Source: Propionivibrio dicarboxylicus
Lineage (GTDB): Bacteria; Pseudomonadota; Gammaproteobacteria; Burkholderiales; Rhodocyclaceae
DNA: 64,000 bases
Assembly (NCBI RefSeq): GCF_900099695.1
Contig: NZ_FNCY01000007.1
Span: 124,001-188,000, forward strand
Direction of reading: 5' to 3'
Below are positions 1 to 64,000 of this stretch, piece by piece; positions within the stretch are counted from its first letter, which is position 1; each line of letters opens with the position of its first letter. The notes under the pieces are model-generated. The model was given only the letters and a program-made list of their open reading frames with translations. It was not told the origin of the DNA and did not search any database. The translations under genes and the position numbers were made by a program.

Positions 1-694
1 CTGCCAGCGCTTCGCCAGGGTCACCGGCACCAAGCAGCGCCTGCAACGCGTCCACCACCCGGCCTTCGATCCGGGCGGGATCGTCGGCGAGCACGCGCCA
101 TTCGCTGCGACGGTTGAAGGCGCGGCGCAACAGTCGGCGCGTCGCGTCGAGGCCGGCGGTATCGAGCAAGGCAATGAAACGCTGCGTGAGTTCGCCCTGC
201 ACGTCCTTCTGCAATGAGGCGGCAAAAGACTGCCAGAGTTCGTCGAAAAAACGCGAATCGGCGTCGACGAGCGTCGCGCCCGACAGATTGGCCGACAGCG
301 GCGCCGCGTCGACGAGTTGCAGGAACCAGCCGTGGAAAGTGCTGACCGCCAGGCGCGGCTGCGCCGTCAGGACAAGCTCATAGAGGCCGCGCGCCGTGCG
401 GCGCGTCGCGGTATCGGGATCGACACCGCGCTCGGCAAGAAAGGCATCGACGAAGGCGCTTTCGCCGGTCGCCAGCTGCCGCAACCAGCCGACGACGCGC
501 TCCTCGATTTCGCGCGCCGCCTTGCGCGTGAAGGTGATCGCCAGGATATCGCCGGGGGCGACGCCGGCGAGCAGCAGGCGGACGATGCGCGAGGCCAGCA
601 GCCAGGTCTTGCCGCTGCCGGCGCAGGCCTCGACGACGACGCTGTGCGTCGGATCGAGGGCGCGCCGCACGAGCGGATCGACGGCCCCGGCCAT
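1..694 (-). CDS. UvrD/AddA-type DNA helicase, N-terminal part (cut by window edge)
   Basis: This is the start of a superfamily 1 helicase that unwinds DNA for double-strand break repair. From the ATG at 694 the protein shows a Walker A motif AGSGKT at residues 25-30 and a motif Ia region AITFTRKAA near residue 52. Both are typical of UvrD, RecB and AddA ATPase cores. The rest runs off the left edge, so the nuclease domain that would separate AddA from UvrD cannot be seen. The frame is also open upstream of this ATG, back into the end of purL, so a start overlapping purL is possible. It lies 13 bases after the purL stop in the same direction and may be co-transcribed. Confidence 0.8.
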   Translation of the reverse strand, partial: MAGAVDPLVRRALDPTHSVVVEACAGSGKTWLLASRIVRLLLAGVAPGDILAITFTRKAAREIEERVVGWLRQLATGESAFVDAFLAERGVDPDTATRRTARGLYELVLTAQPRLAVSTFHGWFLQLVDAAPLSANLSGATLVDADSRFFDELWQSFAASLQKDVQGELTQRFIALLDTAGLDATRRLLRRAFNRRSEWRVLADDPARIEGRVVDALQALLGAGDPGEALA

Positions 695-707
695 GGCGCG
701 CAGCGGG

Positions 708-3700
708 TCAGCCGACCCAGCGACGCGCGTTACGGAACATGCGCATCCACGGCGAATCCTCGCCGAGGCTTTCCGGATGCCAGGACATCTGGACGGTACG
801 GAAGACGCGCTCCGGGTGCGGCATCATGATCGTGAAGCGGCCGTCGGCCGTCGTCACGCCGGTGATACCGGCCGGCGAACCGTTCGGGTTGTAGGGATAG
901 ACCTCGGTCACCCGACCGGCATTATCGAGATAGCGCATCGCCACCAGCGCGCCGGCCTGCTGCGCCACCGAATCGAACTCGGCGCGACCTTCGCCGTGCG
1001 AAACGACGATCGGCATGCGGCTGCCGGCCATGCCGGCGAAGAACAGCGAGGGCGAATCGGGAATCTCGACCATGGTGAAGCGCGCCTCGAACTGCTCGAC
1101 GCGGTTACGCTCGAAGCGCGGCCAGGCGTCGGCGCCGGGGATCAGGTCCTTCAATGCGCTCATCATCTGGCAGCCGTTGCAGACGCCGAGGGCGAAGGTA
1201 TCGCCGCGGCCGAAAAAGGACGAGAACTCGTCGCGCGCACGCGGGTTGAAGAGGATCGTCCGCGCCCAGCCCTTGCCGGCGCCGAGCACGTCACCGTAGG
1301 AGAAGCCGCCGCAGGCGACCGCGCCCTTGAAGCCGGCCAACGAAACGCGGCCCGAGAGAATGTCGCTCATGTGCACATCGACAGCGTCGAAGCCGGCGCG
1401 GTCGAAGGCCGCTGCCATTTCGATCTGGCTGTTGACGCCCTGCTCGCGCAGGATCGCCATGCGCGGCCGGGCACCGGTCGCGATGAACGGCGCGGCGACA
1501 TCCTCGGCCGGCGCATACGACAGGTTCACCGTCAGTCCCATGTCGTCGGCATCGAGCAGGCGATCGTATTCCTGCTGCGCGCACTCGGGATTGTCACGCA
1601 GGGACTGCATGCGGAAACTCGTTTCCGACCAGGCGCGATGCAGGTCGACGCGTTGCTCGGCGAACAGCGCCGCACCGCGGCAGTTGATGCGCACCATGCC
1701 GCTGCGATCGGGCGCGCCGAGCAGCGTCGCGGCGATGCCGGCGGTCTGGAAGGCGGCCTGGACGATGTTGCGCTGGGCGCGGCGGATCTGCACGACGGCG
1801 CCGAGTTCTTCAGCGAAGAGCGCGCGCACCGGGCTGTCGGGCGAACCGTCGCAGAGATCGCCGATATCGACGGCGATACCGCAACGCGACGCGAACGCCA
1901 TCTCGGCAAGCGTGACGAAAAGGCCGCCGTCGGAACGGTCGTGATACGCGAGCAGCATGTCGTCGGCGGCGAGCCGTTGGACGATGCTGAAGAAGGCCGC
2001 GAGCTTTTTCGGCGCATCGACGTCGGGCACCTCCGAGCCGGTGGCGTTGAAGACCTGTGCCAGCGCCGAACCGCCGAGACGATTCCGGCCGTCGCCGAGG
2101 TCGATCACCAACAGATCGGTGGTTTCGCCCTCGACCTTGAGCTGCGGCGTCAGCGTGCGCCGCGCGTCCTGCACCGGCGCGAAGGCACTGACGATCAGCG
2201 ACAGCGGCGCCACCACTTCCTTGGCTTCGCCGTCGTCTTCCCATGCTGTCCGCATCGACAGCGAATCCTTGCCGACCGGGATCGAAACGCCGATCGTCTG
2301 GCAGAGATCGGACACCGCGCGCACCGTATCGAACAGGCGCGCATCCTCGCCGGGTACGCCGGCCGGTGCCATCCAGTTGGCCGAGAGTTTGACATCGCCG
2401 AGCTTGGCGATACGCGCCGCGGCGACGTTGGTCAGCGCCTCACCGACCGCCATGCGGCCCGAAGCGGGCGCGTCGAGCACGGCCACCGGCGTGCGCTCGC
2501 CCATGGCGAAGGCTTCACCGCGCAGCGTGCGATATCCCATCGTCGTCACCGCGACGTCGGCCACCGGCACCTGCCACGGTCCGACCATCTGGTCGCGCGC
2601 CGTCATGCCGCCGACCGAGCGGTCGCCGATCGAGATCAGGAAGGTCTTGTCGGCCACGGTCGGCAGACGCAGCACGCGATAGGCCGCATCCTTGAGGTCG
2701 ACGCCGGTCGCATCGAAGGGCACGGCGACACTCGGCAGGCGGCCGACGTCGCGCGTCATGCGCGGCGGCTTGCCGAGCAGCGCGTCCATGTCCATGTCCA
2801 CCGGCTTGTCGCCGAAATGACGATCGGCAACGATCAGGCGGTTGTCATCGGTAGCGGTACCGACGACGGCGAAGGGACAGCGCTCGCGCACGCACAGCGC
2901 TTCGAATTCCGGCAGGCGCGACGGCGGGATCGCCAGCACGTAGCGTTCCTGCGACTCGTTGCTCCAGATTTCGGCCGGCGACATGCCCGGCTCTTCGATA
3001 TGCACGTCGCGCAGTTCGAAATGCGCGCCGCAACCGCCGCCATGGGCGAGTTCCGGGAAAGCATTCGAGAGGCCGCCGGCGCCGACGTCATGGATCGACA
3101 CGATCGGGTTGCCGTCGCCGGGTTGCGCAGCGTCGCCCTGCGGCGCGCCCATCTGCCAGCAGCGGTCGATGACTTCCTGGGCACGGCGCTGCATTTCCGG
3201 ATTGCCGCGCTGTACCGAGGCGAAATCGAGGTCTTCGGCGTTGGTGCCGGTGCTCATCGAACTGGCCGCACCGCCGCCGAGGCCGATCAGCATGCCGGGA
3301 CCGCCGAGCTGGATCAGTAGCGTGCCGGGCGCGAAGGTCGGTACCTTGAAGGCCTGGCTGTCGGCGATATTGCCGACGCCGCCGGCGACCATGATCGGTT
3401 TGTGATAGCCGCGCACGACGCCGTCATTGCCGGTGCCGACACGCTGCTCGTAGGTACGGAAGTAGCCGGTGAGGTTCGGACGGCCGAATTCGTTGTTGAA
3501 GGCGGCGGCGCCGATCGGGCCGTCGAGCATGATCGACAGCGCCGAAGCGATGCGCGACGGACGGCCATAGCCGGCGCTCTCGCTTTCCCAGGGCTGCATC
3601 GCCTCGGGCAGGTAGAGGTTTGAAACCGAGAAGCCGCAGAGGCCGGCCTTCGGCTTGGAGCCACGCCCGGTCGAGCCCTCGTCGCGGATTTCGCCGCCGG

Positions 3701-4628
3701 AACCGGTGGCGGCGCCGGGGAAAGGCGAGATCGCCGTCGGGTGATTGTGCGTCTCGACCTTGGTGAGAATGTGGGTCAGGTCTTCCTTCCAGCGATAGAC
3801 GCCGGCGGTATCGGGCTGGAGCTTATCGACCGAGGCTCCCTCGAAGACCGAGGAGTTGTCCGAATAAACGACGACGTTGCCTTCGGGGTGCGCGGCATGC
3901 GTCTCGCGGATCATGCCGAACAAGGTTTCCTTCTTCGCCTCGCCGTCGATGATCCACGAAGCGTTGAAGATCTTGTGCCGGCAGTGCTCGGAGTTGGCCT
4001 GCGCGAACATCATCAACTCGACGTCGGTCGGGTTGCGGCCGGTGCGCGTCACGAAAAGGTCGACGAGATAATCGATTTCGTCCTCGGAGAGCGCCAGGCC
4101 CAGGCGGGTATTGGCCTCGACCAGGGCGGCGCGACCGCCGGAGAGAAGATCGACGCTCGTCATCGGCTTCGGCGCGAAGTGGCGGAAGAGTTCCGCGGTC
4201 GCGTCGAAATCGCCGAGCACCGTCTCGATCATGCGGTCATGCAGCAGCGCCGAGACGTCGGCACGACGCTCCGCTGGCACGCCGTCGAGGCGGAAGGCGA
4301 TGCCGCGCTCGATGCGCTCGATCGCCGCCAGACCGCAGTTCCAGGCGATGTCGGTGGCTTTCGACGACCACGGCGAAATCGTCCCGACGCGCGGCGTCAC
4401 CAGGAAGAGCGCCCCTGCCGGCGCCGCCTCGGGCGCACGTTCCTCGAGCAGCGCCGCCAATTGCTGGCGCGCCTCGGGGGTCAAGGCTTGCTTGAGCTTG
4501 GCGAAATGCCAGAACTCGGCGCTGCGACACACGGCGCCCGGCACGACGGCCGCGATACGTTGCTGCAAGCCCTGCAGCCGGAAGTTCGAAAAAGCGGGCG
4601 CCCCGCGCAAGAAAAGGATGTCGGCCAT
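708..4628 (-). CDS. purL: Phosphoribosylformylglycinamidine synthase
   Basis: It converts formylglycinamide ribonucleotide, glutamine and ATP to formylglycinamidine ribonucleotide in purine synthesis. At 1306 residues it is the large single-chain form typical of Proteobacteria. It has an N-terminal PurS-like part, two AIR-synthase-type halves with the conserved NSEHCRH motif, and a C-terminal class I glutamine amidotransferase. The nucleophile is the Cys in GVCNGC near residue 1150, and the partner His and Glu are in HPERVF near 1271-1273. It is intact from start to stop. It is transcribed away from the MORN protein gene, and a TATAAT hexamer lies about 50 bases upstream of its start. Confidence 0.97.
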
Positions 4629-4679
4629 GGTTTACCAGGAAAAAAGCGGAAATCCGCACGAAAACAACGGGAATTCGAC

Positions 4680-4685
4680 ATTATA
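4680..4685 (-). promoter_or_regulatory. Possible purL -10 element
   Basis: On the minus strand this reads TATAAT, a perfect sigma-70 -10 hexamer, placed to start a transcript about 45 bases before the purL ATG. I could not see a good -35 at the usual distance, so this rests on the -10 alone. I saw no PurR-type operator. Confidence 0.4.
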
Positions 4686-4713
4686 GCCGAGAGCCTCCCG
4701 GACCGCCCCGTCG

Positions 4714-4741
4714 TTGACCGCTGACACAATTGGGTTAATCT
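4714..4741 (+). promoter_or_regulatory. Sigma-70 promoter of the MORN-repeat protein gene
   Basis: TTGACC at 4714-4719 and TAATCT at 4736-4741 are separated by 16 bases, a good match to a sigma-70 promoter. The predicted start near 4748 leaves a leader of about 34 bases containing the strong ribosome site GGGAGG just before the ATG at 4782. Confidence 0.55.
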
Positions 4742-4781
4742 GAGAAAAAAAGCCACCGTTGCATGACAGCCGGGAGGGATC

Positions 4782-7034
4782 ATGAAGACAGAATGCCCGA
4801 TGACATCTGCCGCCACGCTCAGGAAAACGCTGCCGGCAGTGCTGATCTCCGCCGCGCTCGCCGGCCTGCCGCTCGCCGCCAATGCGGGAATCATGCGCAA
4901 CTATGACGAGGAACTCGCCGTCTCGGTCAAGCACGTGCGCGACGGAGTGCTCAAGCAGGCGGTCACCCATCTCGAGAAGAACAACGAGGACAACGACAAG
5001 GACATCCTTTACTTCTTCGAGAAAGGCGAACTCTTCAGCCTCGGCAACAATTACCTGGCCAGCCGCGACATCTGGATGAAGGGCGACGAGATCATCCAGG
5101 CCTGGGAAAACGAATTTCGCACCAACCCTTCGAAACTCTTCGGTGACATCGGCAGCTATCTCATCAGCGACAAGACGCGCCGCTATGACGGTCAGGATTA
5201 TGAAAAGGTGATGCTGTCGACGCGGCTGACCCTGACCCACATCATGCTCGGTCACTTCGACAACGCGCGCATCGAGATGAAGAAGACCTACGAGCGCGAA
5301 AAATTGATCGAGTCGTTCCGGGAAAAGGAATACGACGCGCTTGCCGCCGAAAACGAAAAGGAAGGCAACGGCGAGATCAAGAAGCTCGACGGCTACCCGA
5401 TGGCCGAAATCGACACCCCGGAAGTGCGCGAACTCAAGAACGGTTTCCAGAACGCTTTCGCCCACTACCTCGCCGGCTATTTCTTCGAGGTCACCAACGA
5501 GTCCTCGCTCGCCGAACCGGGCTACCGCAACGCGCTGCAACTCGCGCCGAACAGCCGGATGATCCTTAGGGCGCTCGAAAACATCGGCCGCGAACCGCTG
5601 CCGGAAGGCCAGTCCGAAGTGCTCTTCGTCATCGAAACCGGCTTTGCGCCGAGCATCGATTCGCTCAACATCCCGATTCCAATCCCGCGCAAGCGCGGCA
5701 CCATCGTCACGCCACTGTCCTTCCCGGTGGTCACATCCTCGCCCAAGGTCCTGGTGCCGCCGACGATCAAACTCGTCGACCAGGCGCTGCCGGTGGAGAC
5801 GCTGACCAACATCGACACCATGGCGCGACGCATGATCCGCGACCAGATGCCCGGCACCATCCTGCGCACCGTCATCCGCGCCGGCTTCAAGTCGCTGGTG
5901 CAGGACCAGGCGGAAAAGGCGCACTGGCTGGCCGGGCTGATCGCCAAGGTCGCTTCGGTCGCCACCGAGCAGGCCGACGACCGCAACTGGCGCATGCTGC
6001 CCGAACGCATCTCGATCGCCCGTGGCCGCCTGCCACACGGCCGCCGCAGCATCGAGTTCCAGACCAACGCCGGCAGCTATCGCACCGAAGTCGACATCGC
6101 CGGCGCGTTCACCATCGTTCCGATCCGCCTCACCGGCGGCGCCGTCTATGTCGGCTTGGCGCAACGCGCGCCGCAGGGCGCCAACGCGCTCGCCGAACTG
6201 ACCGTGCAGCCCTCCGGCGAAGGCCTCGCCGAACCGGTCGCCAGCGCCGCGCCAAGCCCGGCCGCTGCCGCCAGCGTACCGCTGACGCTGCTGCGGGCAT
6301 CGCCTTCATCAACCCCGACCGCCACGGCACCGACCCGCGCGCCGGCCCCCGGAGCGGAACCGACGCCGGCCACCGATACCGCTCCTCCCACGCCTCCCGC
6401 TCCCGCCGCAATCCAGACGGCCAGTGCCGGCACGTACAGCATCGCGCCCACCGCCGCACCGACGGCCGCCGCGCTCGGCAAGCGTGTCTCCGTCGGCGAC
6501 ACCACCTACATCGGCGATTTCCGCTTCGAGCAACCAAGCGGCCTGCCGGCCGGGCAGGGCCGCGTCGAATGGCGCAACGGCGACAGCTACGAAGGCACGC
6601 TGGCTGGCGGCCTGCGCACCGGCAAGGGCAGCTTCGTCAGCAAGGACGGCGGCTTCCGCTACGAGGGCGACTGGCGCGACAACGCCCAGAACGGGCGCGG
6701 CAAGACCACCTTCGACGACGGCGACGTCTATGAAGGCGACATGGTCGGCGGCCTTTTCCATGGCCAGGGCACCTACCGGTCGAAGGACGGCTGGCGCTAC
6801 GAGGGCGAATGGAAGAACGGTGTCAAGGACGGCCAGGGACGGCTCACCTATGCCGACGGCGGTCGCTGGGAAGGCCGCTTCGCCGAGGACCGGCAAACCG
6901 CCGATGGCCAGATGATCTTCAACACGACGCCGGTCGCCGAGGCCCGCCCGGCCGAGACGCCGACGGCCGCGCCCAAGGCAGCGCCTGAAGCGGCGAGCGC
7001 GCCGGCACAGGAAGAGGACGACGAGGACGAATGA
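4782..7034 (+). CDS. Secreted COG3014-like protein with C-terminal MORN repeats
   Basis: The function is unknown. Residues 1-35 form a signal peptide that appears to be cleaved after ANA. The COG3014 proteins I recall are lipoproteins with a Cys near this place, but no lipobox Cys is seen here, so the product is probably soluble in the periplasm. Residues of about 36-470 resemble the COG3014 family and include helical, TPR-like stretches. A Pro/Ala/Thr-rich linker follows (about 485-560). After it come MORN-type repeats starting near residues 574, 602, 626, 649, 672 and 695, with a spacing of 23-24 residues and a YEGDW/GxG pattern. The protein ends in an acidic EEDDEDE tail. The start is fixed by GGGAGG five to seven bases upstream. 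It is monocistronic and convergent with the next gene. Confidence 0.75.
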   Translation: MKTECPMTSAATLRKTLPAVLISAALAGLPLAANAGIMRNYDEELAVSVKHVRDGVLKQAVTHLEKNNEDNDKDILYFFEKGELFSLGNNYLASRDIWMKGDEIIQAWENEFRTNPSKLFGDIGSYLISDKTRRYDGQDYEKVMLSTRLTLTHIMLGHFDNARIEMKKTYEREKLIESFREKEYDALAAENEKEGNGEIKKLDGYPMAEIDTPEVRELKNGFQNAFAHYLAGYFFEVTNESSLAEPGYRNALQLAPNSRMILRALENIGREPLPEGQSEVLFVIETGFAPSIDSLNIPIPIPRKRGTIVTPLSFPVVTSSPKVLVPPTIKLVDQALPVETLTNIDTMARRMIRDQMPGTILRTVIRAGFKSLVQDQAEKAHWLAGLIAKVASVATEQADDRNWRMLPERISIARGRLPHGRRSIEFQTNAGSYRTEVDIAGAFTIVPIRLTGGAVYVGLAQRAPQGANALAELTVQPSGEGLAEPVASAAPSPAAAASVPLTLLRASPSSTPTATAPTRAPAPGAEPTPATDTAPPTPPAPAAIQTASAGTYSIAPTAAPTAAALGKRVSVGDTTYIGDFRFEQPSGLPAGQGRVEWRNGDSYEGTLAGGLRTGKGSFVSKDGGFRYEGDWRDNAQNGRGKTTFDDGDVYEGDMVGGLFHGQGTYRSKDGWRYEGEWKNGVKDGQGRLTYADGGRWEGRFAEDRQTADGQMIFNTTPVAEARPAETPTAAPKAAPEAASAPAQEEDDEDE

Positions 7035-7079
7035 CCCGGTCGGGCGCGTGCCAGTACCAAGCGGTTGATTGCGCCCCCT

Positions 7080-8387
7080 CTAGCCCGCAGCGCCCTGCCG
7101 CACCGGCAGCGTGATGCGGAAGCGGGAACCGCGTCCGACGGCGCTATCGACCCCCAATGTCCCGCCGTGGCTGCGGATGATGCCGTAGGAGAGCGAGAGG
7201 CCGAGCCCGAGGCCCTTGCCGGCCGGCAGCGTGGTGAAGAAAGGATCGAAGATGCGCCGGCGCACGTCGTCGGGCATGCCGCAGCCATTGTCGGCGAACT
7301 CGACCCAGACGCTGTCCTTGCCGACGCCGCTACGGAGGGTGATCTGTCCGCGCGCCTTGCCAAAGGCATGCTCGGCGTTGACGAGCAGCGCCATAAAGAC
7401 CTGATTGAGCTGCTCCGGCAGACACTCGACCTCGGGCAGTTCGCCGTACTGCTTGATGACGTCGGCCTTGTCGCTGACTTCGCTGCCGAGCAGTTCGAGC
7501 GTCGCGTCGATGCCGCGATGCAGGTCGGCGAGGCGCCAACGGCCGGACGCCCCGGTCTGGGCAAACTCGCGCAGACTGTGGGCGATCTTGCGCACCCGTT
7601 CGATGTTCTCGCGCGACTCGCGCCCCAGGCGCTCGGCATCCGCCGCCAGGCGCGCGACATCGACGTCGCGGCGACACGCGGCGACGCGGGCCAGGCGTTC
7701 CGGCGGCAGGTCCGCCGTGACTTCCTCATAGGCGCCGACGAGGTCAAGCAACTGCTGCACATCCTGCAGCAAGGTCCCGATCGTCGCGTGCACAAAAGCC
7801 ATCGGCGTATTGACCTGATGCGCCACGCCGGCCGCCAACTGACCGATGCTGGCCATCTTCTCGCTCTGGATCAACTGTCCCTGAACGCGCGCCAGCTTGG
7901 TATTGACCTCCGACAACTCGTCGCAGCGACACGCCAGTTCGGCCTCGGCCAACTCGCGCAGGCGGACATCCTCGGCCAACTGCCGGTTGGCCTTGATCAC
8001 CTCGTGGCGCAGCGTCGCGATCCGCGTCATCGCCATCATCTTGGCGCGCAGCACACGCTCGGGGACGTTCTTGGCGATCAACTCGTCGCCGCCGGCCTCG
8101 ATCGCGGCGATGACGTTATCGTCAGTGCCGACCGAGGTGAGAAAGAGGATCGGCGTCCACGCCCATTGCTTCGCCGCCTCGAAGGCGCGGATCTGACGTG
8201 TCGCCTCGAAACCGTCCATCACCGGCATCTCGATGTCCATCAGGACGAGGTCGGGCGCAAAACGCTGGAATTGCTCGATGCCCTCCCGCCCGTCATGGGC
8301 GACCGCCACCTCGTTGCCGAAAGCCCGCAGCCGCTCGGCGAAGACGACGGCCGCAGAACGTGAATCGTCCACCAGCAAGATCTTCAT
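7080..8387 (-). CDS. Response regulator-histidine kinase hybrid (REC first)
   Basis: This is a cytoplasmic signalling protein of 435 residues with no membrane segment. The N-terminal receiver domain (1-120) has the acidic pair D7/D8, the phosphate acceptor D51 in LMDIEMP, T83 and K105. A helical coiled-coil stretch (about 125-175) leads to a dimerisation domain with phospho-His H189 in GVAHQVNTP, a variant of the usual AHEINNP box. The HATPase follows with an N box (VNAEHAF), a G1 box (DNGCGMP) and a G2 box (GKGLGLGL). Putting the receiver before the kinase suggests it acts downstream of another kinase. No partner gene lies beside it. The input and target are unknown. Confidence 0.9.
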   Translation of the reverse strand: MKILLVDDSRSAAVVFAERLRAFGNEVAVAHDGREGIEQFQRFAPDLVLMDIEMPVMDGFEATRQIRAFEAAKQWAWTPILFLTSVGTDDNVIAAIEAGGDELIAKNVPERVLRAKMMAMTRIATLRHEVIKANRQLAEDVRLRELAEAELACRCDELSEVNTKLARVQGQLIQSEKMASIGQLAAGVAHQVNTPMAFVHATIGTLLQDVQQLLDLVGAYEEVTADLPPERLARVAACRRDVDVARLAADAERLGRESRENIERVRKIAHSLREFAQTGASGRWRLADLHRGIDATLELLGSEVSDKADVIKQYGELPEVECLPEQLNQVFMALLVNAEHAFGKARGQITLRSGVGKDSVWVEFADNGCGMPDDVRRRIFDPFFTTLPAGKGLGLGLSLSYGIIRSHGGTLGVDSAVGRGSRFRITLPVRQGAAG

Positions 8388-8531
8388 GTCATCCTCCGGA
8401 ACGGCGTTGGGTCACTGCGATGGGACCGCGAGCGCGGCCCCCGGTCACTTTCATTGTAGATGCAGAAACGCCAGGTCAAGCTGCTGTCGGACCCGCGCCA
8501 GAACGCGGTAATATCCTCGCATTACATTGCC

Positions 8532-10040
8532 ATGCCGGCGCCCGCCATGACCTTCGACACCGCCCTCCCGCTCTATCGTTCCGCCGATCTGCGCCATATC
8601 GAAAGCGCGGCCGCCGACCAGAAGCTCATGCAGCGCGCCGGACGCGCCGCCGCTGACTGGGCGAGCCAACTGTGCGACAACGGTGGCGCCATCCTCGTCC
8701 TCGCCGGCCCCGGCAATAACGGCGGCGACGCCTTCGACGCGGCACGGCGGTTGCGCGCCGCTTTCTTCGACGTCGAACTCGTCTTTCCCGGCGACCCCGA
8801 GCGCCTGCCGGCCGACGCCGCAGCCGCCTGCAAGCACTTCCTCGCCGAGGGCGGCCGCATCCGTCACGCCATTTCGCCGCAACGGCACTGGTCCTTGATC
8901 ATCGACGGCCTGTTCGGCATCGGCCTCACCCGCGACATCACCGGCCCCTATGCCGGGCTCATCGACAGCGCCAATGCTCTCGCCGACCGCGACGGCTGCC
9001 CGCTGCTGGCACTCGATTGCCCGAGCGGACTCGACGCCGATACTGGCGTCGTGCGCGGCGCCGTCATCCGCGCCAGTCACACGCTGAGCTTCATCGCCGC
9101 CAAACCGGGGCTGTTCACCGGCGACGGCCCCGATTGCTGCGGCAACTGCCGTGTCGCCGCGCTCGACCTCGACGCCGAGGCGATCGCCCCGGCGGCCGGA
9201 CGCCTCGTCGGCATCGACGCCTTCGCCGCACACCTCAGGCCGCGCCGGCGCAACAGCCACAAAGGCAGCTACGGCAATGCCGGCATCCTCGGCGGCGCCC
9301 CCGGCATGACCGGCGCCGCCCTGCTCGCCGCCCGCGCCGCCTTGCGCCTGGGCAGCGGCCGCGTGTACGTCGCGCTGCTCGACGCGCAGGCACCGGCGCT
9401 CGACCCCTGCCAGCCCGAACTGATGCTGCGCCGGCCCGACGCGCTCCATGACGCCGCAATGAGCGCGCTGGCCTGCGGCCCCGGCCTCGGCACCTCGATC
9501 GCCGCAAAGGAACAATTGGTCGCGGCCTTGCGCCAGGACATCCCGCTCGTACTCGATGCCGATGCGCTGAACCTGCTCGCCCGTGAATGCGATCTGCCGG
9601 TCGCCGTCGCCCTGCGCCAGGCGCCGACACTGCTGACGCCGCACCCGGCCGAAGCCGCGCGCCTGCTCGAACGCAGCGTCGAGGCGATCCAGTCCGACCG
9701 CATCGGCGCCGCCCAGGAAATCGCCGAGCGCTTCAACGCCCTCGTCGCCCTCAAGGGCTGCGGCACCGTCCTGGCACATCCCGACGGACAGTGGCGGATC
9801 AATGCCAACGGCAATCCCGGACTGGCTACCGCCGGCAGCGGCGACGTGCTGACCGGCATCATCGTCGCCCTGTTGGCGCAGGGATGGGACGCCGACGCGG
9901 CGCTGGCCGGCGGCGTGCATCTGCACGGCGCCGCGGCGGATCGGCTCGTGGACGAAGGCCTCGGCCCGGTCGGGCTGACCGCCGGCGAATTGATCGACAG
10001 CGCCCGCTACTGCCTGAACGACTGGATCGGCCGGGCTTGA
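8532..10040 (+). CDS. nnr: Bifunctional NAD(P)H-hydrate epimerase / ADP-dependent dehydratase
   Basis: It repairs damaged NAD(P)HX: the N-terminal half epimerises it and the C-terminal half dehydrates it back to NAD(P)H using ADP. The epimerase half (about 1-215) has the GPGNNGGDAF motif and DCPSGLD. The dehydratase half (about 225-500) has KGSYGNAGILGG, TPHPAEAARLL and the phosphate-binding NPGLATAGSGDVLTG. At about 502 residues it matches the fused bacterial form. The frame is open up to 8460, but family proteins start close to the LYRSADLRHIE stretch, so I chose the ATG at 8532. No strong ribosome site is visible. It is divergent from the receiver-kinase gene. Confidence 0.93.
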   Translation: MPAPAMTFDTALPLYRSADLRHIESAAADQKLMQRAGRAAADWASQLCDNGGAILVLAGPGNNGGDAFDAARRLRAAFFDVELVFPGDPERLPADAAAACKHFLAEGGRIRHAISPQRHWSLIIDGLFGIGLTRDITGPYAGLIDSANALADRDGCPLLALDCPSGLDADTGVVRGAVIRASHTLSFIAAKPGLFTGDGPDCCGNCRVAALDLDAEAIAPAAGRLVGIDAFAAHLRPRRRNSHKGSYGNAGILGGAPGMTGAALLAARAALRLGSGRVYVALLDAQAPALDPCQPELMLRRPDALHDAAMSALACGPGLGTSIAAKEQLVAALRQDIPLVLDADALNLLARECDLPVAVALRQAPTLLTPHPAEAARLLERSVEAIQSDRIGAAQEIAERFNALVALKGCGTVLAHPDGQWRINANGNPGLATAGSGDVLTGIIVALLAQGWDADAALAGGVHLHGAAADRLVDEGLGPVGLTAGELIDSARYCLNDWIGRA

Positions 10041-10057
10041 CGGCCGGACGGGACCGC

Positions 10058-12268
10058 TCAGTTCTCGCGCAGCAGCGTCAGCTCCTGGTCTGAATGACGC
10101 AGGCGTAAGGCCAGTGTGCGCGCCAGCTGGGAGATGAGCAGGAGCGCGATGCGTTTGTGCTCCTCGGCGAGGACGTCGAACTTCTCCATGCTGAGCACAT
10201 AGAGTTCGGCATCGGCGGAGACGACGGCGCTATTGCCGCGCGGCCGGTGATCGAGGAAGGCGAGGCCGCCGAAGAACTCGCCGCGCCCGTAGGTGGCGAT
10301 GTGATGCAACTGCACGTCGGTGCCGACACGCCCCATGATCCTGACCTCGCCGCTGCGCACCAGATAGAGATTGCAATCCATATCGCCGACGTCATAGACG
10401 ACGTCGCCGGTCTTGCACGAGCGCGCTTCGAGACAGGTCGCGAGATCGATCAAGGTATCCGGCTTGCTGCCCTTGAACAGGCCGATCTCGTGAAGTTCCA
10501 GGGGCGGCAGCGTCGCGTCGGCCTTGCCGACGTCGCCGAGGATGCGCTCCTCGACCCACTCGATCGCCGCTTCGAGCGAGGGCATGAACAGCACTTTCTC
10601 GCCATCCGGTACCAGTCCGGCAAGTTCGAGGAATTCGCGCAGATTGCGGCCGTTCGGCAACATCTCGCGCACGCTCGACAGGATCAGCGGCACTTTGCGT
10701 TCGGACAGGATGTCGCGCACCAGACTCAGCATGTGCGCCGCGGTCAGATCGACCGATTGCACGCGCTGCAGGTCGAGGATCAGGTAATGCGTCGTCGACA
10801 GCTCCGGCTCCAGGCGCAGATAGAGCTGGTGCGTCGTGCCGAAGAACAGGCTGCCCTGCAGCTCGAAGATGACGGCGGTATCGCCGAACTGTTCGAGGCG
10901 CTGCATCTCGGCGTCGGGGCGGTACCAGGTCGAGGAGCGCTGGCCGACGACGCTCTTGCGACGGACGACGTTGCCGCCGACCTGTTCGCGCAGGAAGAGG
11001 ATGATCGACAGCACGACGCCGACCGCCGACGCGGCGATCAGGCCGATGAACAAGGCCGAGGCGACGACCGCCAGCACCACCGAGAAGTCGAGTACGGTCG
11101 AACGCGATTCGAGGAAGCGCAAGGGATCGGTATCGATCATGCGCATGCCGACGACGAGCAGCACGCCGGCCAGTGCGGCGATCGGAATCCAGGCGACGAA
11201 GGCGCCGAGCACGAGGCCGACGACCGCCACGGTGACGCCCTCGACGATGCCGGACATCCGCGTTTGCGCCCCGCTGGAGAGGTTGACGAGGGTCGCGCCC
11301 ATGGTGCCGGCGCCCGGCATGCCGCCGATCGTCGAGGCCACCGCGTTGGCGAAGCCCTGCGCCGCCAGTTCGCGGTTCGGTTCATGGCGCGTCCGCGTCA
11401 TCTGGTCGAGGATGACGCAGGTCTTGAGCGTGTCGATCGAGAGCAGCGCCGCCAGCGTGATGGCGCTGCCGATCAGTCCGCCTACCTGCGACAGGCGCAT
11501 CTCGCCGATGTCATTCCAGCGGTTGGTGATGAGATCGATGTAGCCGGCGCCGTTGGCACCGAGTTCACCGACGACGAGTTCATTGCCCTCGAGCACGCGC
11601 ATCGACGGATCGAGCGCGGCGAGGCTGCCATAGGTGACCGCCCCGGCGACGATGCCGATGATCGTGCCGGGCACCGTCTTGACGAAACGCCGCGAGAGCA
11701 GCATCGCGGCGGCCGTCACACCACCGATCGCGAGTCCGCGCAGGTCCCACAATTCCGGCTTGATCAGCGCCTGGTACCACAAGGTGCCTTCGGGCGCGCC
11801 GGCGAATTTCGGCAACTGACTGCCGATGATGATCAGGCCGACGCCGCTCAGGTAGCCGCTGACGACCGGATACGGGATGTACTTGATCAGCCCGCCGATG
11901 CCGACGAAGCCGATCAGCATCTGGATGAGCCCGGTGAGAATGCCGAGTACGGTCATCAGCAAGACGATGGTGACCGGTGTCGTGCCCTGACCAACGAGTT
12001 GGATGGCGAACGCGGAAAGCACTGCCGCCGCCGGCGCGCAGGGCGCCGAGATCAGCCGGTCGGTGCCGCCGAAAACCGGCGCCAGCAGGCCGAGCGCGGT
12101 CGCGCCGAGGATGCCGGCGAGCGCCCCGAAAGCGGCATAGTGCGGATTGATCGCCGCATAGACGGTGACACCGAAGGCGACCGACGCCGGCAATGCAACC
12201 AGCATCGCCGCGAAGCCGCCCCAGAAGTCGCCCGAATGACGCATCCATGTTCCGGAAAATTCGCGCAT
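10058..12268 (-). CDS. SulP-family anion transporter with STAS and cyclic-nucleotide-binding domains
   Basis: This is an inner-membrane SLC26/SulP carrier, likely for sulfate, bicarbonate or another anion. Residues of about 10-410 hold many hydrophobic segments typical of the family. A STAS domain follows (about 435-560), and then a cyclic-nucleotide-binding domain with its GEFFGGLAFLDHRPR phosphate-binding cassette (about 610-725). The added CNB domain suggests that transport is gated by a nucleotide or that the domain is structural; this is inference. The ATG at 12268 has AGGGGAG upstream, so the longer open frame to 12367 is not used. It is the last gene of the minus-strand series that begins with glpD, 22 bases after the Na/Pi gene. 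Confidence 0.88.
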   Translation of the reverse strand: MREFSGTWMRHSGDFWGGFAAMLVALPASVAFGVTVYAAINPHYAAFGALAGILGATALGLLAPVFGGTDRLISAPCAPAAAVLSAFAIQLVGQGTTPVTIVLLMTVLGILTGLIQMLIGFVGIGGLIKYIPYPVVSGYLSGVGLIIIGSQLPKFAGAPEGTLWYQALIKPELWDLRGLAIGGVTAAAMLLSRRFVKTVPGTIIGIVAGAVTYGSLAALDPSMRVLEGNELVVGELGANGAGYIDLITNRWNDIGEMRLSQVGGLIGSAITLAALLSIDTLKTCVILDQMTRTRHEPNRELAAQGFANAVASTIGGMPGAGTMGATLVNLSSGAQTRMSGIVEGVTVAVVGLVLGAFVAWIPIAALAGVLLVVGMRMIDTDPLRFLESRSTVLDFSVVLAVVASALFIGLIAASAVGVVLSIILFLREQVGGNVVRRKSVVGQRSSTWYRPDAEMQRLEQFGDTAVIFELQGSLFFGTTHQLYLRLEPELSTTHYLILDLQRVQSVDLTAAHMLSLVRDILSERKVPLILSSVREMLPNGRNLREFLELAGLVPDGEKVLFMPSLEAAIEWVEERILGDVGKADATLPPLELHEIGLFKGSKPDTLIDLATCLEARSCKTGDVVYDVGDMDCNLYLVRSGEVRIMGRVGTDVQLHHIATYGRGEFFGGLAFLDHRPRGNSAVVSADAELYVLSMEKFDVLAEEHKRIALLLISQLARTLALRLRHSDQELTLLREN

Positions 12269-12290
12269 GACGCTCCCCTGGAAGTCGTGA

Positions 12291-13979
12291 TTATTCTGGA
12301 TTTGTTGCCAGTTTTTCTTCCTCGGTACGCCCGGGCGAATCGCTCTCGGGCAATACATCATAGCCAATGCTCGAAATCTGCGTGCTGATCCAGCGCAGGT
12401 CCGAAATCAGGTCGAGATGCGCCGAACTGCTGCTCATCGCATCGGAATGGCCCTGGCTCAGGCGGCCGATATGACGCCGCGAACTGTCATGGCACATGCC
12501 TTTCATGTCGCGCTTGCGCTGCACCAGCAGGTTCGCCGTATCCGGATGCCAGGCCATGATCACCTCGGCCGAAAGTTGTGTCGTTCCAATGAGAAAGCGG
12601 AACAGGCGCTCAAGTTCCGTCTTGCCCTCGTCGGAAAACTGCTTGCCCGATTTTTTCATCGACTCGGGAATGCGCAGCATCGTCTTGCAAATGACATCGC
12701 CGGCATTTTCCAGGTTGGCCGTGTAGCGCAAGAGCGCGGTGACGCGGCGCTGCTCGGTTTCGTCGAGCCCCTTGCGCGTCAACGCGACAGCATAGGCGCG
12801 CACCGCCTTGAACAGCGTGTTGACCTTCTCCTCCATGCGCAGGATGTCCTCGGCGCGCTCGTGCTTGCCGGCGATCAGCATGTCGAGCGCCGCTTCGAGC
12901 ATGTTCTGGATCGTGCCGAGGATGCGCAGGATCTCGCGCGTCAAAGCCAGCACCGGGAAGGCTGCCACATCGCCGCAGTCCTCGCCGGCGTTCGGGATGT
13001 ACCGGGGCCCGATCGTGCTGACCGGCTTGTCGGCAGTGATGAAAAATCGCTCCATGAAGCGCGCCAGCGCATCGACGCGCCACGAGAAAACGGCGATCAG
13101 CATCAGGTTGAAGAGGATGTGCAGCACCACCACGCGGAAGCCGGCAAGTCCCGGCAATACGGCGTAGAGCCGGTCGATCAGGTGCAGCGCGACGAAGCAG
13201 GCGAAAACGCCGGCGAGCTTGATGATGGCATGGCCGACGACGATCCGCCGTGACGGCGCCGCCTGGTTCATGCTCATGACGATCGGCGGGATGGCGTTGC
13301 CGACGTTGATACCGAGGATCGCCGCGACGATCAGCGCCGCATTGTCGGTGATCCCCGCCTGTACCAGCGAGGCCCAGAACAGCAGGATGGCGATCGACGA
13401 ATGCGCCAGCCAGGTCAGCAGCGCGAACAGCAGCAGCGCGATCAGCAACTCGTCGCCAAGCGAGGAAACGACGATGCGCACCAACTCGCTGTTGGCCAGC
13501 GCCGATGACACCTGACTCATGAAGGTCAGGGCGATCAGCACCATGGCGATGCCGAGCAGGATGCGGCCGTACTGCTTGGCCGGCGAATCGCTTTCGGCAT
13601 AGATCGAATGCAGCAGGTAGCCGACGAACATCAGCACAGGCCACATCGCCTTGAGATTCAGGGTCAGGAGCGCGGCGACGACGGCACTGCCGGCATCGGC
13701 ACCGAGCATCAGCACCAGCCCGTCGGCGACCGGGATGACGCCAAGCGCGGCCAGGGTCGAGGAAAACACGGCGACGGCGATCGAACTCTGCAAGATCGTC
13801 GCCGACCCGGCGCCGGCCAGCAGGGCGACGAGCCGGTTCTTCAGCGTGCGCGGCAGGATCTCGCGGATTTCGGCACCGTAGGCGCGCATGACGCCGGTAC
13901 GCGCCATGCGCACGCCCCAGAGCATCAGCGTCGCAGCGCCGAGGATCATCGTCAGCTCATAGGTGCCCGATTCAACCAT
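12291..13979 (-). CDS. Na/Pi cotransporter family protein with PhoU-like tail
   Basis: This is an inner-membrane sodium-phosphate transporter of the NptA/YjbB type, about 562 residues. It has the two family repeats with GAGSATILQSS near the N-terminus and NVGNAIPPIV in the second half. A soluble helical PhoU-like C-terminal domain runs from about residue 350. Bacterial YjbB-type members export phosphate when it is in excess. The start at 13979 follows AGAGG by about 10 bases, and the frame upstream to 14102 overlaps the phosphatase gene. It lies 13 bases after that gene. A HAD phosphatase beside a phosphate carrier suggests that phosphate released inside the cell is moved out; this is inference. 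Confidence 0.88.
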   Translation of the reverse strand: MVESGTYELTMILGAATLMLWGVRMARTGVMRAYGAEIREILPRTLKNRLVALLAGAGSATILQSSIAVAVFSSTLAALGVIPVADGLVLMLGADAGSAVVAALLTLNLKAMWPVLMFVGYLLHSIYAESDSPAKQYGRILLGIAMVLIALTFMSQVSSALANSELVRIVVSSLGDELLIALLLFALLTWLAHSSIAILLFWASLVQAGITDNAALIVAAILGINVGNAIPPIVMSMNQAAPSRRIVVGHAIIKLAGVFACFVALHLIDRLYAVLPGLAGFRVVVLHILFNLMLIAVFSWRVDALARFMERFFITADKPVSTIGPRYIPNAGEDCGDVAAFPVLALTREILRILGTIQNMLEAALDMLIAGKHERAEDILRMEEKVNTLFKAVRAYAVALTRKGLDETEQRRVTALLRYTANLENAGDVICKTMLRIPESMKKSGKQFSDEGKTELERLFRFLIGTTQLSAEVIMAWHPDTANLLVQRKRDMKGMCHDSSRRHIGRLSQGHSDAMSSSSAHLDLISDLRWISTQISSIGYDVLPESDSPGRTEEEKLATNPE

Positions 13980-13992
13980 GGACGACCGACCT

Positions 13993-14763
13993 CTAAAGAT
14001 TGCCCAGGTGGTCGACGACCAGCGTCGGCTGCCTTTCCAGGCCCGGCAGATCCTCGCGCTTCGCTTCGCCCGAGAGCACCAGAATGAAATCGATGCCGGC
14101 ATTCTCGGCCAGCACCTTGTCGGTCATCAGCCGGTCGCCGACCATGACCATGTCTTCCTGCCGGAAGCGCTTGAGCAACGGCGACAGGACGATGGTATTG
14201 GGCTTGCCGAAGACAAGTTCGGGCAGGCGGCCGGTCGCCGCCTCGTAGAGTTTGACGAAGCTGCCGGTATCGGGCAGCGGTCCCTGCGCCGACGGACAGA
14301 CGAGGTCGGGGTGCGTGGACAGGAAGCGCACGTCGGGCCGTTGCAGCAGGAGGCACGAAGTCGCGAGTTTTTCGTAGGTCAGTTCGGTGTCATAGCCAAG
14401 GACAACGGCCTGACAGCTGGCATCGGCGGTGAAGACGAGTCCCGGCACGCGCTGGCGCAGATAGGCCTGGAAGCTCGTGTTGCCAACGGGATAAATCCGG
14501 GTCAGCCCGTGCTCGATCAGGTAATCGGCGAGCGGCAGCAGCGGCGACAGGATGCGCTCGACCGGCACCTCGGCAAGACCGACGCTGGCGAGCTTCTTCG
14601 TGTAATCGGAAAGATTCTTCGAGGTGTTGTTGGTAAGGAAGAAGATCTCCTTCTTCCCCCAATTGCGCCGGATGTAGTCGATGGTGCCCAGGATGGGAAC
14701 GTCACCGAGGTAGACGGTCCCATCCAGGTCAAAGACGACGCATGTTTTGCGGTCGAGATCCAC
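13993..14763 (-). CDS. HAD-IIA family phosphatase (NagD / glycerol-phosphate phosphatase type)
   Basis: This is a cytoplasmic phosphatase of 256 residues. Motif I is VFDLDGTVY, with the nucleophile and acid Asp near residues 11 and 13. Motif II lies in FLTNNTSKN, and motif IV in VMVGDRLMTD near residue 205. The cap domain is of the C2a type found in NagD, AraL, phosphoglycolate and glycerol-3-phosphate phosphatases. The substrate cannot be read from sequence. The start is a GTG directly after the dctM stop codon, so translation is probably coupled. Its position between a TRAP transporter and a phosphate carrier points to dephosphorylation of an imported or derived organophosphate. Confidence 0.88.
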   Translation of the reverse strand: MDLDRKTCVVFDLDGTVYLGDVPILGTIDYIRRNWGKKEIFFLTNNTSKNLSDYTKKLASVGLAEVPVERILSPLLPLADYLIEHGLTRIYPVGNTSFQAYLRQRVPGLVFTADASCQAVVLGYDTELTYEKLATSCLLLQRPDVRFLSTHPDLVCPSAQGPLPDTGSFVKLYEAATGRLPELVFGKPNTIVLSPLLKRFRQEDMVMVGDRLMTDKVLAENAGIDFILVLSGEAKREDLPGLERQPTLVVDHLGNL

Positions 14764-16041
14764 TTACATCAACCACTTGAGCGGCACGAGCGAGAGCTTC
14801 GGGAAGAGCAGCAGCAGGAACAGCACTGCGATTTCCATCAGCAGGAAGGGCGCCAGCTTGCGCACCAGATGCCCCATCGAAATCCCGGCCGAACCGCAGA
14901 CGACGAACAGCACCGTGCCGACCGGCGGCGTGATGACGCCGATACCGACGTTAAGCACGAAGAGCAGGCCGAAGAAGTACGGATCGATACCCGCGGCATT
15001 GGTGAGCGGATAGAACACCGGCGCGAACAGCAGGATGTTCGGCGTCAGGTCCATGACGCAGCCGGCGGCGAACAGGAAGATCATGATCGCGATCAGGAGC
15101 AGCGTCGGCGTCGGCACCAGCGGCTCGAAGAAGGCCTTCATCTGGTCGGGGATCTGCGCCGCGGTGATGAACCAGCCGACCGCCGTGGCCGCACCGACGA
15201 TCAGCATGACCACCGCCGTGCTGCGTGCGGCCGTCGCGCTGACGCGCAGCAGGTCGCGCAGCGACAGTTCGCGGTAGTACATCGTCGTTACAGCGATCGC
15301 ATAAACCGCAGCGAAGGCACCACCCTCGGTCGGCGTAAACACGCCGCCGCGGATACCACCGAGCAGCAAGACCGGCAGCATGAAGGCCGGCGTCGCTTCC
15401 TTGAGGATGTTGATCGCTTGTTCGCGCGTGAAGACGATCGTCTCGGTGTAGCCGTCGATCCGCACGATGAAGAACCACATGAGCAAAAGGAAGAAACCGA
15501 TGATCAGGCCCGGTACCAGACCGATCATGAAGAGCTTGGTGATCGACAGCTCCATCGTCGCGCCGAGCAGGATGAAGTTCGCCGACGGCGGGATGATCGG
15601 ACCGAGGATCGCCCCGGCGGAAATGATGCCGCCGGCACGCCCCTTGTCATACCCCGCATCCTTCATCATCGGGTAGAGGATGCCCATCAGCGCTGCCGCT
15701 TCGCCGACCGAACTGCCCATCAGGCCGGCGAAGATGACCGCCGCAATGATCGTCGCGTAACCGAGGCCGCCCTTGACGCGACCGATCATCAGTTGCGCGA
15801 GCAGGATGACGCGCTTCGACAGACCGCCGCGCGCCATGATCTCACCGGCGAAGACGAAGAACGGGATGGCCATTAGCGGGTAGTTGTTGACACCATCGAC
15901 CATCGCCTGCGGAATGATCATGAAGTCGCCGTCGCCCGAGTAGACCATCAGGACGATCGCCGACAGCACCATCACCAACGCAATCGGAATATTGAGGAAG
16001 AGGAAGAAAAAGAGGCTTCCGAGGAATACGAGTAATTCCAT
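14764..16041 (-). CDS. dctM: TRAP transporter large permease subunit
   Basis: This is the DctM-type 12-helix channel subunit that carries substrate and sodium across the inner membrane. At 425 residues it has the usual length, with repeated hydrophobic segments and the conserved GxxMGSSVGEAAALMGI and GPIIPPS stretches. Its start lies two bases from the dctQ stop, so the two membrane subunits are translated together. The substrate depends on DctP. The HAD phosphatase gene follows with no gap, an unusual extension of a TRAP operon. Confidence 0.95.
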   Translation of the reverse strand: MELLVFLGSLFFFLFLNIPIALVMVLSAIVLMVYSGDGDFMIIPQAMVDGVNNYPLMAIPFFVFAGEIMARGGLSKRVILLAQLMIGRVKGGLGYATIIAAVIFAGLMGSSVGEAAALMGILYPMMKDAGYDKGRAGGIISAGAILGPIIPPSANFILLGATMELSITKLFMIGLVPGLIIGFFLLLMWFFIVRIDGYTETIVFTREQAINILKEATPAFMLPVLLLGGIRGGVFTPTEGGAFAAVYAIAVTTMYYRELSLRDLLRVSATAARSTAVVMLIVGAATAVGWFITAAQIPDQMKAFFEPLVPTPTLLLIAIMIFLFAAGCVMDLTPNILLFAPVFYPLTNAAGIDPYFFGLLFVLNVGIGVITPPVGTVLFVVCGSAGISMGHLVRKLAPFLLMEIAVLFLLLLFPKLSLVPLKWLM

Positions 16042-16043
16042 GA

Positions 16044-16565
16044 TCAGAACTCCTTCGGAATGCGAACGAATTCACACGCGGGCTTCTTCAGCGTGTTCAG
16101 CAACTCACGCCCGCGAATGATGATGACCGCCAGGGCCATGGCTGGCAACGTGCCATTGACAAAGGCCATGTTGAGCCCGGTCGCCACCGTCGCCGTATCG
16201 ATCGTCTGCTCGACCAGTGAAATACCGCCGAGGAACAACAGCACCAGCGCCGCCAGCGCGAACAACTGAGCGACGACATCCACCGCTTTCTTCGTGATGC
16301 CCGTCAGCAAGCTCGTCACCATATCGACGGCGATATGACGGCCGCGATAGAAACCCTCGATCGAACCGAAGAAGGTGATGTAAATGAACAGGATGCGCGC
16401 CCATTCCTCGCTCGGCGCAAAACTCGCCTTGAATATATAGCGCAGCATGGCGTTCCAGAACACCAGGCCGATCATCGACAGAAAAATCACCGCACAGAAC
16501 ACCTGGAAGGCGATTTCCGCCTTGCTTTCGTTTTCCTGTGGTTTCTCCGGCATGAGCTCGCTCAT
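16044..16565 (-). CDS. dctQ: TRAP transporter small permease subunit
   Basis: This is the DctQ-type four-helix membrane subunit that pairs with DctM. At 173 residues it has four hydrophobic segments and the family pattern EEWARILFIYITFFGS. The N-terminal 20 residues are charged and cytoplasmic. It is separated from dctP by 174 bases that hold a strong hairpin, and it abuts dctM. Confidence 0.93.
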   Translation of the reverse strand: MSELMPEKPQENESKAEIAFQVFCAVIFLSMIGLVFWNAMLRYIFKASFAPSEEWARILFIYITFFGSIEGFYRGRHIAVDMVTSLLTGITKKAVDVVAQLFALAALVLLFLGGISLVEQTIDTATVATGLNMAFVNGTLPAMALAVIIIRGRELLNTLKKPACEFVRIPKEF

Positions 16566-16695
16566 CTTGCCGTCCCCTTCTCAAACAATTGACCCCATTT
16601 GGCCGCTGGCGGCGACCGCTCGATTATTTGCGCCACGCCGACCGCCTCCTGCGGCCAACACGCTGCGCCCCCCCAAATTGTCGTCTCGTCCCGCG

Positions 16696-16725
16696 GCACG
16701 GGGCCGTTCGTCGAACGCCCCGTGC
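16696..16725 (-). other. Stem-loop between dctP and dctQ
   Basis: The minus-strand RNA folds as GCACGGGGCGTTCG paired with CGAACGGCCCCGTGC, a 14-pair stem with one bulge and almost no loop. There is no T run after it, so it is not a classic terminator. A hairpin after the receptor gene can protect the upstream mRNA and let DctP be made in excess over the membrane subunits; that role is inference. The remainder of the 174-base gap shows nothing else. Confidence 0.6.
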
Positions 16726-16739
16726 GCAGGTATTGACGA

Positions 16740-17729
16740 TCACTTGTACTGTTTGACGCTTTCGAGAATTTCCTTGGCATTGGGCACGGTGTCGTAGAAC
16801 AGTTTCCACGTACCTTCGCCCGCCTTCTTCAGCGCAGCCTTGAATTCCGGCGACGGGTTGGTGATCTTGCCACCGCCCTTGTTGATCTCGTCGATCGCCT
16901 TCTTCTCGTTGTCAGCCGCCATCTTCCAGATATCCTCGGCCGAACGCTTGGCGGCGTCATCGAACACCTTGCGGTCTTCCGGCGGCAGCTTGTTGTAGAA
17001 GTCGTTATTGATATAGAGCGAGTGGATCACCAGGATGTGACCCGACAGCGTGATGTTCGGCGCGATCTCGTACATCTTCAGCGCGACGATATCGGAGAAG
17101 GGGCTGTCGCCACCGTCGATCGTGCCCTGGTCGAGCGCCGCCGGCACTTCGGCGAACGGCATCGGCTGGCCGCTCTGGCCGAGCTGCTTGGCGAACTCGA
17201 CATACAGCGGAATGTTAGGCACGCGCATGCGCAGGCCCTTGAGGTCATTCACGTTATTCACCGGTTTCTTGGTATAGAAATGACGGAAACCGAGCGGGAA
17301 AGCGTTCATCATCGTCAGGCCCGATTTTTCGGCGAAGCCTTTACTGATCAGCTTGAAGGTCTCGCCGTTCATCGCCTTGTGGGCATGATCGAGACTGTCA
17401 TACAGCATCGGCGTTTCCAGCATGGCCATGGCAGGGAAAATCGAGCCGGTCTGCGTGCCGGTGGCGCACATCTGGATGATGCCCTTGCGCGTCTGCGCGA
17501 TGTAGGCATCCTCCTTACCGAGTTGGCTGTTCGGGAACACGCGGACGTCGTACTTGCCCTTGGTTCCTTCCATGACGTATTTGGCGAACAGCTTCATGCC
17601 AACGGTTTCCGGCTCGCCATCCGGCTTCATGCCGGCGATTTTGACGATGATCTTGTCGGCAGCGAACGCGGGGGCCAAGGAGCCGCCCAGCAATGCCAAC
17701 AGGGAAAGAAGAAGAATCCTGCGTTTCAT
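16740..17729 (-). CDS. dctP: TRAP transporter solute-binding protein
   Basis: This is the periplasmic receptor of the DctPQM system. The ATG at 17729 has GGAGGG upstream and starts a signal peptide of about 22 residues ending AFA, which gives a protein of about 329 residues. The longer open frame to 17855 is not supported. The ligand-binding stretch LRMRVPNIPLYVE contains the Arg that in this family pairs with a carboxylate of the substrate, and FAEVPAALDQGTIDG is the usual neighbour motif. The ligand is not known. The gene follows glpD in the same direction after a 218-base gap in which I see no clear terminator. Confidence 0.93.
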   Translation of the reverse strand: MKRRILLLSLLALLGGSLAPAFAADKIIVKIAGMKPDGEPETVGMKLFAKYVMEGTKGKYDVRVFPNSQLGKEDAYIAQTRKGIIQMCATGTQTGSIFPAMAMLETPMLYDSLDHAHKAMNGETFKLISKGFAEKSGLTMMNAFPLGFRHFYTKKPVNNVNDLKGLRMRVPNIPLYVEFAKQLGQSGQPMPFAEVPAALDQGTIDGGDSPFSDIVALKMYEIAPNITLSGHILVIHSLYINNDFYNKLPPEDRKVFDDAAKRSAEDIWKMAADNEKKAIDEINKGGGKITNPSPEFKAALKKAGEGTWKLFYDTVPNAKEILESVKQYK

Positions 17730-17947
17730 AAACCCTCCGTCATTAATAGATTTTCCGCGTTGCCACACCCGAATGCCCGTCGCCGGCGAGTCCGGCGGCG
17801 AACCTGTCACAAACCCCACTCCTGCCTTCGCGCAACGCACATTAAAGCGCGTCAATCATACTCTCGGTCTTTGGCGAATAATGAAAATCGCCCAGCATTT
17901 TTTTCGCTTTCGCTCATTGACCGAGGCGCGTATCCGAAATGACGCAA

Positions 17948-19588
17948 CTATGCCTGTGTCCCCATCCCGCCGTGCCCTGCATCCGAGGCGAAATATTCCT
18001 CGTATTTCTCGCGCGCCTCGTCCCCGAACAGGATTTCGCAGGCCGCCATCAATCCCTCGGCATTGCGGATATCCTCGTGTCGCATGACGAGCGCGATCTT
18101 CGAGCGCCGGCGCAGGAAATCCTCGAGCTTGGTGACCATTTCCTGATGACGGATCAATTCGATTTCGCAGCGGATGTAGTCGGTCCCCTGAATCAGCACC
18201 TCGGCCTCGCGCGGGTCCTCGCGGATCAGCGCCAGCAGTTCGAGCGCCTGCTGGTCGTAGCGCCGCCACAAGCGCGTGCTCAGTGCTTCGATTGAGTTCG
18301 GCGAGGTATAGCTGTCGAGGTTCATCAGCCGCGCCTGGTGGAAGTACTCCTCGCGCACCGAGGTGTGCGGCTCGCCGTACCACTTGTAGTCCGGATAACG
18401 CATCGACACGCCCATGCCAGCGACCAGCGTGGAGATCTCGTTGCCGACGTTAACGCAATCGGTCAGTTTGCCGCCGAAAACGCTAATATGCGCAGTCTCT
18501 TGATTCGCATCGATTTCGTGCTTGCGCGACATCAGCAACCAGTCGCGCTCGCCGTTGCCGTTGCCCGAGCGTTTGACGACGAGGGGGCGGACGCCGCAAC
18601 GCTCGGCGATGATGTCGGCGGTGGTCAGCGGCTTCGCCAGGTTCAGGCGCTTGTTGATGTTGTCGAGCACAAACTGGCGATCTTCCTCGGTCACCTCGCT
18701 GTAGGGCGAATCGACCCGCGTGTCGGTGGTGCCGACACAGGTCCGCACCCCCATCGGGATGACGAAGAACAGACGTCCGTCGTCGGCGAAGAAGGTCAGG
18801 ATCCGGCGGTTCGGCGTCACCTGCGGCACGATCAGGTGAATCCCCTTGGAAAACACGTGTTGATGCTCGGTTTTCTCGCCGGTCAGTGCGTTGTGGTCGT
18901 CGACGAAAGGACCGGCGGCATTGATCAGCACCTTGGCGCGGATCTCGAACGATTCACCCGAAATCACGTCGCGGACGCGCGTGATCCAGCGCCCGTTCTC
19001 GCGGCGTGCCCCCTCGGACGCCACATAGTTGGCGGCGATGCAGCCCCGATCCATGGCAGCGCGGATGAACTGGAAGACGAAACGGGAATCGTTATCGTGC
19101 AGATAGGCGTCCGAGTATTCGAAGCCGCCGTAATAGTTGGCGGTGCTGACCACCGGCTCTTCCTGCTCGGTCGAGCGCCGGTTCAACAGACGCGGGACCT
19201 GCGTGAAACAATTGCCGAACAGCCAATAGACCCAGGTGCCGGCCCAGATGAACCAAGGCGGAAAGCGGAAGCCCTTTTCAATGGTCGTGAAGAAGCGGAT
19301 TTCCTGGATCCGCGAGGGAAAATTCTCGATCAGATGGTTGCGACTCTTGCACAGGCCACGCACGAGACCAAAGTCACGGCTCTCGAGATACTTGATCCCA
19401 CCCCAAGCCAAATTGCTCGACTGCTGACTGGTAAACCCGGCGAAATCGCGCTGGTCGATCAAGGCCACCTTGGCGCCCTTGCCGGACAGCGCCGCCGCCG
19501 AGACGGCACCGTTAATCCCGCCCCCGATCACCAGGACGTCGAAATCGCCCTGCCCGAGTTTCCGGATATTGCTCAGTCTGAGCTTCAT
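17948..19588 (-). CDS. glpD: FAD-dependent glycerol-3-phosphate dehydrogenase
   Basis: This is a membrane-associated flavoenzyme that oxidises glycerol-3-phosphate to dihydroxyacetone phosphate and feeds electrons to quinone. It has the FAD-binding motif GGGINGA at residues 22-28, SSNLAWGGIKYLE near 55, NAAGPFVDD, and GTTDTRVD, followed by a C-terminal helical GlpD domain. At 546 residues it is somewhat longer than E. coli GlpD (501). I chose the ATG at 19588; the frame is open to 19702 through the operator region, which is unlikely to be coding. No glpK, glpF or glpR is in view. Three palindromes like GlpR sites cover its promoter. Confidence 0.9.
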   Translation of the reverse strand: MKLRLSNIRKLGQGDFDVLVIGGGINGAVSAAALSGKGAKVALIDQRDFAGFTSQQSSNLAWGGIKYLESRDFGLVRGLCKSRNHLIENFPSRIQEIRFFTTIEKGFRFPPWFIWAGTWVYWLFGNCFTQVPRLLNRRSTEQEEPVVSTANYYGGFEYSDAYLHDNDSRFVFQFIRAAMDRGCIAANYVASEGARRENGRWITRVRDVISGESFEIRAKVLINAAGPFVDDHNALTGEKTEHQHVFSKGIHLIVPQVTPNRRILTFFADDGRLFFVIPMGVRTCVGTTDTRVDSPYSEVTEEDRQFVLDNINKRLNLAKPLTTADIIAERCGVRPLVVKRSGNGNGERDWLLMSRKHEIDANQETAHISVFGGKLTDCVNVGNEISTLVAGMGVSMRYPDYKWYGEPHTSVREEYFHQARLMNLDSYTSPNSIEALSTRLWRRYDQQALELLALIREDPREAEVLIQGTDYIRCEIELIRHQEMVTKLEDFLRRRSKIALVMRHEDIRNAEGLMAACEILFGDEAREKYEEYFASDAGHGGMGTQA

Positions 19589-19669
19589 CGCCAACCTTCC
19601 CAATCCACGCGTCACGCTGCTTGTCGTTTGGCGCAGCGCACCCATTCGCGAGCGCATGCGCACCAAAAA

Positions 19670-19750
19670 ATGTTCGTTTACAAACATAATTGAGCGCGAC
19701 AATGTTTGTCAACGACAATTTCTGACAACGCCAAGTTCGTAGACAAACAT
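19670..19750 (-). promoter_or_regulatory. glpD promoter with three GlpR-like operators
   Basis: Three 18-base palindrome-like sites lie at 19670-19687 (ATGTTCGTTTACAAACAT), 19702-19719 and 19733-19750. Their starts are 32 and 31 bases apart, about three helical turns, so all would face the same side. The half site ATGTTCG agrees with the E. coli GlpR half-site as I recall it (WATKYTCGWW). On the minus strand a TTGACA (19707-19712) and a TATGTT (19683-19688), 18 bases apart, sit inside sites 2 and 1. A DeoR-type GlpR repressor binding here would block the promoter; the regulator gene itself is not in the window. Confidence 0.65.
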
Positions 19751-20244
19751 GCAACAGATGAGCATTGACAGACCGACCGACGCAGTCGTCATAAAATGGA
19801 AACAGCAACGAAAAACGCCCCAATCGCCTGACCAGCCGGGCCCACCGGCTGCCAACCGGCACCGTAACGGACGGATGACAAGCGGCAGGAGGGGGCAAGG
19901 CCCTCGCCATGGGGCGTTGTACCGTCAGTAGTACTCATCGCTCCGGACTGAAAAAGCCCCGGGGCAATAATCGATGGAAGGAGGAAGCGAGAGGCTCGGG
20001 AATTGCAGCGCTATCCCAAGGCATGGGGGCGTTAAGAATTAAGCGCCGGATAGCCTAGCGCCCAGCCCTGGCGGGAAAGCAAGGCACGCAACGCCGCCGA
20101 CAACCGACGCGGCGGCGATCCGACGAGCCAGGAGCTGGCACGCAGAATTGCCGGCTTCTTGCATGAATCGCCACGCGACCTCTCCGCCGCATGGCGCGAC
20201 GTCCCGCCAAGCCTTGCGCAATCGACGCTTAGTGCTGGCGCACC
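19751..20244. other. Intergenic region between glpD and purF
   Basis: With the glpD promoter this makes a gap of 656 bases. Two small open frames (19749-19931 plus, 20039-20221 minus) have no ribosome site and no protein-like pattern, and I reject them. The part at 19814-19918 can fold as a closed RNA-like domain (listed separately). A 10-base palindrome GCCCCGGGGC flanked by an A run lies near 19956. I could not place the purF end terminator. Confidence 0.5.
19814..19918. ncRNA. Candidate structured RNA element
   Basis: AACGCCCCA at 19814-19822 pairs with TGGGGCGTT at 19910-19918 and closes a 105-base domain. Inside, AGCCGG/CCGGCT (near 19833-19849) and GAGGG/CCCTC (near 19889-19905) can form two further hairpins, a multi-branch layout seen in sRNAs and riboswitches. 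I do not recognise the family and cannot tell the strand. GC-rich DNA often gives chance pairing, so this is only a candidate. Confidence 0.25.
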
Positions 20245-21771
20245 CTAACCCGTCACGTTCAGGTTGATGTCGAGCTGCCGCGATGCCCCCTGGTCGTCCC
20301 GGCCGGACGCCAGCTTCTTGTTGCGCGCACTTTCGATCATGTCGAGATATTCCGGCGTGATATCGCCGGTGACATAGTCGCCGTTGAAACAGGAAGTGTC
20401 GAAGCGCGTCAGCGTCGGTTTGAGATCGCTGACCGACGCCTTGAGCGTATCGAGTTCCTGATAGACCAGCGCATCGGCACCGATCTCGCGGCAGATCTCC
20501 TCGTCGGTACGGTCGGTGGCGATCAGCTCACCGCGCGTCGGCATGTCGATGCCATAGACGTTGGGATAACGCACGGGCGGCGCCGCCGACGCGAAATAGA
20601 CCTTGAGCGCACCGGCAGCACGCGCCATCTCGACGATTTCGCCGCTGGTCGTACCGCGCACGATCGAGTCGTCGACGAGCAGCACGCGCTTGCCCTTGAA
20701 CTCCTGGGCGACGGTGTTGAGCTTCTGGCGCACCGACTTCCTGCGCACCGATTGGCCCGGCATGATGAAGGTGCGGCCGATGTAGCGGTTCTTGACGAAG
20801 CCCTCGCGATACGGCAGCCCGAGCTTCTGCGCCAGTTGCATCGCCGACGGCCGGCTCGAATCGGGGATCGGGATGACGACGTCGATTTCGCCGACCGGCA
20901 GTTTCTTGGCGACGAGATCGGCGAGATATTCGCCCATCTGCAGGCGCGTCTCGTACACCGACACGCCGTCGATGACCGAGTCGGGACGCGCGAGATAGAC
21001 GAACTCGAAAATGCAGGGGGACAGTACCGGATGATCGGCGCACTGACGCGCATGCATCTGTTGATCGAGATCGACAAAAATCGCTTCGCCCGGCGCGACG
21101 TCGCGCAGGACCTTGAAGCCGAGCGTATCGAGCGCAACCGACTCGGAAGCGACCAGGTATTCCTGGCCGGTCGGCGTCTCGTTGGAACCGATCACCAGCG
21201 GCCGAATGCCAAACGGGTCGCGGAAGGCGAGCAGGCCGTGTCCGGCAATCATCACGACAACCGCATAGGCGCCCTTGCAGCGGCGATGCACGCCGGAGAC
21301 TGCCTTGAAGATCATGTCCGGATCGAGTCGGTAACCGCTCGCCGATTCCTGCAGTTCGTGAGCCAGCACGTTGAGCAACACTTCCGAATCGGAACTCGTG
21401 TTGATGTGACGCAAGTCCTGGCGGAACATGTCCTCCTGCAACTGCTGCGTGTTGGTCAGGTTGCCGTTGTGCGCGAGCACCAGGCCGAAGGGCGAGTTCA
21501 CGTAGAAGGGCTGCGACTCGGCCGAATCGGACGACGACCCGGCGGTCGGATAGCGGCAATGCGCGATCCCCATGTTGCCGGGCAGCGCACGCATGTTGCG
21601 CGTGCGGAAGACGTCGCGGACGAGTCCCGACCCCTTATGCATGTAGAACGCGTCGCCATCGCCCGTGGCGATGCCGGCAGCATCCTGCCCGCGATGTTGA
21701 AGAACCATCAGCCCGTCGTAAAGGAGCTGGTTGACGGGCGAAGTCGCCATGACGCCGAGAATACCGCACAT
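20245..21771 (-). CDS. purF: Amidophosphoribosyltransferase
   Basis: It performs the first step of purine synthesis, making phosphoribosylamine from PRPP and glutamine. The ATG at 21771 places Cys2 (MCGILG) as the N-terminal glutaminase nucleophile. The open frame continues upstream to 22212, but only through the cvpA gene. The PRPP motif LLVDDSIVRGTTS lies in the C-terminal phosphoribosyltransferase domain. At 508 residues it matches the family. It follows cvpA by eight bases, the arrangement known from many Proteobacteria. Confidence 0.97.
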   Translation of the reverse strand: MCGILGVMATSPVNQLLYDGLMVLQHRGQDAAGIATGDGDAFYMHKGSGLVRDVFRTRNMRALPGNMGIAHCRYPTAGSSSDSAESQPFYVNSPFGLVLAHNGNLTNTQQLQEDMFRQDLRHINTSSDSEVLLNVLAHELQESASGYRLDPDMIFKAVSGVHRRCKGAYAVVVMIAGHGLLAFRDPFGIRPLVIGSNETPTGQEYLVASESVALDTLGFKVLRDVAPGEAIFVDLDQQMHARQCADHPVLSPCIFEFVYLARPDSVIDGVSVYETRLQMGEYLADLVAKKLPVGEIDVVIPIPDSSRPSAMQLAQKLGLPYREGFVKNRYIGRTFIMPGQSVRRKSVRQKLNTVAQEFKGKRVLLVDDSIVRGTTSGEIVEMARAAGALKVYFASAAPPVRYPNVYGIDMPTRGELIATDRTDEEICREIGADALVYQELDTLKASVSDLKPTLTRFDTSCFNGDYVTGDITPEYLDMIESARNKKLASGRDDQGASRQLDINLNVTG

Positions 21772-21779
21772 AAGATTTC

Positions 21780-22271
21780 CTACCTGAAACGAATCCGTTT
21801 GGCCACGTCCACCGGCAGCCAGGGCTTGCCGGCGAGCACCGCCGTCTCGAGCGGCGCCGAAAAATACGCATCGGCCCACCATTTTTCCTTCGGCAGCGAG
21901 GTCATGCCGCCGACGGCCATCAACACCAGCACGATCGCCAGACCGCGAACGGCGCCGAACACCACGCCGAGCAGACGATCGCTCAAACTGAGCCCCAAGG
22001 CCTTGAGCAGGCCGCGCACGGCCAGCCGCAACAAAGCCATGAGCATAAGAACGACAACGAACACCGCCACCCAGGCGGCGACAGTGCGCATGGCCGGATC
22101 GGCGATGCCGTCGAAAAATACCCGCGCCACCTCGCTTCCCCAGCTCTTGGCAGCGAAAAAGGCCAATACCCAGGCAACCAGCGCAATGATCTCGCCAACC
22201 ACACCCCGCCATAAACCCAATGCCACCGAAGCGCCGACCACGGCCATGACAACGTAATCGAGTGTGGTCAT
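21780..22271 (-). CDS. cvpA: CvpA family inner-membrane protein
   Basis: This is a small membrane protein of 163 residues with four predicted membrane segments, starting MTTLDYVVMAVVGAS. In E. coli CvpA is linked to colicin V production and bile or envelope tolerance; the molecular role is not settled. It overlaps the SPOR gene by four bases and is followed closely by purF, the conserved SPOR-cvpA-purF order. Confidence 0.93.
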   Translation of the reverse strand: MTTLDYVVMAVVGASVALGLWRGVVGEIIALVAWVLAFFAAKSWGSEVARVFFDGIADPAMRTVAAWVAVFVVVLMLMALLRLAVRGLLKALGLSLSDRLLGVVFGAVRGLAIVLVLMAVGGMTSLPKEKWWADAYFSAPLETAVLAGKPWLPVDVAKRIRFR

Positions 22272-22990
22272 GGTTTGGCGGCGACGACGCCGTTGACGCC
22301 GATTCTCTTCATCTTGTCGAGGGCTTTTTCCGCACCGTCGCGGTTCGGGAACGGCCCGACGCGCACGCGCGTCTTCTTGCCTTCGGGCGAATCGAGCGGC
22401 TCGGTGAAGACCTTGAGGCCTAGTTCGCCGAGCTTGCTCTGCAGGACCTTGACGTTGCCCTGGTTGGCGAAAGCGCCGATCAGGATGACGAACTGGCCGT
22501 TGCCGTGCGCCGGCGACGAAGCGCTCGCTTCAACATGTTTTCCGGACAGGATGGCGGCGGCGCGATGCGCGTCGTCGCTATTGCGGTCGGCGGTTTTTTC
22601 CGGGGCTTTTTCCGCAGGCTTTTCCGGCGCCTTTTCGGGCGCTTTTTCCACGGGCTTTTCAGCCGGCTTGACCTTCTCAGGCGCTTTCTCCGGCGGAATC
22701 TCTACCGGCTTTTCCGCAGGCGGCGCTTTGTCGAGCGCCGCAACTTTCTCCGCCGGCTTCTCGGCGGCAGCAGGCACGGCCGATTCCGCCTTCGCTCGCG
22801 CCGACTTGGGCGCGAACGCCACCTGGTCCTGGCCAGGAATGCGGATCTGGACGTCCTGCACCTGTTGTTTCGGTTCGTCGTCCATCACCATCGGCAGCAC
22901 GACGGCCGCGAGTCCGGCAAACGCGACAGCACCGACCAGTCGGCGGCGCGCCCGTTTTTTCAGCAGTTCGGCATCGGAAGAGTCGGACAT
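22268..22990 (-). CDS. SPOR-domain protein (DedD-like)
   Basis: This is an inner-membrane anchored protein with one membrane segment near residues 20-38. A long Pro/Glu/Lys/Ala-rich spacer made of repeated EKAPEK-type units follows (about 70-140). The C-terminal SPOR domain (about 165-240) begins at QFVILIGAFANQGN. SPOR domains bind denuded peptidoglycan at the division site, so a role in cell division like that of DedD is likely. The frame could also start three codons upstream at a TTG (22999), but the ATG at 22990 is preferred. It lies between folC and cvpA, the usual order. Confidence 0.88.
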   Translation of the reverse strand: MSDSSDAELLKKRARRRLVGAVAFAGLAAVVLPMVMDDEPKQQVQDVQIRIPGQDQVAFAPKSARAKAESAVPAAAEKPAEKVAALDKAPPAEKPVEIPPEKAPEKVKPAEKPVEKAPEKAPEKPAEKAPEKTADRNSDDAHRAAAILSGKHVEASASSPAHGNGQFVILIGAFANQGNVKVLQSKLGELGLKVFTEPLDSPEGKKTRVRVGPFPNRDGAEKALDKMKRIGVNGVVAAKP

Positions 22991-23014
22991 CGGTTTCAAA
23001 CGGAACGAGAAAGA

Positions 23015-24349
23015 TCAGGAGCGCCCAGGCGGAAGCGGCGAATCGCCACGCGCGGCAACTGCCCGCAGCACGGCCGCAACCGTATGGAACGAACCAAAGG
23101 CCGCAATTCTATCATTTTCCCCCGCCAGCCCGACAGCACGCGCAAAGGCCGCCGTCGGCGAGTCGAAAGTCTCGACGTTTCCACCGAGACCGGCGACGAC
23201 GCGCTGCACTGCGTCGGCCGGCGCACCTCGCGGCACATCGAGGCCGGCCACCAGCCAGACATCGACGCGACCGGTGAGATTAGCCAGCGCGCCGGCGATA
23301 TCCTTGTCGGCGAGCATGCCAACGACGGCCAGCGTTTTCCCGGCACAAGGCAGCGCATCGAGATTCTCGGCCAGCCCCGCCGTCGCCTGCGGGTTATGGG
23401 CAACGTCCACGATCACGCGGGGGTGCTCGCCGATGATGTCGAAGCGTCCCGTCAAGCGCACTGCGCGCAATCCCGTTTCGACCGCCGCGCGCGTCACCGG
23501 CAGGCGCGACTGCAGGCACGTCACCGCCGTCAGCGCACCGGCGGCGTTACGCAATTGACAGGCGCCGCGCAGCGCCGGCAGCGGCAGTTTTTCCCAACGG
23601 GTGTCGCCGCTGACGAAAGTCCAGGTCGAGCCGTCGGCCGTCGCCGTAAAATCCCGTCCGATCAGGCGCAGGTCGGCACCGATCGAGGCCGCATGCGCGC
23701 ACAAGGATTCCGGAGGTGCCGGATCGGCGCACAGGGCTGGCCTGCCGGCGCGGTAGATGCCGGCTTTTTCGAAACCGATCGCCTCGCGCGTCGTCCCCAG
23801 CCAGTCGGTATGATCGAGCGCAACGCCAGTCACCACGGCACAATCCGCGTCATAGACATTGACCGCATCGAGCCGCCCGCCCAGTCCCACTTCGAGAATC
23901 GCGACGCCGACGCCCTGCGCGGCAAAGACTTCCCAGGCGGCCAGCGTGCCGAACTCGAAATAAGTCAGCGCGATACCGCCGGCGGCCTGCCGTGCCGCTT
24001 CGACGCGAGCAAAGGCGAGCACAAGATCGGCGTCGGACACCGGCACACCATCGACCCGGACGCGTTCGTTGTAGGCGAGCAGGTGCGGCGAGCTGTAGCA
24101 CGCGGTACGCACACCGGCGGCGCGGTAGATCGCCTCCAGCGTGGCGCAGGTCGAGCCCTTGCCGTTGGTGCCGCCGACGACGATCACCGGGCAGTGCTGC
24201 CGCTGCCGCAACTCGGCCTTGACGCGGGCGACGCGCTCGAGGCCGAGTTCGATGCCGGCCTGCCCCTTCGGGTGCAGGCTTTCCAGATGAGTCAGCCAAT
24301 CGTTCAAGCGTTTCACGTCGGACCCCGGTGCGTAAGACAAAGGCGGCAT
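23015..24349 (-). CDS. folC: Bifunctional folylpolyglutamate synthase / dihydrofolate synthase
   Basis: It adds glutamate to dihydropteroate and to folates, using ATP. The P-loop GTNGKGS is at residues 60-66, and SSPHLLAYNERVRV, ALDHTDWLG and DVAHNPQA are family motifs. From the ATG at 24349 it has 444 residues, a normal length. There is no good ribosome site before this ATG; a GTG at 24316 is an alternative. The frame is open to 24535 only by overlap with the preceding gene. It belongs to the folC-SPOR-cvpA-purF group. Confidence 0.93.
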   Translation of the reverse strand: MPPLSYAPGSDVKRLNDWLTHLESLHPKGQAGIELGLERVARVKAELRQRQHCPVIVVGGTNGKGSTCATLEAIYRAAGVRTACYSSPHLLAYNERVRVDGVPVSDADLVLAFARVEAARQAAGGIALTYFEFGTLAAWEVFAAQGVGVAILEVGLGGRLDAVNVYDADCAVVTGVALDHTDWLGTTREAIGFEKAGIYRAGRPALCADPAPPESLCAHAASIGADLRLIGRDFTATADGSTWTFVSGDTRWEKLPLPALRGACQLRNAAGALTAVTCLQSRLPVTRAAVETGLRAVRLTGRFDIIGEHPRVIVDVAHNPQATAGLAENLDALPCAGKTLAVVGMLADKDIAGALANLTGRVDVWLVAGLDVPRGAPADAVQRVVAGLGGNVETFDSPTAAFARAVGLAGENDRIAAFGSFHTVAAVLRAVAARGDSPLPPGRS

Positions 24350-24375
24350 TATTGCAGATCGGGCGTGCAAACCGG

Positions 24376-25203
24376 CTAACGCATATCGGCCGGCAACGCC
24401 TCCGACGGAATGCGTTGCGCCCCGCCGTAGTACTTCGCCATGATCCGGCGGAAACTCCCGTTCTTCTTGATCAGGGCCAGCCCCTCGGCAAATTTCCCGG
24501 CGTAAAAGCCATCGGCATCGCGCGTCCGCGAACAAGTCAGCGACACATCGCCGCGGTTGAACGGCGCCGTCCGCGCATAGGCGCCGACCTCCTCGGGAAA
24601 GAGCGTTGTCAGGAAATGCTGACCGGTCAGGTCAACGATCGCCCACAGATCGATGCGACCGGCCGCCAATTGCCGCGCCGAGCCTTCGTGCGAGGTATTC
24701 GGTATCAGCTTGAGTCCCGGCATCCGCTGCAAGGTGCGCATGATGCCGCTTGAATTGAGCGCGCCGATGCTGACGCCGCGCAGCCGGTCCGGACTGATAT
24801 CGGCGAAGCCATCGGAGAAGCGCCGACGATCGTAGAAAAAAGTCTGCAGCACATAGAGGATGACGCTGCCCACCCGCACATTGGCCGCCACCGCCGGATC
24901 CTCATACAAGACCTGGCCGCCGATCGCGCAGGTCACGGCACCGGTCTCAAGGTAGTGGATCATGCGCGCCACCGGATAGAAGCGCAAATCGACTTCGACG
25001 TTCGCCGCCTGGAACGCCGCAAGCGCCAGATCGATGGCCAGACCCTTGTCCGGCCCCGACGTATCCTGATAGATCGGCGGATATTCGAAGGCGCCGAGTT
25101 CGACGCGGTCAGCCGCATCGACGGAACCCGCCGTCAGTACGCCCAGCACCGTCAGCCAACGCGCCAGGGACCGCCAACCCGGCCTTTCCCTTCCGTGTCC
25201 CAT
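24376..25203 (-). CDS. Periplasmic solute-binding protein (transporter substrate-binding family 3 type)
   Basis: This is a secreted binding protein of 275 residues. The ATG at 25203 follows a strong AAGGGGGG ribosome site and gives an N-terminal basic stretch, a hydrophobic core and an AxA-type end (VDAA) near residue 30. The mature part has the ELGAFEYPPIYQD opening, GLAIDLALAAF, and the two-lobed periplasmic fold pattern seen in amino-acid receptors and in ligand sensors. No permease or ATPase gene is nearby, so it may work as a sensor or with a distant transporter. It lies between trpA and folC, where betaproteobacteria usually carry accD. Confidence 0.8.
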   Translation of the reverse strand: MGHGRERPGWRSLARWLTVLGVLTAGSVDAADRVELGAFEYPPIYQDTSGPDKGLAIDLALAAFQAANVEVDLRFYPVARMIHYLETGAVTCAIGGQVLYEDPAVAANVRVGSVILYVLQTFFYDRRRFSDGFADISPDRLRGVSIGALNSSGIMRTLQRMPGLKLIPNTSHEGSARQLAAGRIDLWAIVDLTGQHFLTTLFPEEVGAYARTAPFNRGDVSLTCSRTRDADGFYAGKFAEGLALIKKNGSFRRIMAKYYGGAQRIPSEALPADMR

Positions 25204-25303
25204 CGCCCCCCCTTCGCGCCGCAAGGCCATCGTCCCGGCGGCATCCCCGATGCAGACGGCGACGCGCATCGCCATGGCAACGCGCGCCGCAGCAAGCGAC
25301 CGG

Positions 25304-26125
25304 CTATGCCGGCGGGGTGCCGCACGACCCAGCGTCAACACCGGCACGCAAGTCAGCCACCAGCGTCTTCACCCGTGTGCAGACCGTATCCGGCGTCGAA
25401 CGTTCGATTTCTTCGATGATACGACTCCCCACCACCACCGCGTCGGCGCAGGCGGCCACGGCACCGGCGGTGGCCGCGTCGCGGATGCCGAAACCGACGC
25501 CGACCGGCACGCCGGTCGCCGCACGCAACTCGGGGATGCGCGCCGCGACCGAAGCGACGTCGAGCGCCGCCGAACCGGTCACGCCCTTGAGCGAGACGTA
25601 ATAGACGTAGCCGCTGGCCAGTTCGCCGACGCGGGCAATACGCTCGGGCGTCGAGGTCGGCGCCAGCAGAAAGATCGGATCGAGCGCATTGGCATTCATC
25701 GCCTGGGCGAAGGCCTCGCCTTCCTCGGGCGGATAGTCGACGACCAGCACGCCATCGACACCGGCGTCGAACGCCGCCTCGGCGAAGATATCCAAGCCCA
25801 TCGCTTCGATCGGATTGGCATAACCCATGAGCACCACCGGCGTGACATTGTCATCGGCACGGAAACTTGCAACCATACCGAGGACCTGGCGCAGGCTGAC
25901 GCCCTTGGCCAGTGCGCGCTCCGAGGCACGCTGGATGGTCGGCCCGTCGGCCATCGGATCGGAGAAGGGCACGCCGAGCTCGATGATGTCGGCGCCGGCT
26001 TCGACCAGCGTGTGCATCAGCGGCACGGTCAGCGCCGGATCGGGATCGCCGGCGGTAATGAACGGAATCAGCGCCTTGCGGCCCTGCGACTGGAGACGCT
26101 CGAATGTTGCCTGGATCTTGGACAT
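25304..26125 (-). CDS. trpA: Tryptophan synthase alpha chain
   Basis: It cleaves indole-3-glycerol phosphate to indole, which passes to TrpB through a tunnel. The catalytic Glu49 and Asp60 are in [12 protein letters not shown], and the phosphate-binding GVGFGIRD stretch is present. At 273 residues it is complete. It follows trpB by nine bases. No leader or attenuator is visible here. Confidence 0.97.
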
Positions 26126-26134
26126 GACGCCTCC

Positions 26135-27340
26135 TCAGAACTGAATGCCGGATTTTTCGGCGACGGTGTGCATATCCTTGTCGCCGCGCCCGGAAAGATT
26201 GACGAGCAGGACCTTGTCCTTGCCCATCGTCGGCGCGATCTTCATCGCGTGCGCGAGCGCATGACTCGATTCGAGCGCCGGGATGATGCCTTCGGTCAGA
26301 CAGAGGCGATGGAAGGCCGCCAGCGCTTCGGCATCGTCGATCGTCGCGTACTCGGCGCGACCGGTGTCCTTGAGCCAGGCGTGTTCGGGACCGACGCCGG
26401 GATAATCGAGACCGGCCGAGACCGAATGCGTCTCGATGATCTGCCCGTTGGCATCCTGCAGAAGATAGGTGCGATTGCCGTGCAGCACACCGGGACGACC
26501 GGCGGTCAGCGAGGCGGCATGACGTCCGCTGGCGATGCCGTCGCCGGCCGCCTCGACGCCGATGAGGCGCACTTCGTCATAACCGATGTAGGGATGGAAA
26601 ATGCCCATTGCATTGGAACCGCCGCCGACGCAGGCGATCACCGCGTCCGGCTGGCGCCCGCATAGCTCGGGCATCTGCACGATCGCTTCCTTGCCGATGA
26701 CGGTCTGGAAGTCGCGCACCATCATCGGATACGGGTGCGGCCCGGCAACCGTGCCGATGATGTAGAAAGTGCTGGAGATGTTCGTCACCCAGTCGCGCAT
26801 CGCTTCGTTGAGCGCATCCTTGAGCGTCTTCGAGCCGCTCTCGACCGGCACCACGCTGGCGCCGAGCAGCTTCATGCGATAGACATTGGCGGCCTGACGG
26901 CGGACGTCTTCCGACCCCATGTAAACCACGCATTCCATGCCGTAGCGGGCAGCCACCGTCGCCGACGCGACGCCGTGCTGGCCAGCCCCGGTTTCGGCGA
27001 TGACGCGCTTCTTGCCCATGCGCCGCGCCAGCATGGCCTGGCCAATGCAGTTGTTCACCTTGTGCGCGCCGGTATGGTTGAGATCCTCGCGTTTCAGGTA
27101 GATCTGCGCGCCGCCGAGCTCGTCGGACAGGCGACGGGCATGATAGATCGGACTCGGACGGCCGACATAGTGCTTGAGTTCGTATTCGAATTCGGCGATG
27201 AAGGCCGGATCGCACCGGGCCTCGTCATAGGCGAGCCGCAGCTCGTCAAGCGCCGGGATCAGCGTCTCGGCAACGAAGATGCCGCCATACTGACCAAAAT
27301 GGCCGGCGGCATCGGGCAATGCATAGGGGATATCACTCAT
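26135..27340 (-). CDS. trpB: Tryptophan synthase beta chain
   Basis: This PLP enzyme joins indole and serine to give tryptophan. The PLP Lys is K94 in [11 protein letters not shown], and the phosphate-binding [10 protein letters not shown] is present. At 401 residues it is the normal TrpB1 form. It is separated from trpF by 166 bases with no clear terminator and is coupled to trpA. Confidence 0.98.
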
Positions 27341-27506
27341 GGCAACTCCTTGGCTACAAAACGTGTGAAAGCGGACGAACGACGGAACGCGCCGTCGACG
27401 TCAGGCATGGTCGGCGTAAAAACGCCGCCAGCAATCACGTGTATGTCCACCCGGAGTCTTGCGCATCGACTGCTTCCAGTAAAGCCCCAATTGCAACGCC
27501 TTTGGT

Positions 27507-28166
27507 TTAACCGGCCGGCGTCACCTTCGTTTCAACTTCGGCGCCGCGAACCGCAGCGACGAAGGCCTGCATCTTTTCGGCGTCCTTGATTCCCTTTGCC
27601 ACTTCAATGCCCGACGAGACATCCACCGCCGCCGGGCGCACGCGCCGGACGGCATCGCCCACATTGTCAGCATCGAGCCCGCCCGACAGGATGACCGGCG
27701 TCTCAAGCCGCTCGGGTATCAGCGTCCAGTCGAACACCTTGCCGCCGCCACCGTAACCCTCGACAAAAGCATCGAGCAAAATCGCCTGCGCCGAGGGAAA
27801 CGCCTGTGCGTATTGTAGCAAATCCATGCCCGGCTTCATCCGCGCCGCCTTGATGAAGGGCCGGTCGAACTGGCGGCAATAGGCCTCGTCCTCATCGCCG
27901 TGAAACTGCAGCAAATGGATCGGCACCGCCGCCAGCGTCGCCCGCAACGTTGCCGCATCGGCATTGACGAACAAGCCGACGATCGTCACGAAAGGCGGCA
28001 CCAGCCGCGCCAGCGCCGCCGCCTGCGCCAGATCGACGTAACGCGGACTCGGCGGATAGAACACCAGCCCGATCGCATCGGCACCGGCCTCGACGGCCGC
28101 CAGCACATCCTGCGGCCGCGTCAGGCCGCACATCTTGATCCGGGTTCTTCCCGATACGACTGTCAT
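27507..28166 (-). CDS. trpF: Phosphoribosylanthranilate isomerase
   Basis: It isomerises phosphoribosylanthranilate in tryptophan synthesis. The general base Cys13 is in KMCGLTR and the general acid Asp lies in ILLDAF near residue 134. The ATG at 28166 overlaps the truA stop as ATGA, so translation is coupled, and this fixes the start over the longer frame to 28226. At 219 residues it is a typical TIM-barrel monomer. Confidence 0.96.
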   Translation of the reverse strand: MTVVSGRTRIKMCGLTRPQDVLAAVEAGADAIGLVFYPPSPRYVDLAQAAALARLVPPFVTIVGLFVNADAATLRATLAAVPIHLLQFHGDEDEAYCRQFDRPFIKAARMKPGMDLLQYAQAFPSAQAILLDAFVEGYGGGGKVFDWTLIPERLETPVILSGGLDADNVGDAVRRVRPAAVDVSSGIEVAKGIKDAEKMQAFVAAVRGAEVETKVTPAG

Positions 28167-28963
28167 CGCGGCAACGCTCCTTCCAATTCGATCGGCATCG
28201 ACGTCGCCGGCTCCGGCAAGCCCCAATGCGCCTCATAGCGCACGCCGACGAGATACAGCCCGGCCGCCGAAAAAGTCGGCGCAGCGACCCGCCGGTCCTT
28301 CATCGCCAGGAGTTCGGACATCCAGCCCACCGCCTCGCGCCCCTGACCGATATAGACGAGGCTGCCGACCAGGTTGCGCACCATATGATGCAGGAAGGCG
28401 CTGGCCTCGAACTCGAAAACGATCAGCTCGCCAAGCCGGTAGACCGAGGCCTCGCGCATCAGTTTCACCGGCGTCTTTGCTTGGCAACCAGCGGCGCGAA
28501 ACGCCGAAAAATCATGCTCGCCGACGAGCTGTGCCGCCGCTTGCTGCATGCGTTCCAGATCGAGCGGATGGTAGTCCCAGCCGACCCTGCCATGGCCGAC
28601 GCCAGGCCGCTCCGGCCGATTGAGCAGGAGATAGCGGTAGCGGCGGCCGAAGGCCGAAAAGCGTGCGTGGAAGTCGTCGGCGACCGGTTGCGCCCAGCGC
28701 AACGAAACCGCCTCGGGCAGGAAGGTATTGACGCCACGCACCCAGGCGGTCAGCGGCCGCACCACCGGCGCATCGAAATGCACGACCTGCCCGGTCGCGT
28801 GCACGCCGGCATCGGTCCGTCCGGCACAAACGACCCCGACCGGCTGCCCGGCGATTTTTGCCAGCGCCGCTTCGAGCGCATCCTGCACCGAACCGCCACC
28901 CGGTTGCGTTTGCCACCCGCAGAAGGCGGTACCGTCGTATTCGACGCCGAGCGCGATACGCAT
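28163..28963 (-). CDS. truA: tRNA pseudouridine(38-40) synthase
   Basis: It modifies uridines 38-40 in the anticodon arm of tRNAs. The catalytic Asp51 lies in CAGRTDAGVHATGQ. At 266 residues from the ATG at 28963 it matches the family, with GGGAG about 10 bases upstream. The link to trpF through an ATGA overlap is common in betaproteobacteria. Confidence 0.97.
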   Translation of the reverse strand: MRIALGVEYDGTAFCGWQTQPGGGSVQDALEAALAKIAGQPVGVVCAGRTDAGVHATGQVVHFDAPVVRPLTAWVRGVNTFLPEAVSLRWAQPVADDFHARFSAFGRRYRYLLLNRPERPGVGHGRVGWDYHPLDLERMQQAAAQLVGEHDFSAFRAAGCQAKTPVKLMREASVYRLGELIVFEFEASAFLHHMVRNLVGSLVYIGQGREAVGWMSELLAMKDRRVAAPTFSAAGLYLVGVRYEAHWGLPEPATSMPIELEGALPR

Positions 28964-28965
28964 GG

Positions 28966-29580
28966 TCAGAAACTCCCTCCGCTGATGACTGCCAGCCCGC
29001 CGGCAAGGACGATCGCTGCCAGCACGACGGCATCCCACCCACCGAGCCGTTGTGAATGGATATCGACGCTGCCGCAATCGACGGTAACCGAATCGTCGAG
29101 CAGCACGGTCCAGTCGCGCGGCCGCGGCAGATCCTCGGCGTAACGCAAGGCCAGCATCAGGCGCACGACACCGCGGTCGGGATCGAAACCGACCCGACGC
29201 AAGGGCGCCAACGCGGCATGCGTCGCTGTCAGCAGATCCGGCAAGGACATCGTTTCAAGGAAGGCGGCGACGGCCATCAGCACCAGCAGCAAGCGGCCGA
29301 TATGCATCCACGCCTGCGCCAGCCCCTCGTAGGTCGGCGCGTGATCGGACGGCCAGAGCGGGTCGCCGGCGGTTCCCCAGGCAAGAATGACGAAGAGCGA
29401 GGCGAGCAGCCAACGCGTCCGCCAGAGGAGTTTCATTCCCCGCCGCACGATCCGCCTGCCCGCCAGACAGGCAAGGACGAGCGCCGCGCCCAGCACGACA
29501 CCACTCAGCAACTGGACGGCGATCAGCAGCGCGATCCAGGCGATCAGGCGGGTGGCGGGATGCAAGGCAAAGCGTGACAT
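28966..29580 (-). CDS. CbiQ/EcfT-like membrane protein
   Basis: This is an inner-membrane protein of about 204 residues with four or more hydrophobic segments (about 12-30, 33-48, 60-78, 98-118, 185-202). The pattern resembles the T component of energy-coupling factor transporters (CbiQ). No ATPase or S component lies nearby, so the partners and substrate are unknown. The stop is two bases before truA, so the two are probably translated together. The start at 29580 is the first ATG after the fimV terminator. Confidence 0.6.
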   Translation of the reverse strand: MSRFALHPATRLIAWIALLIAVQLLSGVVLGAALVLACLAGRRIVRRGMKLLWRTRWLLASLFVILAWGTAGDPLWPSDHAPTYEGLAQAWMHIGRLLLVLMAVAAFLETMSLPDLLTATHAALAPLRRVGFDPDRGVVRLMLALRYAEDLPRPRDWTVLLDDSVTVDCGSVDIHSQRLGGWDAVVLAAIVLAGGLAVISGGSF

Positions 29581-29597
29581 GCGAATTGAATCATCGG

Positions 29598-29627
29598 AAA
29601 AAAAGCCGCAACCCCAAGGGTTGCGGC
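29598..29627 (-). terminator. Rho-independent terminator of fimV
   Basis: GCCGCAACCC and GGGTTGCGGC form a perfect 10-pair stem with a three-base loop. It is followed on the minus strand by seven T residues. It lies 55 bases after the fimV stop. Confidence 0.9.
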
Positions 29628-29681
29628 AGATCATGCGAACCGGCTGCGCGCGGCACACCGGCGGAAAGACCGATCGACACG

Positions 29682-32600
29682 CTACGGGCCGATCTTCTCG
29701 AGAAGGGCACGCGCCTTCGCGCGCTGTCCGGCATTCCCTTCTTCGACCACCTCGCCAAGCAATTCCCGGGCGCCTTCAAGATCGCCCATTTCCTCGTAGG
29801 CCTTGGCGAGATCGAGCTTGGTCGCCGCCTCTTCATTCTCCGGCTCGGGCACTTCTTCCAACATGGCCGGCGCCGCCGCCGGCGCCAGATCGATCTCCGG
29901 CAGTTCCGCCTCAGCGGCCGGCTCGATGGCGCCAAGATCGGGAAGATCCGCCGAGACGGGTTCCTGACGGTCGATCGCAAGCGGTTCGATTTCCGGCTGC
30001 GCCGCGGCCAACAGACCAAGATCCGGCAAATCCGCCGTCGGCTCGGGCAGCTCGACCTCAAGCGACTCAGTCGCGGACGACAGCTCGACCACCGGCGTCG
30101 CGACAGGCTTCTCCTCGTCGAGTTCAAGCGTGATCGAACTCATGTCGAAAGGCGCAACGACCGGCGCCGGAGTGGCGTCGGACGGAGAATCGGCATCGGA
30201 CAGATCGAAGTTGAAGGCAAGGGGTTCGTCGACCGGCGAACTCGGCGCGGGCGCAGCTGCCCCCGTGTCGACCGCCGTCTCCGCCGGTGCTGCCGCTTCC
30301 GCGGGGGCTGCCGCTTCCGCGGGGGCTGCCGGCGCCAGGGCGTCGAAATTGAGGTTGAAGTCGAGACCCGCATCTTCCTCGGCCGGCGCAGGCGCAGCCG
30401 CCAGTTCGACGGCCGGGGGCGGCGTATCGGCCTTGAGATCGAGATCGGGCAGCGAGAAATCAAGCGGAGCCGACGCGGCCTCGACCTCAGCCGGCGCTTC
30501 CTGAACCGCCGGCGGCAGGTCGAAATCGAGCGGGGCTACATCGACACTTGCCGCCAGCGCTTCGGCGGGCGCGGACGCTTCCTCCGCAGGCGAAGACGGC
30601 ACCTCCGTTTTTTCAGCCGGACCCAGATCGAAATCCAGGCTCGTGAGTTCGATCGATTCGGACGGCGCTTCGACAGGTTCGGGTTCCGGTTCCGCTGGCG
30701 CCGCGTCGGCAAGCGCGATCTCTTCGATCGGCTCGGGCATCGACGGCGTCAGTTCGACGACTTCCGACGCTGCAGGCGTCTCTGCCGACGTCTCGGGCAC
30801 GCCACCGTAGAGCGGATTCGACGGATCCAGCGCCAGCCCGAGGGCAGCGGCCTTTTCCCAGTCGCTGCCAACACCGTTCGTCGCGTCGCGCAGCTTCACC
30901 GCCTCGCGTTCGAAGGCGCCCGCATCCTTGCGCTGGGCATAGATATCGAGCAGTTTCAGCGAGATCGGCAGATGCTCGGGATCGCGTTCCTGCGCCGCAC
31001 GCAGAATTTCTTCGGCTTGCTTGTCACGACCGTAGGCCAGGTAGATGTCGGCTTCGGCAATTGGATCGACCTCGTGCGCTTCTTCTTCCTCGATGAGTTC
31101 CGACGCGGCGTCGACGATGGGCTCCGCTATCGCGCTCACGCGTGCCGGCGCCTCATCTTCTGCCGACACGGCTTCCACCGGCGCAGCGACCGTTGCCGCC
31201 GGCGCGGCGTCGGACTTCTTCGCCGCGCGCCGCCGCATGAGCAGGAAAGCTGCCAACAGCGCGATCACACCCGCCCCACCGGCAGGCACCATCGGATCCT
31301 CAAGCAGCATGTCGAGGAAACTCGGCTCCGGCGGCGGCACGGCGGCAGCTGCAGGTTTCGCTTTCGGCTTCGGCATGTCGTCCGCCGGCGCAGCGCTTGG
31401 CGCCGGCGCGGGCGTCGCGGCAACGACAGGCGCCGGGACCGCAGGCGCTGGCACCGGCTCGGACTTGGCGGTTTCAGACTTGGCAGGCTCGGCGACCTTC
31501 GGCGGCTCAACCGCTTTCACCGGTGCCGGGGGCGTTGCCTTGCCGGCATCCGGCTTGGCCGCCTGCTTCTGTGCGTCGGCCAGCGTCTGATCCTTCACTT
31601 CAAGCAGCTTTTGCAGGTTGGCGACGTTCTTCTCCAGCGCCGCCGCCCGTTCGTTGGCCTCGCGCATCGCCTTCTTCTTGGCGATTTCGTCTTCATCGCT
31701 GCGTTTTCCAGGCGTACCCGACGCGGCTCCGGTCTCGGACTTCGAAACCTTCACCTGATCCTTCGGCGCGCTCTCCGGCAAGGTCTTTTCCTCGACCTTG
31801 GCGGTGATCTTTCCTGCCGATGCCTGTGTCGCATCGCGTTCCGTCACCGGCGCCTTGGCTGCAAGCGCTGCCAGGCGGGCACGATAGGCATTCCAGTCAG
31901 TGGCCTGGGCCATCACGACTTTCCTGGCTTCCGCCGGGGCGATCGCTTCAACGTCGGATTTTTCCGGAATCGACAGGATGCGCCCGGAGCGCAAGCGGTT
32001 CATGTTGCCGCCGTCAAAAGCGTCTTGGTTGGCACGCAACAAGCCGACCAGCATCTGATCCAACGTCACGCCCTCGGGCTTGGTGGCTTGCGCGATCTTG
32101 CCCAGTGTATCGCCCGGTTTGACCTGCCGGCTATCGCCCGAAGCTTCGCTTGCCTTCTCGGGCGCTCGGGCGGGTTCGGCGACTTTTTCCGCTGCACGGA
32201 CCGGCTCGGCAGCGACAACCGACGCGCTCCGACTGGCCTGCAACGCACGGGCGCGCGTCGCTTCGTCGATCGATGACGGCACCGACAAGGCCGTTTCGGC
32301 GGGCGCCGCAGCGCTCGGCACAGACGCCGACACAGCCGCGGGCGGCGGCAGACGGACCGGCTCCGGTATCGGCGCGGCCTGCGCCTTGCTCGTCACCGCG
32401 ATCGGCGCCGCGGTGCTCTTGGCGGCGATTTCCGGCGGATCGAGCAGGAACGTGTATTCACGCACCATGCGCCCGGACGACCAGGTTAATTCGATCAGCA
32501 TATCGAGGAAAGGATCGTTGACCGGCGCGTTCGATGACAAGCGGATCACGTTCTGCCCGTTGGGACGTTTGTCGAGCGAAAAACTGATGCCCTGGATGCT

Positions 32601-32864
32601 GCCCGAAAGATCGATGCCAGCTTGCCGGAAGGCGTCGCGCGACGCCAGTTGCGCCTTCATTCCGGACAGTTCTTCGCGCGTCGCCGTCACTTCGATTTCC
32701 GCCCGTAGGGGCTGGCCGAGCGCCGATAACACCGTCACCTTGCCTAGACCAGCGGCATCCGCCACCAGCGGCATCAGGGAAAGCGCAAAGCATGAGGTCA
32801 CGGCCAGAACGGATGTCCGCCATGATCCTGGCATTGCCGTCCGTCGCGTATTGTCTTTTTTCAC
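29682..32864 (-). CDS. fimV: FimV/HubP-type polar landmark protein
   Basis: This is a large inner-membrane protein linked to type IV pilus assembly, twitching motility and polar organisation. A signal peptide ending near VADAAG is followed by the conserved LGKVTVLSALGQPLRAEIE stretch. A LysM peptidoglycan-binding domain lies at about 246-297 (KPGDTLGKIAQ). There is one membrane segment at about 525-545 and a long acidic, Ala/Pro/Glu-rich cytoplasmic region containing EAAAPA repeats. A short TPR-like FimV C-terminal domain ends the protein. I chose the GTG at 32864 (about 1060 residues); an ATG at 32834 is also possible, and the frame is open to a TTG at 32900. Confidence 0.88.
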   Translation of the reverse strand: MKKDNTRRTAMPGSWRTSVLAVTSCFALSLMPLVADAAGLGKVTVLSALGQPLRAEIEVTATREELSGMKAQLASRDAFRQAGIDLSGSIQGISFSLDKRPNGQNVIRLSSNAPVNDPFLDMLIELTWSSGRMVREYTFLLDPPEIAAKSTAAPIAVTSKAQAAPIPEPVRLPPPAAVSASVPSAAAPAETALSVPSSIDEATRARALQASRSASVVAAEPVRAAEKVAEPARAPEKASEASGDSRQVKPGDTLGKIAQATKPEGVTLDQMLVGLLRANQDAFDGGNMNRLRSGRILSIPEKSDVEAIAPAEARKVVMAQATDWNAYRARLAALAAKAPVTERDATQASAGKITAKVEEKTLPESAPKDQVKVSKSETGAASGTPGKRSDEDEIAKKKAMREANERAAALEKNVANLQKLLEVKDQTLADAQKQAAKPDAGKATPPAPVKAVEPPKVAEPAKSETAKSEPVPAPAVPAPVVAATPAPAPSAAPADDMPKPKAKPAAAAVPPPEPSFLDMLLEDPMVPAGGAGVIALLAAFLLMRRRAAKKSDAAPAATVAAPVEAVSAEDEAPARVSAIAEPIVDAASELIEEEEAHEVDPIAEADIYLAYGRDKQAEEILRAAQERDPEHLPISLKLLDIYAQRKDAGAFEREAVKLRDATNGVGSDWEKAAALGLALDPSNPLYGGVPETSAETPAASEVVELTPSMPEPIEEIALADAAPAEPEPEPVEAPSESIELTSLDFDLGPAEKTEVPSSPAEEASAPAEALAASVDVAPLDFDLPPAVQEAPAEVEAASAPLDFSLPDLDLKADTPPPAVELAAAPAPAEEDAGLDFNLNFDALAPAAPAEAAAPAEAAAPAETAVDTGAAAPAPSSPVDEPLAFNFDLSDADSPSDATPAPVVAPFDMSSITLELDEEKPVATPVVELSSATESLEVELPEPTADLPDLGLLAAAQPEIEPLAIDRQEPVSADLPDLGAIEPAAEAELPEIDLAPAAAPAMLEEVPEPENEEAATKLDLAKAYEEMGDLEGARELLGEVVEEGNAGQRAKARALLEKIGP

Positions 32865-33010
32865 AGCAGCACCCCAAGGGTCTAAATTGTCAATTAGCAA
32901 AATAACATCATGGAGTTAGCCATGCAAGCTGAACGTTATTCTGATGTTGCCGGGCGTGTTTCCGATTGCCCAAAACAGACAATCGGTCGAAAACGCGCCC
33001 ATGATCCGAT

Positions 33011-33036
33011 AAAAAAGCCAGGGCCGCGGCCCTGGC
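33011..33036 (-). terminator. Rho-independent terminator of asd
   Basis: The 20-base perfect palindrome GCCAGGGCCGCGGCCCTGGC (33017-33036) is followed on the minus strand by six T residues. It lies 22 bases after the asd stop. The plus side also has a T-rich tract, so it could act in both directions. Confidence 0.9.
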
Positions 33037-33057
33037 TCTTTCTTTTTCTCGCGCGCC

Positions 33058-34191
33058 TCAGGCGTCGAGCAGGATACCGAGCATCCGGCGCAGCGGTTCG
33101 GCCGCGCCCCAAAGCAGCTGGTCGCCCACCGTGAACGCGCCGAGATAGTCCGGGCCCATCGCCAGCTTGTGCAGACGACCGACCGGCACGGTCAGCGTAC
33201 CGGTGACAGCGGCCGGCGTGAGCTCGCGCTCGCTGAGTTCGCGCTCGTTCGGCACCACTTTCGCCCAGGGATTGCCCTGCGCGATGAGATCGGCGATCTC
33301 GTCGAGCGGCGCATCCTTCTTGAGCTTGATCGTCAGACCCTGCGAGTGGCAACGCATCGCACCGATCCGCACGCACAGGCCATCGACCGGAATGCTGCCC
33401 GGCGAACGGAACGGCGGCAGGCCGAGGATCTTGTTGCATTCGGCGCCACCCTTCCATTCCTCTTTCGACTGGCCGTGTTCATAGGGCACGTCGATCCACG
33501 GGATCAGGCTGCCGGCCAGCGCGGTGTTGCGGAAATTCTTGGTCGGGAACGACGATGCGCGCATCGTCTCGGCCACCTTGCGGTCGATGTCGAGAATCGC
33601 CGACGCGGGATCGGCGAGTTCGGCCTTGACCGCACCGTAGAGCGCGCCCATCTGTTCGAGCAGTTCGCGCATGTTCTGCGCGCCGGCGCCCGAGGCGGCC
33701 TGGTAAGTCATCGCCGAGACCCACTCGACCAGCCCGGCGCGGAACAGCCCGCCGAGGCCCATCAGCATCAGCGAGACCGTGCAGTTGCCGCCGATCCAGT
33801 TCTTGCCGCCCTTGGCCAGCGCGTCCTTGATGACGTGCAGGTTCACCGGATCGAGAACGATGACCGCGTCCTTGTCCATGCGCAGCGTCGAGGCGGCGTC
33901 GACCCAGTGGCCGTTCCAGCCGGCAGCGCGCAGCTTCGGAAAGATTTCCTTGGTGTAGTCGCCGCCCTGGCACGTGACGATGATGTCCATCTGTTTGAGC
34001 GTGTCAATGGAGGAAGCGTCCTGCAACGTGCCGCCGTCTTTACCGCCGAACGTCGGGGCTTTGCCGCCGACCGACGACGTCGAAAAGAACACCGGATCGA
34101 TATGGGCGAAATCGCCCTCTTCCACCATGCGCTGCATGAGTACCGAACCCACCATGCCGCGCCAGCCCACCAGACCTACTTTCTTCATCAC
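33058..34191 (-). CDS. asd: Aspartate-semialdehyde dehydrogenase
   Basis: It reduces aspartyl phosphate to aspartate semialdehyde for lysine, diaminopimelate, threonine and methionine synthesis. The NADP-binding start [11 protein letters not shown] is seen at residues 6-16, and the catalytic Cys137 lies in GGNCTVSLM. At 377 residues it is the Gram-negative form. It follows leuB by 39 bases in the leuCDB-asd order. Confidence 0.97.
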
Positions 34192-34230
34192 ATTCGCCTC
34201 TCAGTTGACAATAAACCGCACCATCCTACC

Positions 34231-35295
34231 TTATAACGCCGCCAGGACGGCGTCACCCATTTCCTTCGTACCGACCCGGATCGTCCCGGCTTCGTAGATG
34301 TCGCCGGTACGATAGCCTTGGGCCAGAACCTTTTTGACCGCCGTTTCGATCTTTTGTGCCGGCTCTTCGAGCGCAAACGAGTAGCGCAGCATCATCGCCG
34401 CCGAGAGGATCGTCGCCAGCGGATTGGCCACGCCCTTGCCGGCGATGTCGGGCGCCGAGCCGTGGCACGGCTCGTACATGCCCTTGTTGTGTTCGTCGAG
34501 CGAGGCCGACGGCAGCATGCCGATCGAGCCGGTCAGCATCGACGCCTCGTCCGACAGGATGTCGCCGAACATGTTGCCGGTGACCATCACGTCGAACTGC
34601 TTCGGCGCGCGCACAAGCTGCATGGCGGCGTTGTCGACGAGCATGTGGGTGAGTTCGACGTCCGGATACTCGGGCGCCAGCTCGTTCATGACGTCGCGCC
34701 AGAGCTGCGTCGTTTCGAGCACATTCATCTTGTCGATCGAGCAGACCTTGCGATTGCGCTTGCGCGCCGCCTCGAAGGCGACACGGCCGATGCGGCGGAT
34801 CTCGCTTTCGCTGTAGTGCATGGTGTTGTAGCCATAGCGCTGGGCGACGCCATCAATGGTGCGCGTCTCGATGCCACGCGGCTGGCCGAAGTAGATGTCG
34901 CCGGTCAGTTCGCGCACGATCAGGATGTCGAGCCCGGACACCACCTCGGGCTTCAGCGTCGAAGCGTTGGCGAGTTCGGGATAGAGCACCGCCGGCCGCA
35001 GGTTGGCGAACAGGTTGAGCTGCTTGCGGATGCCGAGCAGCCCGCGCTCGGGCCGCTGTTCGCGCGGCAGCGCATCCCACTTGGGACCGCCGACGGCGCC
35101 GAGCAGGATCGCGTCGGCTGCCTGCGCCAGTTTCTGCGTCGCTTCCGGATACGGATTGCCGGTCGCATCGACGGCGCAGCCGCCGAGCAATGCCTGTTCC
35201 ATTTCCATTTTCAGGCCCAGCGCTTTGAGCACCCGCACGGCCTCGGCCGTAATTTCAACCCCGATGCCGTCGCCCGGCAATACGCAAATCTTCAC
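34231..35295 (-). CDS. leuB: 3-isopropylmalate dehydrogenase
   Basis: This is the NAD-dependent oxidative decarboxylase of leucine synthesis, a cytoplasmic homodimer. It has the start [15 protein letters not shown], the substrate-binding [10 protein letters not shown] stretch and the NAD-site [14 protein letters not shown]. It has 354 residues and a normal length. It is a paralogue of the tartrate/malate dehydrogenase at 58908, but this copy lies in the leu operon and has the LeuB substrate loop. Confidence 0.97.
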
Positions 35296-35328
35296 GCGAA
35301 TCTCTCCTTCAGTCCTAAATTGGATGCG

Positions 35329-35967
35329 TCAGGCAAACAGCCACGGCTGTTCGGCGCGGCGCCGTTCCTCGTATTCGCCGATCTTGTCGGCATGCCGCAG
35401 CGTCAGGCCGATGTCGTCCCAGCCATTGATCAGGCATTCCTTGCGGAAGGGATCGACCGCGAACGGAATCGTGTGGCCGTCCGGACAGACCACCGTCTGC
35501 GCCGACAGATCGACCGTGAGCTTGAAGCCCGGCGTGACGTTGACGAGTTGGAACAGCGCCTCGATCTCGTTAGCCGGCAGCACGATCGGCAAGACGCCAT
35601 TCTTGAAACAGTTGCTGAAGAAGATGTCGGCGAAGCTCTCGGCCAGGATGACACGAAAACCATAGTCGAGCAGCGCCCAGGGTGCGTGTTCGCGCGAACT
35701 GCCGCAACCGAAGTTTTTGCGCGACAGCAGGATGCTGGCGCCGCGATAGCGCTCCTGGTTGAGCACGAAATTCGGGTTCTTCGGCCGCGCGCTGCAGTCC
35801 TGGCCCGGCTGTCCGACGTCCATGTAACGCCATTCATCGAACAGGTTGGGACCGAAGCCCGAGCGCTTGATCGACTTCAGGAATTGCTTCGGAATGATCG
35901 CGTCGGTATCGACATTGACGCGATCCAGCGGGGCGACCAGCCCCTCCAGGCGATTGAATTTTTCCAT
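35329..35967 (-). CDS. leuD: 3-isopropylmalate dehydratase small subunit
   Basis: This is the swivelling small subunit of isopropylmalate isomerase, working with LeuC. The start MEKFNRLEG at 35967 follows AAGGA, and the [14 protein letters not shown] and [11 protein letters not shown] motifs are typical. It has 212 residues. The frame is open to 36165 only through the entericidin gene in another frame. It lies between the entericidin and leuB genes. Confidence 0.96.
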
Positions 35968-35987
35968 GATTTTCCTTGACCGGCGCC

Positions 35988-36116
35988 CTATCGGGCGGCC
36001 TTCTCGATTGCCTGACCGCCACGCTCGAGGTCCTTGCCGATACCCTGGACCGTATTGCAGGCGGACAGGGAGAACAGCGAGACGCACAGCAACAGCACCG
36101 AAAGCAGTGTTTTCAT
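35988..36116 (-). CDS. ecnB: Entericidin A/B family small lipoprotein
   Basis: This is a 42-residue lipoprotein. After [10 protein letters not shown] the lipobox LSAC places Cys20 for acylation, and the mature part [20 protein letters not shown] is the entericidin signature. In E. coli EcnA/EcnB form an antidote/toxin pair linked to stationary-phase lysis; only one is present here. The start at 36116 has a GGAG site. It sits between leuC and leuD in the same direction with short gaps (11 and 20 bases), so it is made with the leucine operon. Which of the two entericidins it matches is uncertain. Confidence 0.85.
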
Positions 36117-36127
36117 GAGAGGGCTCC

Positions 36128-37534
36128 TCAAAGTAACTCGCGGACATCCGCGAAATGACCGGCAACCGCGGCCGCGGCTGCCATCGCAGGGCTGACGAGA
36201 TGGGTCCGGCTGCCGGCGCCCTGGCGTCCCTCGAAGTTGCGGTTCGAGGTTGACGCGCAGCGTTCGCCCGGCTCCAGACGATCGGCGTTCATGGCCAGGC
36301 ACATCGAGCAGCCGGGCATGCGCCACTCAAAACCGGCATCGATGAAGATCCGGTCGAGACCTTCGCGCTCGGCCTGTTCCTTGACCAGGCCCGAGCCCGG
36401 CACCGCCAGCGCCAGCTTGACGTTGGCAGCGATGCGCCGGCCCTTGAGCACAGTGGCGGCGGCGCGCAGGTCCTCGATGCGCGAGTTGGTGCAGGAACCG
36501 ATGAAGATCTTGTCGACCTTGATGCTGCTGATCGGCATGTTGGGATTGAGCCCCATATACTGCAGCGCGCGCTCGATCGCTTCGCGCCGCACCGGATCGC
36601 TTTCCTTGGCCGGATCGGGCACCGTGTCGTTGATCGAGACGACCATTTCGGGTGAGGTACCCCAGGTCACCTGCGGCCGGATGTCAGCACCGCGCAATTC
36701 GACGACGCGGTCGAAACGCGCGCCTTCGTCGCTGTGCAGCGTGCGCCAGTAGGCGACGGCGGCATCCCATTGCGCGCCGGTCGGCGCGAACGGCCGGCCC
36801 TTGAGATAATTGATGGTGACGTCATCGACGGCGACGAAGCCCATGCGCGCGCCTGCCTCGATCGCCATGTTGCAGAGCGTCATCCGCCCTTCCATCGACA
36901 GCGCTCGGATGGCGCTGCCGCCAAATTCGATCGCATAACCGGTACCGCCGGCGGTACCGATACGGCCGATCACCGCCAGCGCGATGTCCTTGGCCGAGAC
37001 GCCCTTGCCAAGCGCGCCGTCGACGCGGACCAGCAAGGTCTTCGATTTCTTCTGCAGCAAGCACTGCGTCGCCATCACGTGTTCGACCTCGGAGGTACCG
37101 ATGCCGAGCGCCATGCAGCCGAAAGCGCCGTGCGTGCTGGTGTGCGAGTCGCCGCAGACGACCGTCATGCCTGGCAGCGTCGCGCCGTTTTCCGGGCCGA
37201 TCACGTGGATCACGCCCTGACGGCGGTCCTTGAACGGGAAATAGGCGAGCGCGCCGGTCTCGCGGATATTGGCGTCGAGCGTCTCGACCTGCAGGCGCGA
37301 GACCGGATCCTCGATGCCGCGATCCCAATGATTCGTCGGCGTGTTGTGATCGGCCGTGGCGACGATCGACGATACCCGCCAGGGCTTGCGTCCCGCCAGC
37401 TTGAGGCCTTCGAAGGCCTGCGGGCTGGTCACTTCATGGACCAGGTGACGGTCGATATAGATCAGCGCCGTGCCGTCGGACTCCTCATGCACGACGTGGC
37501 TCTGCCAGAGTTTCTCGTATAAGTTGTTCGCCAT
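36128..37534 (-). CDS. leuC: 3-isopropylmalate dehydratase large subunit
   Basis: This is the aconitase-family large subunit that binds the [4Fe-4S] cluster. The cluster Cys residues lie in FIGSCTNSR and in GCSMCLAMN, and the [13 protein letters not shown] motif is present. It has 468 residues from the ATG at 37534. The frame is open to 37573 without a better start. It is the first gene of leuC-ecn-leuD-leuB-asd. Confidence 0.97.
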
Positions 37535-37643
37535 CTTTCGACTATCCGCTAAAGTCGGGCCGGAATCGGCCACACGAACCTTCGATTATGGCACGGGACC
37601 CCGGACCTGTCAGCCCACTGCCATACAGGTCAAGCTTCGCCAC

Positions 37644-38843
37644 TCATCCCTCGAGCGGTTCTGCAGCCTCTGTCGGCGCTTCCGCCGCCGGCATTTCCTC
37701 GTCGTCGCGCAGCGTCAGTGCGACGATCACGAGACCGATCAGCGCATAGAGCGAACTCAGCACGAAGGCTGCCGCGCCGCCGAGCGCATCCCAGGCCCAG
37801 CCGCTCGCCAGACCGCCGACAAGGCCGCCGGCACCGAAACTGACGCTCGAATACAGCGCCTGGCCACGGGCACGCGTGCTGCCGGCAAACCAGCGATTGA
37901 TCGCCGCGATCGCCACCGCGTGGAAGGCGCCGAAGGTCAGGCCGTGCATCAGTTGCATCGGAATCAGCACCGCCAGCGAATCGCCGCCGACACCGATCGC
38001 GGCGAAACGCACGACGGCGGCGGCGAAGCTCGCCAGAAGCAAGCGACGCAAGCCGAAGCGCGGCAGGAGCGTTGTCATGTAGTAGAAGACGACGATCTCG
38101 GCGAGCACGCCGAGCGTCCACAAAGCGCCGGTCACCGACTTGCTGTGGCCGTGCTCGGTCAGGAAGATCGAATAGAAGATGTTGAACGCCCCGTGCGCCG
38201 CGGTCATGGCGAAACAGGCGACCAGCAGGCCGCGCACACGCGGCTGGGCGAGAATCTTCCCGATCGGCGGTTGTTCGGCGCATTCCGGCACATGGCGCGC
38301 CTCGGGCACGACCAGCGTGCTCAGCACGATGCCGACGAGCAGCAGCACATCGACCCAGAGCAGGAGCCGCAAACCGAAGCGGTCGAGCAAGCCGCCGACG
38401 ATGAGCACGACAACGATGAAGCCGACCGAGCCCCAGATACGGATACGGCTGTAGCGGCCGGGATTGCCGCGCAGATGGTCGAAAGTCAGCGTCTCGACGA
38501 GCGGCAGCGAGGCGACCCAGAAAACAGACAGCACGGCCAGCACGGCAAACACGGCGGCGAAACTGTTAACGAAGAAAAACAGGCTGAACGCGACCAGCGT
38601 CAGGGCGCTGGTGATGCGCACGATGCGCAGGCGTTCGTTGAGACGGTCGGCCAGCGTTCCCCAAAGATACGGGCCGAAAAGCCGCATCAACTGCATCAGC
38701 GACATCAGGACGCCGATGTCCCAGGCCGAGAACGAGAGGGATTGGAGGTACAGCCCGAAATACGGCGAGAACCCGCCGACAAAGGCGAAATAGAAGAAGT
38801 AGTAGGCGGAGATCCGCCAGTAGGGAAACGCTTGCGCTTGCAT
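37644..38843 (-). CDS. MFS transporter (PPP/HcaT-like)
   Basis: This is an inner-membrane carrier of 399 residues with about 12 hydrophobic segments. The N-terminus YWRISAYYFFYFAFVGGFSPYFGLY and the stretch WGTLADRLN match the MFS_1-like subfamily that holds the phenylpropionate transporter HcaT and nucleoside permeases. The substrate is not known. The acidic C-terminal tail (about 380-399) is cytoplasmic. It is single, between leuC and ydcH. Confidence 0.85.
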   Translation of the reverse strand: MQAQAFPYWRISAYYFFYFAFVGGFSPYFGLYLQSLSFSAWDIGVLMSLMQLMRLFGPYLWGTLADRLNERLRIVRITSALTLVAFSLFFFVNSFAAVFAVLAVLSVFWVASLPLVETLTFDHLRGNPGRYSRIRIWGSVGFIVVVLIVGGLLDRFGLRLLLWVDVLLLVGIVLSTLVVPEARHVPECAEQPPIGKILAQPRVRGLLVACFAMTAAHGAFNIFYSIFLTEHGHSKSVTGALWTLGVLAEIVVFYYMTTLLPRFGLRRLLLASFAAAVVRFAAIGVGGDSLAVLIPMQLMHGLTFGAFHAVAIAAINRWFAGSTRARGQALYSSVSFGAGGLVGGLASGWAWDALGGAAAFVLSSLYALIGLVIVALTLRDDEEMPAAEAPTEAAEPLEG

Positions 38844-38870
38844 CCGGACATTCTACCGGATGCAGCCGTT

Positions 38871-38903
38871 CGGGATTGCCCCCTATCCGGGTCGGCAATC
38901 CCG
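38871..38903. other. Hairpin between the MFS gene and ydcH
   Basis: CGGGATTGCC (38871-38880) and GGCAATCCCG (38894-38903) form a perfect 10-pair stem with a 13-base loop, 20 bases after the ydcH stop. There is no T run on either side. It may slow transcription or protect the ydcH mRNA end. Confidence 0.45.
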
Positions 38904-38922
38904 ACAGCGGGATCGGGAAATA

Positions 38923-39189
38923 TCAGGACTTCGGATTACGCTGGCCGGCGCGGTAGGCCAGTATCAGGTGGTAGAGGTCGTCTTTCAGTTTGACGCGGTG
39001 CTTCTTCATGTCTTCGATCGTGAAATCATCGACCGGCATGTCATGCTCTTCGAGATCTTCAACCTTGCCGGTCAGCCGGTTGTACGTCGCGTACAGCCGC
39101 TCGAACATCGGGTTCGAGTGTCGCAACGCCACAATGGCATCCTGCATTTCCGGGAATTCGTGCTGAAGATCGTGGTGATCGACGTGCAT
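38923..39189 (-). CDS. ydcH: YdcH family (DUF465) small protein
   Basis: This is an 88-residue cytoplasmic protein of the YdcH/DUF465 family, predicted to be two helices. The HSNPMFERLYATYNRL and LKDDLYHLI stretches are typical. The function is unknown. It lies between aroC and the MFS gene with its own start. Confidence 0.85.
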   Translation of the reverse strand: MHVDHHDLQHEFPEMQDAIVALRHSNPMFERLYATYNRLTGKVEDLEEHDMPVDDFTIEDMKKHRVKLKDDLYHLILAYRAGQRNPKS

Positions 39190-39259
39190 TTTTGGAGCCC
39201 TCCATCAAGAAACCCAAGTCGGAAACCCTTCGACGAAACCGAACGTCATAGACGCGGCG

Positions 39260-40360
39260 TCAATTCATTGTGCCCCCAATGCGCGGCGTTTGGCAATCGA
39301 CATCGGCACACTGGCCGCGATGCCGCAGGGCATGGTCGATCAGCACCAGCGCCAGCATGGCTTCGGCGATCGGCGTCGCGCGGATGCCGACGCAGGGATC
39401 GTGCCGTCCGTGCGTCTCGACCGTCACCGGCGCGCCGCTGCGGTCGATCGACCGGCGCGGCAGACGGATGCTCGACGTCGGCTTGATCGCCATCTGCACG
39501 AGCACATCCTGACCGGTCGAAATGCCGCCGAGCACGCCGCCGGCATTGTTCGAGAGGAAACCTTCGGGCGTCATCTCGTCGCCGTGCTCGGTGCCTTTCT
39601 GGGTGATCGACGCGAAGCCGGCGCCGATCTCGACGCCCTTGACGGCGTTGATGCCCATCATGGCATAGGCGATATCGGCATCGAGGCGATCGAACACCGG
39701 CTCGCCCCAACCCGGCGGCATACCGCTGGCGCAAACGCTGATGCGCGCACCGATCGAATCGCCCGACTTGCGCAATTCATCCATGTAGGCCTCGAGCTGC
39801 GGCACGATCGCCGCATTCGGCGCGAAGAACGGGTTGGCGTCGATCTCTGCCGCATCGACGAAAGGAATCTCGATCGGGCCGAGCTGGCTCATCCAGCCGC
39901 GAATGGTCACGCCGTAACGGGCTTTCAGCCACTTGCGCGCAATCGCGCCGGCAGCGACACGCACCGCCGTCTCGCGCGCCGACGAACGGCCGCCGCCGCG
40001 ATAGTCGCGGAAGCCGTATTTCTGGGTATAGGCATAGTCGGCATGACCGGGCCGGAACGTCTCGGCAATGTTGCCGTAATCCTTGCTGCGCTGGTCCTGA
40101 TTGCGAATCAGCAGCGCGATCGGCGTTCCCGTCGTCTTGCCCTCGAAGACGCCGGAGAGAATCTCGACAGTATCCGGTTCGCGCCGTTGCGTCACATGCC
40201 GTGAGGTGCCGGGCTTGCGCCGGTCGAGCTCGGCCTGGATGTCGGCCTCGCAGAGTTCGAGGCCCGGCGGACAGCCATCGACGACGCAGCCGATCGCCGC
40301 GCCGTGCGACTCGCCGAAGGAAGTGACGGTAAACAAGGTGCCAAAAGTATTGCCGGACAT
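39260..40360 (-). CDS. aroC: Chorismate synthase
   Basis: It makes chorismate from EPSP using reduced FMN, the last step of the shikimate pathway. The start MSGNTFG at 40360 follows CAGGA. The conserved FGESHG, the [11 protein letters not shown] flavin/substrate stretch and the R-PSSIR-like end motif are present. At 366 residues it is complete. The frame to 40411 is open but upstream of the ribosome site. Confidence 0.97.
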
Positions 40361-40429
40361 GGTTTTCCTGCCTGCGTTAGAATTCCCCGAAAGTCTAGCA
40401 TCCTTTGCCACCCACAGCCCCGCCCCGCC

Positions 40430-40591
40430 ATGCGCCGCACCCCGCCAAAACCACCTGCAGGCCGCGCCAAGTCGCCGCCGGCACCCTCGCTACCGCCGCG
40501 AGCATCGACGACCAACACCGGCGCGGAACGCTGGCAGCGCACGGTTCGCTTCAACTGGGACAAAGGCGGATCGAAGGGCGGCCGACGCTGA
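40430..40591 (+). CDS. Small basic hypothetical protein
   Basis: This is an open frame of 53 residues starting [14 protein letters not shown] and ending [13 protein letters not shown]. It is Pro- and Arg-rich in the first half with an ordered-looking [14 protein letters not shown] end. I do not recognise it. Its stop lies eight bases before a large hairpin, as with a short transcribed unit. There is no clear ribosome site, and it is divergent from aroC, so it may be a chance frame in GC-rich DNA. Confidence 0.3.
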
Positions 40592-40598
40592 GGCATTA

Positions 40599-40664
40599 AG
40601 AGCCCATTTCGGCAGGGATCGTGGGCCGCGCCGGCGGCCCGCGAGCCCTACCGAAATAGGCTCT
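40599..40664. other. Long imperfect palindrome
   Basis: AGAGCCCATTTCGGCAGGG (40599-40617) pairs with the arm at 40646-40664, whose reverse complement differs at two places. On the minus-strand RNA both differences become G-U pairs, so it folds best in that direction. An inner GGGCCGC/GCGGCCC pair extends the stem. The arm shares the core CCTATTTCG with the palindrome at 52458. No T run follows. With the next hairpin it lies after the Do-type protease gene. Confidence 0.55.
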
Positions 40665-40670
40665 AAACAG

Positions 40671-40696
40671 CCGGCCCGAAAATTCCGGGCCGGCAA
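40671..40696 (-). terminator. Likely terminator of the Do-type protease gene
   Basis: On the minus strand GCCGGCCCGGAA pairs with TTCGGGCCGGC around a short T-rich loop, followed by TGTTTAG. It starts 25 bases after the stop of the protease gene. The T run is weak, so termination may be partial. Confidence 0.5.
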
Positions 40697-40720
40697 CGCC
40701 TGACAATCACCAAAAACGGA

Positions 40721-42181
40721 TCAGTTGAGATCGACCGGCACGAACAGCCGGGCCTCGTCGCGCTGAATCAGCAGCGCAACACGCTTGCCAGCCTTGCCGA
40801 CGATGGCCTTGAGTTGCTCAGGCGTCGTCACCGGCTCGCCATTGACTGCAAGCACGACATCGCCCGGACGGATACCGGCACGCGCCGCCGCACCGCTGGC
40901 ATTCTCGACACGCAGCCCGGCCTTGCCATCGTTCTGCCGGCGTTCTTCGGCCGTCAGCGAACGCACCGCCAGCCCGAGCCGACCAGTCGCGGCCGATTCC
41001 TTGCTTTCGCCGCTGGCGAGCTTTTCCTCTTTCTGCGAACCGACCTTGACCTCGATCTCGCGCGAGGCGCCCTTGCGCCAGACCTGCAGCTTGGCACCAT
41101 CGCCCGGACGGATGGCGGCGACCAACGGCGGCAGTTCGCTCGACGAACTCACTTCCTTGCCGTTGAGCGACAGGATCACGTCACCCGGTTCCAATCCGGC
41201 CTTGGCCGCCGGACTGCCGCCCTCGACCGAACTGACGAGCGCACCGGTCGGCTTGCTGAGCCCGAAAGAATCGGCGAGCGACTGGTTGACTTCCTGGATG
41301 GTGATGCCAAGACGGCCGCGTTGCACCTTGCCGTGCTTGACGATCTGATCCTGAACGCTCATCGCGACATCGATCGGGATCGCGAACGACAATCCCTGAT
41401 ATCCGCCGGTGCGGCTATAGATCTGCGAGTTGATGCCGACCACCTCGCCAGCCATGTTGAACAACGGCCCGCCCGAATTGCCCGGATTGACCGCCACGTC
41501 GGTCTGGATGAAAGGGACATAGCTGTCGTCCGGCAGCGAGCGCGACTTGGCCGAGATGATGCCGGCCGTGGCGCTGTTCTCGAAGCCGAAGGGCGAACCG
41601 ATCGCCAGCACCCACTCGCCGACGCGCGTCGCTGCCGAGTTGCCGATCTTCACGGTCGGCAGGTTCTTGCCGTCGATGCGCAGCACGGCCACATCGGTCG
41701 CCTTGTCGGCACCGAGCACCTTGGCCTTGAACTCGCGCTTGTCGGTCAGCTTGACGATCACCTCGTCGGCGCCATCGATGACGTGCGCATTGGTCAGGAC
41801 AAGCCCGTCCTCGCGGATGATGAAGCCCGACCCCTGGCCGCGGACGCGCTGCTCGCCGCGTTGCTGCGGAATGCGGAAATGACGGAAGAATTCATAGAAC
41901 GGATCGTTCGGATCGACGCCGGAGAAACCGGCGTCGCCGCCACTCTTGGTTTTGCCGGACATGCTGATATTGACGACGGCGGCGCCGTTGCGCGCGACGA
42001 TCGCGCTCATATCGGGCAGCGGCGTCGCCACGACCGGCGCTGGCGCTGTTGCCGGCACGGCGGCCGTCGATGCGGCATGGGCGTCGCCGAACGAACGCCC
42101 GCCGATCAGCGAATACGAGGCCAGCGCCAATGACGTCAGCACCGCGGCAATGACGCTTCTCTTCAAGGTTCTCAATACCAT
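40721..42181 (-). CDS. Do/DegQ/MucD-type periplasmic serine protease
   Basis: This is a periplasmic protease/chaperone for misfolded envelope proteins. After an N-terminal hydrophobic signal or anchor (about 8-36) comes the trypsin-like domain with the triad His133 (NAHVIDG), Asp163 (ATDVAVL) and Ser236 (GNSGGP). Two PDZ domains follow (about 280-375 and 395-480). It has 486 residues, and AGGAGG before the ATG at 42181 fixes the start. A CTTAA-N6-CTTAA box about 70 bases upstream suggests control by a QseB/PmrA-type regulator. DegQ, DegP or MucD cannot be separated by sequence alone. Confidence 0.93.
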   Translation of the reverse strand: MVLRTLKRSVIAAVLTSLALASYSLIGGRSFGDAHAASTAAVPATAPAPVVATPLPDMSAIVARNGAAVVNISMSGKTKSGGDAGFSGVDPNDPFYEFFRHFRIPQQRGEQRVRGQGSGFIIREDGLVLTNAHVIDGADEVIVKLTDKREFKAKVLGADKATDVAVLRIDGKNLPTVKIGNSAATRVGEWVLAIGSPFGFENSATAGIISAKSRSLPDDSYVPFIQTDVAVNPGNSGGPLFNMAGEVVGINSQIYSRTGGYQGLSFAIPIDVAMSVQDQIVKHGKVQRGRLGITIQEVNQSLADSFGLSKPTGALVSSVEGGSPAAKAGLEPGDVILSLNGKEVSSSSELPPLVAAIRPGDGAKLQVWRKGASREIEVKVGSQKEEKLASGESKESAATGRLGLAVRSLTAEERRQNDGKAGLRVENASGAAARAGIRPGDVVLAVNGEPVTTPEQLKAIVGKAGKRVALLIQRDEARLFVPVDLN

Positions 42182-42249
42182 CACACACCTCCTGTTTCAT
42201 CGACTGCGGGCAAATCTCCCGCGATGGCAGAAAGCGTACGACGGCGAAG

Positions 42250-42266
42250 CTTAAAACAAACTTAAA
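42250..42266. promoter_or_regulatory. QseB/PmrA-type binding box
   Basis: CTTAAA-ACAAA-CTTAAA is a direct repeat with an 11-base period. It equals the CTTAA-N6-CTTAA pattern described for QseB and the related PmrA box. It lies 69 bases upstream of the protease start and just past the end of the threonine aldolase gene. A QseB-like regulator is encoded 3 kb away at 45070-45732. Confidence 0.5.
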
Positions 42267-42287
42267 AAACCCTGCGCTGACGACAAT

Positions 42288-43325
42288 TCAACAGAGAATC
42301 TCGCGCAACGCCGCCAGCGCCGTGTCGACGGCGTCACGATCGATACCCCAGTGCGTCACCATCCGGCAGCGCGCCGCATCGATCTGGCGAATCCGGATCT
42401 GTCGCGCCTGGAGCGCCGCGACGATCGGTGTCGCGTCGCGTCCGCTGGCGCCGAAATCGATCTGGACGACATTGGTCCGCGGCAGCGACGGGTCGACGAG
42501 ACGCGCATCGATGCCGGCCAGCCCTTCGGCGAGATGGCGCGCGTTGTCGTGGTCCTCGCCGAGGCGCAGGCTCATCGTTTCAAGCGCGACGATTCCGGCC
42601 GCGGCCATGTGGCCGGCCTGGCGCATGCCGCCACCGAGCCGCTGGCGCACCCAGCGGGCCCGATCAATGAAGGCCCGCGACCCGATCAGCATGGCGCCCA
42701 CCGGCGCCGCCAATCCCTTGCACAGACAGCATTGCAGCGCATCGATCGGTGCACACAAGGCGGCGACCGTGGTGTTCTGGCTGACCGCCGCGTTGAAAAT
42801 GCGCGCACCGTCGAGATAGACCCGGAGATCGCGCTCATGCGCCAAATCGGCCATTGCCTGCAGGTAGTCGGCCGGCAGCGGGATGCCGCGGTGGAGGTCG
42901 TAGGTATTTTCGAGGCAGAGCAGCCGACTCAGCGGCGACTGCACGCCGCGCGGCCGGATCGCCCGGCGCACCGCGCCGGCGTCGAAGCGCCCGGCCTCGC
43001 TGCGCAGCGGTCGCGCCTGCACGCCCGAGAGGCCGGCAATGCCGCCGGCTTCGAGATTGAAGAGGTGCGATTCCTCGCCGACGATGATCTCGTCGCCAAG
43101 CTGCGTCAGCGCCATCACCGCCACCTGGTTGGCCATCGTCCCCGAAATCAGGAAAAGCGCCGCCTCCTTGCCGAAGCGCGCCGCCGCCAGCGCTTCAAGG
43201 CGCGCGACCGTCGGGTCCTCGCCCATGATGTCGTCGCCGACGACGGCCGCTGCCATCGCCGCCCGCATCGCGTCGGTCGGCTGCGTCACCGTGTCGCTGC
43301 GAAAATCCAGAATCTTCCCGTTCAT
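42288..43325 (-). CDS. ltaE: Low-specificity L-threonine aldolase
   Basis: This PLP enzyme cleaves L-threonine and L-allo-threonine to glycine and acetaldehyde. The PLP Lys is K203 in CLCKGLAAPVG, the DFRSDTVTQPT start is typical, and LDGARIFNAA holds the cofactor-binding Asp. At 345 residues it has the normal length. It is on the minus strand with a 70-base gap to the gene before it. Confidence 0.93.
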   Translation of the reverse strand: MNGKILDFRSDTVTQPTDAMRAAMAAAVVGDDIMGEDPTVARLEALAAARFGKEAALFLISGTMANQVAVMALTQLGDEIIVGEESHLFNLEAGGIAGLSGVQARPLRSEAGRFDAGAVRRAIRPRGVQSPLSRLLCLENTYDLHRGIPLPADYLQAMADLAHERDLRVYLDGARIFNAAVSQNTTVAALCAPIDALQCCLCKGLAAPVGAMLIGSRAFIDRARWVRQRLGGGMRQAGHMAAAGIVALETMSLRLGEDHDNARHLAEGLAGIDARLVDPSLPRTNVVQIDFGASGRDATPIVAALQARQIRIRQIDAARCRMVTHWGIDRDAVDTALAALREILC

Positions 43326-43395
43326 GCCCGTTTCATCCTGCCGTCGATCACGCCGTGCATAATCGCCGCAAACGCGGTGCCTGTCGATACAGGCG

Positions 43396-43731
43396 TCAGT
43401 CCTTGGACGACCGATCGGCGACGTAGCGCCGCCAGTCCTTCGGCACGAGCAGACGGCGAACGGCGAAGGCCGCGGCGAAGATCAGCGCCAGCATGAGGAC
43501 CGCGCCGGTCGGTGAAATCTTGATTCCGGAAAACCCGGAATAAATATTGAGTCCCAGTAGGGCGAGCAGCACGCCCGGAAAGAAGAACTTCTCGGCCGGA
43601 TGCGGATGCAGCGCCAACGCACCGCCGCAGGCCGGACAAGCAAGGATGCGGCGCGTGCCGCCGGGATCGCTCCGGCGCACCGGTTTGCGCAGACGCAAGT
43701 CGGCTGCGCAGTGAGGACAGGCTGTATTCAT
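43396..43731 (-). CDS. Zinc-ribbon membrane protein, unknown function
   Basis: This is a 111-residue protein that begins with a zinc ribbon: CPHC at residues 5-8 and CPAC near 32-35. Two hydrophobic segments follow (about 50-66 and 74-92) and then a basic tail. The function is unknown. The start lies four bases after the sensor kinase stop, so it is probably co-transcribed with the QseBC-like pair. Confidence 0.65.
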   Translation of the reverse strand: MNTACPHCAADLRLRKPVRRSDPGGTRRILACPACGGALALHPHPAEKFFFPGVLLALLGLNIYSGFSGIKISPTGAVLMLALIFAAAFAVRRLLVPKDWRRYVADRSSKD

Positions 43732-43735
43732 TGCA

Positions 43736-45073
43736 TCAATGGCTATCGGATTGAAGGGAAGAAGCGAGCGGCAGCGTCAGTTGCGCGCGCAGGCCGCCGA
43801 GCGGCGCGACGTCGAGCACGATCTCGCCGCCGTGCCGCTGCGCGATGGCGCGCACAATCGCGAGACCCAGGCCGCTACCGGTCTCGTCGCCCGTGACGGC
43901 ATCGACCGGACACTGGTAAAAACGATCGAACACACGCTCGCGTTCGGACGCCGGAATGCCCGGCCCACTGTCGTCGACGCGAAGTACGACGGCCGCGTCG
44001 AGACGCAGACAGGACACGTCGATGCGCCCGCCCGACGGCGTGTGGCGCAGCGCGTTACGAATCAGGTTGGCCAGCAGAATGCGCAAGGCATCGGCATCGC
44101 CGCGCACGAAGAGATCCGGATCGGCCTGCGCCAGACCGAGATCGACCCCCTTGGCCTCGGCCAGCGGCGCATGCTCGACGACGCCGGCCCGACCCACCGC
44201 GGCAAGTTCGACGGGCAGCAGCGGGGCCGTCACCGCACCGGGTTCCTGCCGCGCCAGGGTCAGGAGTTGCTGCACGGTATGCGCGGCGCGACCGAGGCCT
44301 TGACGGAGCGCATCGAGCGCCGCTGCACGGGCGGCCTCATCGCCGGCCCGCTCGACAAGCTGGGCCTGCAGCTGCAGGGCCGTCAGCGGCGTGCGCAATT
44401 CGTGCGCCGCATCGGCGACAAAATCCCGCTGGGCGGCAAAGGCCGTGTCAAGCCGGGCGAGCAGGTCGTTGAGCGAAGCGACCAGCGGCCGCAGTTCCTC
44501 GGGCAGCCCGACCTCGGGCACCGGCGCCAGCGACTCGGGCGTGCGTTTCTGCACCGAAGCGGCGAGCCGGGCCAGCGGGCGCAGACCGAAACCGACCAGC
44601 CCCCAGATCAGTGCGCCAAGCACCGGCAAGACAATCAGGAAGGGCTTGAGCGTGCTCCACGCGGCATCGGCCGCCAAGCGGTCGCGCACGCGCATCGGCT
44701 GGGCGACGGCGATCGTCATGCCCTGGTACTGCGTGGCGAAAACGCGCCACTCGCCTTCGCGCGAATCGGCGAGCGAATAGCCGAGTTGCGTGATCTCCGG
44801 CAGGGCCTGGTGCGGCTTCGAGGAATACAGCGTCAGCCCGGTGAAGTCCCACACCCGAATGACATAATCCAGATTCTCGTCGTTGGCGAGGAATTCGGCC
44901 GAGCCGAGGAAGGTCTGGTCGCGCACCGAGAGCGCCAGCTGGCGCAGATGGTAGTCGAACAAGGCGTCGGCTTCGTGGCGGGCGGCGCGGTACGTCGCCC
45001 AGGCACCGACGGCCATCGCCAGGCAGATGGCGCCGAGCAGCGCGGCAAGCAGAGTGCGCCGGATCGAGCTCAT
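43736..45073 (-). CDS. qseC: QseC-like sensor histidine kinase
   Basis: This is an inner-membrane sensor of 445 residues. It has a membrane segment near 8-28, a periplasmic part (about 29-142), a second membrane segment (about 143-164), a short HAMP-like stretch, and a HisKA domain with His224 in FVADAAHELRTPL. The HATPase follows with an N box (NLIRNALRHTP), DDSGPGIP and GSGLGLAIV. Its start overlaps the regulator stop by four bases. The layout and partner match QseC/PmrB/TctE-type kinases; the signal is unknown. Confidence 0.85.
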   Translation of the reverse strand: MSSIRRTLLAALLGAICLAMAVGAWATYRAARHEADALFDYHLRQLALSVRDQTFLGSAEFLANDENLDYVIRVWDFTGLTLYSSKPHQALPEITQLGYSLADSREGEWRVFATQYQGMTIAVAQPMRVRDRLAADAAWSTLKPFLIVLPVLGALIWGLVGFGLRPLARLAASVQKRTPESLAPVPEVGLPEELRPLVASLNDLLARLDTAFAAQRDFVADAAHELRTPLTALQLQAQLVERAGDEAARAAALDALRQGLGRAAHTVQQLLTLARQEPGAVTAPLLPVELAAVGRAGVVEHAPLAEAKGVDLGLAQADPDLFVRGDADALRILLANLIRNALRHTPSGGRIDVSCLRLDAAVVLRVDDSGPGIPASERERVFDRFYQCPVDAVTGDETGSGLGLAIVRAIAQRHGGEIVLDVAPLGGLRAQLTLPLASSLQSDSH

Positions 45074-45732
45074 GGCTGCTCCGGAATCAGATAGCCGACT
45101 CCGCGCACGTTGCGGATCCAGTCGGCGCCGAGTTTGCGGCGCAAGGCATGGATATAGACCTCGACAGCATTGCTCTCGATCTCCTCATCCCAGCCGTAGA
45201 GCCGCTCCTCGAGTTGGGCGCGCGAAAGCGGCGCGCCGGGTTTTTCGAGCAAGGCGCGGAGCAGCGCGAATTCGCGGCCGGACAAGGTCACCGGCCGGCC
45301 ATCCAGCGTCACCGCATGCGTCGCCGGGTCGAGCGTCAGCGCGCCATGCACGATCAGCGGCGAGGCACGGCCGGCCTCGCGGCGCTTGAGCGCGCGGATG
45401 CGCGCCGAAAGTTCGTCGAGATCGAAAGGCTTGACCAGGTAATCGTCGGCACCGGCATCGAGTCCCTTGACGCGGTCGGCCACCGAATCGCGTGCCGTAA
45501 TCACCAGCACCGGCAAAGTAACGCCGCGCCGGCGCAGACTGGCGAGCAGATCCAGCCCGGAACGCCGCGGCAGACCGAGATCGAGCAGGATCATTTCGTG
45601 CACGCCCAGCGCCACGGCCGCCTCCGCCGCCGCACCGTCGCGCACCCAGTCGACCGAATGGCCTTCCTGCCGAAGGCCGTCCTGCACACTGGCGCCGATC
45701 ATCGGATCGTCTTCGACGAGCAGCAGGCGCAT
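45070..45732 (-). CDS. qseB: QseB-like response regulator (OmpR family)
   Basis: This is a DNA-binding regulator of 220 residues. The receiver has E7/D8/D9, the phospho-Asp51 in LLDLGLP, and the KPFD Lys near 102. The winged-helix effector ends with LYGWDEEIESNAVEV and RNVRGVGYL, which is very close to E. coli QseB. The ATG at 45732 follows AGGAG. A matching box lies upstream of the protease gene at 42250; I see none before qseB itself. The symbol rests on similarity, and PmrA or TctD is possible. Confidence 0.87.
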   Translation of the reverse strand: MRLLLVEDDPMIGASVQDGLRQEGHSVDWVRDGAAAEAAVALGVHEMILLDLGLPRRSGLDLLASLRRRGVTLPVLVITARDSVADRVKGLDAGADDYLVKPFDLDELSARIRALKRREAGRASPLIVHGALTLDPATHAVTLDGRPVTLSGREFALLRALLEKPGAPLSRAQLEERLYGWDEEIESNAVEVYIHALRRKLGADWIRNVRGVGYLIPEQP

Positions 45733-45814
45733 CCGTATCTCTCCTCTGAAAAACCAGACGCCATGATACCCGCCTGCCGGCAGGGGATGAACCACCGCGG
45801 GGAAAGCGCCGACC

Positions 45815-46825
45815 TCAGGCAGCGAGCCAGTTCACCAGCCCGCCAATGACGATCAGATGGACGAAGAGCCCGGCGCCGAGGATCAGCGGACGCGGCCCGG
45901 CCTGACGCATGCGCGACAAACGCGTGTCGATGCCGAGCGAGGCCATCGCCGCCGTCAGGAGCAGCATGCCGATCAGGCGCAGCGCATCGACCAGCGCCGG
46001 CGGCAGGATCTGCAGCGAATTGACGCCGGCCATCGCGACGAAGACCAGCGCGAACCACGGAATCGGCAGCGGCGCCGAACGGCCCTGCCCGTCGGCGCGG
46101 CGCAGCGACAGGCCGAGCAGCAGCAGGAAGGGCACCAGCAGCATGACGCGGATCATCTTGGCGATGACGGCATTGCCGGCGACATCGCCGCCGATCGTGC
46201 TGCCGATGGCGACGACCTGCGCCACCTCATGCACGGTCGAGCCGACGAATATGCCAAAGTCAAAATGGCCGGCGCCGAGCCAGGCATAGATCAGAGGATA
46301 GAGCAGCATCGCCAGCGTGCCGAAGAGGACCACCGTGGCGACGGCGACGGTGCCCTTCTCGGCTGCGTGCGGATCGCGCGCCTGCAGCATCGGCAAGGTC
46401 GCCATCACTGCCGCGGCACCGCAGATGGCGCTACCGGCCGAGGCGAGCAGCACCGTTTCACGGTCCATGCCAAGTACATGACGGCCGAACCACCAGCCGA
46501 CCGCCAGCGTCAGCACCACCATCGCCACGTCGATGGCGATACCGGCGCTGCCGACCTGAGCGATCTGCTGCACGCTCAGGTTGAAGCCGTAGAGCGCGAC
46601 ACCGGCACGCAGCAGGCGCTTCTGCGCGAACGCCAGCCCCGGCTGGCAACGGCCGCCGGCAATCGCCGGCTTCAGATTGCCGAGCACGGCACCGATCAGG
46701 ATCGCCAGTGTCAGCGCGCTGACCCCGTAGCTGCCGATCCCGGTCATCCGGATCAGTCCATAGGACGTCGCCGCAATCAGGGAGACCAGCGCCAGGCCGG
46801 GCCACATCCGCAGGGGGTCGCGCAT
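45815..46825 (-). CDS. yeiH: YeiH family putative sulfate/anion exporter
   Basis: This is an inner-membrane protein of 336 residues with about nine hydrophobic segments, starting PGLALVSLIAATSYGL. Glycine-rich stretches SAICGAAAVMAT and GSTVHEVAQVVAIG are typical of the YeiH/UPF0324 family. Related proteins are linked to sulfate or sulfite export. It is divergent from a LysR-type regulator, the same pairing as E. coli yeiH/yeiE. Confidence 0.87.
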   Translation of the reverse strand: MRDPLRMWPGLALVSLIAATSYGLIRMTGIGSYGVSALTLAILIGAVLGNLKPAIAGGRCQPGLAFAQKRLLRAGVALYGFNLSVQQIAQVGSAGIAIDVAMVVLTLAVGWWFGRHVLGMDRETVLLASAGSAICGAAAVMATLPMLQARDPHAAEKGTVAVATVVLFGTLAMLLYPLIYAWLGAGHFDFGIFVGSTVHEVAQVVAIGSTIGGDVAGNAVIAKMIRVMLLVPFLLLLGLSLRRADGQGRSAPLPIPWFALVFVAMAGVNSLQILPPALVDALRLIGMLLLTAAMASLGIDTRLSRMRQAGPRPLILGAGLFVHLIVIGGLVNWLAA

Positions 46826-46918
46826 TTTCGTTCGCCTATTCAGAAAGATGGCAAACGATAGCGCCGCGCCTATAATCCGTAAAACGAATTATTTGAATTA
46901 CTTTAATCAATCCTGCTT

Positions 46919-47800
46919 ATGAAAATCACGCTGCGCCAACTTGAGATTTTCACCGCGATCGCCAGCCACGGCCACGTCACACGCGCCGCCGGCACCGTCG
47001 CGATGACCCAGTCGGCCGCCAGCATGGCGCTCGCCGAACTCGAACAGCAACTCGACACGCCGCTCTTCGACCGTATCGGGCGACAGCTGCGCCTCAACGA
47101 ATCCGGCCGCCAGCTGCTGCCGCGCGCGCTCGACGTACTCGACCGTGTCCGCGACATCGAGACCGCGACACGCCACGGCACGCTCGGCTTCGACCTGCAC
47201 CTGGGCGCCAGCCTGACCACCGGCAACCACCTGCTGCCGGGATTGCTGGCCGATCTGCGCACGCGCCACCCGCAAAGCCGGATTCGCCTCTCGCTGAAGA
47301 ACACCGAACAGGTCGTCGCCGACCTCACGCACTTCCGCATCGACCTCGGTTTCGTCGAAGGACCGGTGCAAGACGACCGGATCGTCCGCCATTTCTGGCA
47401 ACGCGACCGGCTCTGCGTCTTTGCCGCGGCCGATCACCCACTCGCCGGACGCGCTGCCACGCACGACGACCTGCGCCAGGCGATCTGGATCCTGCGCGAA
47501 CGCGGTTCCGGCACCCGCGACGTTTTCGACCGGGCCCGCGCCAACGCCGGGCTGCCGATCACCGCGGCCTTCGAACTCGAACAGCCGGAAGCGATCCGCC
47601 AGTGCGTGCGTGCCGGTCTCGGCCTCGGCTGCCTGTCGATTCTCGAACTCCGCGATGCCTTCCAGTCGGGCTGGCTGGCGCCGGTCGAGACGCATTTCCT
47701 CGACCTCGACCGCCAGTTTCAGGTGCTCATCCACCGCGACAAGCACCTGAGTCCCGGCATCCGCGCCATCCTGGCGCTGTGCGGGATCAACCCGGCCTAG
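46919..47800 (+). CDS. LysR-type regulator beside YeiH (YeiE/CysB-like)
   Basis: This is a DNA-binding regulator of 293 residues. The N-terminal helix-turn-helix (about 3-60) reads LRQLEIFTAIASHGHVTRAA and is followed by the two-lobed effector domain. Its start lies 93 bases from that of yeiH, so it probably controls that gene from the shared region, where AT-rich sequence (46880-46910) may hold the sites. The effector is unknown; the YeiE comparison suggests sulfite or sulfur metabolism. Confidence 0.85.
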   Translation: MKITLRQLEIFTAIASHGHVTRAAGTVAMTQSAASMALAELEQQLDTPLFDRIGRQLRLNESGRQLLPRALDVLDRVRDIETATRHGTLGFDLHLGASLTTGNHLLPGLLADLRTRHPQSRIRLSLKNTEQVVADLTHFRIDLGFVEGPVQDDRIVRHFWQRDRLCVFAAADHPLAGRAATHDDLRQAIWILRERGSGTRDVFDRARANAGLPITAAFELEQPEAIRQCVRAGLGLGCLSILELRDAFQSGWLAPVETHFLDLDRQFQVLIHRDKHLSPGIRAILALCGINPA

Positions 47801-47843
47801 CGGCGTTCGCCATCCAGCGCCTGATTGCGAACACCGCCAGCGC

Positions 47844-48152
47844 CTACTGGAAGAACTCCTCGAGCCGTTCGAACACCTCGTGGGCAGCGCCATGGCGTTG
47901 CACGCCGAGTACATCTTCGAGCTTCTCGACCTGGCGGACCATCTGTTCGAGGCGCTCGTCCTCCTTGACCAGCAGCCAAATGCGGCTGCGCGACCCGTCG
48001 CCGACCGGCATGCAGAGGATGCCCTCGACGTTGTAGGCGCGCCGCGAAAACAGGCCGACCACGTGCGACATGACCCCGGCATGGTTGTTGACGTCGAGTT
48101 CGAGCACCGTCGGGGCGAGGTCGCTCTTGCAGGCTTTGACAATCGAATTCAT
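47844..48152 (-). CDS. ilvN: Acetolactate synthase small subunit (short IlvN type)
   Basis: This is the regulatory subunit of acetolactate synthase. At 102 residues it is a single ACT domain of the short IlvN type, unlike IlvH with about 160. The start ELDVNNHAGVMSHVVGLFSRRAYNVEGI holds the residues that bind the feedback amino acid at the ACT interface. It follows ilvB by two bases. Confidence 0.92.
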   Translation of the reverse strand: MNSIVKACKSDLAPTVLELDVNNHAGVMSHVVGLFSRRAYNVEGILCMPVGDGSRSRIWLLVKEDERLEQMVRQVEKLEDVLGVQRHGAAHEVFERLEEFFQ

Positions 48153-48154
48153 GC

Positions 48155-49858
48155 TCAGTCTCCAATCATGTTCTTGTTGGCGCCGCCCGGCGCAACCATC
48201 GGCAGGACCTGTTCGTGGCGATCGATGCCGACATGGATCAGCATCGGCCCCGGCGTCGCCAGCGCCTGGCGCAGCGCCGCGCCCGGATCGTCGGCGTGGT
48301 CGAGATCGCAGGTCTGCCAGCCGAAGCCCTCGGCGACCTTGACGAAATCCGGCACGCCCTTGAACTTCGACGAGAAGATGCGCTTGCCATAGAACAGCGT
48401 CTGCTGCTGGAAGACGAGGCCGAGCGTCGCGTTGTTCATCAGCACGACCTTGACGTTGACGCCCTCCTCGGCCGCCGTCGCCAGTTCCTGGATATTCATC
48501 AGGATGCTGCCGTCACCGGAGAAGCAGACGACGGTACGTTCAGGTTCGGCGAGCGCGGCACCGATCGCCGTCGGCAGGCCGAAGCCCATCGTACCGAGGC
48601 CGCCGGAGGTGAGCCATTGGCGCGGACGGCGCAAGGGGTAGGCCTGCGCCACCCACATCTGGTGCTGGCCGACGTCGGTCGCCACCGTGGCCGAATCGCC
48701 GACCGCCTCGGCGACGGCGCGGATCAACCCGTAGGGCGAGCGCGGATCGTCGAGTCCCGGCATCTGCAAGGGATACGCCGCCTTCAGTTCGGCGACGCGG
48801 GCATGCCAATCGGCGCGCTCGGCCGCTTCGACCTGCGGCAGCAGGCGTTCGAGCACGGCGGCGACGTCACCGCGGATACCGACATGCGCGGTCTTGATCT
48901 TGTCGAGTTCGGAGTGGTCGATGTCGACGTGGATGATCTTCGCCCCCGGGCAGAACTCGGCGACCTTGCCGGTGGCGCGATCGTCGAAACGCGCGCCGAC
49001 GGCAATCAGCAGGTCGCACTCCTCCAGCACCAGGTTCGTGCAGCGCGCCGCGTGCATGCCGAGCATGCCAAGCGAGAGCGGATGATCGACCGGCATCGCG
49101 CCGAGCGCCATCAGCGTCATCACCGTCGGCAACTGGGCCGTTTCGGCGAGACGCAGGGCCTCCGCCGACGCGCCCGAATGGATGACGCCGCCGCCGAGAT
49201 ACAGCACCGGCCGCCGCGCCGCGTTGATCAGCGCCGCCGCCTGCGCGATCGGTTCCGGCTCGGGCGCGGGGGCCGCCAGCCGCCCGCCCGGGGCCGGCCA
49301 GGACTCGACGACGATGCGTTCGTTCTGGACGTCCTTCGGGATATCGACGAGCACCGGACCAGGACGCCCCGACACCGCCAGGCTGAAGGCCTTCGGGATC
49401 ACCTCGAGCAGTTCGCGCGCCGAGCCGACGAGAAAATTGTGCTTGGTGATCGGAATCGACAGCCCGTAGGTATCGACTTCCTGAAAGGCGTCGGTGCCGA
49501 TCAGCGAACTCGCGACCTGGCCGGTGATTGCCACCAACGGGATCGAATCGAGCTTGGCGTCGGCCACCGCCGTCAGGAGGTTGGCGGCGCCCGGCCCCGA
49601 AGTGGCGATGCAGACCGCCGCTTCGCCGGTGACGCGGGCCATGCCCTGGGCCATGAAACCGCCGCCCTGCTCGTGGCGGGCGAGGATGTGCTCGATCCGC
49701 GTCGACTGCGACAGCGCGTCATAGAAAGGCAGGATGGCACCGCCGGGAATGCCGGCAACGCGGCGTATGCCTTGCCGTTCGAGCAGGCGCACGACAATTT
49801 CGGCGCCGCTCAGGGTTTCTCCGGCGGCTTCGGGTGCTCCGGATCGATCGTGGTTCAT
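48155..49858 (-). CDS. ilvB: Acetolactate synthase large subunit
   Basis: This ThDP enzyme condenses pyruvate to acetolactate, or with 2-oxobutyrate, for valine, leucine and isoleucine. The catalytic Glu lies in ARHEQGGGFMAQG, and the ThDP-Mg site is GDGSILMNIQELATAAE. From the ATG at 49858, with AGGAGG upstream, it has 567 residues. The frame to 49909 lies upstream of that site and inside the attenuator. With the short IlvN and the Val/Leu-rich leader this resembles enterobacterial acetolactate synthase I. Confidence 0.95.
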   Translation of the reverse strand: MNHDRSGAPEAAGETLSGAEIVVRLLERQGIRRVAGIPGGAILPFYDALSQSTRIEHILARHEQGGGFMAQGMARVTGEAAVCIATSGPGAANLLTAVADAKLDSIPLVAITGQVASSLIGTDAFQEVDTYGLSIPITKHNFLVGSARELLEVIPKAFSLAVSGRPGPVLVDIPKDVQNERIVVESWPAPGGRLAAPAPEPEPIAQAAALINAARRPVLYLGGGVIHSGASAEALRLAETAQLPTVMTLMALGAMPVDHPLSLGMLGMHAARCTNLVLEECDLLIAVGARFDDRATGKVAEFCPGAKIIHVDIDHSELDKIKTAHVGIRGDVAAVLERLLPQVEAAERADWHARVAELKAAYPLQMPGLDDPRSPYGLIRAVAEAVGDSATVATDVGQHQMWVAQAYPLRRPRQWLTSGGLGTMGFGLPTAIGAALAEPERTVVCFSGDGSILMNIQELATAAEEGVNVKVVLMNNATLGLVFQQQTLFYGKRIFSSKFKGVPDFVKVAEGFGWQTCDLDHADDPGAALRQALATPGPMLIHVGIDRHEQVLPMVAPGGANKNMIGD

Positions 49859-49907
49859 GGACAACCTCCTTGCAGGGTGGGTGCCGGTTCCTTCCGATCG
49901 GGCGTCC

Positions 49908-49947
49908 AAAAAACAAACCCCCGCTCGGTCTGCACCGGCGGGGGTTT
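49908..49947 (-). terminator. Attenuator terminator upstream of ilvB
   Basis: On the minus strand AAACCCCCGC and GCGGGGGTTT pair with a 13-base loop, followed by GTTTTTT. It lies between the leader peptide stop (14 bases before) and the ilvB ATG (49 bases after), where an attenuator belongs. The competing antiterminator arm was not resolved. Confidence 0.8.
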
Positions 49948-49961
49948 TAGAATTCTGCGGC

Positions 49962-50126
49962 TTATCGGCCTTGCTGTCTTCTTGCCCTCTCCGGTGCGAT
50001 GCGTACCAGGCGTACTACGCTGACGAGGCGTACTACGGATAGGGCAGCGACCGAAACGACGAGCGCGAGCACCGGCATCGCCGAGGCGATAAACAGTGAA
50101 GACGCGTGCAAGTCGGAAACGGGCAT
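49962..50126 (-). CDS. ivbL: ilvB leader peptide (Val/Leu-rich)
   Basis: This open frame of 54 codons runs in the ilvB direction. Its second half, from Met17 on, holds 10 Val, 5 Leu and 1 Ile in 29 residues, ending SVVRLVSVVRLVRIAP. The codon pair GTA GTA with CGC CTn is duplicated six codons apart (plus-strand repeats at 50008-50018 and 50026-50036). Slow translation of these codons under low valine or leucine would favour read-through of the next hairpin. The start may be the ATG at 50126 or the one at 50078; neither has a strong ribosome site. Confidence 0.65.
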   Translation of the reverse strand: MPVSDLHASSLFIASAMPVLALVVSVAALSVVRLVSVVRLVRIAPERARRQQGR

Positions 50127-50293
50127 GATCGAAAGCTCGAAAATAAACAACGAGCGCCCATTAGAAACGAGATCAAACAAAAACACAACCACCTCGACAA
50201 CGCGGGTTTAGTCCGGCGCCGAACGCGGACGGACAAGGCCGGTCAAATTTGTTAGTCTCCGATTATCCCGACGTCTTTTTTCCGGCACCGACC
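50127..50293. other. Region between the ilvB leader and the antiporter gene
   Basis: This holds the ilv promoter region on the minus strand and the start region of the antiporter on the plus strand. It is AT-rich around 50140-50210. I did not find a clear -35/-10 pair and list no site. Confidence 0.4.
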
Positions 50294-51991
50294 ATGCACG
50301 AAAGCACCCCGCTCATCACCACCATCGCACTGGCCCTGGGTTTCGGCCTGATCCTCGGCTACCTCGCCGAGCGCATCAAGCTGCCGGCCTTGGTCGGCTA
50401 TCTGCTGGCTGGCGTGGTGATCGGTCCGCACACGCCGGGCGTCTTCGCCGACGTCAAGCTCGCCCACGAACTCGCCGAGATCGGCGTGATGCTGCTGATG
50501 TTCGGCGTCGGCCTGCATTTTTCGCTCGACGACTTGCGCCAGGTGCGCAAGATCGCCCTGCCCGGCGCCCTGCTGCAAATGGCCGCTGCGGCGACGCTGG
50601 GGACCGCGCTGGGCATCGCCTGGGGCTGGGCCTTCGGCGGTGCGCTGGTCTTCGGACTGTCGCTCTCGGTCGCCAGTACCGTCGTCCTGTTGCGCAGCCT
50701 CGAAGCCCGCGGCGTTCTCGATTCGATGAACGGACGCATCGCTGTCGGCTGGCTCATCGTCCAAGACCTTGTCATGGTCTTCGTGCTTGTCCTGCTGCCG
50801 CCGCTGGCCGGGCAACTCGGCGGCACTGCCGTCAGCCATGACGCCGGCTCGCCGCTCTGGCTGGAGCTGGCCAAGACGCTCGGCAAGGTCGCCTTGTTCA
50901 TCGTGTTGATGCTCGTCGCCGGCCGGCGCTTCGTGCCCAAGCTCTTGTGGCGCGTGGCGCGCACCGGCTCGCGCGAACTCTTCACCCTGAGCGTCATCGC
51001 CGCCGCCGTCAGCATTGCCTACGTCGCCTCGGGCCTGTTCTCCGTCTCCTTCGCGCTCGGTGCCTTCTTCGCCGGCATGGTGCTCGGCGAGTCCGACTTC
51101 AGCCACCGCGCCGCCGAAGAATCGCTGCCGCTGCGCGAAGCCTTCTCGGTGCTCTTCTTCGTTTCGGTCGGCATGCTCTTCGACCCGGCGATCCTGGTCG
51201 AACATCCGCTGCAGGTGCTCGCTGTGCTGGCGCTGATCGTCGTCATCAACCCGCTTGCCGCCGCGCTGATCGTCATTGTCTTCCGCTACCCGCTCAACAC
51301 CGCCTTGCTGATGCAGGCGGGACTCGCGCAGATCGGCGAATTCTCGTTCATCCTCGCCGGCCTCGGCATCAGCCTCGGGCTCCTGCCGATCGAGGGCCAG
51401 AACCTGATCCTCGCCGGCGCGCTGCTATCGATCACCGCCAACCAGATGATCTTCTCGCTGACCGGCCCCGCCCTCAAGTGGATCCGCGCCCGCTCGGCAC
51501 TGGCGCGCAAGCTCGAACGCAGCGACGACCCGCTGGCCGAACTGCCGATGAGCACCGACGAGAAATTCCTCTCCGGCCAGGTCGTCCTCGTCGGCTACGG
51601 CCGCGTCGGCCGGCGCATCGCCGCGACGCTGACCGACAAGGGCATCCCCTTCGTCGTCGCCGAGCAGAACCGCGAAACCGTCGAAGCGCTCCGCGCGCGC
51701 GGCTTCGCCGCCGTCTCGGGCAATGCCGCCGACCCGGCCGTGCTGATCCAGGCGCACATCGCCCGCGCCGGTCTCGTCGTCATCGCCGTCTCGGACACCT
51801 TCGAAGTGCGCCGCATGCTCGACACCGCGCGCACGCTCAACCCCGGCATCGAAGTCGTCGTACGCTGCGCCAATGATGAGGAAGCGACGCTGCTGGCGCA
51901 GGAAACCGCCGGCCGCTTCTTCCTCGGTGAAGCCGAACTCGCGCACAACATCAGCGCGCACATCCTCAACCGTTACGGCAAGTCCGTCTGA
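50294..51991 (+). CDS. CPA2-type K+/H+ antiporter with TrkA-N domain (KefB/YbaL-like)
   Basis: This inner-membrane antiporter has about 565 residues. A Na+/H+ exchanger domain with about 12 hydrophobic segments (about 5-395) includes GYLLAGVVIGPHTPG and QIGEFSFILAGLG. A cytoplasmic TrkA-N nucleotide-binding domain follows (about 428-545), with GYGRVGRRIA as the Rossmann loop. Members release potassium in exchange for protons under stress. I chose the ATG at 50294; a TTG at 50249 is in frame. No ribosome site is clear. fucU follows 14 bases after the stop. Confidence 0.9.
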   Translation: MHESTPLITTIALALGFGLILGYLAERIKLPALVGYLLAGVVIGPHTPGVFADVKLAHELAEIGVMLLMFGVGLHFSLDDLRQVRKIALPGALLQMAAAATLGTALGIAWGWAFGGALVFGLSLSVASTVVLLRSLEARGVLDSMNGRIAVGWLIVQDLVMVFVLVLLPPLAGQLGGTAVSHDAGSPLWLELAKTLGKVALFIVLMLVAGRRFVPKLLWRVARTGSRELFTLSVIAAAVSIAYVASGLFSVSFALGAFFAGMVLGESDFSHRAAEESLPLREAFSVLFFVSVGMLFDPAILVEHPLQVLAVLALIVVINPLAAALIVIVFRYPLNTALLMQAGLAQIGEFSFILAGLGISLGLLPIEGQNLILAGALLSITANQMIFSLTGPALKWIRARSALARKLERSDDPLAELPMSTDEKFLSGQVVLVGYGRVGRRIAATLTDKGIPFVVAEQNRETVEALRARGFAAVSGNAADPAVLIQAHIARAGLVVIAVSDTFEVRRMLDTARTLNPGIEVVVRCANDEEATLLAQETAGRFFLGEAELAHNISAHILNRYGKSV

Positions 51992-52005
51992 TCCGGAACC
52001 CCCCC

Positions 52006-52458
52006 ATGCTCAAAGGCATCCATCCGCTGCTCACGCCGGAGCTGCTCAAGGTCCTCGCCGAAATGGGCCACGACGAGGCAATCGTCCTCACCGACGCCAA
52101 CTTCAGCGCCATGCACGTCGCCGCCGGCAAGCCGCTGCTGCGCCTGCCCGGCATCGATATGCTGAGTGCAATCACCGCCGTCTGCTCGGTCTTCCCGCTC
52201 GCCGCCGACGTCGATTGTCCGGTCGCCTACATGCAAGTCGGCCAGACCGAAGCGCCCTACCGCAGCGCCTTGCAGCGCGAAGTCCTCGCCGCGCTGGCGG
52301 CGGACCTGCGGCCGGGCCAGGATGCCGAGGCGATCGAGCGCTTCGCTTTCTACGAACGCGCCCGCCGCGCCTATGCCGTCGTCGTGACCGGCGAACTGCA
52401 GCCCTACGGCAACTTCATCCTGCGCAAGGGCGTCATCGACGAAGCGCTACGCCCTTAA
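52006..52458 (+). CDS. fucU: RbsD/FucU family sugar mutarotase
   Basis: This cytoplasmic protein of 150 residues catalyses anomer exchange of fucose or a related sugar. It has MLKGIHPLLTPELLKVLAEMGHDE at the start with the catalytic His22, and YGNFILRKG at the end with the family Tyr. No fucose or ribose catabolic genes are nearby; it follows the antiporter gene by 14 bases and is probably made with it. The true sugar is unknown. Confidence 0.85.
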   Translation: MLKGIHPLLTPELLKVLAEMGHDEAIVLTDANFSAMHVAAGKPLLRLPGIDMLSAITAVCSVFPLAADVDCPVAYMQVGQTEAPYRSALQREVLAALAADLRPGQDAEAIERFAFYERARRAYAVVVTGELQPYGNFILRKGVIDEALRP

Positions 52459-52484
52459 GCGCCTATTTCGACGAAATAGGCGCT
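52458..52484. terminator. Perfect palindrome between fucU and pepN
   Basis: AGCGCCTATTTCG and CGAAATAGGCGCT form a perfect 13-pair stem around one base, overlapping the last base of the fucU stop. pepN ends 18 bases away on the other strand, so it may stop both transcripts, but neither side has a T run. The core CCTATTTCG also occurs in the palindrome at 40599-40664. Confidence 0.5.
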
Positions 52485-52501
52485 CAGCCAGACCCCGAGA
52501 T

Positions 52502-55135
52502 TCAGGCGCCGGTCACCTCGACCAGAGCCTTGTCGACCACCTCGAAGACATCGCGCGACAGCCCCGGACGCGCATGCAAGGCCGCCAACGCGGCGCGCGC
52601 ATGTGCCTGACGTGAGGTATCGAACTTACGCCAGCGGTCGAAGCAACGGGCGAGCCGCGCGGCGACCTGCGGATTGATCGCATCGAGATCGGCGATGCGC
52701 TCCGCGACAAAACGGTAGCCGCTGCCGTCGGCCGCGTGGAAATGGCGGTGATTGCCGCCGAAGGTGCGCAGCAGGGCATAGACCTTGTTGGGGTTCTTGA
52801 GATCGAAGGCCGCATGCGCCATCAGGCGCTCGACCCCTGCCAGCGTGTCGTCGCGACGGCTGCCGGCCTGAACCGCCAGCCATTTGTCGACGACCAGCGC
52901 CTCGTGCTGCCAGCGCGCGTAGAAAGCCGCCAGCGCCGTGTCGCCTTCATCGCCGCCTGCATTGGCAAGCGTCGCCAACGCCGCGAACTGGTCGGTCATG
53001 TTGTCCGCCTGCTCGAACTGGCGCAATGCCTGCGCACGGTAGCCGCCCCGATCGAGTTCGTTGAGGTAGCCGAGGCAGAGGTTGCGCAGACGCCGCCGGC
53101 CGGCGTCTGCCGTGTCGAACTGGTAAGCGCCCACGGGCGCCAGACGCTCGTAGAGTGCGAGGAAGTCATCTTCGAGCCCGGCGGCCAGCGCTCGCGCCAG
53201 CGCGTTGCGGGCGGCATGCAGCGCGTCGGGATCGACGACCGCCATGCGCTCGGCCAGCGTCGCTTCACCGGGCAGCGTCAGCGCCTCGGCAATGAAGGCC
53301 GGGTCGCTGTCGCTGAGCAAGACGGTCCGCGCCGCCGCGATCACGCCGGCCGGACACTCGGCAGCCTCGCCGCGCGCAAGCCGTGCCGCATTGGCGAGGA
53401 TCAGGTCGCCGAACAGGCGCTGCCCGGCTTCCCAGCGATTGAAGGGATCGCTGTCATGCGCCAGCAGATGCGCGAGTTCGCGTTCCTGATAATCGAAGTC
53501 GAGGACGACCGGCGCCGAGAAATTGCGCAGCAGCGAGGGCACCGGCGCCGCGTCGATGTTCTCGAAGACGAAGCTTTGCTCGTGGGTCGAGAACTGCAGG
53601 ATCGCCGTCGTGCGGCCGCCGCCAAGATCGAGATCGCGTCCGTCCGGTCCGAGCAGGCCGACGGCGACGGGGATCAGGCAGGGCGCCTTGTCGGGCTGTC
53701 CTGGCGTCGGCGGGCAGACCTGCGTCAGCGTCAGCGTGTAGCGGCGCGCCGCCGCGTCGTAACTGCCGCGAGCGCTCACTCTCGGCGTACCGGCCTGCCG
53801 GTACCAGGTCATGAACGGCGTGAAGTCTACGCCGCTGGCGTCGGCCATTGCCGCGACGAAGTCCTCGCAGGTCACCGCCTGGCCGTCGTGACGCGCGAAA
53901 TAGGTGTCCATGCCGCGGCGGAACGCGTCCTTGCCGATCAGCGTGTGGATCATGCGCACGACCTCGGCGCCCTTTTCATAGACGGTCGCCGTATAGAAAT
54001 TGTTGATCTCGACGTAGGTCGAAGGTCGCACCGGATGCGCCATCGGTCCCGCATCCTCGGGGAACTGCATGGCGCGCAGGCCGCGCACCTCGCGGATACG
54101 GGCGGTCTGGCGGCTGTGCGTGTCGGCGCCGAATTCCTGGTCGCGGAACACCGTCAGCCCTTCCTTGAGCGAGAGCTGGAACCAGTCGCGGCAGGTGACG
54201 CGATTACCGGTCCAGTTGTGGAAATATTCGTGCGCGACGACGCGGTCGATATTCTCGAAGTCGACGTCGGTGGCGACGTCGGCGCGCGCCAGCACATACT
54301 TGGTGTTGAAAATGTTGAGGCCCTTGTTCTCCATCGCGCCCATGTTGAAGTCGCCGACGGCGACGATCATGTAGTGGTCGAGATCGCATTCGAGCCCGAA
54401 GGTCGCCTCGTCCCAGCGCATCGACTTCTTCAGCGCCGCCATGGCGTGGCCGCACTGGTCGAGCTTGCCCGGCTCGACGAAAATGCCAAGCTGGACCTCG
54501 CGCCCGGAGGTCGTGCGGTAGGTGTCGCGCAGCACATCGAGCTTGGCGACGACCATGGCGAACAGATAGCTCGGCTTGCGGAAGGGATCGACCCAGGTGG
54601 CGAAATGCCGTCCGTCGGCCTCATCGCCCTGGGCGACCGGATTGCCATTGGCCAGCAGCACCGGATAGCTCGCCTTGTCGGCGTGCAAGGTCACCGTGTA
54701 GCAGGCCATCACGTCCGGCCGATCGGGAAACCAGGTGATGCGACGGAACCCCTGCGGCTCGCACTGGGTGAAATAGCCGTCCTTTGAACGATAAAAACCT
54801 GACAGCTGCGTATTCCGGTCGGGCTGGATGCGCACCTTCGTTTCGAGCGTAAAGCGCTCGGGCGGCGCGGTGATGACCAGCGACTCGTCGCCAAGCGTGT
54901 ACGCCGACGGCGACAAGGACTGCCCGTCGATCGCCAGCGACAGCGTCTCGAGTTCGGCGCCGTTCAGGCAGAGCGGCCCGGGCGCGACCTCCGGATTGCG
55001 CCGGACGGCCAAGGTGGCGCTGACCACCGTCCCGTCCGGGCGCAGATCGACATCGAGCGACACGGTATCGACCCACCAGGCCGGTGGCAGGTAATCCTTG
55101 AGAAACACGGGAGCGGGAGAAACAGCGGAAGTCAT
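52502..55135 (-). CDS. pepN: Aminopeptidase N
   Basis: This zinc metallopeptidase of the M1 family removes N-terminal residues from peptides in the cytoplasm. It has 877 residues, the GAMENKGLN substrate motif near 270, and the zinc site HEYFHNWTG near 297 with the downstream Glu in the KEGLTVFRD stretch. The C-terminal half is the helical PepN domain. It is complete, divergent from tpx and convergent with fucU. Confidence 0.97.
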   Translation of the reverse strand: MTSAVSPAPVFLKDYLPPAWWVDTVSLDVDLRPDGTVVSATLAVRRNPEVAPGPLCLNGAELETLSLAIDGQSLSPSAYTLGDESLVITAPPERFTLETKVRIQPDRNTQLSGFYRSKDGYFTQCEPQGFRRITWFPDRPDVMACYTVTLHADKASYPVLLANGNPVAQGDEADGRHFATWVDPFRKPSYLFAMVVAKLDVLRDTYRTTSGREVQLGIFVEPGKLDQCGHAMAALKKSMRWDEATFGLECDLDHYMIVAVGDFNMGAMENKGLNIFNTKYVLARADVATDVDFENIDRVVAHEYFHNWTGNRVTCRDWFQLSLKEGLTVFRDQEFGADTHSRQTARIREVRGLRAMQFPEDAGPMAHPVRPSTYVEINNFYTATVYEKGAEVVRMIHTLIGKDAFRRGMDTYFARHDGQAVTCEDFVAAMADASGVDFTPFMTWYRQAGTPRVSARGSYDAAARRYTLTLTQVCPPTPGQPDKAPCLIPVAVGLLGPDGRDLDLGGGRTTAILQFSTHEQSFVFENIDAAPVPSLLRNFSAPVVLDFDYQERELAHLLAHDSDPFNRWEAGQRLFGDLILANAARLARGEAAECPAGVIAAARTVLLSDSDPAFIAEALTLPGEATLAERMAVVDPDALHAARNALARALAAGLEDDFLALYERLAPVGAYQFDTADAGRRRLRNLCLGYLNELDRGGYRAQALRQFEQADNMTDQFAALATLANAGGDEGDTALAAFYARWQHEALVVDKWLAVQAGSRRDDTLAGVERLMAHAAFDLKNPNKVYALLRTFGGNHRHFHAADGSGYRFVAERIADLDAINPQVAARLARCFDRWRKFDTSRQAHARAALAALHARPGLSRDVFEVVDKALVEVTGA

Positions 55136-55338
55136 CGTCGAATCTTTCTTGAGTAGAGAAGGCCGTCATACTGCACTTCAAAGCGCCTGGCATACGGCAA
55201 AGGCAAGGTCATGGAATCAGCGAATCGGGCGTCGTCGAACTTTTTGCCCGAAGCATTGCCGAAGTGGCAAAAGCAGCAATGGTAACGAAGCCATCCCGAC
55301 CCGATCAACTCCGACCACTTTCCACGAAAGGAATTCCC

Positions 55339-55842
55339 ATGGGCAACACCGTCACCCGCGCCGGCACCCCGGTTCAACTCTCCGGCAACTTCCCCGCCAA
55401 GGGCCAGACCGCCCCGGCCTTCAGCCTTGTCGGCAAAGATCTCTCCGACGTCACTCTCGCTTCCCTCGGCGGTCAGCGCAAAGTGCTCAACATCTTCCCG
55501 AGCATCGACACGCCGACCTGCGCGCTCTCGGTCCGCACCTTCAACCAACGCGCCAGCCAGCTCAAGAACACCGTCGTACTCTGCATCTCGGCCGACCTGC
55601 CGTTCGCCCAGAGCCGCTTCTGCGGCGCCGAAGGTCTCGCCAACGTAGTGACGCTGTCGACGCTGCGCGGTGCCGAATTCCTTGAGAACTACGGCGTGCT
55701 CATCGCCGACCGTCCGATGGCCGGACTCGCCGCGCGCGCCGTCGTCGTGCTCGACGAAAACAACGTCGTCCTGCACAGCGAACTCGTGCCGGAAATCAAG
55801 TCGGAACCGAACTACGACGCTGCGCTGGCCGTCCTCGCCTGA
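55339..55842 (+). CDS. tpx: Thiol peroxidase
   Basis: This is a thioredoxin-dependent peroxidase that removes hydrogen peroxide and alkyl peroxides. It has 167 residues from the ATG at 55339, with AAGGA upstream. The peroxidatic Cys61 lies in [10 protein letters not shown] and the resolving Cys95 in RFCGAEG. The open frame to 55264 is upstream of the ribosome site. It is single, with its own terminator. Confidence 0.97.
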
Positions 55843-55862
55843 GCCAGTTCACCCCGCATAAG

Positions 55863-55907
55863 AACGGGCGGTCCGGCATCTCGCCGCGCCGCCCGTTTGG
55901 TTTTGTT
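55863..55907 (+). terminator. Terminator of tpx
   Basis: AACGGGCGG (55863-55871) pairs with CCGCCCGTT (55889-55897), followed by TGGTTTTGTT. It starts 21 bases after the tpx stop. The T run is broken by two G but still makes a good terminator. Confidence 0.8.
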
Positions 55908-56014
55908 GATTCCACAAAAGCACGGGGCAAGTCTGTGGACAAACACTGGATCCACGGGCTAGTCGCCTGAGCCGAAAGCGTTTATCGGCACTGCCCAAAA
56001 AATAGGCAAATCAC

Positions 56015-56647
56015 TCAACGCTCCTTCTTGCGCAGCGTCGCCTGCCACTGCGCATACGTCACGCGCGCAATATCGAAACGATCGGTCGTTCGGCAATACA
56101 CCGACGGCGAGCCCATGCGACCAATCGGGGAAAAACCGTCGATGTGCAGGCGCTGGCCGACCAGATGATCGGCGACATGGAACATGACGACCTCGCCGAT
56201 GAACATCGTATAGGAGCCGAGCCGCTGCTCGCTATGCAAGCGGCACTCGAGGCTCGCCTGCGCCTCGGCGACCCGCGGCGTCCGGATCTTGACCGACGGC
56301 GCCACCGCCAAGCCGGCGGCATCGACCTCGCTCTTGTCGGGCGGAAAATCGGCGGCCGAAATATTCATCGCGTCGAACACCTCCTCGGTCACCATATTCA
56401 CGACGAATTCACGCTCGGCGAGGATGTTTCTCGCCGTGTCCTTGAGTTCGCCAGCCTCGTTGCGGGCAACGCTGACCATGACATAGAGCGGATTGCTGCT
56501 GACCGCGTTGAAAAAGCTGAAGGGGGCGAGATTGACGGTATCGTCCGGTCCAAGGCTCGTCACCCAGGCGATCGGACGCGGCACGACGATATTCGTCAGA
56601 AGCTTGTAGCCTTCGGCCTTGGAATGCTGGGAAGGATCTATTTGCAT
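56015..56647 (-). CDS. Flavin reductase family protein
   Basis: This is an FMN-binding split-barrel protein of 210 residues, of the group of flavin reductases that supply reduced flavin to monooxygenases. It has the family run VVPRPIAWVTSLGPDDTVNLAPFSFFNAVS at about 22-51. The partner is unknown and no monooxygenase is nearby. The rest of the 171-base space to tpx holds the tpx terminator only. Confidence 0.88.
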   Translation of the reverse strand: MQIDPSQHSKAEGYKLLTNIVVPRPIAWVTSLGPDDTVNLAPFSFFNAVSSNPLYVMVSVARNEAGELKDTARNILAEREFVVNMVTEEVFDAMNISAADFPPDKSEVDAAGLAVAPSVKIRTPRVAEAQASLECRLHSEQRLGSYTMFIGEVVMFHVADHLVGQRLHIDGFSPIGRMGSPSVYCRTTDRFDIARVTYAQWQATLRKKER

Positions 56648-56747
56648 GGGGGCACACTCCTTGATTCGCTTGCCATCACGACAGAAGCATCATGCCACAG
56701 ATGCCGGCGCGAGGATGCCGAAGACATCACCCGGGCCAACACCGCAG

Positions 56748-57536
56748 CTACTCTCCCGACATTTTCCGTTCGAGCAGGCAGGCGGCGAGCGCCTTTTCCT
56801 CGTCCGACGATAGCGCGTTCGCGTCGCCGGCGAAATGCCGGAGAAAGGCACGCCGGGCGCCGTCGGGCTGAGCCGGATCGTAGCCCAAGGCGACGAGCGC
56901 GATGGCGAGATCGAAGCCTTGCGGCGCCGGCGTCCAGGGCGGATCGCACCACAGGCCGAAGCCGTTCTCGGCAAGTCGCTTCCACGGAAAATAGACGCTC
57001 GGATCGACCTTGCGCGACGGCGCCACATCGCCATGGCCGACGAAATTGGCTGCCGGCAGGTGATAACGGTTCTGGATTCCCGCCAGGACCTCCAGCAAGG
57101 ACACGATCTGCGCCTCGGCAAAGGGTTCGTCGCCGTTGTTGTCGAGTTCGATGCCAATCGACAATGAATTGACGTCGCGCATACCGCCCCACCACGACAG
57201 GCCGGCATGCCAGGCGCGTTCCCTCTCGTCGACCAGCGCCACGACCTCGCCGTCGCGTCCGATCAGGTAATGCGCGCTGACTTTGCGCGCGGGGGTCGTC
57301 AATGTCCGCAGCGCCTGGTCGATCGTATCGTCGCTGGTGTGGTGGATGACAACCAGATTGGGCCGGCGCGCATCGAAATTCGGCGACGTCGGCCGCAGAC
57401 CGGGACCGGTCGGCGCGCAGCCCGCAAGACCGAGCATAAGAATGAGCACAAGGCCGAGCGCCCTGCCGGCCTTCCACCAGGACCGCAACACATGGGAACG
57501 CCCCCCCGACTGAAAATCATCGCCAACCGAAAACAT
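56748..57536 (-). CDS. N-acetylmuramoyl-L-alanine amidase (AmiD-like lipoprotein)
   Basis: This is an envelope enzyme that cleaves the amide bond of (anhydro)muropeptides. After a short N-terminal stretch a hydrophobic run ends LMLGLAGC, a lipobox placing the acylated Cys near residue 40. The Amidase_2 domain has zinc ligands in VVIHHTSDDT and VGHGDVAPSRKVDP and the Glu of LSIGIELDN. It has 262 residues, and GAGGA sits before the ATG at 57536. It is divergent from the small gene at 57581. Confidence 0.87.
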   Translation of the reverse strand: MFSVGDDFQSGGRSHVLRSWWKAGRALGLVLILMLGLAGCAPTGPGLRPTSPNFDARRPNLVVIHHTSDDTIDQALRTLTTPARKVSAHYLIGRDGEVVALVDERERAWHAGLSWWGGMRDVNSLSIGIELDNNGDEPFAEAQIVSLLEVLAGIQNRYHLPAANFVGHGDVAPSRKVDPSVYFPWKRLAENGFGLWCDPPWTPAPQGFDLAIALVALGYDPAQPDGARRAFLRHFAGDANALSSDEEKALAACLLERKMSGE

Positions 57537-57580
57537 TTGCTATCCTCGCGCCTGCGGCTGAACCGCCTCAAACCACATCA

Positions 57581-57859
57581 ATGAACCTGCCCTTACACAT
57601 TATCGCCGGCGCCATCATCGCGGCAAGCGCCCGCAACGCGTCGGAAGTCCTCCTCGGCGCGCTGATCTGGCCGGCCATCTACTGCGCCTATGCCACGCTG
57701 ATCGAGCGCGCGGCCCTGCAGGAAGGCGTCCGCAAACTGCGCGAGCGCGGTAAACCTTCGCCGCTCGCCACCTATTACAGCACCATCGGTTCGGGCGCAT
57801 TGCTCGCCGCACTGGCCGTCGCGACGCTCGGTTTCGCGCTGCGCCAGTGGCTGAGCTGA
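57581..57859 (+). CDS. Small membrane protein, unknown function
   Basis: This 92-residue protein has two hydrophobic segments (about 5-38 and 70-88) with a basic loop KLRERGKPS between them. I do not recognise it. It starts 45 bases from the divergent amidase gene, and its stop is 39 bases from the convergent LysR gene. Confidence 0.55.
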   Translation: MNLPLHIIAGAIIAASARNASEVLLGALIWPAIYCAYATLIERAALQEGVRKLRERGKPSPLATYYSTIGSGALLAALAVATLGFALRQWLS

Positions 57860-57898
57860 ACACCACGCTCCGCTGTCCGGCCGCCAGAACGCGCCGCC

Positions 57899-58810
57899 TC
57901 ATCGGCGCGACAAGCCCTGTCGCTCGAGCCATTCGGCAATGAATTCGACGAAGACGCGCACCTTGGCCGATGACGAGAGCCGCGCCGGATAGACGGCCCA
58001 GACATTGGCCTCCTGCGCATAATCGGCGAGGATCCTGACCAAGCGCCCCTCGGCAACACTGCGGGTCACGTCCCACGACGAGCGCAGGATGATGCCATGG
58101 CCGTCGATCGCCCACTGGTGCACGATCTCGCCATTGCTCGCCGATAGCGGTCCATGCACCCGTACTTTTTCGACGCCGTTTGGTCCGGAAAGCCGCCACA
58201 AGCCGAAATCCCGGTCCCGCTCGCGGATCTCGATGCAACGATGGCGGGCGAGGTCCGCGAGCGTCGTCGGCGTTCCCCACTGCGCCAGATAGGCCGGTGC
58301 CGCGCAGATGATGCGGGCATTGTCGGCGACCTTGCGCGCGATCAGGCTCGGATCGTTCACGGCGCCGACACGGATATCCAGATGGAATCCCTCGCCGACG
58401 AGATCCACCGGCCGGTCGATCAGCTCCAGCTGGATTTCGAGCAGCGGGTGCCGCTCGACAAACTCGGAAATCGCGGCCGCCAGCCGGTTGCGACCGAAGC
58501 CGGTGCTCGTGCACACGCGTAATTGCCCACGCAGATCGACGCGCGCGTCGGACACCTCCTCCGACAGGCGATCGACCTCGTCGATAATGCGCTGGGCATG
58601 ACGCAGCACCAACCCGCCCTGCTCGGTCAAACTGACCTTGCGCGTCGTCCGATGCAACAACTTGACCCGAAAAGTCTCCTCCAGCACGGCGATGCGCTTG
58701 CTCACCAACGCGTTCGACACACCGAGTTCGCGCGCCGACGCGGCGAAACCGCCACAACGGACGACCGTGCAAAACAGACGTAAATCTTCGAGCAAGGGCC
58801 TATTATTCAC
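57899..58810 (-). CDS. LysR-type regulator (DmlR/TtuA-like)
   Basis: This regulator of 303 residues starts at a GTG. The helix-turn-helix (about 5-62) has ARELGVSNALVSKRIA and is followed by the effector-binding domain. It is divergent from the tartrate/malate dehydrogenase gene with a 97-base shared region, the pattern of DmlR-dmlA in E. coli. Repeats ATTCACGAA in that region are candidate sites. The inducer is probably malate or tartrate. Confidence 0.88.
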   Translation of the reverse strand: MNNRPLLEDLRLFCTVVRCGGFAASARELGVSNALVSKRIAVLEETFRVKLLHRTTRKVSLTEQGGLVLRHAQRIIDEVDRLSEEVSDARVDLRGQLRVCTSTGFGRNRLAAAISEFVERHPLLEIQLELIDRPVDLVGEGFHLDIRVGAVNDPSLIARKVADNARIICAAPAYLAQWGTPTTLADLARHRCIEIRERDRDFGLWRLSGPNGVEKVRVHGPLSASNGEIVHQWAIDGHGIILRSSWDVTRSVAEGRLVRILADYAQEANVWAVYPARLSSSAKVRVFVEFIAEWLERQGLSRR

Positions 58811-58835
58811 GAAGCGTGTCCAGTGTATTCACGAA
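58805..58835. repeat. Direct repeats in the LysR-dehydrogenase promoter region
   Basis: ATTCACGAA occurs at 58805-58813 and 58827-58835, 22 bases apart (two helical turns). The first copy overlaps the LysR start codon. A partial copy, ATTCAC, lies near 58876. They may be the regulator's binding sites. Confidence 0.4.
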
Positions 58836-58907
58836 TGACGGGATTATAAACGCCGACAAAATCATTAAGCTGCATTCACTTCACTACGAATATCGGAGAA
58901 CAAGCGC

Positions 58908-59987
58908 ATGAAAGCCCATCGCATTGCAGTCATCGCCGGCGACGGCATCGGCAAGGAAGTCATGCCCGAAGGTGTGCGCGTCCTTGAAGCCGCCGCGCGC
59001 AAATTCGACATTCCGCTCGAACTCAGGACATTCGACTGGGCCCACTGCGACTACTACCTCAAGCACGGCAAGATGATGCCGGACGACTGGTTCGAGCAAC
59101 TGCGCGGATTCGACGCCATCTTCTTCGGTGCTGTCGGCATGCCCTCGAAAGTGCCGGACCACGTTTCGCTGTGGGGATCGTTGCTCAAGTTCCGCCGCGA
59201 CTTCGACCAGTACGTCAACCTCCGTCCGGTCCGCCTGATGCCCGGCGTGCCCTGTCCGCTGGCCAACCGCAAGGTCGGCGACATCGACATGATGATCATC
59301 CGCGAGAATACCGAAGGCGAGTACTCGTCGGTCGGCGGCCGCATGTTCGAAGGCACCGAACGCGAAACCGTCATGCAGGAATCGGTGTTCACCCGCAAGG
59401 GCGTGGACCGCATCCTCAAATATGCCTTTGAACTCGCCAATCGCCGTCCGAAGAAACACCTGACCTCGGCGACCAAGTCGAACGGCATGTCGATCAGCAT
59501 GCCCTACTGGGACGAGCGCGTCGAAGCGATGGCCAAGCACTATCCGCAGGTGCGCTGGGACAAGTACCACATCGACATCCTGACCGCCCGCTTCGTCCTC
59601 AGCCCCGATCGTTTCGACGTCGTCGTCGCCTCGAACCTGTTCGGCGACATCCTCTCCGACCTCGGCCCGGCCTGCGCCGGCACCATCGGCATCGCCCCCT
59701 CGGCCAATATGAATCCGGAGCGCACCTTCCCCTCGCTGTTCGAACCGGTGCACGGATCGGCGCCTGACATTTATGGTCAGAACATCGCCAACCCGATCGC
59801 CATGATCTGGTCAGCCGCGATGATGCTCGACTTCCTCGGCAACGGCGATGTCCGCCACGTTGCCGCCCATGACGCCATCGTCGCCGCGATCGAGAAGGTA
59901 CTCGTCGAAGGCCCGGTCACGCCCGACCTCGGCGGCAAGGCCCGCACACCCGACGTCGGCAAGGCGATCGAAGCCGCACTCGCCTGA
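58908..59987 (+). CDS. dmlA: Tartrate dehydrogenase / D-malate dehydrogenase (decarboxylating)
   Basis: This is an NAD- and Mn-dependent beta-decarboxylating dehydrogenase of the isocitrate/isopropylmalate family. It oxidises D-malate to pyruvate and can act on tartrate. It has MKAHRIAVIAGDGIGKE, IRENTEGEYSSVGG and GSAPDIYGQNIANPIA. At 359 residues it is typical. It is paired with a LysR gene, which favours D-malate or tartrate use rather than leucine synthesis; leuB is at 34231. Confidence 0.9.
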   Translation: MKAHRIAVIAGDGIGKEVMPEGVRVLEAAARKFDIPLELRTFDWAHCDYYLKHGKMMPDDWFEQLRGFDAIFFGAVGMPSKVPDHVSLWGSLLKFRRDFDQYVNLRPVRLMPGVPCPLANRKVGDIDMMIIRENTEGEYSSVGGRMFEGTERETVMQESVFTRKGVDRILKYAFELANRRPKKHLTSATKSNGMSISMPYWDERVEAMAKHYPQVRWDKYHIDILTARFVLSPDRFDVVVASNLFGDILSDLGPACAGTIGIAPSANMNPERTFPSLFEPVHGSAPDIYGQNIANPIAMIWSAAMMLDFLGNGDVRHVAAHDAIVAAIEKVLVEGPVTPDLGGKARTPDVGKAIEAALA

Positions 59988-60010
59988 CGCGCAGGAGACA
60001 GCACAACAAG

Positions 60011-60050
60011 AATGCCGGAACCGGCCCGCCCAGGGCCTGATTCCGGCATT
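60011..60050. terminator. Bidirectional hairpin between dmlA and argC
   Basis: AATGCCGGAA (60011-60020) and TTCCGGCATT (60041-60050) form a 10-pair stem with a GC-rich loop. It lies 23 bases after the dmlA stop and 39 bases after the argC stop. T runs are weak (GTCATTC; CTTGTTG). Confidence 0.6.
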
Positions 60051-60089
60051 GTCATTCAAGCCCGCCGGCGCGATGCCGGCGGTATCGGA

Positions 60090-61028
60090 TCAGACCAGTC
60101 CGAGGCTTTCCTCGATACCGAGATGAACGTTCATCGACTGCACGGCAGCACCTGACGCGCCCTTGCCCAAGTTGTCGAGACGCGCGACGACGAGCATGCG
60201 TTCGTCGTTGCCAAAAACGAAGAGATCGACGCGGTTGGTATCGTTGTTGGCTTCGACGTTGAAGAAACCGCCGTCGGTATTGGCGTCGAGATCGACCGGC
60301 GCAACACGGACGAAGGCCTCGCCGGCGTAGTAATCGGCAAGGATCTGGCGGATATCGGCGGTCGTCGCCTTGCGTGTGAATTGCTGCGGATGCAGATAGG
60401 CCGTGACCGCCAACCCCTTGTAGAACGGTCCGACGATCGGCTGGAAGATCGGCGCGACCGAGAGTCCGGTATGCGCGCACATCTCCGGCAGATGTTTGTG
60501 CGTCAGGCCAAGGGCATACGGGCGCGGCGCGTCGATACGCTGCGGACTCAGGTAATGCTCGATCATCTTCTTGCCGCCGCCCGAGTAGCCGGTGATCGAA
60601 TTGGCCGCAATCTGCGTGTCGGCCGGCAGCAGGCCGGCAGCGACGAGCGGCCGCATCGCCAGAATGAAGGCGGTGGCATGACATCCGGGATTGGCGATAC
60701 GCTTGCTGGCGCGGATCTTGTCGCGCTGATCGGCCGCCAGTTCAGGCAGGCCGAACGCCCAGGCGGGATTGACGCGATGCGCCGTCGACGCATCGATGAT
60801 GCAGGTTGCGGGATTCTCGACGAGCGCCACCGCCTCGCGCGCGGCATCGTCCGGCAGGCAGAGGAAGGTCACCTGGGAGGCGTTGATCAGGCGCTTGCGC
60901 TCAGCCAGATCCTTGCGTTTGTCGGCATCGATCCGGAGGACCTCGATATCGTCGCGCTTGGCCAGATACTCGTTGATCTGCAGACCGGTGGTGCCTTCCT
61001 GGCCGTCGACAAAAACTGTGTACGTCAT
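60090..61028 (-). CDS. argC: N-acetyl-gamma-glutamyl-phosphate reductase (type 2)
   Basis: It reduces N-acetylglutamyl phosphate to the semialdehyde in arginine synthesis. The NADP site is [10 protein letters not shown] at about 8-17 and the catalytic Cys116 lies in [10 protein letters not shown]. At 312 residues it is the shorter type 2 form. It stands alone, with 73 bases to the LacI-family gene that precedes it on the same strand. Confidence 0.95.
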
Positions 61029-61102
61029 GGGATTCCTGAACTGGGTTTATACCGGACGCCTATTATCCCACGAAGCCGACGGCATCGTCGGACCGGACGA
61101 CC

Positions 61103-62110
61103 TCATTTCCGCGGCGGAAAACTCGACTCCCGCACCTGCAGCTTCGCCTCGCTGAATTGCGTCCGAACCGGCAGGTCCGGCTGTTCCATGCGCTGTGCCA
61201 GCAAGGTCGCCGCATACTTGCCGAGTTGCCGGGCGCCGATCGACATCGTCGTCAGCGGCGGGCGCCAGTTGCACGCCGCCTCGACATCGTCGAAACCGAC
61301 CACCGAGACGTCATACCCCGGCGACAGCCCGAGTTCGTAAAGCCCCAGCGTCGCGCCGAAAGCGATGATGTCATTGAAACAAACCAGACCGGTCGTTTCC
61401 CGCGAGTCGGCAAGAATGGTCTTGGCCGCCTGCGCGGCGGCGCCGTAGGTATGCCGGCAGGTAATCATCGGCATCGATGCCGGCGAGAATCCACGCCGTT
61501 CGATTGCATCGCAAAACCCCATATAGCGTTCCCGGTTGACCGACGGAGAGATCAGGCTGCCGAGAAAGGCAATTTGCCGATGCCCCAGTTGCAGCAAGTG
61601 ATCGGCCGCCTGGCGCGCACCCAGCCGGTTATTGATACCGGCATAATCGAAGGGCGCGCCGTCGATCATGCGCAGGACCTGCACCAGCGGAATGTTCTCG
61701 CGCCGATACGGTTCCAGCACCGACGTCGGCGTTCCCGAAACGGTGCTGATGATCAGCCCGTCGACACGCATTTCCAGCAGGCGCTGAAGAAAATGCGACT
61801 GGCGCTCGAACAGTTCGTTGGTATCGGCGACGAATACGACCTTGCCGAGCGGATCGAGGACTTCCTCGAGCCCGGATAGCAATTCTGCATAGACCGGATT
61901 GGAAATATCCGGAATGATCAAGCCGACGGTATTGGTCTGCGACGAACGCAGGTTCGCGGCATTGCGGTTATAGACGTAGCCTGCCTCCTGCATCGCCGCT
62001 TCGACCTTTTTCCGCGTCTTGTCGGCAACCAGCGGACTACCGCGGCAGACGAGCGACACGGTGGCGCGCGATACGCCGGCGATCAGGGCGACATCCTTGA
62101 GCGTGGTCAC
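61103..62110 (-). CDS. LacI family transcriptional repressor
   Basis: This is a DNA-binding regulator of 335 residues starting at a GTG with GGAG upstream. The helix-turn-helix (about 3-25) reads TLKDVALIAGVSRATVS, with the hinge following, and the periplasmic-binding-like domain covers about 60-330. It is divergent from the hydroxyacid dehydrogenase and TRAP genes, whose promoter carries two operators typical of LacI proteins. The effector is unknown, probably the TRAP substrate or a product of it. Confidence 0.9.
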   Translation of the reverse strand: MTTLKDVALIAGVSRATVSLVCRGSPLVADKTRKKVEAAMQEAGYVYNRNAANLRSSQTNTVGLIIPDISNPVYAELLSGLEEVLDPLGKVVFVADTNELFERQSHFLQRLLEMRVDGLIISTVSGTPTSVLEPYRRENIPLVQVLRMIDGAPFDYAGINNRLGARQAADHLLQLGHRQIAFLGSLISPSVNRERYMGFCDAIERRGFSPASMPMITCRHTYGAAAQAAKTILADSRETTGLVCFNDIIAFGATLGLYELGLSPGYDVSVVGFDDVEAACNWRPPLTTMSIGARQLGKYAATLLAQRMEQPDLPVRTQFSEAKLQVRESSFPPRK

Positions 62111-62158
62111 AAAAGGCTCCGGTTACAAAGGGGGCAACAGCTTCCCATGATATACGAG

Positions 62159-62180
62159 ACGCCTGCGGGTTCGCAGGCGT
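62159..62180 (-). other. Hairpin in the LacI-family gene leader
   Basis: ACGCCTGCG and CGCAGGCGT form a perfect nine-pair stem with loop GGTT. It lies about 50 bases before the LacI-family GTG on the minus strand. It may affect translation or be an operator; neither is shown. Confidence 0.35.
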
Positions 62181-62345
62181 GCGCAACTGACGTGCATGAT
62201 CGCATGCAAAGCGAATACGTTGAATACGCAGAATCCGTACTAACGATCACGAATGCGGTTCGCGCAGCAGACATTCGTAGAACCTCCTGCCGACACTTCC
62301 CCATGCCGCGACGACGGCGATGGCCAGTGAAAAAATGAATGCCGC

Positions 62346-62374
62346 TTGACAAGGCGAGCAATGAAACCTAATCT
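62346..62374 (+). promoter_or_regulatory. Promoter of the hydroxyacid dehydrogenase-TRAP operon
   Basis: TTGACA at 62346-62351 and TAATCT at 62369-62374, 17 bases apart, make a near-consensus sigma-70 promoter with a start near 62381. The operators begin at that point. The rest of the 357-base divergent region holds the LacI gene leader and nothing else I can name. Confidence 0.75.
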
Positions 62375-62381
62375 TTCGCAA

Positions 62382-62421
62382 AAATTTGGATCGATCTAAT
62401 TTTAAATTTGGATCGATCTAA
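62382..62421 (+). promoter_or_regulatory. Twin LacI-type operators
   Basis: The 18-base sequence AAATTTGGATCGATCTAA occurs at 62382-62399 and again, unchanged, at 62404-62421, 22 bases apart (two helical turns). Each holds TTGGATCGATCTAA, a palindrome broken at one pair with a central CG, the hallmark of LacI-family operators. They start at the predicted transcript start, so a bound repressor would block initiation. Confidence 0.75.
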
Positions 62422-62467
62422 AGATAAGGCAAAACCGTTGGATTTTCACTCTGTCGGAGAACATTGA

Positions 62468-63481
62468 ATGAACAATGCCGAAACCCTCGACCGCCGCGCT
62501 TTGCGAAAAGCGGCACCGGTCGTCGGAATCACCGAACCTGGCTATGCGGACCACAGTGTCGAAGCCGGAATCCTGAAGTCGATCGGCGCCGAAGTGCGAC
62601 TTCTGCGCTGGGAGGGCAAGCGCGACAAGCTCCTGGACATGCTGCCGGAACTTGATGTCATCATGATCCGCGACCTGCCCTTGCTCGACCGTGAAGCCAT
62701 CGCCGCCCTGCCCGCCGGTGCCGGCATCGTCCGCTACGGCGTCGGCGTCGACAACATCGATCTCGACGCCGCCCGGCAACGTGGCATCCCGGTCGCCAAC
62801 GTCCCCGACTACGGCGCCGACGTCGAAGTCGCCGATCACGCCGCCGCTCTGACGCTGGCACTGGTCCGCCGGGTCGTCTCGCGTGCGCGCCAGGTCGATA
62901 ACCTCAAATGGAATATCGCGCAACAGGAACCGATTTACCGAATCGCCGGATCGACGCTCGGCCTCGTCGGTTTCGGCAAGATCGCCCGCGCCTATCTGGC
63001 ACGGATGCGCGCCTTCGGCGTCGATGACGTGCTTGTCTACGACCCCTATGTCAGCGACGACTACCTTGCCCAGTACCACGCCCGCCCGGCGAGCTTCGCC
63101 GAGATCTGCGGCAAGGCACAGATTATCTCGCTGCATGCGCCGGCGACGGCGGAAACCCGCCACCTCGTCAATGCCGACACGCTGGCCCTGATGAACAAGC
63201 GAACCTGCCTGATCAACACCTCGCGCGGAGGGCTGGTCGACACCGACGCACTGGCGGCAGCACTCAAGGATGACAAGATTTTCGGCGCCGCGCTGGACGT
63301 GCTCGAACAGGAACCCATCGGCGAAAACTGCCCACTGCGCGGCCTCCCGAACGTCATACTTACCGACCATACCGGCTGGTATTCGGAAGCCAGCGTGCGA
63401 TCGATTCAGGAAAAAGCGGCGCTGGCCGCCTGCGAGATCCTGACGACTGGCGTTCCGACCCATTGGGTCAATCGCTGGTAA
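62468..63481 (+). CDS. D-2-hydroxyacid dehydrogenase (NAD-dependent)
   Basis: This cytoplasmic dehydrogenase of 337 residues belongs to the D-isomer-specific 2-hydroxyacid family. The Rossmann loop is GLVGFGKIA near residue 163, and the catalytic Arg, Glu and His lie in INTSRGGLVD, LDVLEQEPIG and TDHTGWYSE. The substrate is unknown. It is in front of a TRAP receptor under a LacI-type promoter, so it probably oxidises or reduces the imported hydroxyacid or oxoacid. Confidence 0.88.
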   Translation: MNNAETLDRRALRKAAPVVGITEPGYADHSVEAGILKSIGAEVRLLRWEGKRDKLLDMLPELDVIMIRDLPLLDREAIAALPAGAGIVRYGVGVDNIDLDAARQRGIPVANVPDYGADVEVADHAAALTLALVRRVVSRARQVDNLKWNIAQQEPIYRIAGSTLGLVGFGKIARAYLARMRAFGVDDVLVYDPYVSDDYLAQYHARPASFAEICGKAQIISLHAPATAETRHLVNADTLALMNKRTCLINTSRGGLVDTDALAAALKDDKIFGAALDVLEQEPIGENCPLRGLPNVILTDHTGWYSEASVRSIQEKAALAACEILTTGVPTHWVNRW

Positions 63482-63603
63482 TCCCCAGACAATGCGCAGC
63501 CAACAACGAAGGCATTGGCATACATAAACCGTCTCACCCACCTTTGTCGCACCTTGATCAACCAATCGTCACCCCAGAAGTGGCCCAAACAGGAGGAATC
63601 AAC

Positions 63604-64000
63604 ATGAAGGCGTTTTCACTGAAAACGATGAGTAAAGTGCTGGTTGCAGCGGCAGGTTTGAGCCTCTGCGCCACGGCATTCGCGCAGCAGGTCGTCGGCA
63701 AGCTCGGACATTCGATGCCGCCGGAGCATCCGCAAGCCGTGGCCATGAACAAGTTCTCCGAACTCGTCGGCAAGTACACCGACAACCGTGTCAAGATCCA
63801 GGTCTTCCCGAGCGCCTCGCTCGGCAGCGACGACAAGATGCTGCAAGCGACGCAGGCCGGCACGCAGGAAATGTACTACGGCGCATTCGCCGCCATCGCC
63901 GGCAACGTCCGCGAACTCGGCATCTTCGACTTCCCCTTCCTCTTCCAGAACCACAAGGAAGTTGACGCCGTCATGTGGGGACGGATGGGCCAGAAGATCT
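63604..64000 (+). CDS. dctP: TRAP transporter solute-binding protein, N-terminal part
   Basis: This is the periplasmic receptor of a second TRAP system, cut by the window edge. AGGAGG before the ATG at 63604 is a strong ribosome site. A signal peptide of about 27 residues ends AFAQ, and the mature start VVGKLGHSMPPEHPQAVAM is typical of C4-dicarboxylate or hydroxyacid receptors. It lies 122 bases after the dehydrogenase and is probably in the same operon. Confidence 0.9.
   Translation, partial: MKAFSLKTMSKVLVAAAGLSLCATAFAQQVVGKLGHSMPPEHPQAVAMNKFSELVGKYTDNRVKIQVFPSASLGSDDKMLQATQAGTQEMYYGAFAAIAGNVRELGIFDFPFLFQNHKEVDAVMWGRMGQKI

Follow-up and report, generated by a model that had tools for sequence, protein, structure and literature searches.

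TRAP transporters are commonly annotated as C4-dicarboxylate carriers, and the locus of Propionivibrio dicarboxylicus studied here raises the question of which compound is imported by a TRAP system encoded between a glycerol-3-phosphate dehydrogenase gene and a phosphatase gene. Within the window, the 64,000-nucleotide stretch of DNA that was analysed, the first-pass annotation had listed seven same-strand genes and guessed at the uptake of a phosphorylated compound such as glycerol phosphate. All seven open reading frames are present on the minus strand, and profile matches bore out their family assignments:

17948..19588, minus strand: glpD, encoding an FAD-dependent glycerol-3-phosphate dehydrogenase of unusual type (over cut-off for Pfam DAO and DAO_C)
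16740..17729, minus strand: dctP, TRAP solute receptor, predicted binder of sn-glycerol-3-phosphate (G3P) (best solved match 4nhb)
16044..16565, minus strand: dctQ, TRAP small permease (PF04290 over cut-off)
14764..16041, minus strand: dctM, TRAP large permease (PF06808 and TIGR00786 over cut-off)
13993..14763, minus strand: HAD-IIA phosphatase gene (HAD below), glycerol phosphate its presumed substrate (TIGR01460 over cut-off)
12291..13979, minus strand: Na/Pi-PhoU gene, putative phosphate exporter (PF02690 and PF01895 over cut-off)
10058..12268, minus strand: SulP gene, anion carrier with STAS and cNMP-binding domains (PF00916, PF01740 and PF00027 over cut-off)

Taken together, our results indicate that these genes probably form a GlpR-controlled operon for the use of G3P, an assessment that covers the core of G3P uptake and oxidation. 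With the starts used here, 218 bp separate glpD from dctP and 174 bp separate dctP from dctQ, gaps that may hold other promoters, and the remaining distances are 2 bp (dctQ to dctM), 0 bp (dctM to HAD), 13 bp (HAD to Na/Pi) and 22 bp (Na/Pi to SulP), in agreement with the spacing of 0-13 bases previously given for dctM, the phosphatase gene and the Na/Pi gene. The TAA stop of dctM abuts the GTG start of HAD in the same frame in the window. A fusion of dctM and HAD was considered in three genomes (G010, G001 and G101), where HAD lies within open frames of 685, 681 and 706 aa, and was dropped because the match coordinates place the two genes in different frames.

Receptor kinship and the predicted ligand

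Among solved TRAP receptors, the closest to the window DctP by a wide margin was Ddes_1525 of Desulfovibrio desulfuricans (PDB 4NHB, a structure that reportedly originates from a 2015 study), which scored 475.9 bits against 151.2 bits for the next entry. The match spans the full length with 65% identity in the alignment, and Ddes_1525 is an orthologue from a phylum other than that of the window protein. In its available text, a 2024 paper reports 4NHB bound to a ligand named "glycerol phosphate", with the isomer unspecified. The accessible literature names 4NHB and 4PFB (FN1258) as glycerol phosphate receptors and 4N6K (Desal_0342) as a receptor for diglycerol phosphate, and the accessible part of a review (PMC5812351) treats diglycerol phosphate as an established TRAP ligand. 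The first-pass annotation had known of no TRAP system for glycerol phosphate; given the glycerol-phosphate-bound 4NHB, TRAP receptors for this compound were already known, which corrects that statement.

The available descriptions of receptor contacts to the phosphate name two arginines and one lysine of domain I. The phosphate-binding arginine pair of Ddes_1525 appears to be conserved in the window DctP, in which K35, R149 and R169 were invariant across 34 orthologues, and a lysine at position 35 was found in none of the 30 other DctPs of the genome. K35, near the N-terminus, may be the domain-I lysine described for the Ddes_1525 type. Judged from its sequence, the window DctP is predicted to bind G3P as its most likely ligand.

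Conservation of the block and exchange of its parts

Conservation in related genomes had been suggested as a check, and the order dctP-dctQ-dctM-HAD-Na/Pi-SulP was indeed kept, to contig limits, in 12 of 99 relatives, the 12 being the sampled relatives that have this DctP; glpD lies immediately before dctP in 11 of them. In the same genome, 20 stretches taken around further TRAP loci contained no match to the window HAD, Na/Pi, SulP or GlpD proteins, and none to GlpA, GlpB, GlpC or GlpR. Because the order is kept in 12 relatives and absent at the 20 other TRAP stretches, the arrangement of the block reflects more than chance. At 13 loci encoding distant DctPs, some of them on short contigs, nothing matched HAD, Na/Pi or the glp genes, and SulP gave a single weak match; this control comprised the 16 loci L130-L145 after removal of L135, L136 and L141, fragments at contig ends that probably belong to true orthologues.

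Furthermore, two alphaproteobacterial contigs carry dctPQM-HAD-Na/Pi behind glpR, and many Desulfovibrionaceae carry glpABC beside dctPQM and/or HAD, the linkage to glpD, glpABC or glpR spanning three lineages. Among 29 loci flanked by 5 kb on either side, a glp gene was found in 23 (glpR only in some), and neither HAD nor a glp gene in five; outside the genus and the alphaproteobacteria, HAD lay within the fetched stretch at only 19 of 41 loci. Across 119 genomes, DctP and HAD occurred together in 18, DctP alone in one, HAD alone in six and neither in 94. Compared with the Desulfovibrionaceae loci, the window operon adds the Na/Pi and SulP genes and has glpD in place of glpABC.

In one relative (G021), glpD and the phosphatase gene flank ugpBAEC in place of the TRAP genes. 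UgpBAEC, the classical ABC importer of G3P, would presumably do the same job in the same operon slot, although UgpBAEC and GlpT belong to families unrelated to TRAP, which is a secondary transporter equipped with a receptor of its own. Kinship with 4NHB, the conserved order, the linkage to glpD, glpABC and glpR, the ugpBAEC swap and the GlpR-like operators described below all support the glycerol phosphate uptake unit that had been put forward as a guess. From the neighbourhood, the operators and this natural importer swap, a likely substrate can be assigned to one of the ~50 TRAP receptor genes of the genome, and the assignment extends to orthologues in Desulfovibrionaceae (several of which, according to their record names, come from rumen or gut) and in some alphaproteobacteria.

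GlpD and the upstream operators

The window glpD is the single match to the DAO_C domain in the whole genome. Its product scored under the cut-offs of both NCBIfam GlpD equivalogs (247.5 of 360 and 222.9 of 352), the genus GlpD also stayed under the cut-off of 360 (319.6), and the window protein's nearest outside homologue (73%) is encoded next to a glycerol kinase gene. In an alignment with E. coli GlpD, the Arg/Lys residues of the GVRPL, SRKHEID and GGKLT segments are invariant, as are the Tyr of KYLE and the His of GIHL, and the Arg of GGxRYLE is replaced by Lys in the window protein; we take these positions to be substrate-binding in the E. coli enzyme. G3P as the substrate and GlpD as the first enzyme are well supported as an interpretation of the combined evidence.

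Upstream of glpD, at 19670-19750, we found three GlpR-like operators that are absent from the first-pass annotation, scored against a core that we assume to be the GlpR consensus, together with a sigma-70-like promoter:

19670..19687, minus strand: GlpR-like operator, 0 mismatches to the assumed core
19702..19719, plus strand: GlpR-like operator, 2 mismatches to the assumed core
19733..19750, minus strand: GlpR-like operator, 1 mismatch to the assumed core
19683..19712, minus strand: sigma-70-like promoter, 10/12, both hexamers overlapping GlpR-like operators

Four sigma-70-like sites were found in the region against 2.3 expected, which is weak evidence alone. In a survey of 13 genus loci, the GlpR-like sites were weak (at least 3 mismatches) in several. 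On another contig of the same genome (C44), a GlpR-like gene follows a glycerol kinase gene, and its product is 72% identical to the GlpR-like protein of P. soli, a Propionivibrio in which the block is also present (L068); the GlpR-like proteins scored just under the curated cut-off (321.7 for P. soli, 317.6 and 277.6 of 331). GlpR control of the operon is a well-supported prediction.

The phosphatase and the fate of phosphate

G3P is a common product of membrane lipid breakdown. In the proposed mechanism, periplasmic G3P would be bound by DctP and brought in by the Na+-driven DctQM permease, after which GlpD would convert it to dihydroxyacetone phosphate and pass the electrons to quinone; excess or misdirected glycerol phosphate would be split by the HAD-IIA enzyme into glycerol and Pi, and Pi would exit through the YjbB-like Na/Pi-PhoU protein. 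GlpT is a G3P:Pi antiporter and so also exports phosphate, whereas TRAP does not; lacking G3P/phosphate exchange, a TRAP system therefore adds one phosphate to the cell per imported G3P. We advance only tentatively the idea that the operon works as a split antiporter in place of GlpT, with TRAP import of G3P, a dedicated Na/Pi-PhoU exit for phosphate and a phosphatase valve combined in one operon. Across loci, the importer is either TRAP or UgpBAEC and the dehydrogenase is one of two unlike GlpD types or, in Desulfovibrionaceae, GlpABC, while the phosphatase is retained throughout these exchanges and would therefore be the constant core of this tentative module. Two questions become testable here, namely how cells dispose of phosphate when their import of organophosphates is not coupled to phosphate exchange, and whether a HAD-IIA enzyme acts as a G3P safety valve.

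The HAD protein matched the HAD-IIA subfamily model TIGR01460 with 123 bits (cut-off 100.15). Its closest solved relative was 1vjr, a Thermotoga 4-nitrophenylphosphatase entry (170.4 bits), and it matched named G3P phosphatases with 69.1 and 58.5 bits. Many loci link its gene to dctPQM, glpD or glpABC. According to the accessible part of the published work, HAD-type G3P phosphatases relieve G3P stress in Pseudomonas aeruginosa, where PA0562 and PA3172, of the HAD superfamily like the window enzyme, are tied to this relief; unlike the window HAD gene, neither is described in that part as belonging to an uptake operon. A role of the window enzyme as an overflow valve for glycerol phosphate is plausible, with the arguments about evenly balanced.

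Alternatively, the imported substrate might be a compound related to G3P on which GlpD cannot act directly, namely glycerol-1-phosphate, glycerol-2-phosphate, a glycerophosphodiester or several of these together; HAD would release glycerol and Pi from it, and glycerol kinase, which the genome encodes, would remake sn-G3P for GlpD. This would explain a phosphatase alongside a dehydrogenase that needs the phosphate, and it accords with the unspecified isomer in 4NHB and with diglycerol phosphate as a TRAP ligand in the accessible sources cited above. We nevertheless consider it unlikely, as the UgpBAEC swap and GlpR control indicate sn-G3P itself, and in one genome (G018) HAD follows glpD without any importer. 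The swap argument is tempered by the fact that UgpBAEC also accepts glycerophosphodiesters.

Under import of sn-G3P itself, the phosphate would leave through the Na/Pi-PhoU protein. In this protein a Na/Pi domain pair is followed by PhoU, and its full-length alignment with E. coli YjbB, PhoU part included, gives 28% identity across 553 columns. YjbB has the same architecture and is linked to putative phosphate export, and unlike the window gene, yjbB sits between metH and pepE, outside any G3P operon. Homology to YjbB points to export, and a phosphate exporter is a plausible assignment that we regard as close to an even call. Since the Na/Pi family includes importers, the block could conversely serve phosphorus scavenging, in which a compound is imported for its phosphate, HAD frees that phosphate, and the Na/Pi and SulP proteins bring in more phosphate or other anions. 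Among six Desulfovibrionaceae genomes with HAD and without DctP, five showed no glp match around HAD and the sixth a glpR match only; at L176, the sole annotated locus of those five, phn-type ABC genes adjoin HAD. In addition, ugp belongs to the enteric phosphate-starvation response in the accessible part of the literature. Even so, scavenging appears very improbable, in that the GlpR-like operators and the linkage to glp dehydrogenases mark carbon and energy use and the Na/Pi protein resembles YjbB throughout. A conventional TRAP transporter for dicarboxylates or sugar acids with unrelated neighbours, as the two arginines of DctP typical of carboxylate-binding receptors and the matches of DctM and DctQ to the YiaN and YiaM models (both under cut-off) would allow, is scarcely credible against the conserved block, its association with glp genes, the replacement by ugpBAEC and the kinship with 4NHB.

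The SulP protein scored under the cut-offs of both the curated BicA bicarbonate transporter model (213.7 of 880) and the TIGR00815 sulfate permease model (162.7 of 380.45). The Desulfovibrionaceae loci showed no linkage to Na/Pi or SulP genes, and within the genus the SulP gene is retained at the end of the block.

Gene order and conservation within the genus

All seven same-strand genes that the first-pass annotation had assigned to named families were found, on the minus strand, and their family assignments hold. The next gene upstream of glpD is purF, and an NAD(P)H-hydrate repair gene, convergent to the SulP gene, ends downstream of it at 10040.

Genes of the block, from its 5′ to its 3′ end
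19588-17948, minus strand, glpD, first gene (5′ end)
17729-16740, minus strand, dctP, second gene
16565-16044, minus strand, dctQ, third gene
16041-14764, minus strand, dctM, fourth gene
14763-13993, minus strand, HAD-IIA phosphatase gene (HAD), fifth gene
13979-12291, minus strand, Na/Pi-PhoU protein gene (Na/Pi), sixth gene
12268-10058, minus strand, SulP-STAS-cNMP gene (SulP), last gene (3′ end)

The intergenic gaps in this order are 218, 174, 2, 0, 13 and 22 bp, the TAA stop of dctM abutting the GTG start codon of HAD with zero bases between. We sampled 99 genomes including the window's own, 28 of them of the same genus, with metagenome assemblies labelled, for example, Accumulibacter or Propionivibrio among the relatives. 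A DctP orthologue was present in 12 of the 99, all among the 28 genus members, and all 12 carried HAD at no less than 74% identity. As far as contigs extend (the block is truncated by a contig end in G001, G004, G014, G017, G025 and G027), the order dctP-dctQ-dctM-HAD-Na/Pi-SulP was identical in 12 of 12; glpD immediately preceded dctP in 11, the G004 contig beginning too near dctP to judge.

Three further genus genomes (G018, G020 and G021) carried HAD with no DctP match. In G018, HAD directly follows glpD with no importer between them (L051). In G021 (approximately 85% complete), a divergent glpR is followed by glpD-ugpB-ugpA-ugpE-ugpC-HAD-SulP (L053); UgpB, UgpA and UgpC scored 597.2 (curated cut-off 411), 406 (335) and 508.1 (432), and ugpE was named from its position. 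No DctP orthologue was found in the G021 genome, and Na/Pi was absent from the 19.9 kb stretch at this locus. Together, these two genomes indicate that HAD stays with glpD in the genus whichever importer is present; the position of SulP is retained even after the ugp swap.

The window's GlpD, the sole DAO_C match in its genome, shares 96% identity with the GlpD of G026, and 27-29% with E. coli GlpD and with the genus-type GlpDs, which the other genus members encode at this position. A genus-type GlpD queried against the window's genome found the window's glpD as its closest match, at 31%. The simplest reading is that, in the window and G026, an unlike GlpD took over the site of the genus GlpD. 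Sampling 369 genomes of the class gave homologues of 55-73% identity in 10 other genomes, two of them with an internal stop; a glycerol kinase gene (57%) adjoins the 73% homologue (L231), and no query genes matched in the other three of the four homologue regions examined. G026 is the nearest relative, and its glpD likewise differs in type from the glpD found there in other genus members.

Predicted DctP ligand and operator-like sites

Among solved chains, DctP matched 4nhb at 475.9 bits, the runner-up reaching 151.2; we take the 4NHB ligand to be the sn-3 isomer of glycerol phosphate. K35, R149 and R169 of DctP were invariant across 34 orthologues. Thirty other DctPs from the genome's 51 matches were compared: R149 was present in 28 and R169 in 30, and lysine at position 35 in none. 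Glycerol phosphate is described as bound in 4NHB (Ddes_1525) and 4PFB, with two conserved arginines and a lysine of domain I around its phosphate (PMC11668362), and a review names glycerol-3-phosphate/diglycerol-phosphate among TRAP ligands (PMC5812351). K35 would correspond to this lysine. Overall, the analysis supports the core of the first-pass proposal, a glycerol phosphate uptake unit, and the predicted DctP ligand is sn-glycerol-3-phosphate (G3P).

Taking ATGTTNGNNNNCGAACAT as the presumed GlpR operator core, we found a zero-mismatch match upstream of E. coli glpD. Within the window, matches at up to 2 mismatches fell in three places only, all at 19670-19750 upstream of glpD. The count (5 strand-wise matches against 1.06 expected, with 5 reached in 2 of 100 shuffles) is modest evidence for these operator-like sites, whose weight is carried by their position upstream of glpD. 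In the best promoter-like match, the -10-like hexamer overlaps the perfect site and the -35-like hexamer overlaps the second. We compared 13 distinct glpD-bearing loci of the genus: the closest upstream match had 0-1 mismatches in 5, three in 4, four in 2 and five in 1, the upstream region of the remaining locus being cut by a contig end. A gene on contig C44 of the window's genome, behind glycerol kinase, is 72% identical to a P. soli GlpR-like protein that falls marginally below the GlpR cut-off (321.7 of 331). P. aeruginosa GlpR is reported to respond to G3P (PMC9765544).

Loci in other lineages and contexts of the phosphatase

A scan of named genomes, run with 12 aligned DctPs that included the 4nhb chain, found 101 relatives, and 80 loci were kept; 64 (L066-L129) held full or large DctP orthologues (at least 60% identity), about 10 of them on the same genus contigs as in the 99-genome sample, so that the sets overlap. 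Two alphaproteobacterial loci, L075 and L078, have the order glpR, dctPQM, HAD, Na/Pi, with identities of 71% and 66% for HAD and 68% and 64% for Na/Pi. In a third, L076, glpR and dctPQM are accompanied by genes for an unknown 1011-aa protein and a distantly related Na/Pi protein (33%), and a search of the genome found no HAD match. In Desulfovibrionaceae loci, HAD identity was 50-59% and glpA, glpB and glpC often adjoin; L094 scored 661.5 for GlpA (cut-off 552.8), 229.1 for GlpB (174.15) and, for GlpC, 383.9 (278) in one model and 265.5 (279.9) in another.

Where a locus held dctM and 900 bp or more past it (53 loci), HAD lay within 200 bp of dctM in 24 (22 on the same strand, 2 opposite) and anywhere in the fetched stretch in 30: 11 of 12 Propionivibrio and alphaproteobacterial loci and 19 of the remaining 41. 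Twenty-nine loci had flanks of 5 kb or more in both directions: a glp gene (any of glpA-D or glpR, in some glpR alone) was present in 23, HAD in 18 and either in 24, leaving 5 with neither (L087, L105, L112, L124 and L128). Two sets served as controls, 20 stretches at other TRAP loci in the window's genome and 13 distant-DctP loci (three fragments left out): HAD, Na/Pi, SulP and glp matches were absent from both, save one weak SulP match in the distant set.

HAD was found in 29 of 32 DctP-bearing genomes searched directly. In 119 genomes sampled from the D. piger family (DctP E <= 1e-90, HAD E <= 1e-40), DctP occurred in 19 and HAD in 24: both in 18, DctP only in 1, HAD only in 6 and neither in 94 (Fisher p 2.6e-15, kinship ignored). 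Where HAD lay outside the dctP stretch in 11 DctP-bearing Desulfovibrionaceae genomes (L184-L194), it adjoined glpABC in 7 regions (L185-L188, L191-L193) and lay 4.3 kb from glpA in L194; no glp match surrounded it in L184, L189 and L190. Of the six HAD-only genomes, five (L175-L178, L181) lacked any glp match near HAD, and the sixth, represented by a 3.1 kb contig (L183), had a glpR match only. The sole annotated HAD-only locus, L176, from a Desulfovibrionaceae genome without this DctP, places a close HAD homologue (69%) before phnD-, phnC- and permease-type genes (L176:8057-12048), which suggests that HAD may serve organophosphate or phosphonate importers more widely. HAD thus also occurs outside G3P contexts.

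A conserved protein of about 1011 aa is encoded beside G3P TRAP genes at L076:13165-16197, L079:14116-17151 and L082:1-2046, in L076 between dctM and Na/Pi in a genome without HAD. An alphaproteobacterial and a Desulfovibrio copy share 40% identity, and Pfam gave no match at E 1e-4 (L076, L079).

Proposed phosphate handling

G3P stress in P. aeruginosa is reportedly relieved by HAD-type phosphatases (PMC9765544). E. coli YjbB and the Na/Pi protein are similar from end to end (28% identity), and YjbB when overexpressed can export Pi (PMC11850910). If G3P is imported with no phosphate exchanged for it, the cell would presumably need a Pi exit such as a YjbB-like Na/Pi protein, working in the export direction. 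A split antiporter, with TRAP taking G3P in, Na/Pi-PhoU letting phosphate out, exchangeable importer and dehydrogenase slots and a phosphatase core, is possible but less likely than not, and we lowered its odds because HAD occurs away from glp genes too and the look for Na/Pi in G021 covered the 19.9 kb stretch. Titles and abstract openings on G3P TRAP transport, Propionivibrio or Ddes_1525 did not reveal this operon, and the 2015 4NHB study may discuss neighbours; within the literature searched, three points are new: the reading at the level of the operon, the exchange of importer and dehydrogenase in their slots, and the idea of G3P entry split from phosphate exit.

The TRAP repertoire of the genome is very large, with 51 DctP matches in 4.53 Mb, two of which lie at contig ends with equal scores and may be one gene counted twice. 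A further DctP starts at about 63703 and extends beyond the window end, and 4782-7034 encodes a 750-aa protein that has MORN repeats at its C-terminus and a long stretch rich in proline and alanine.
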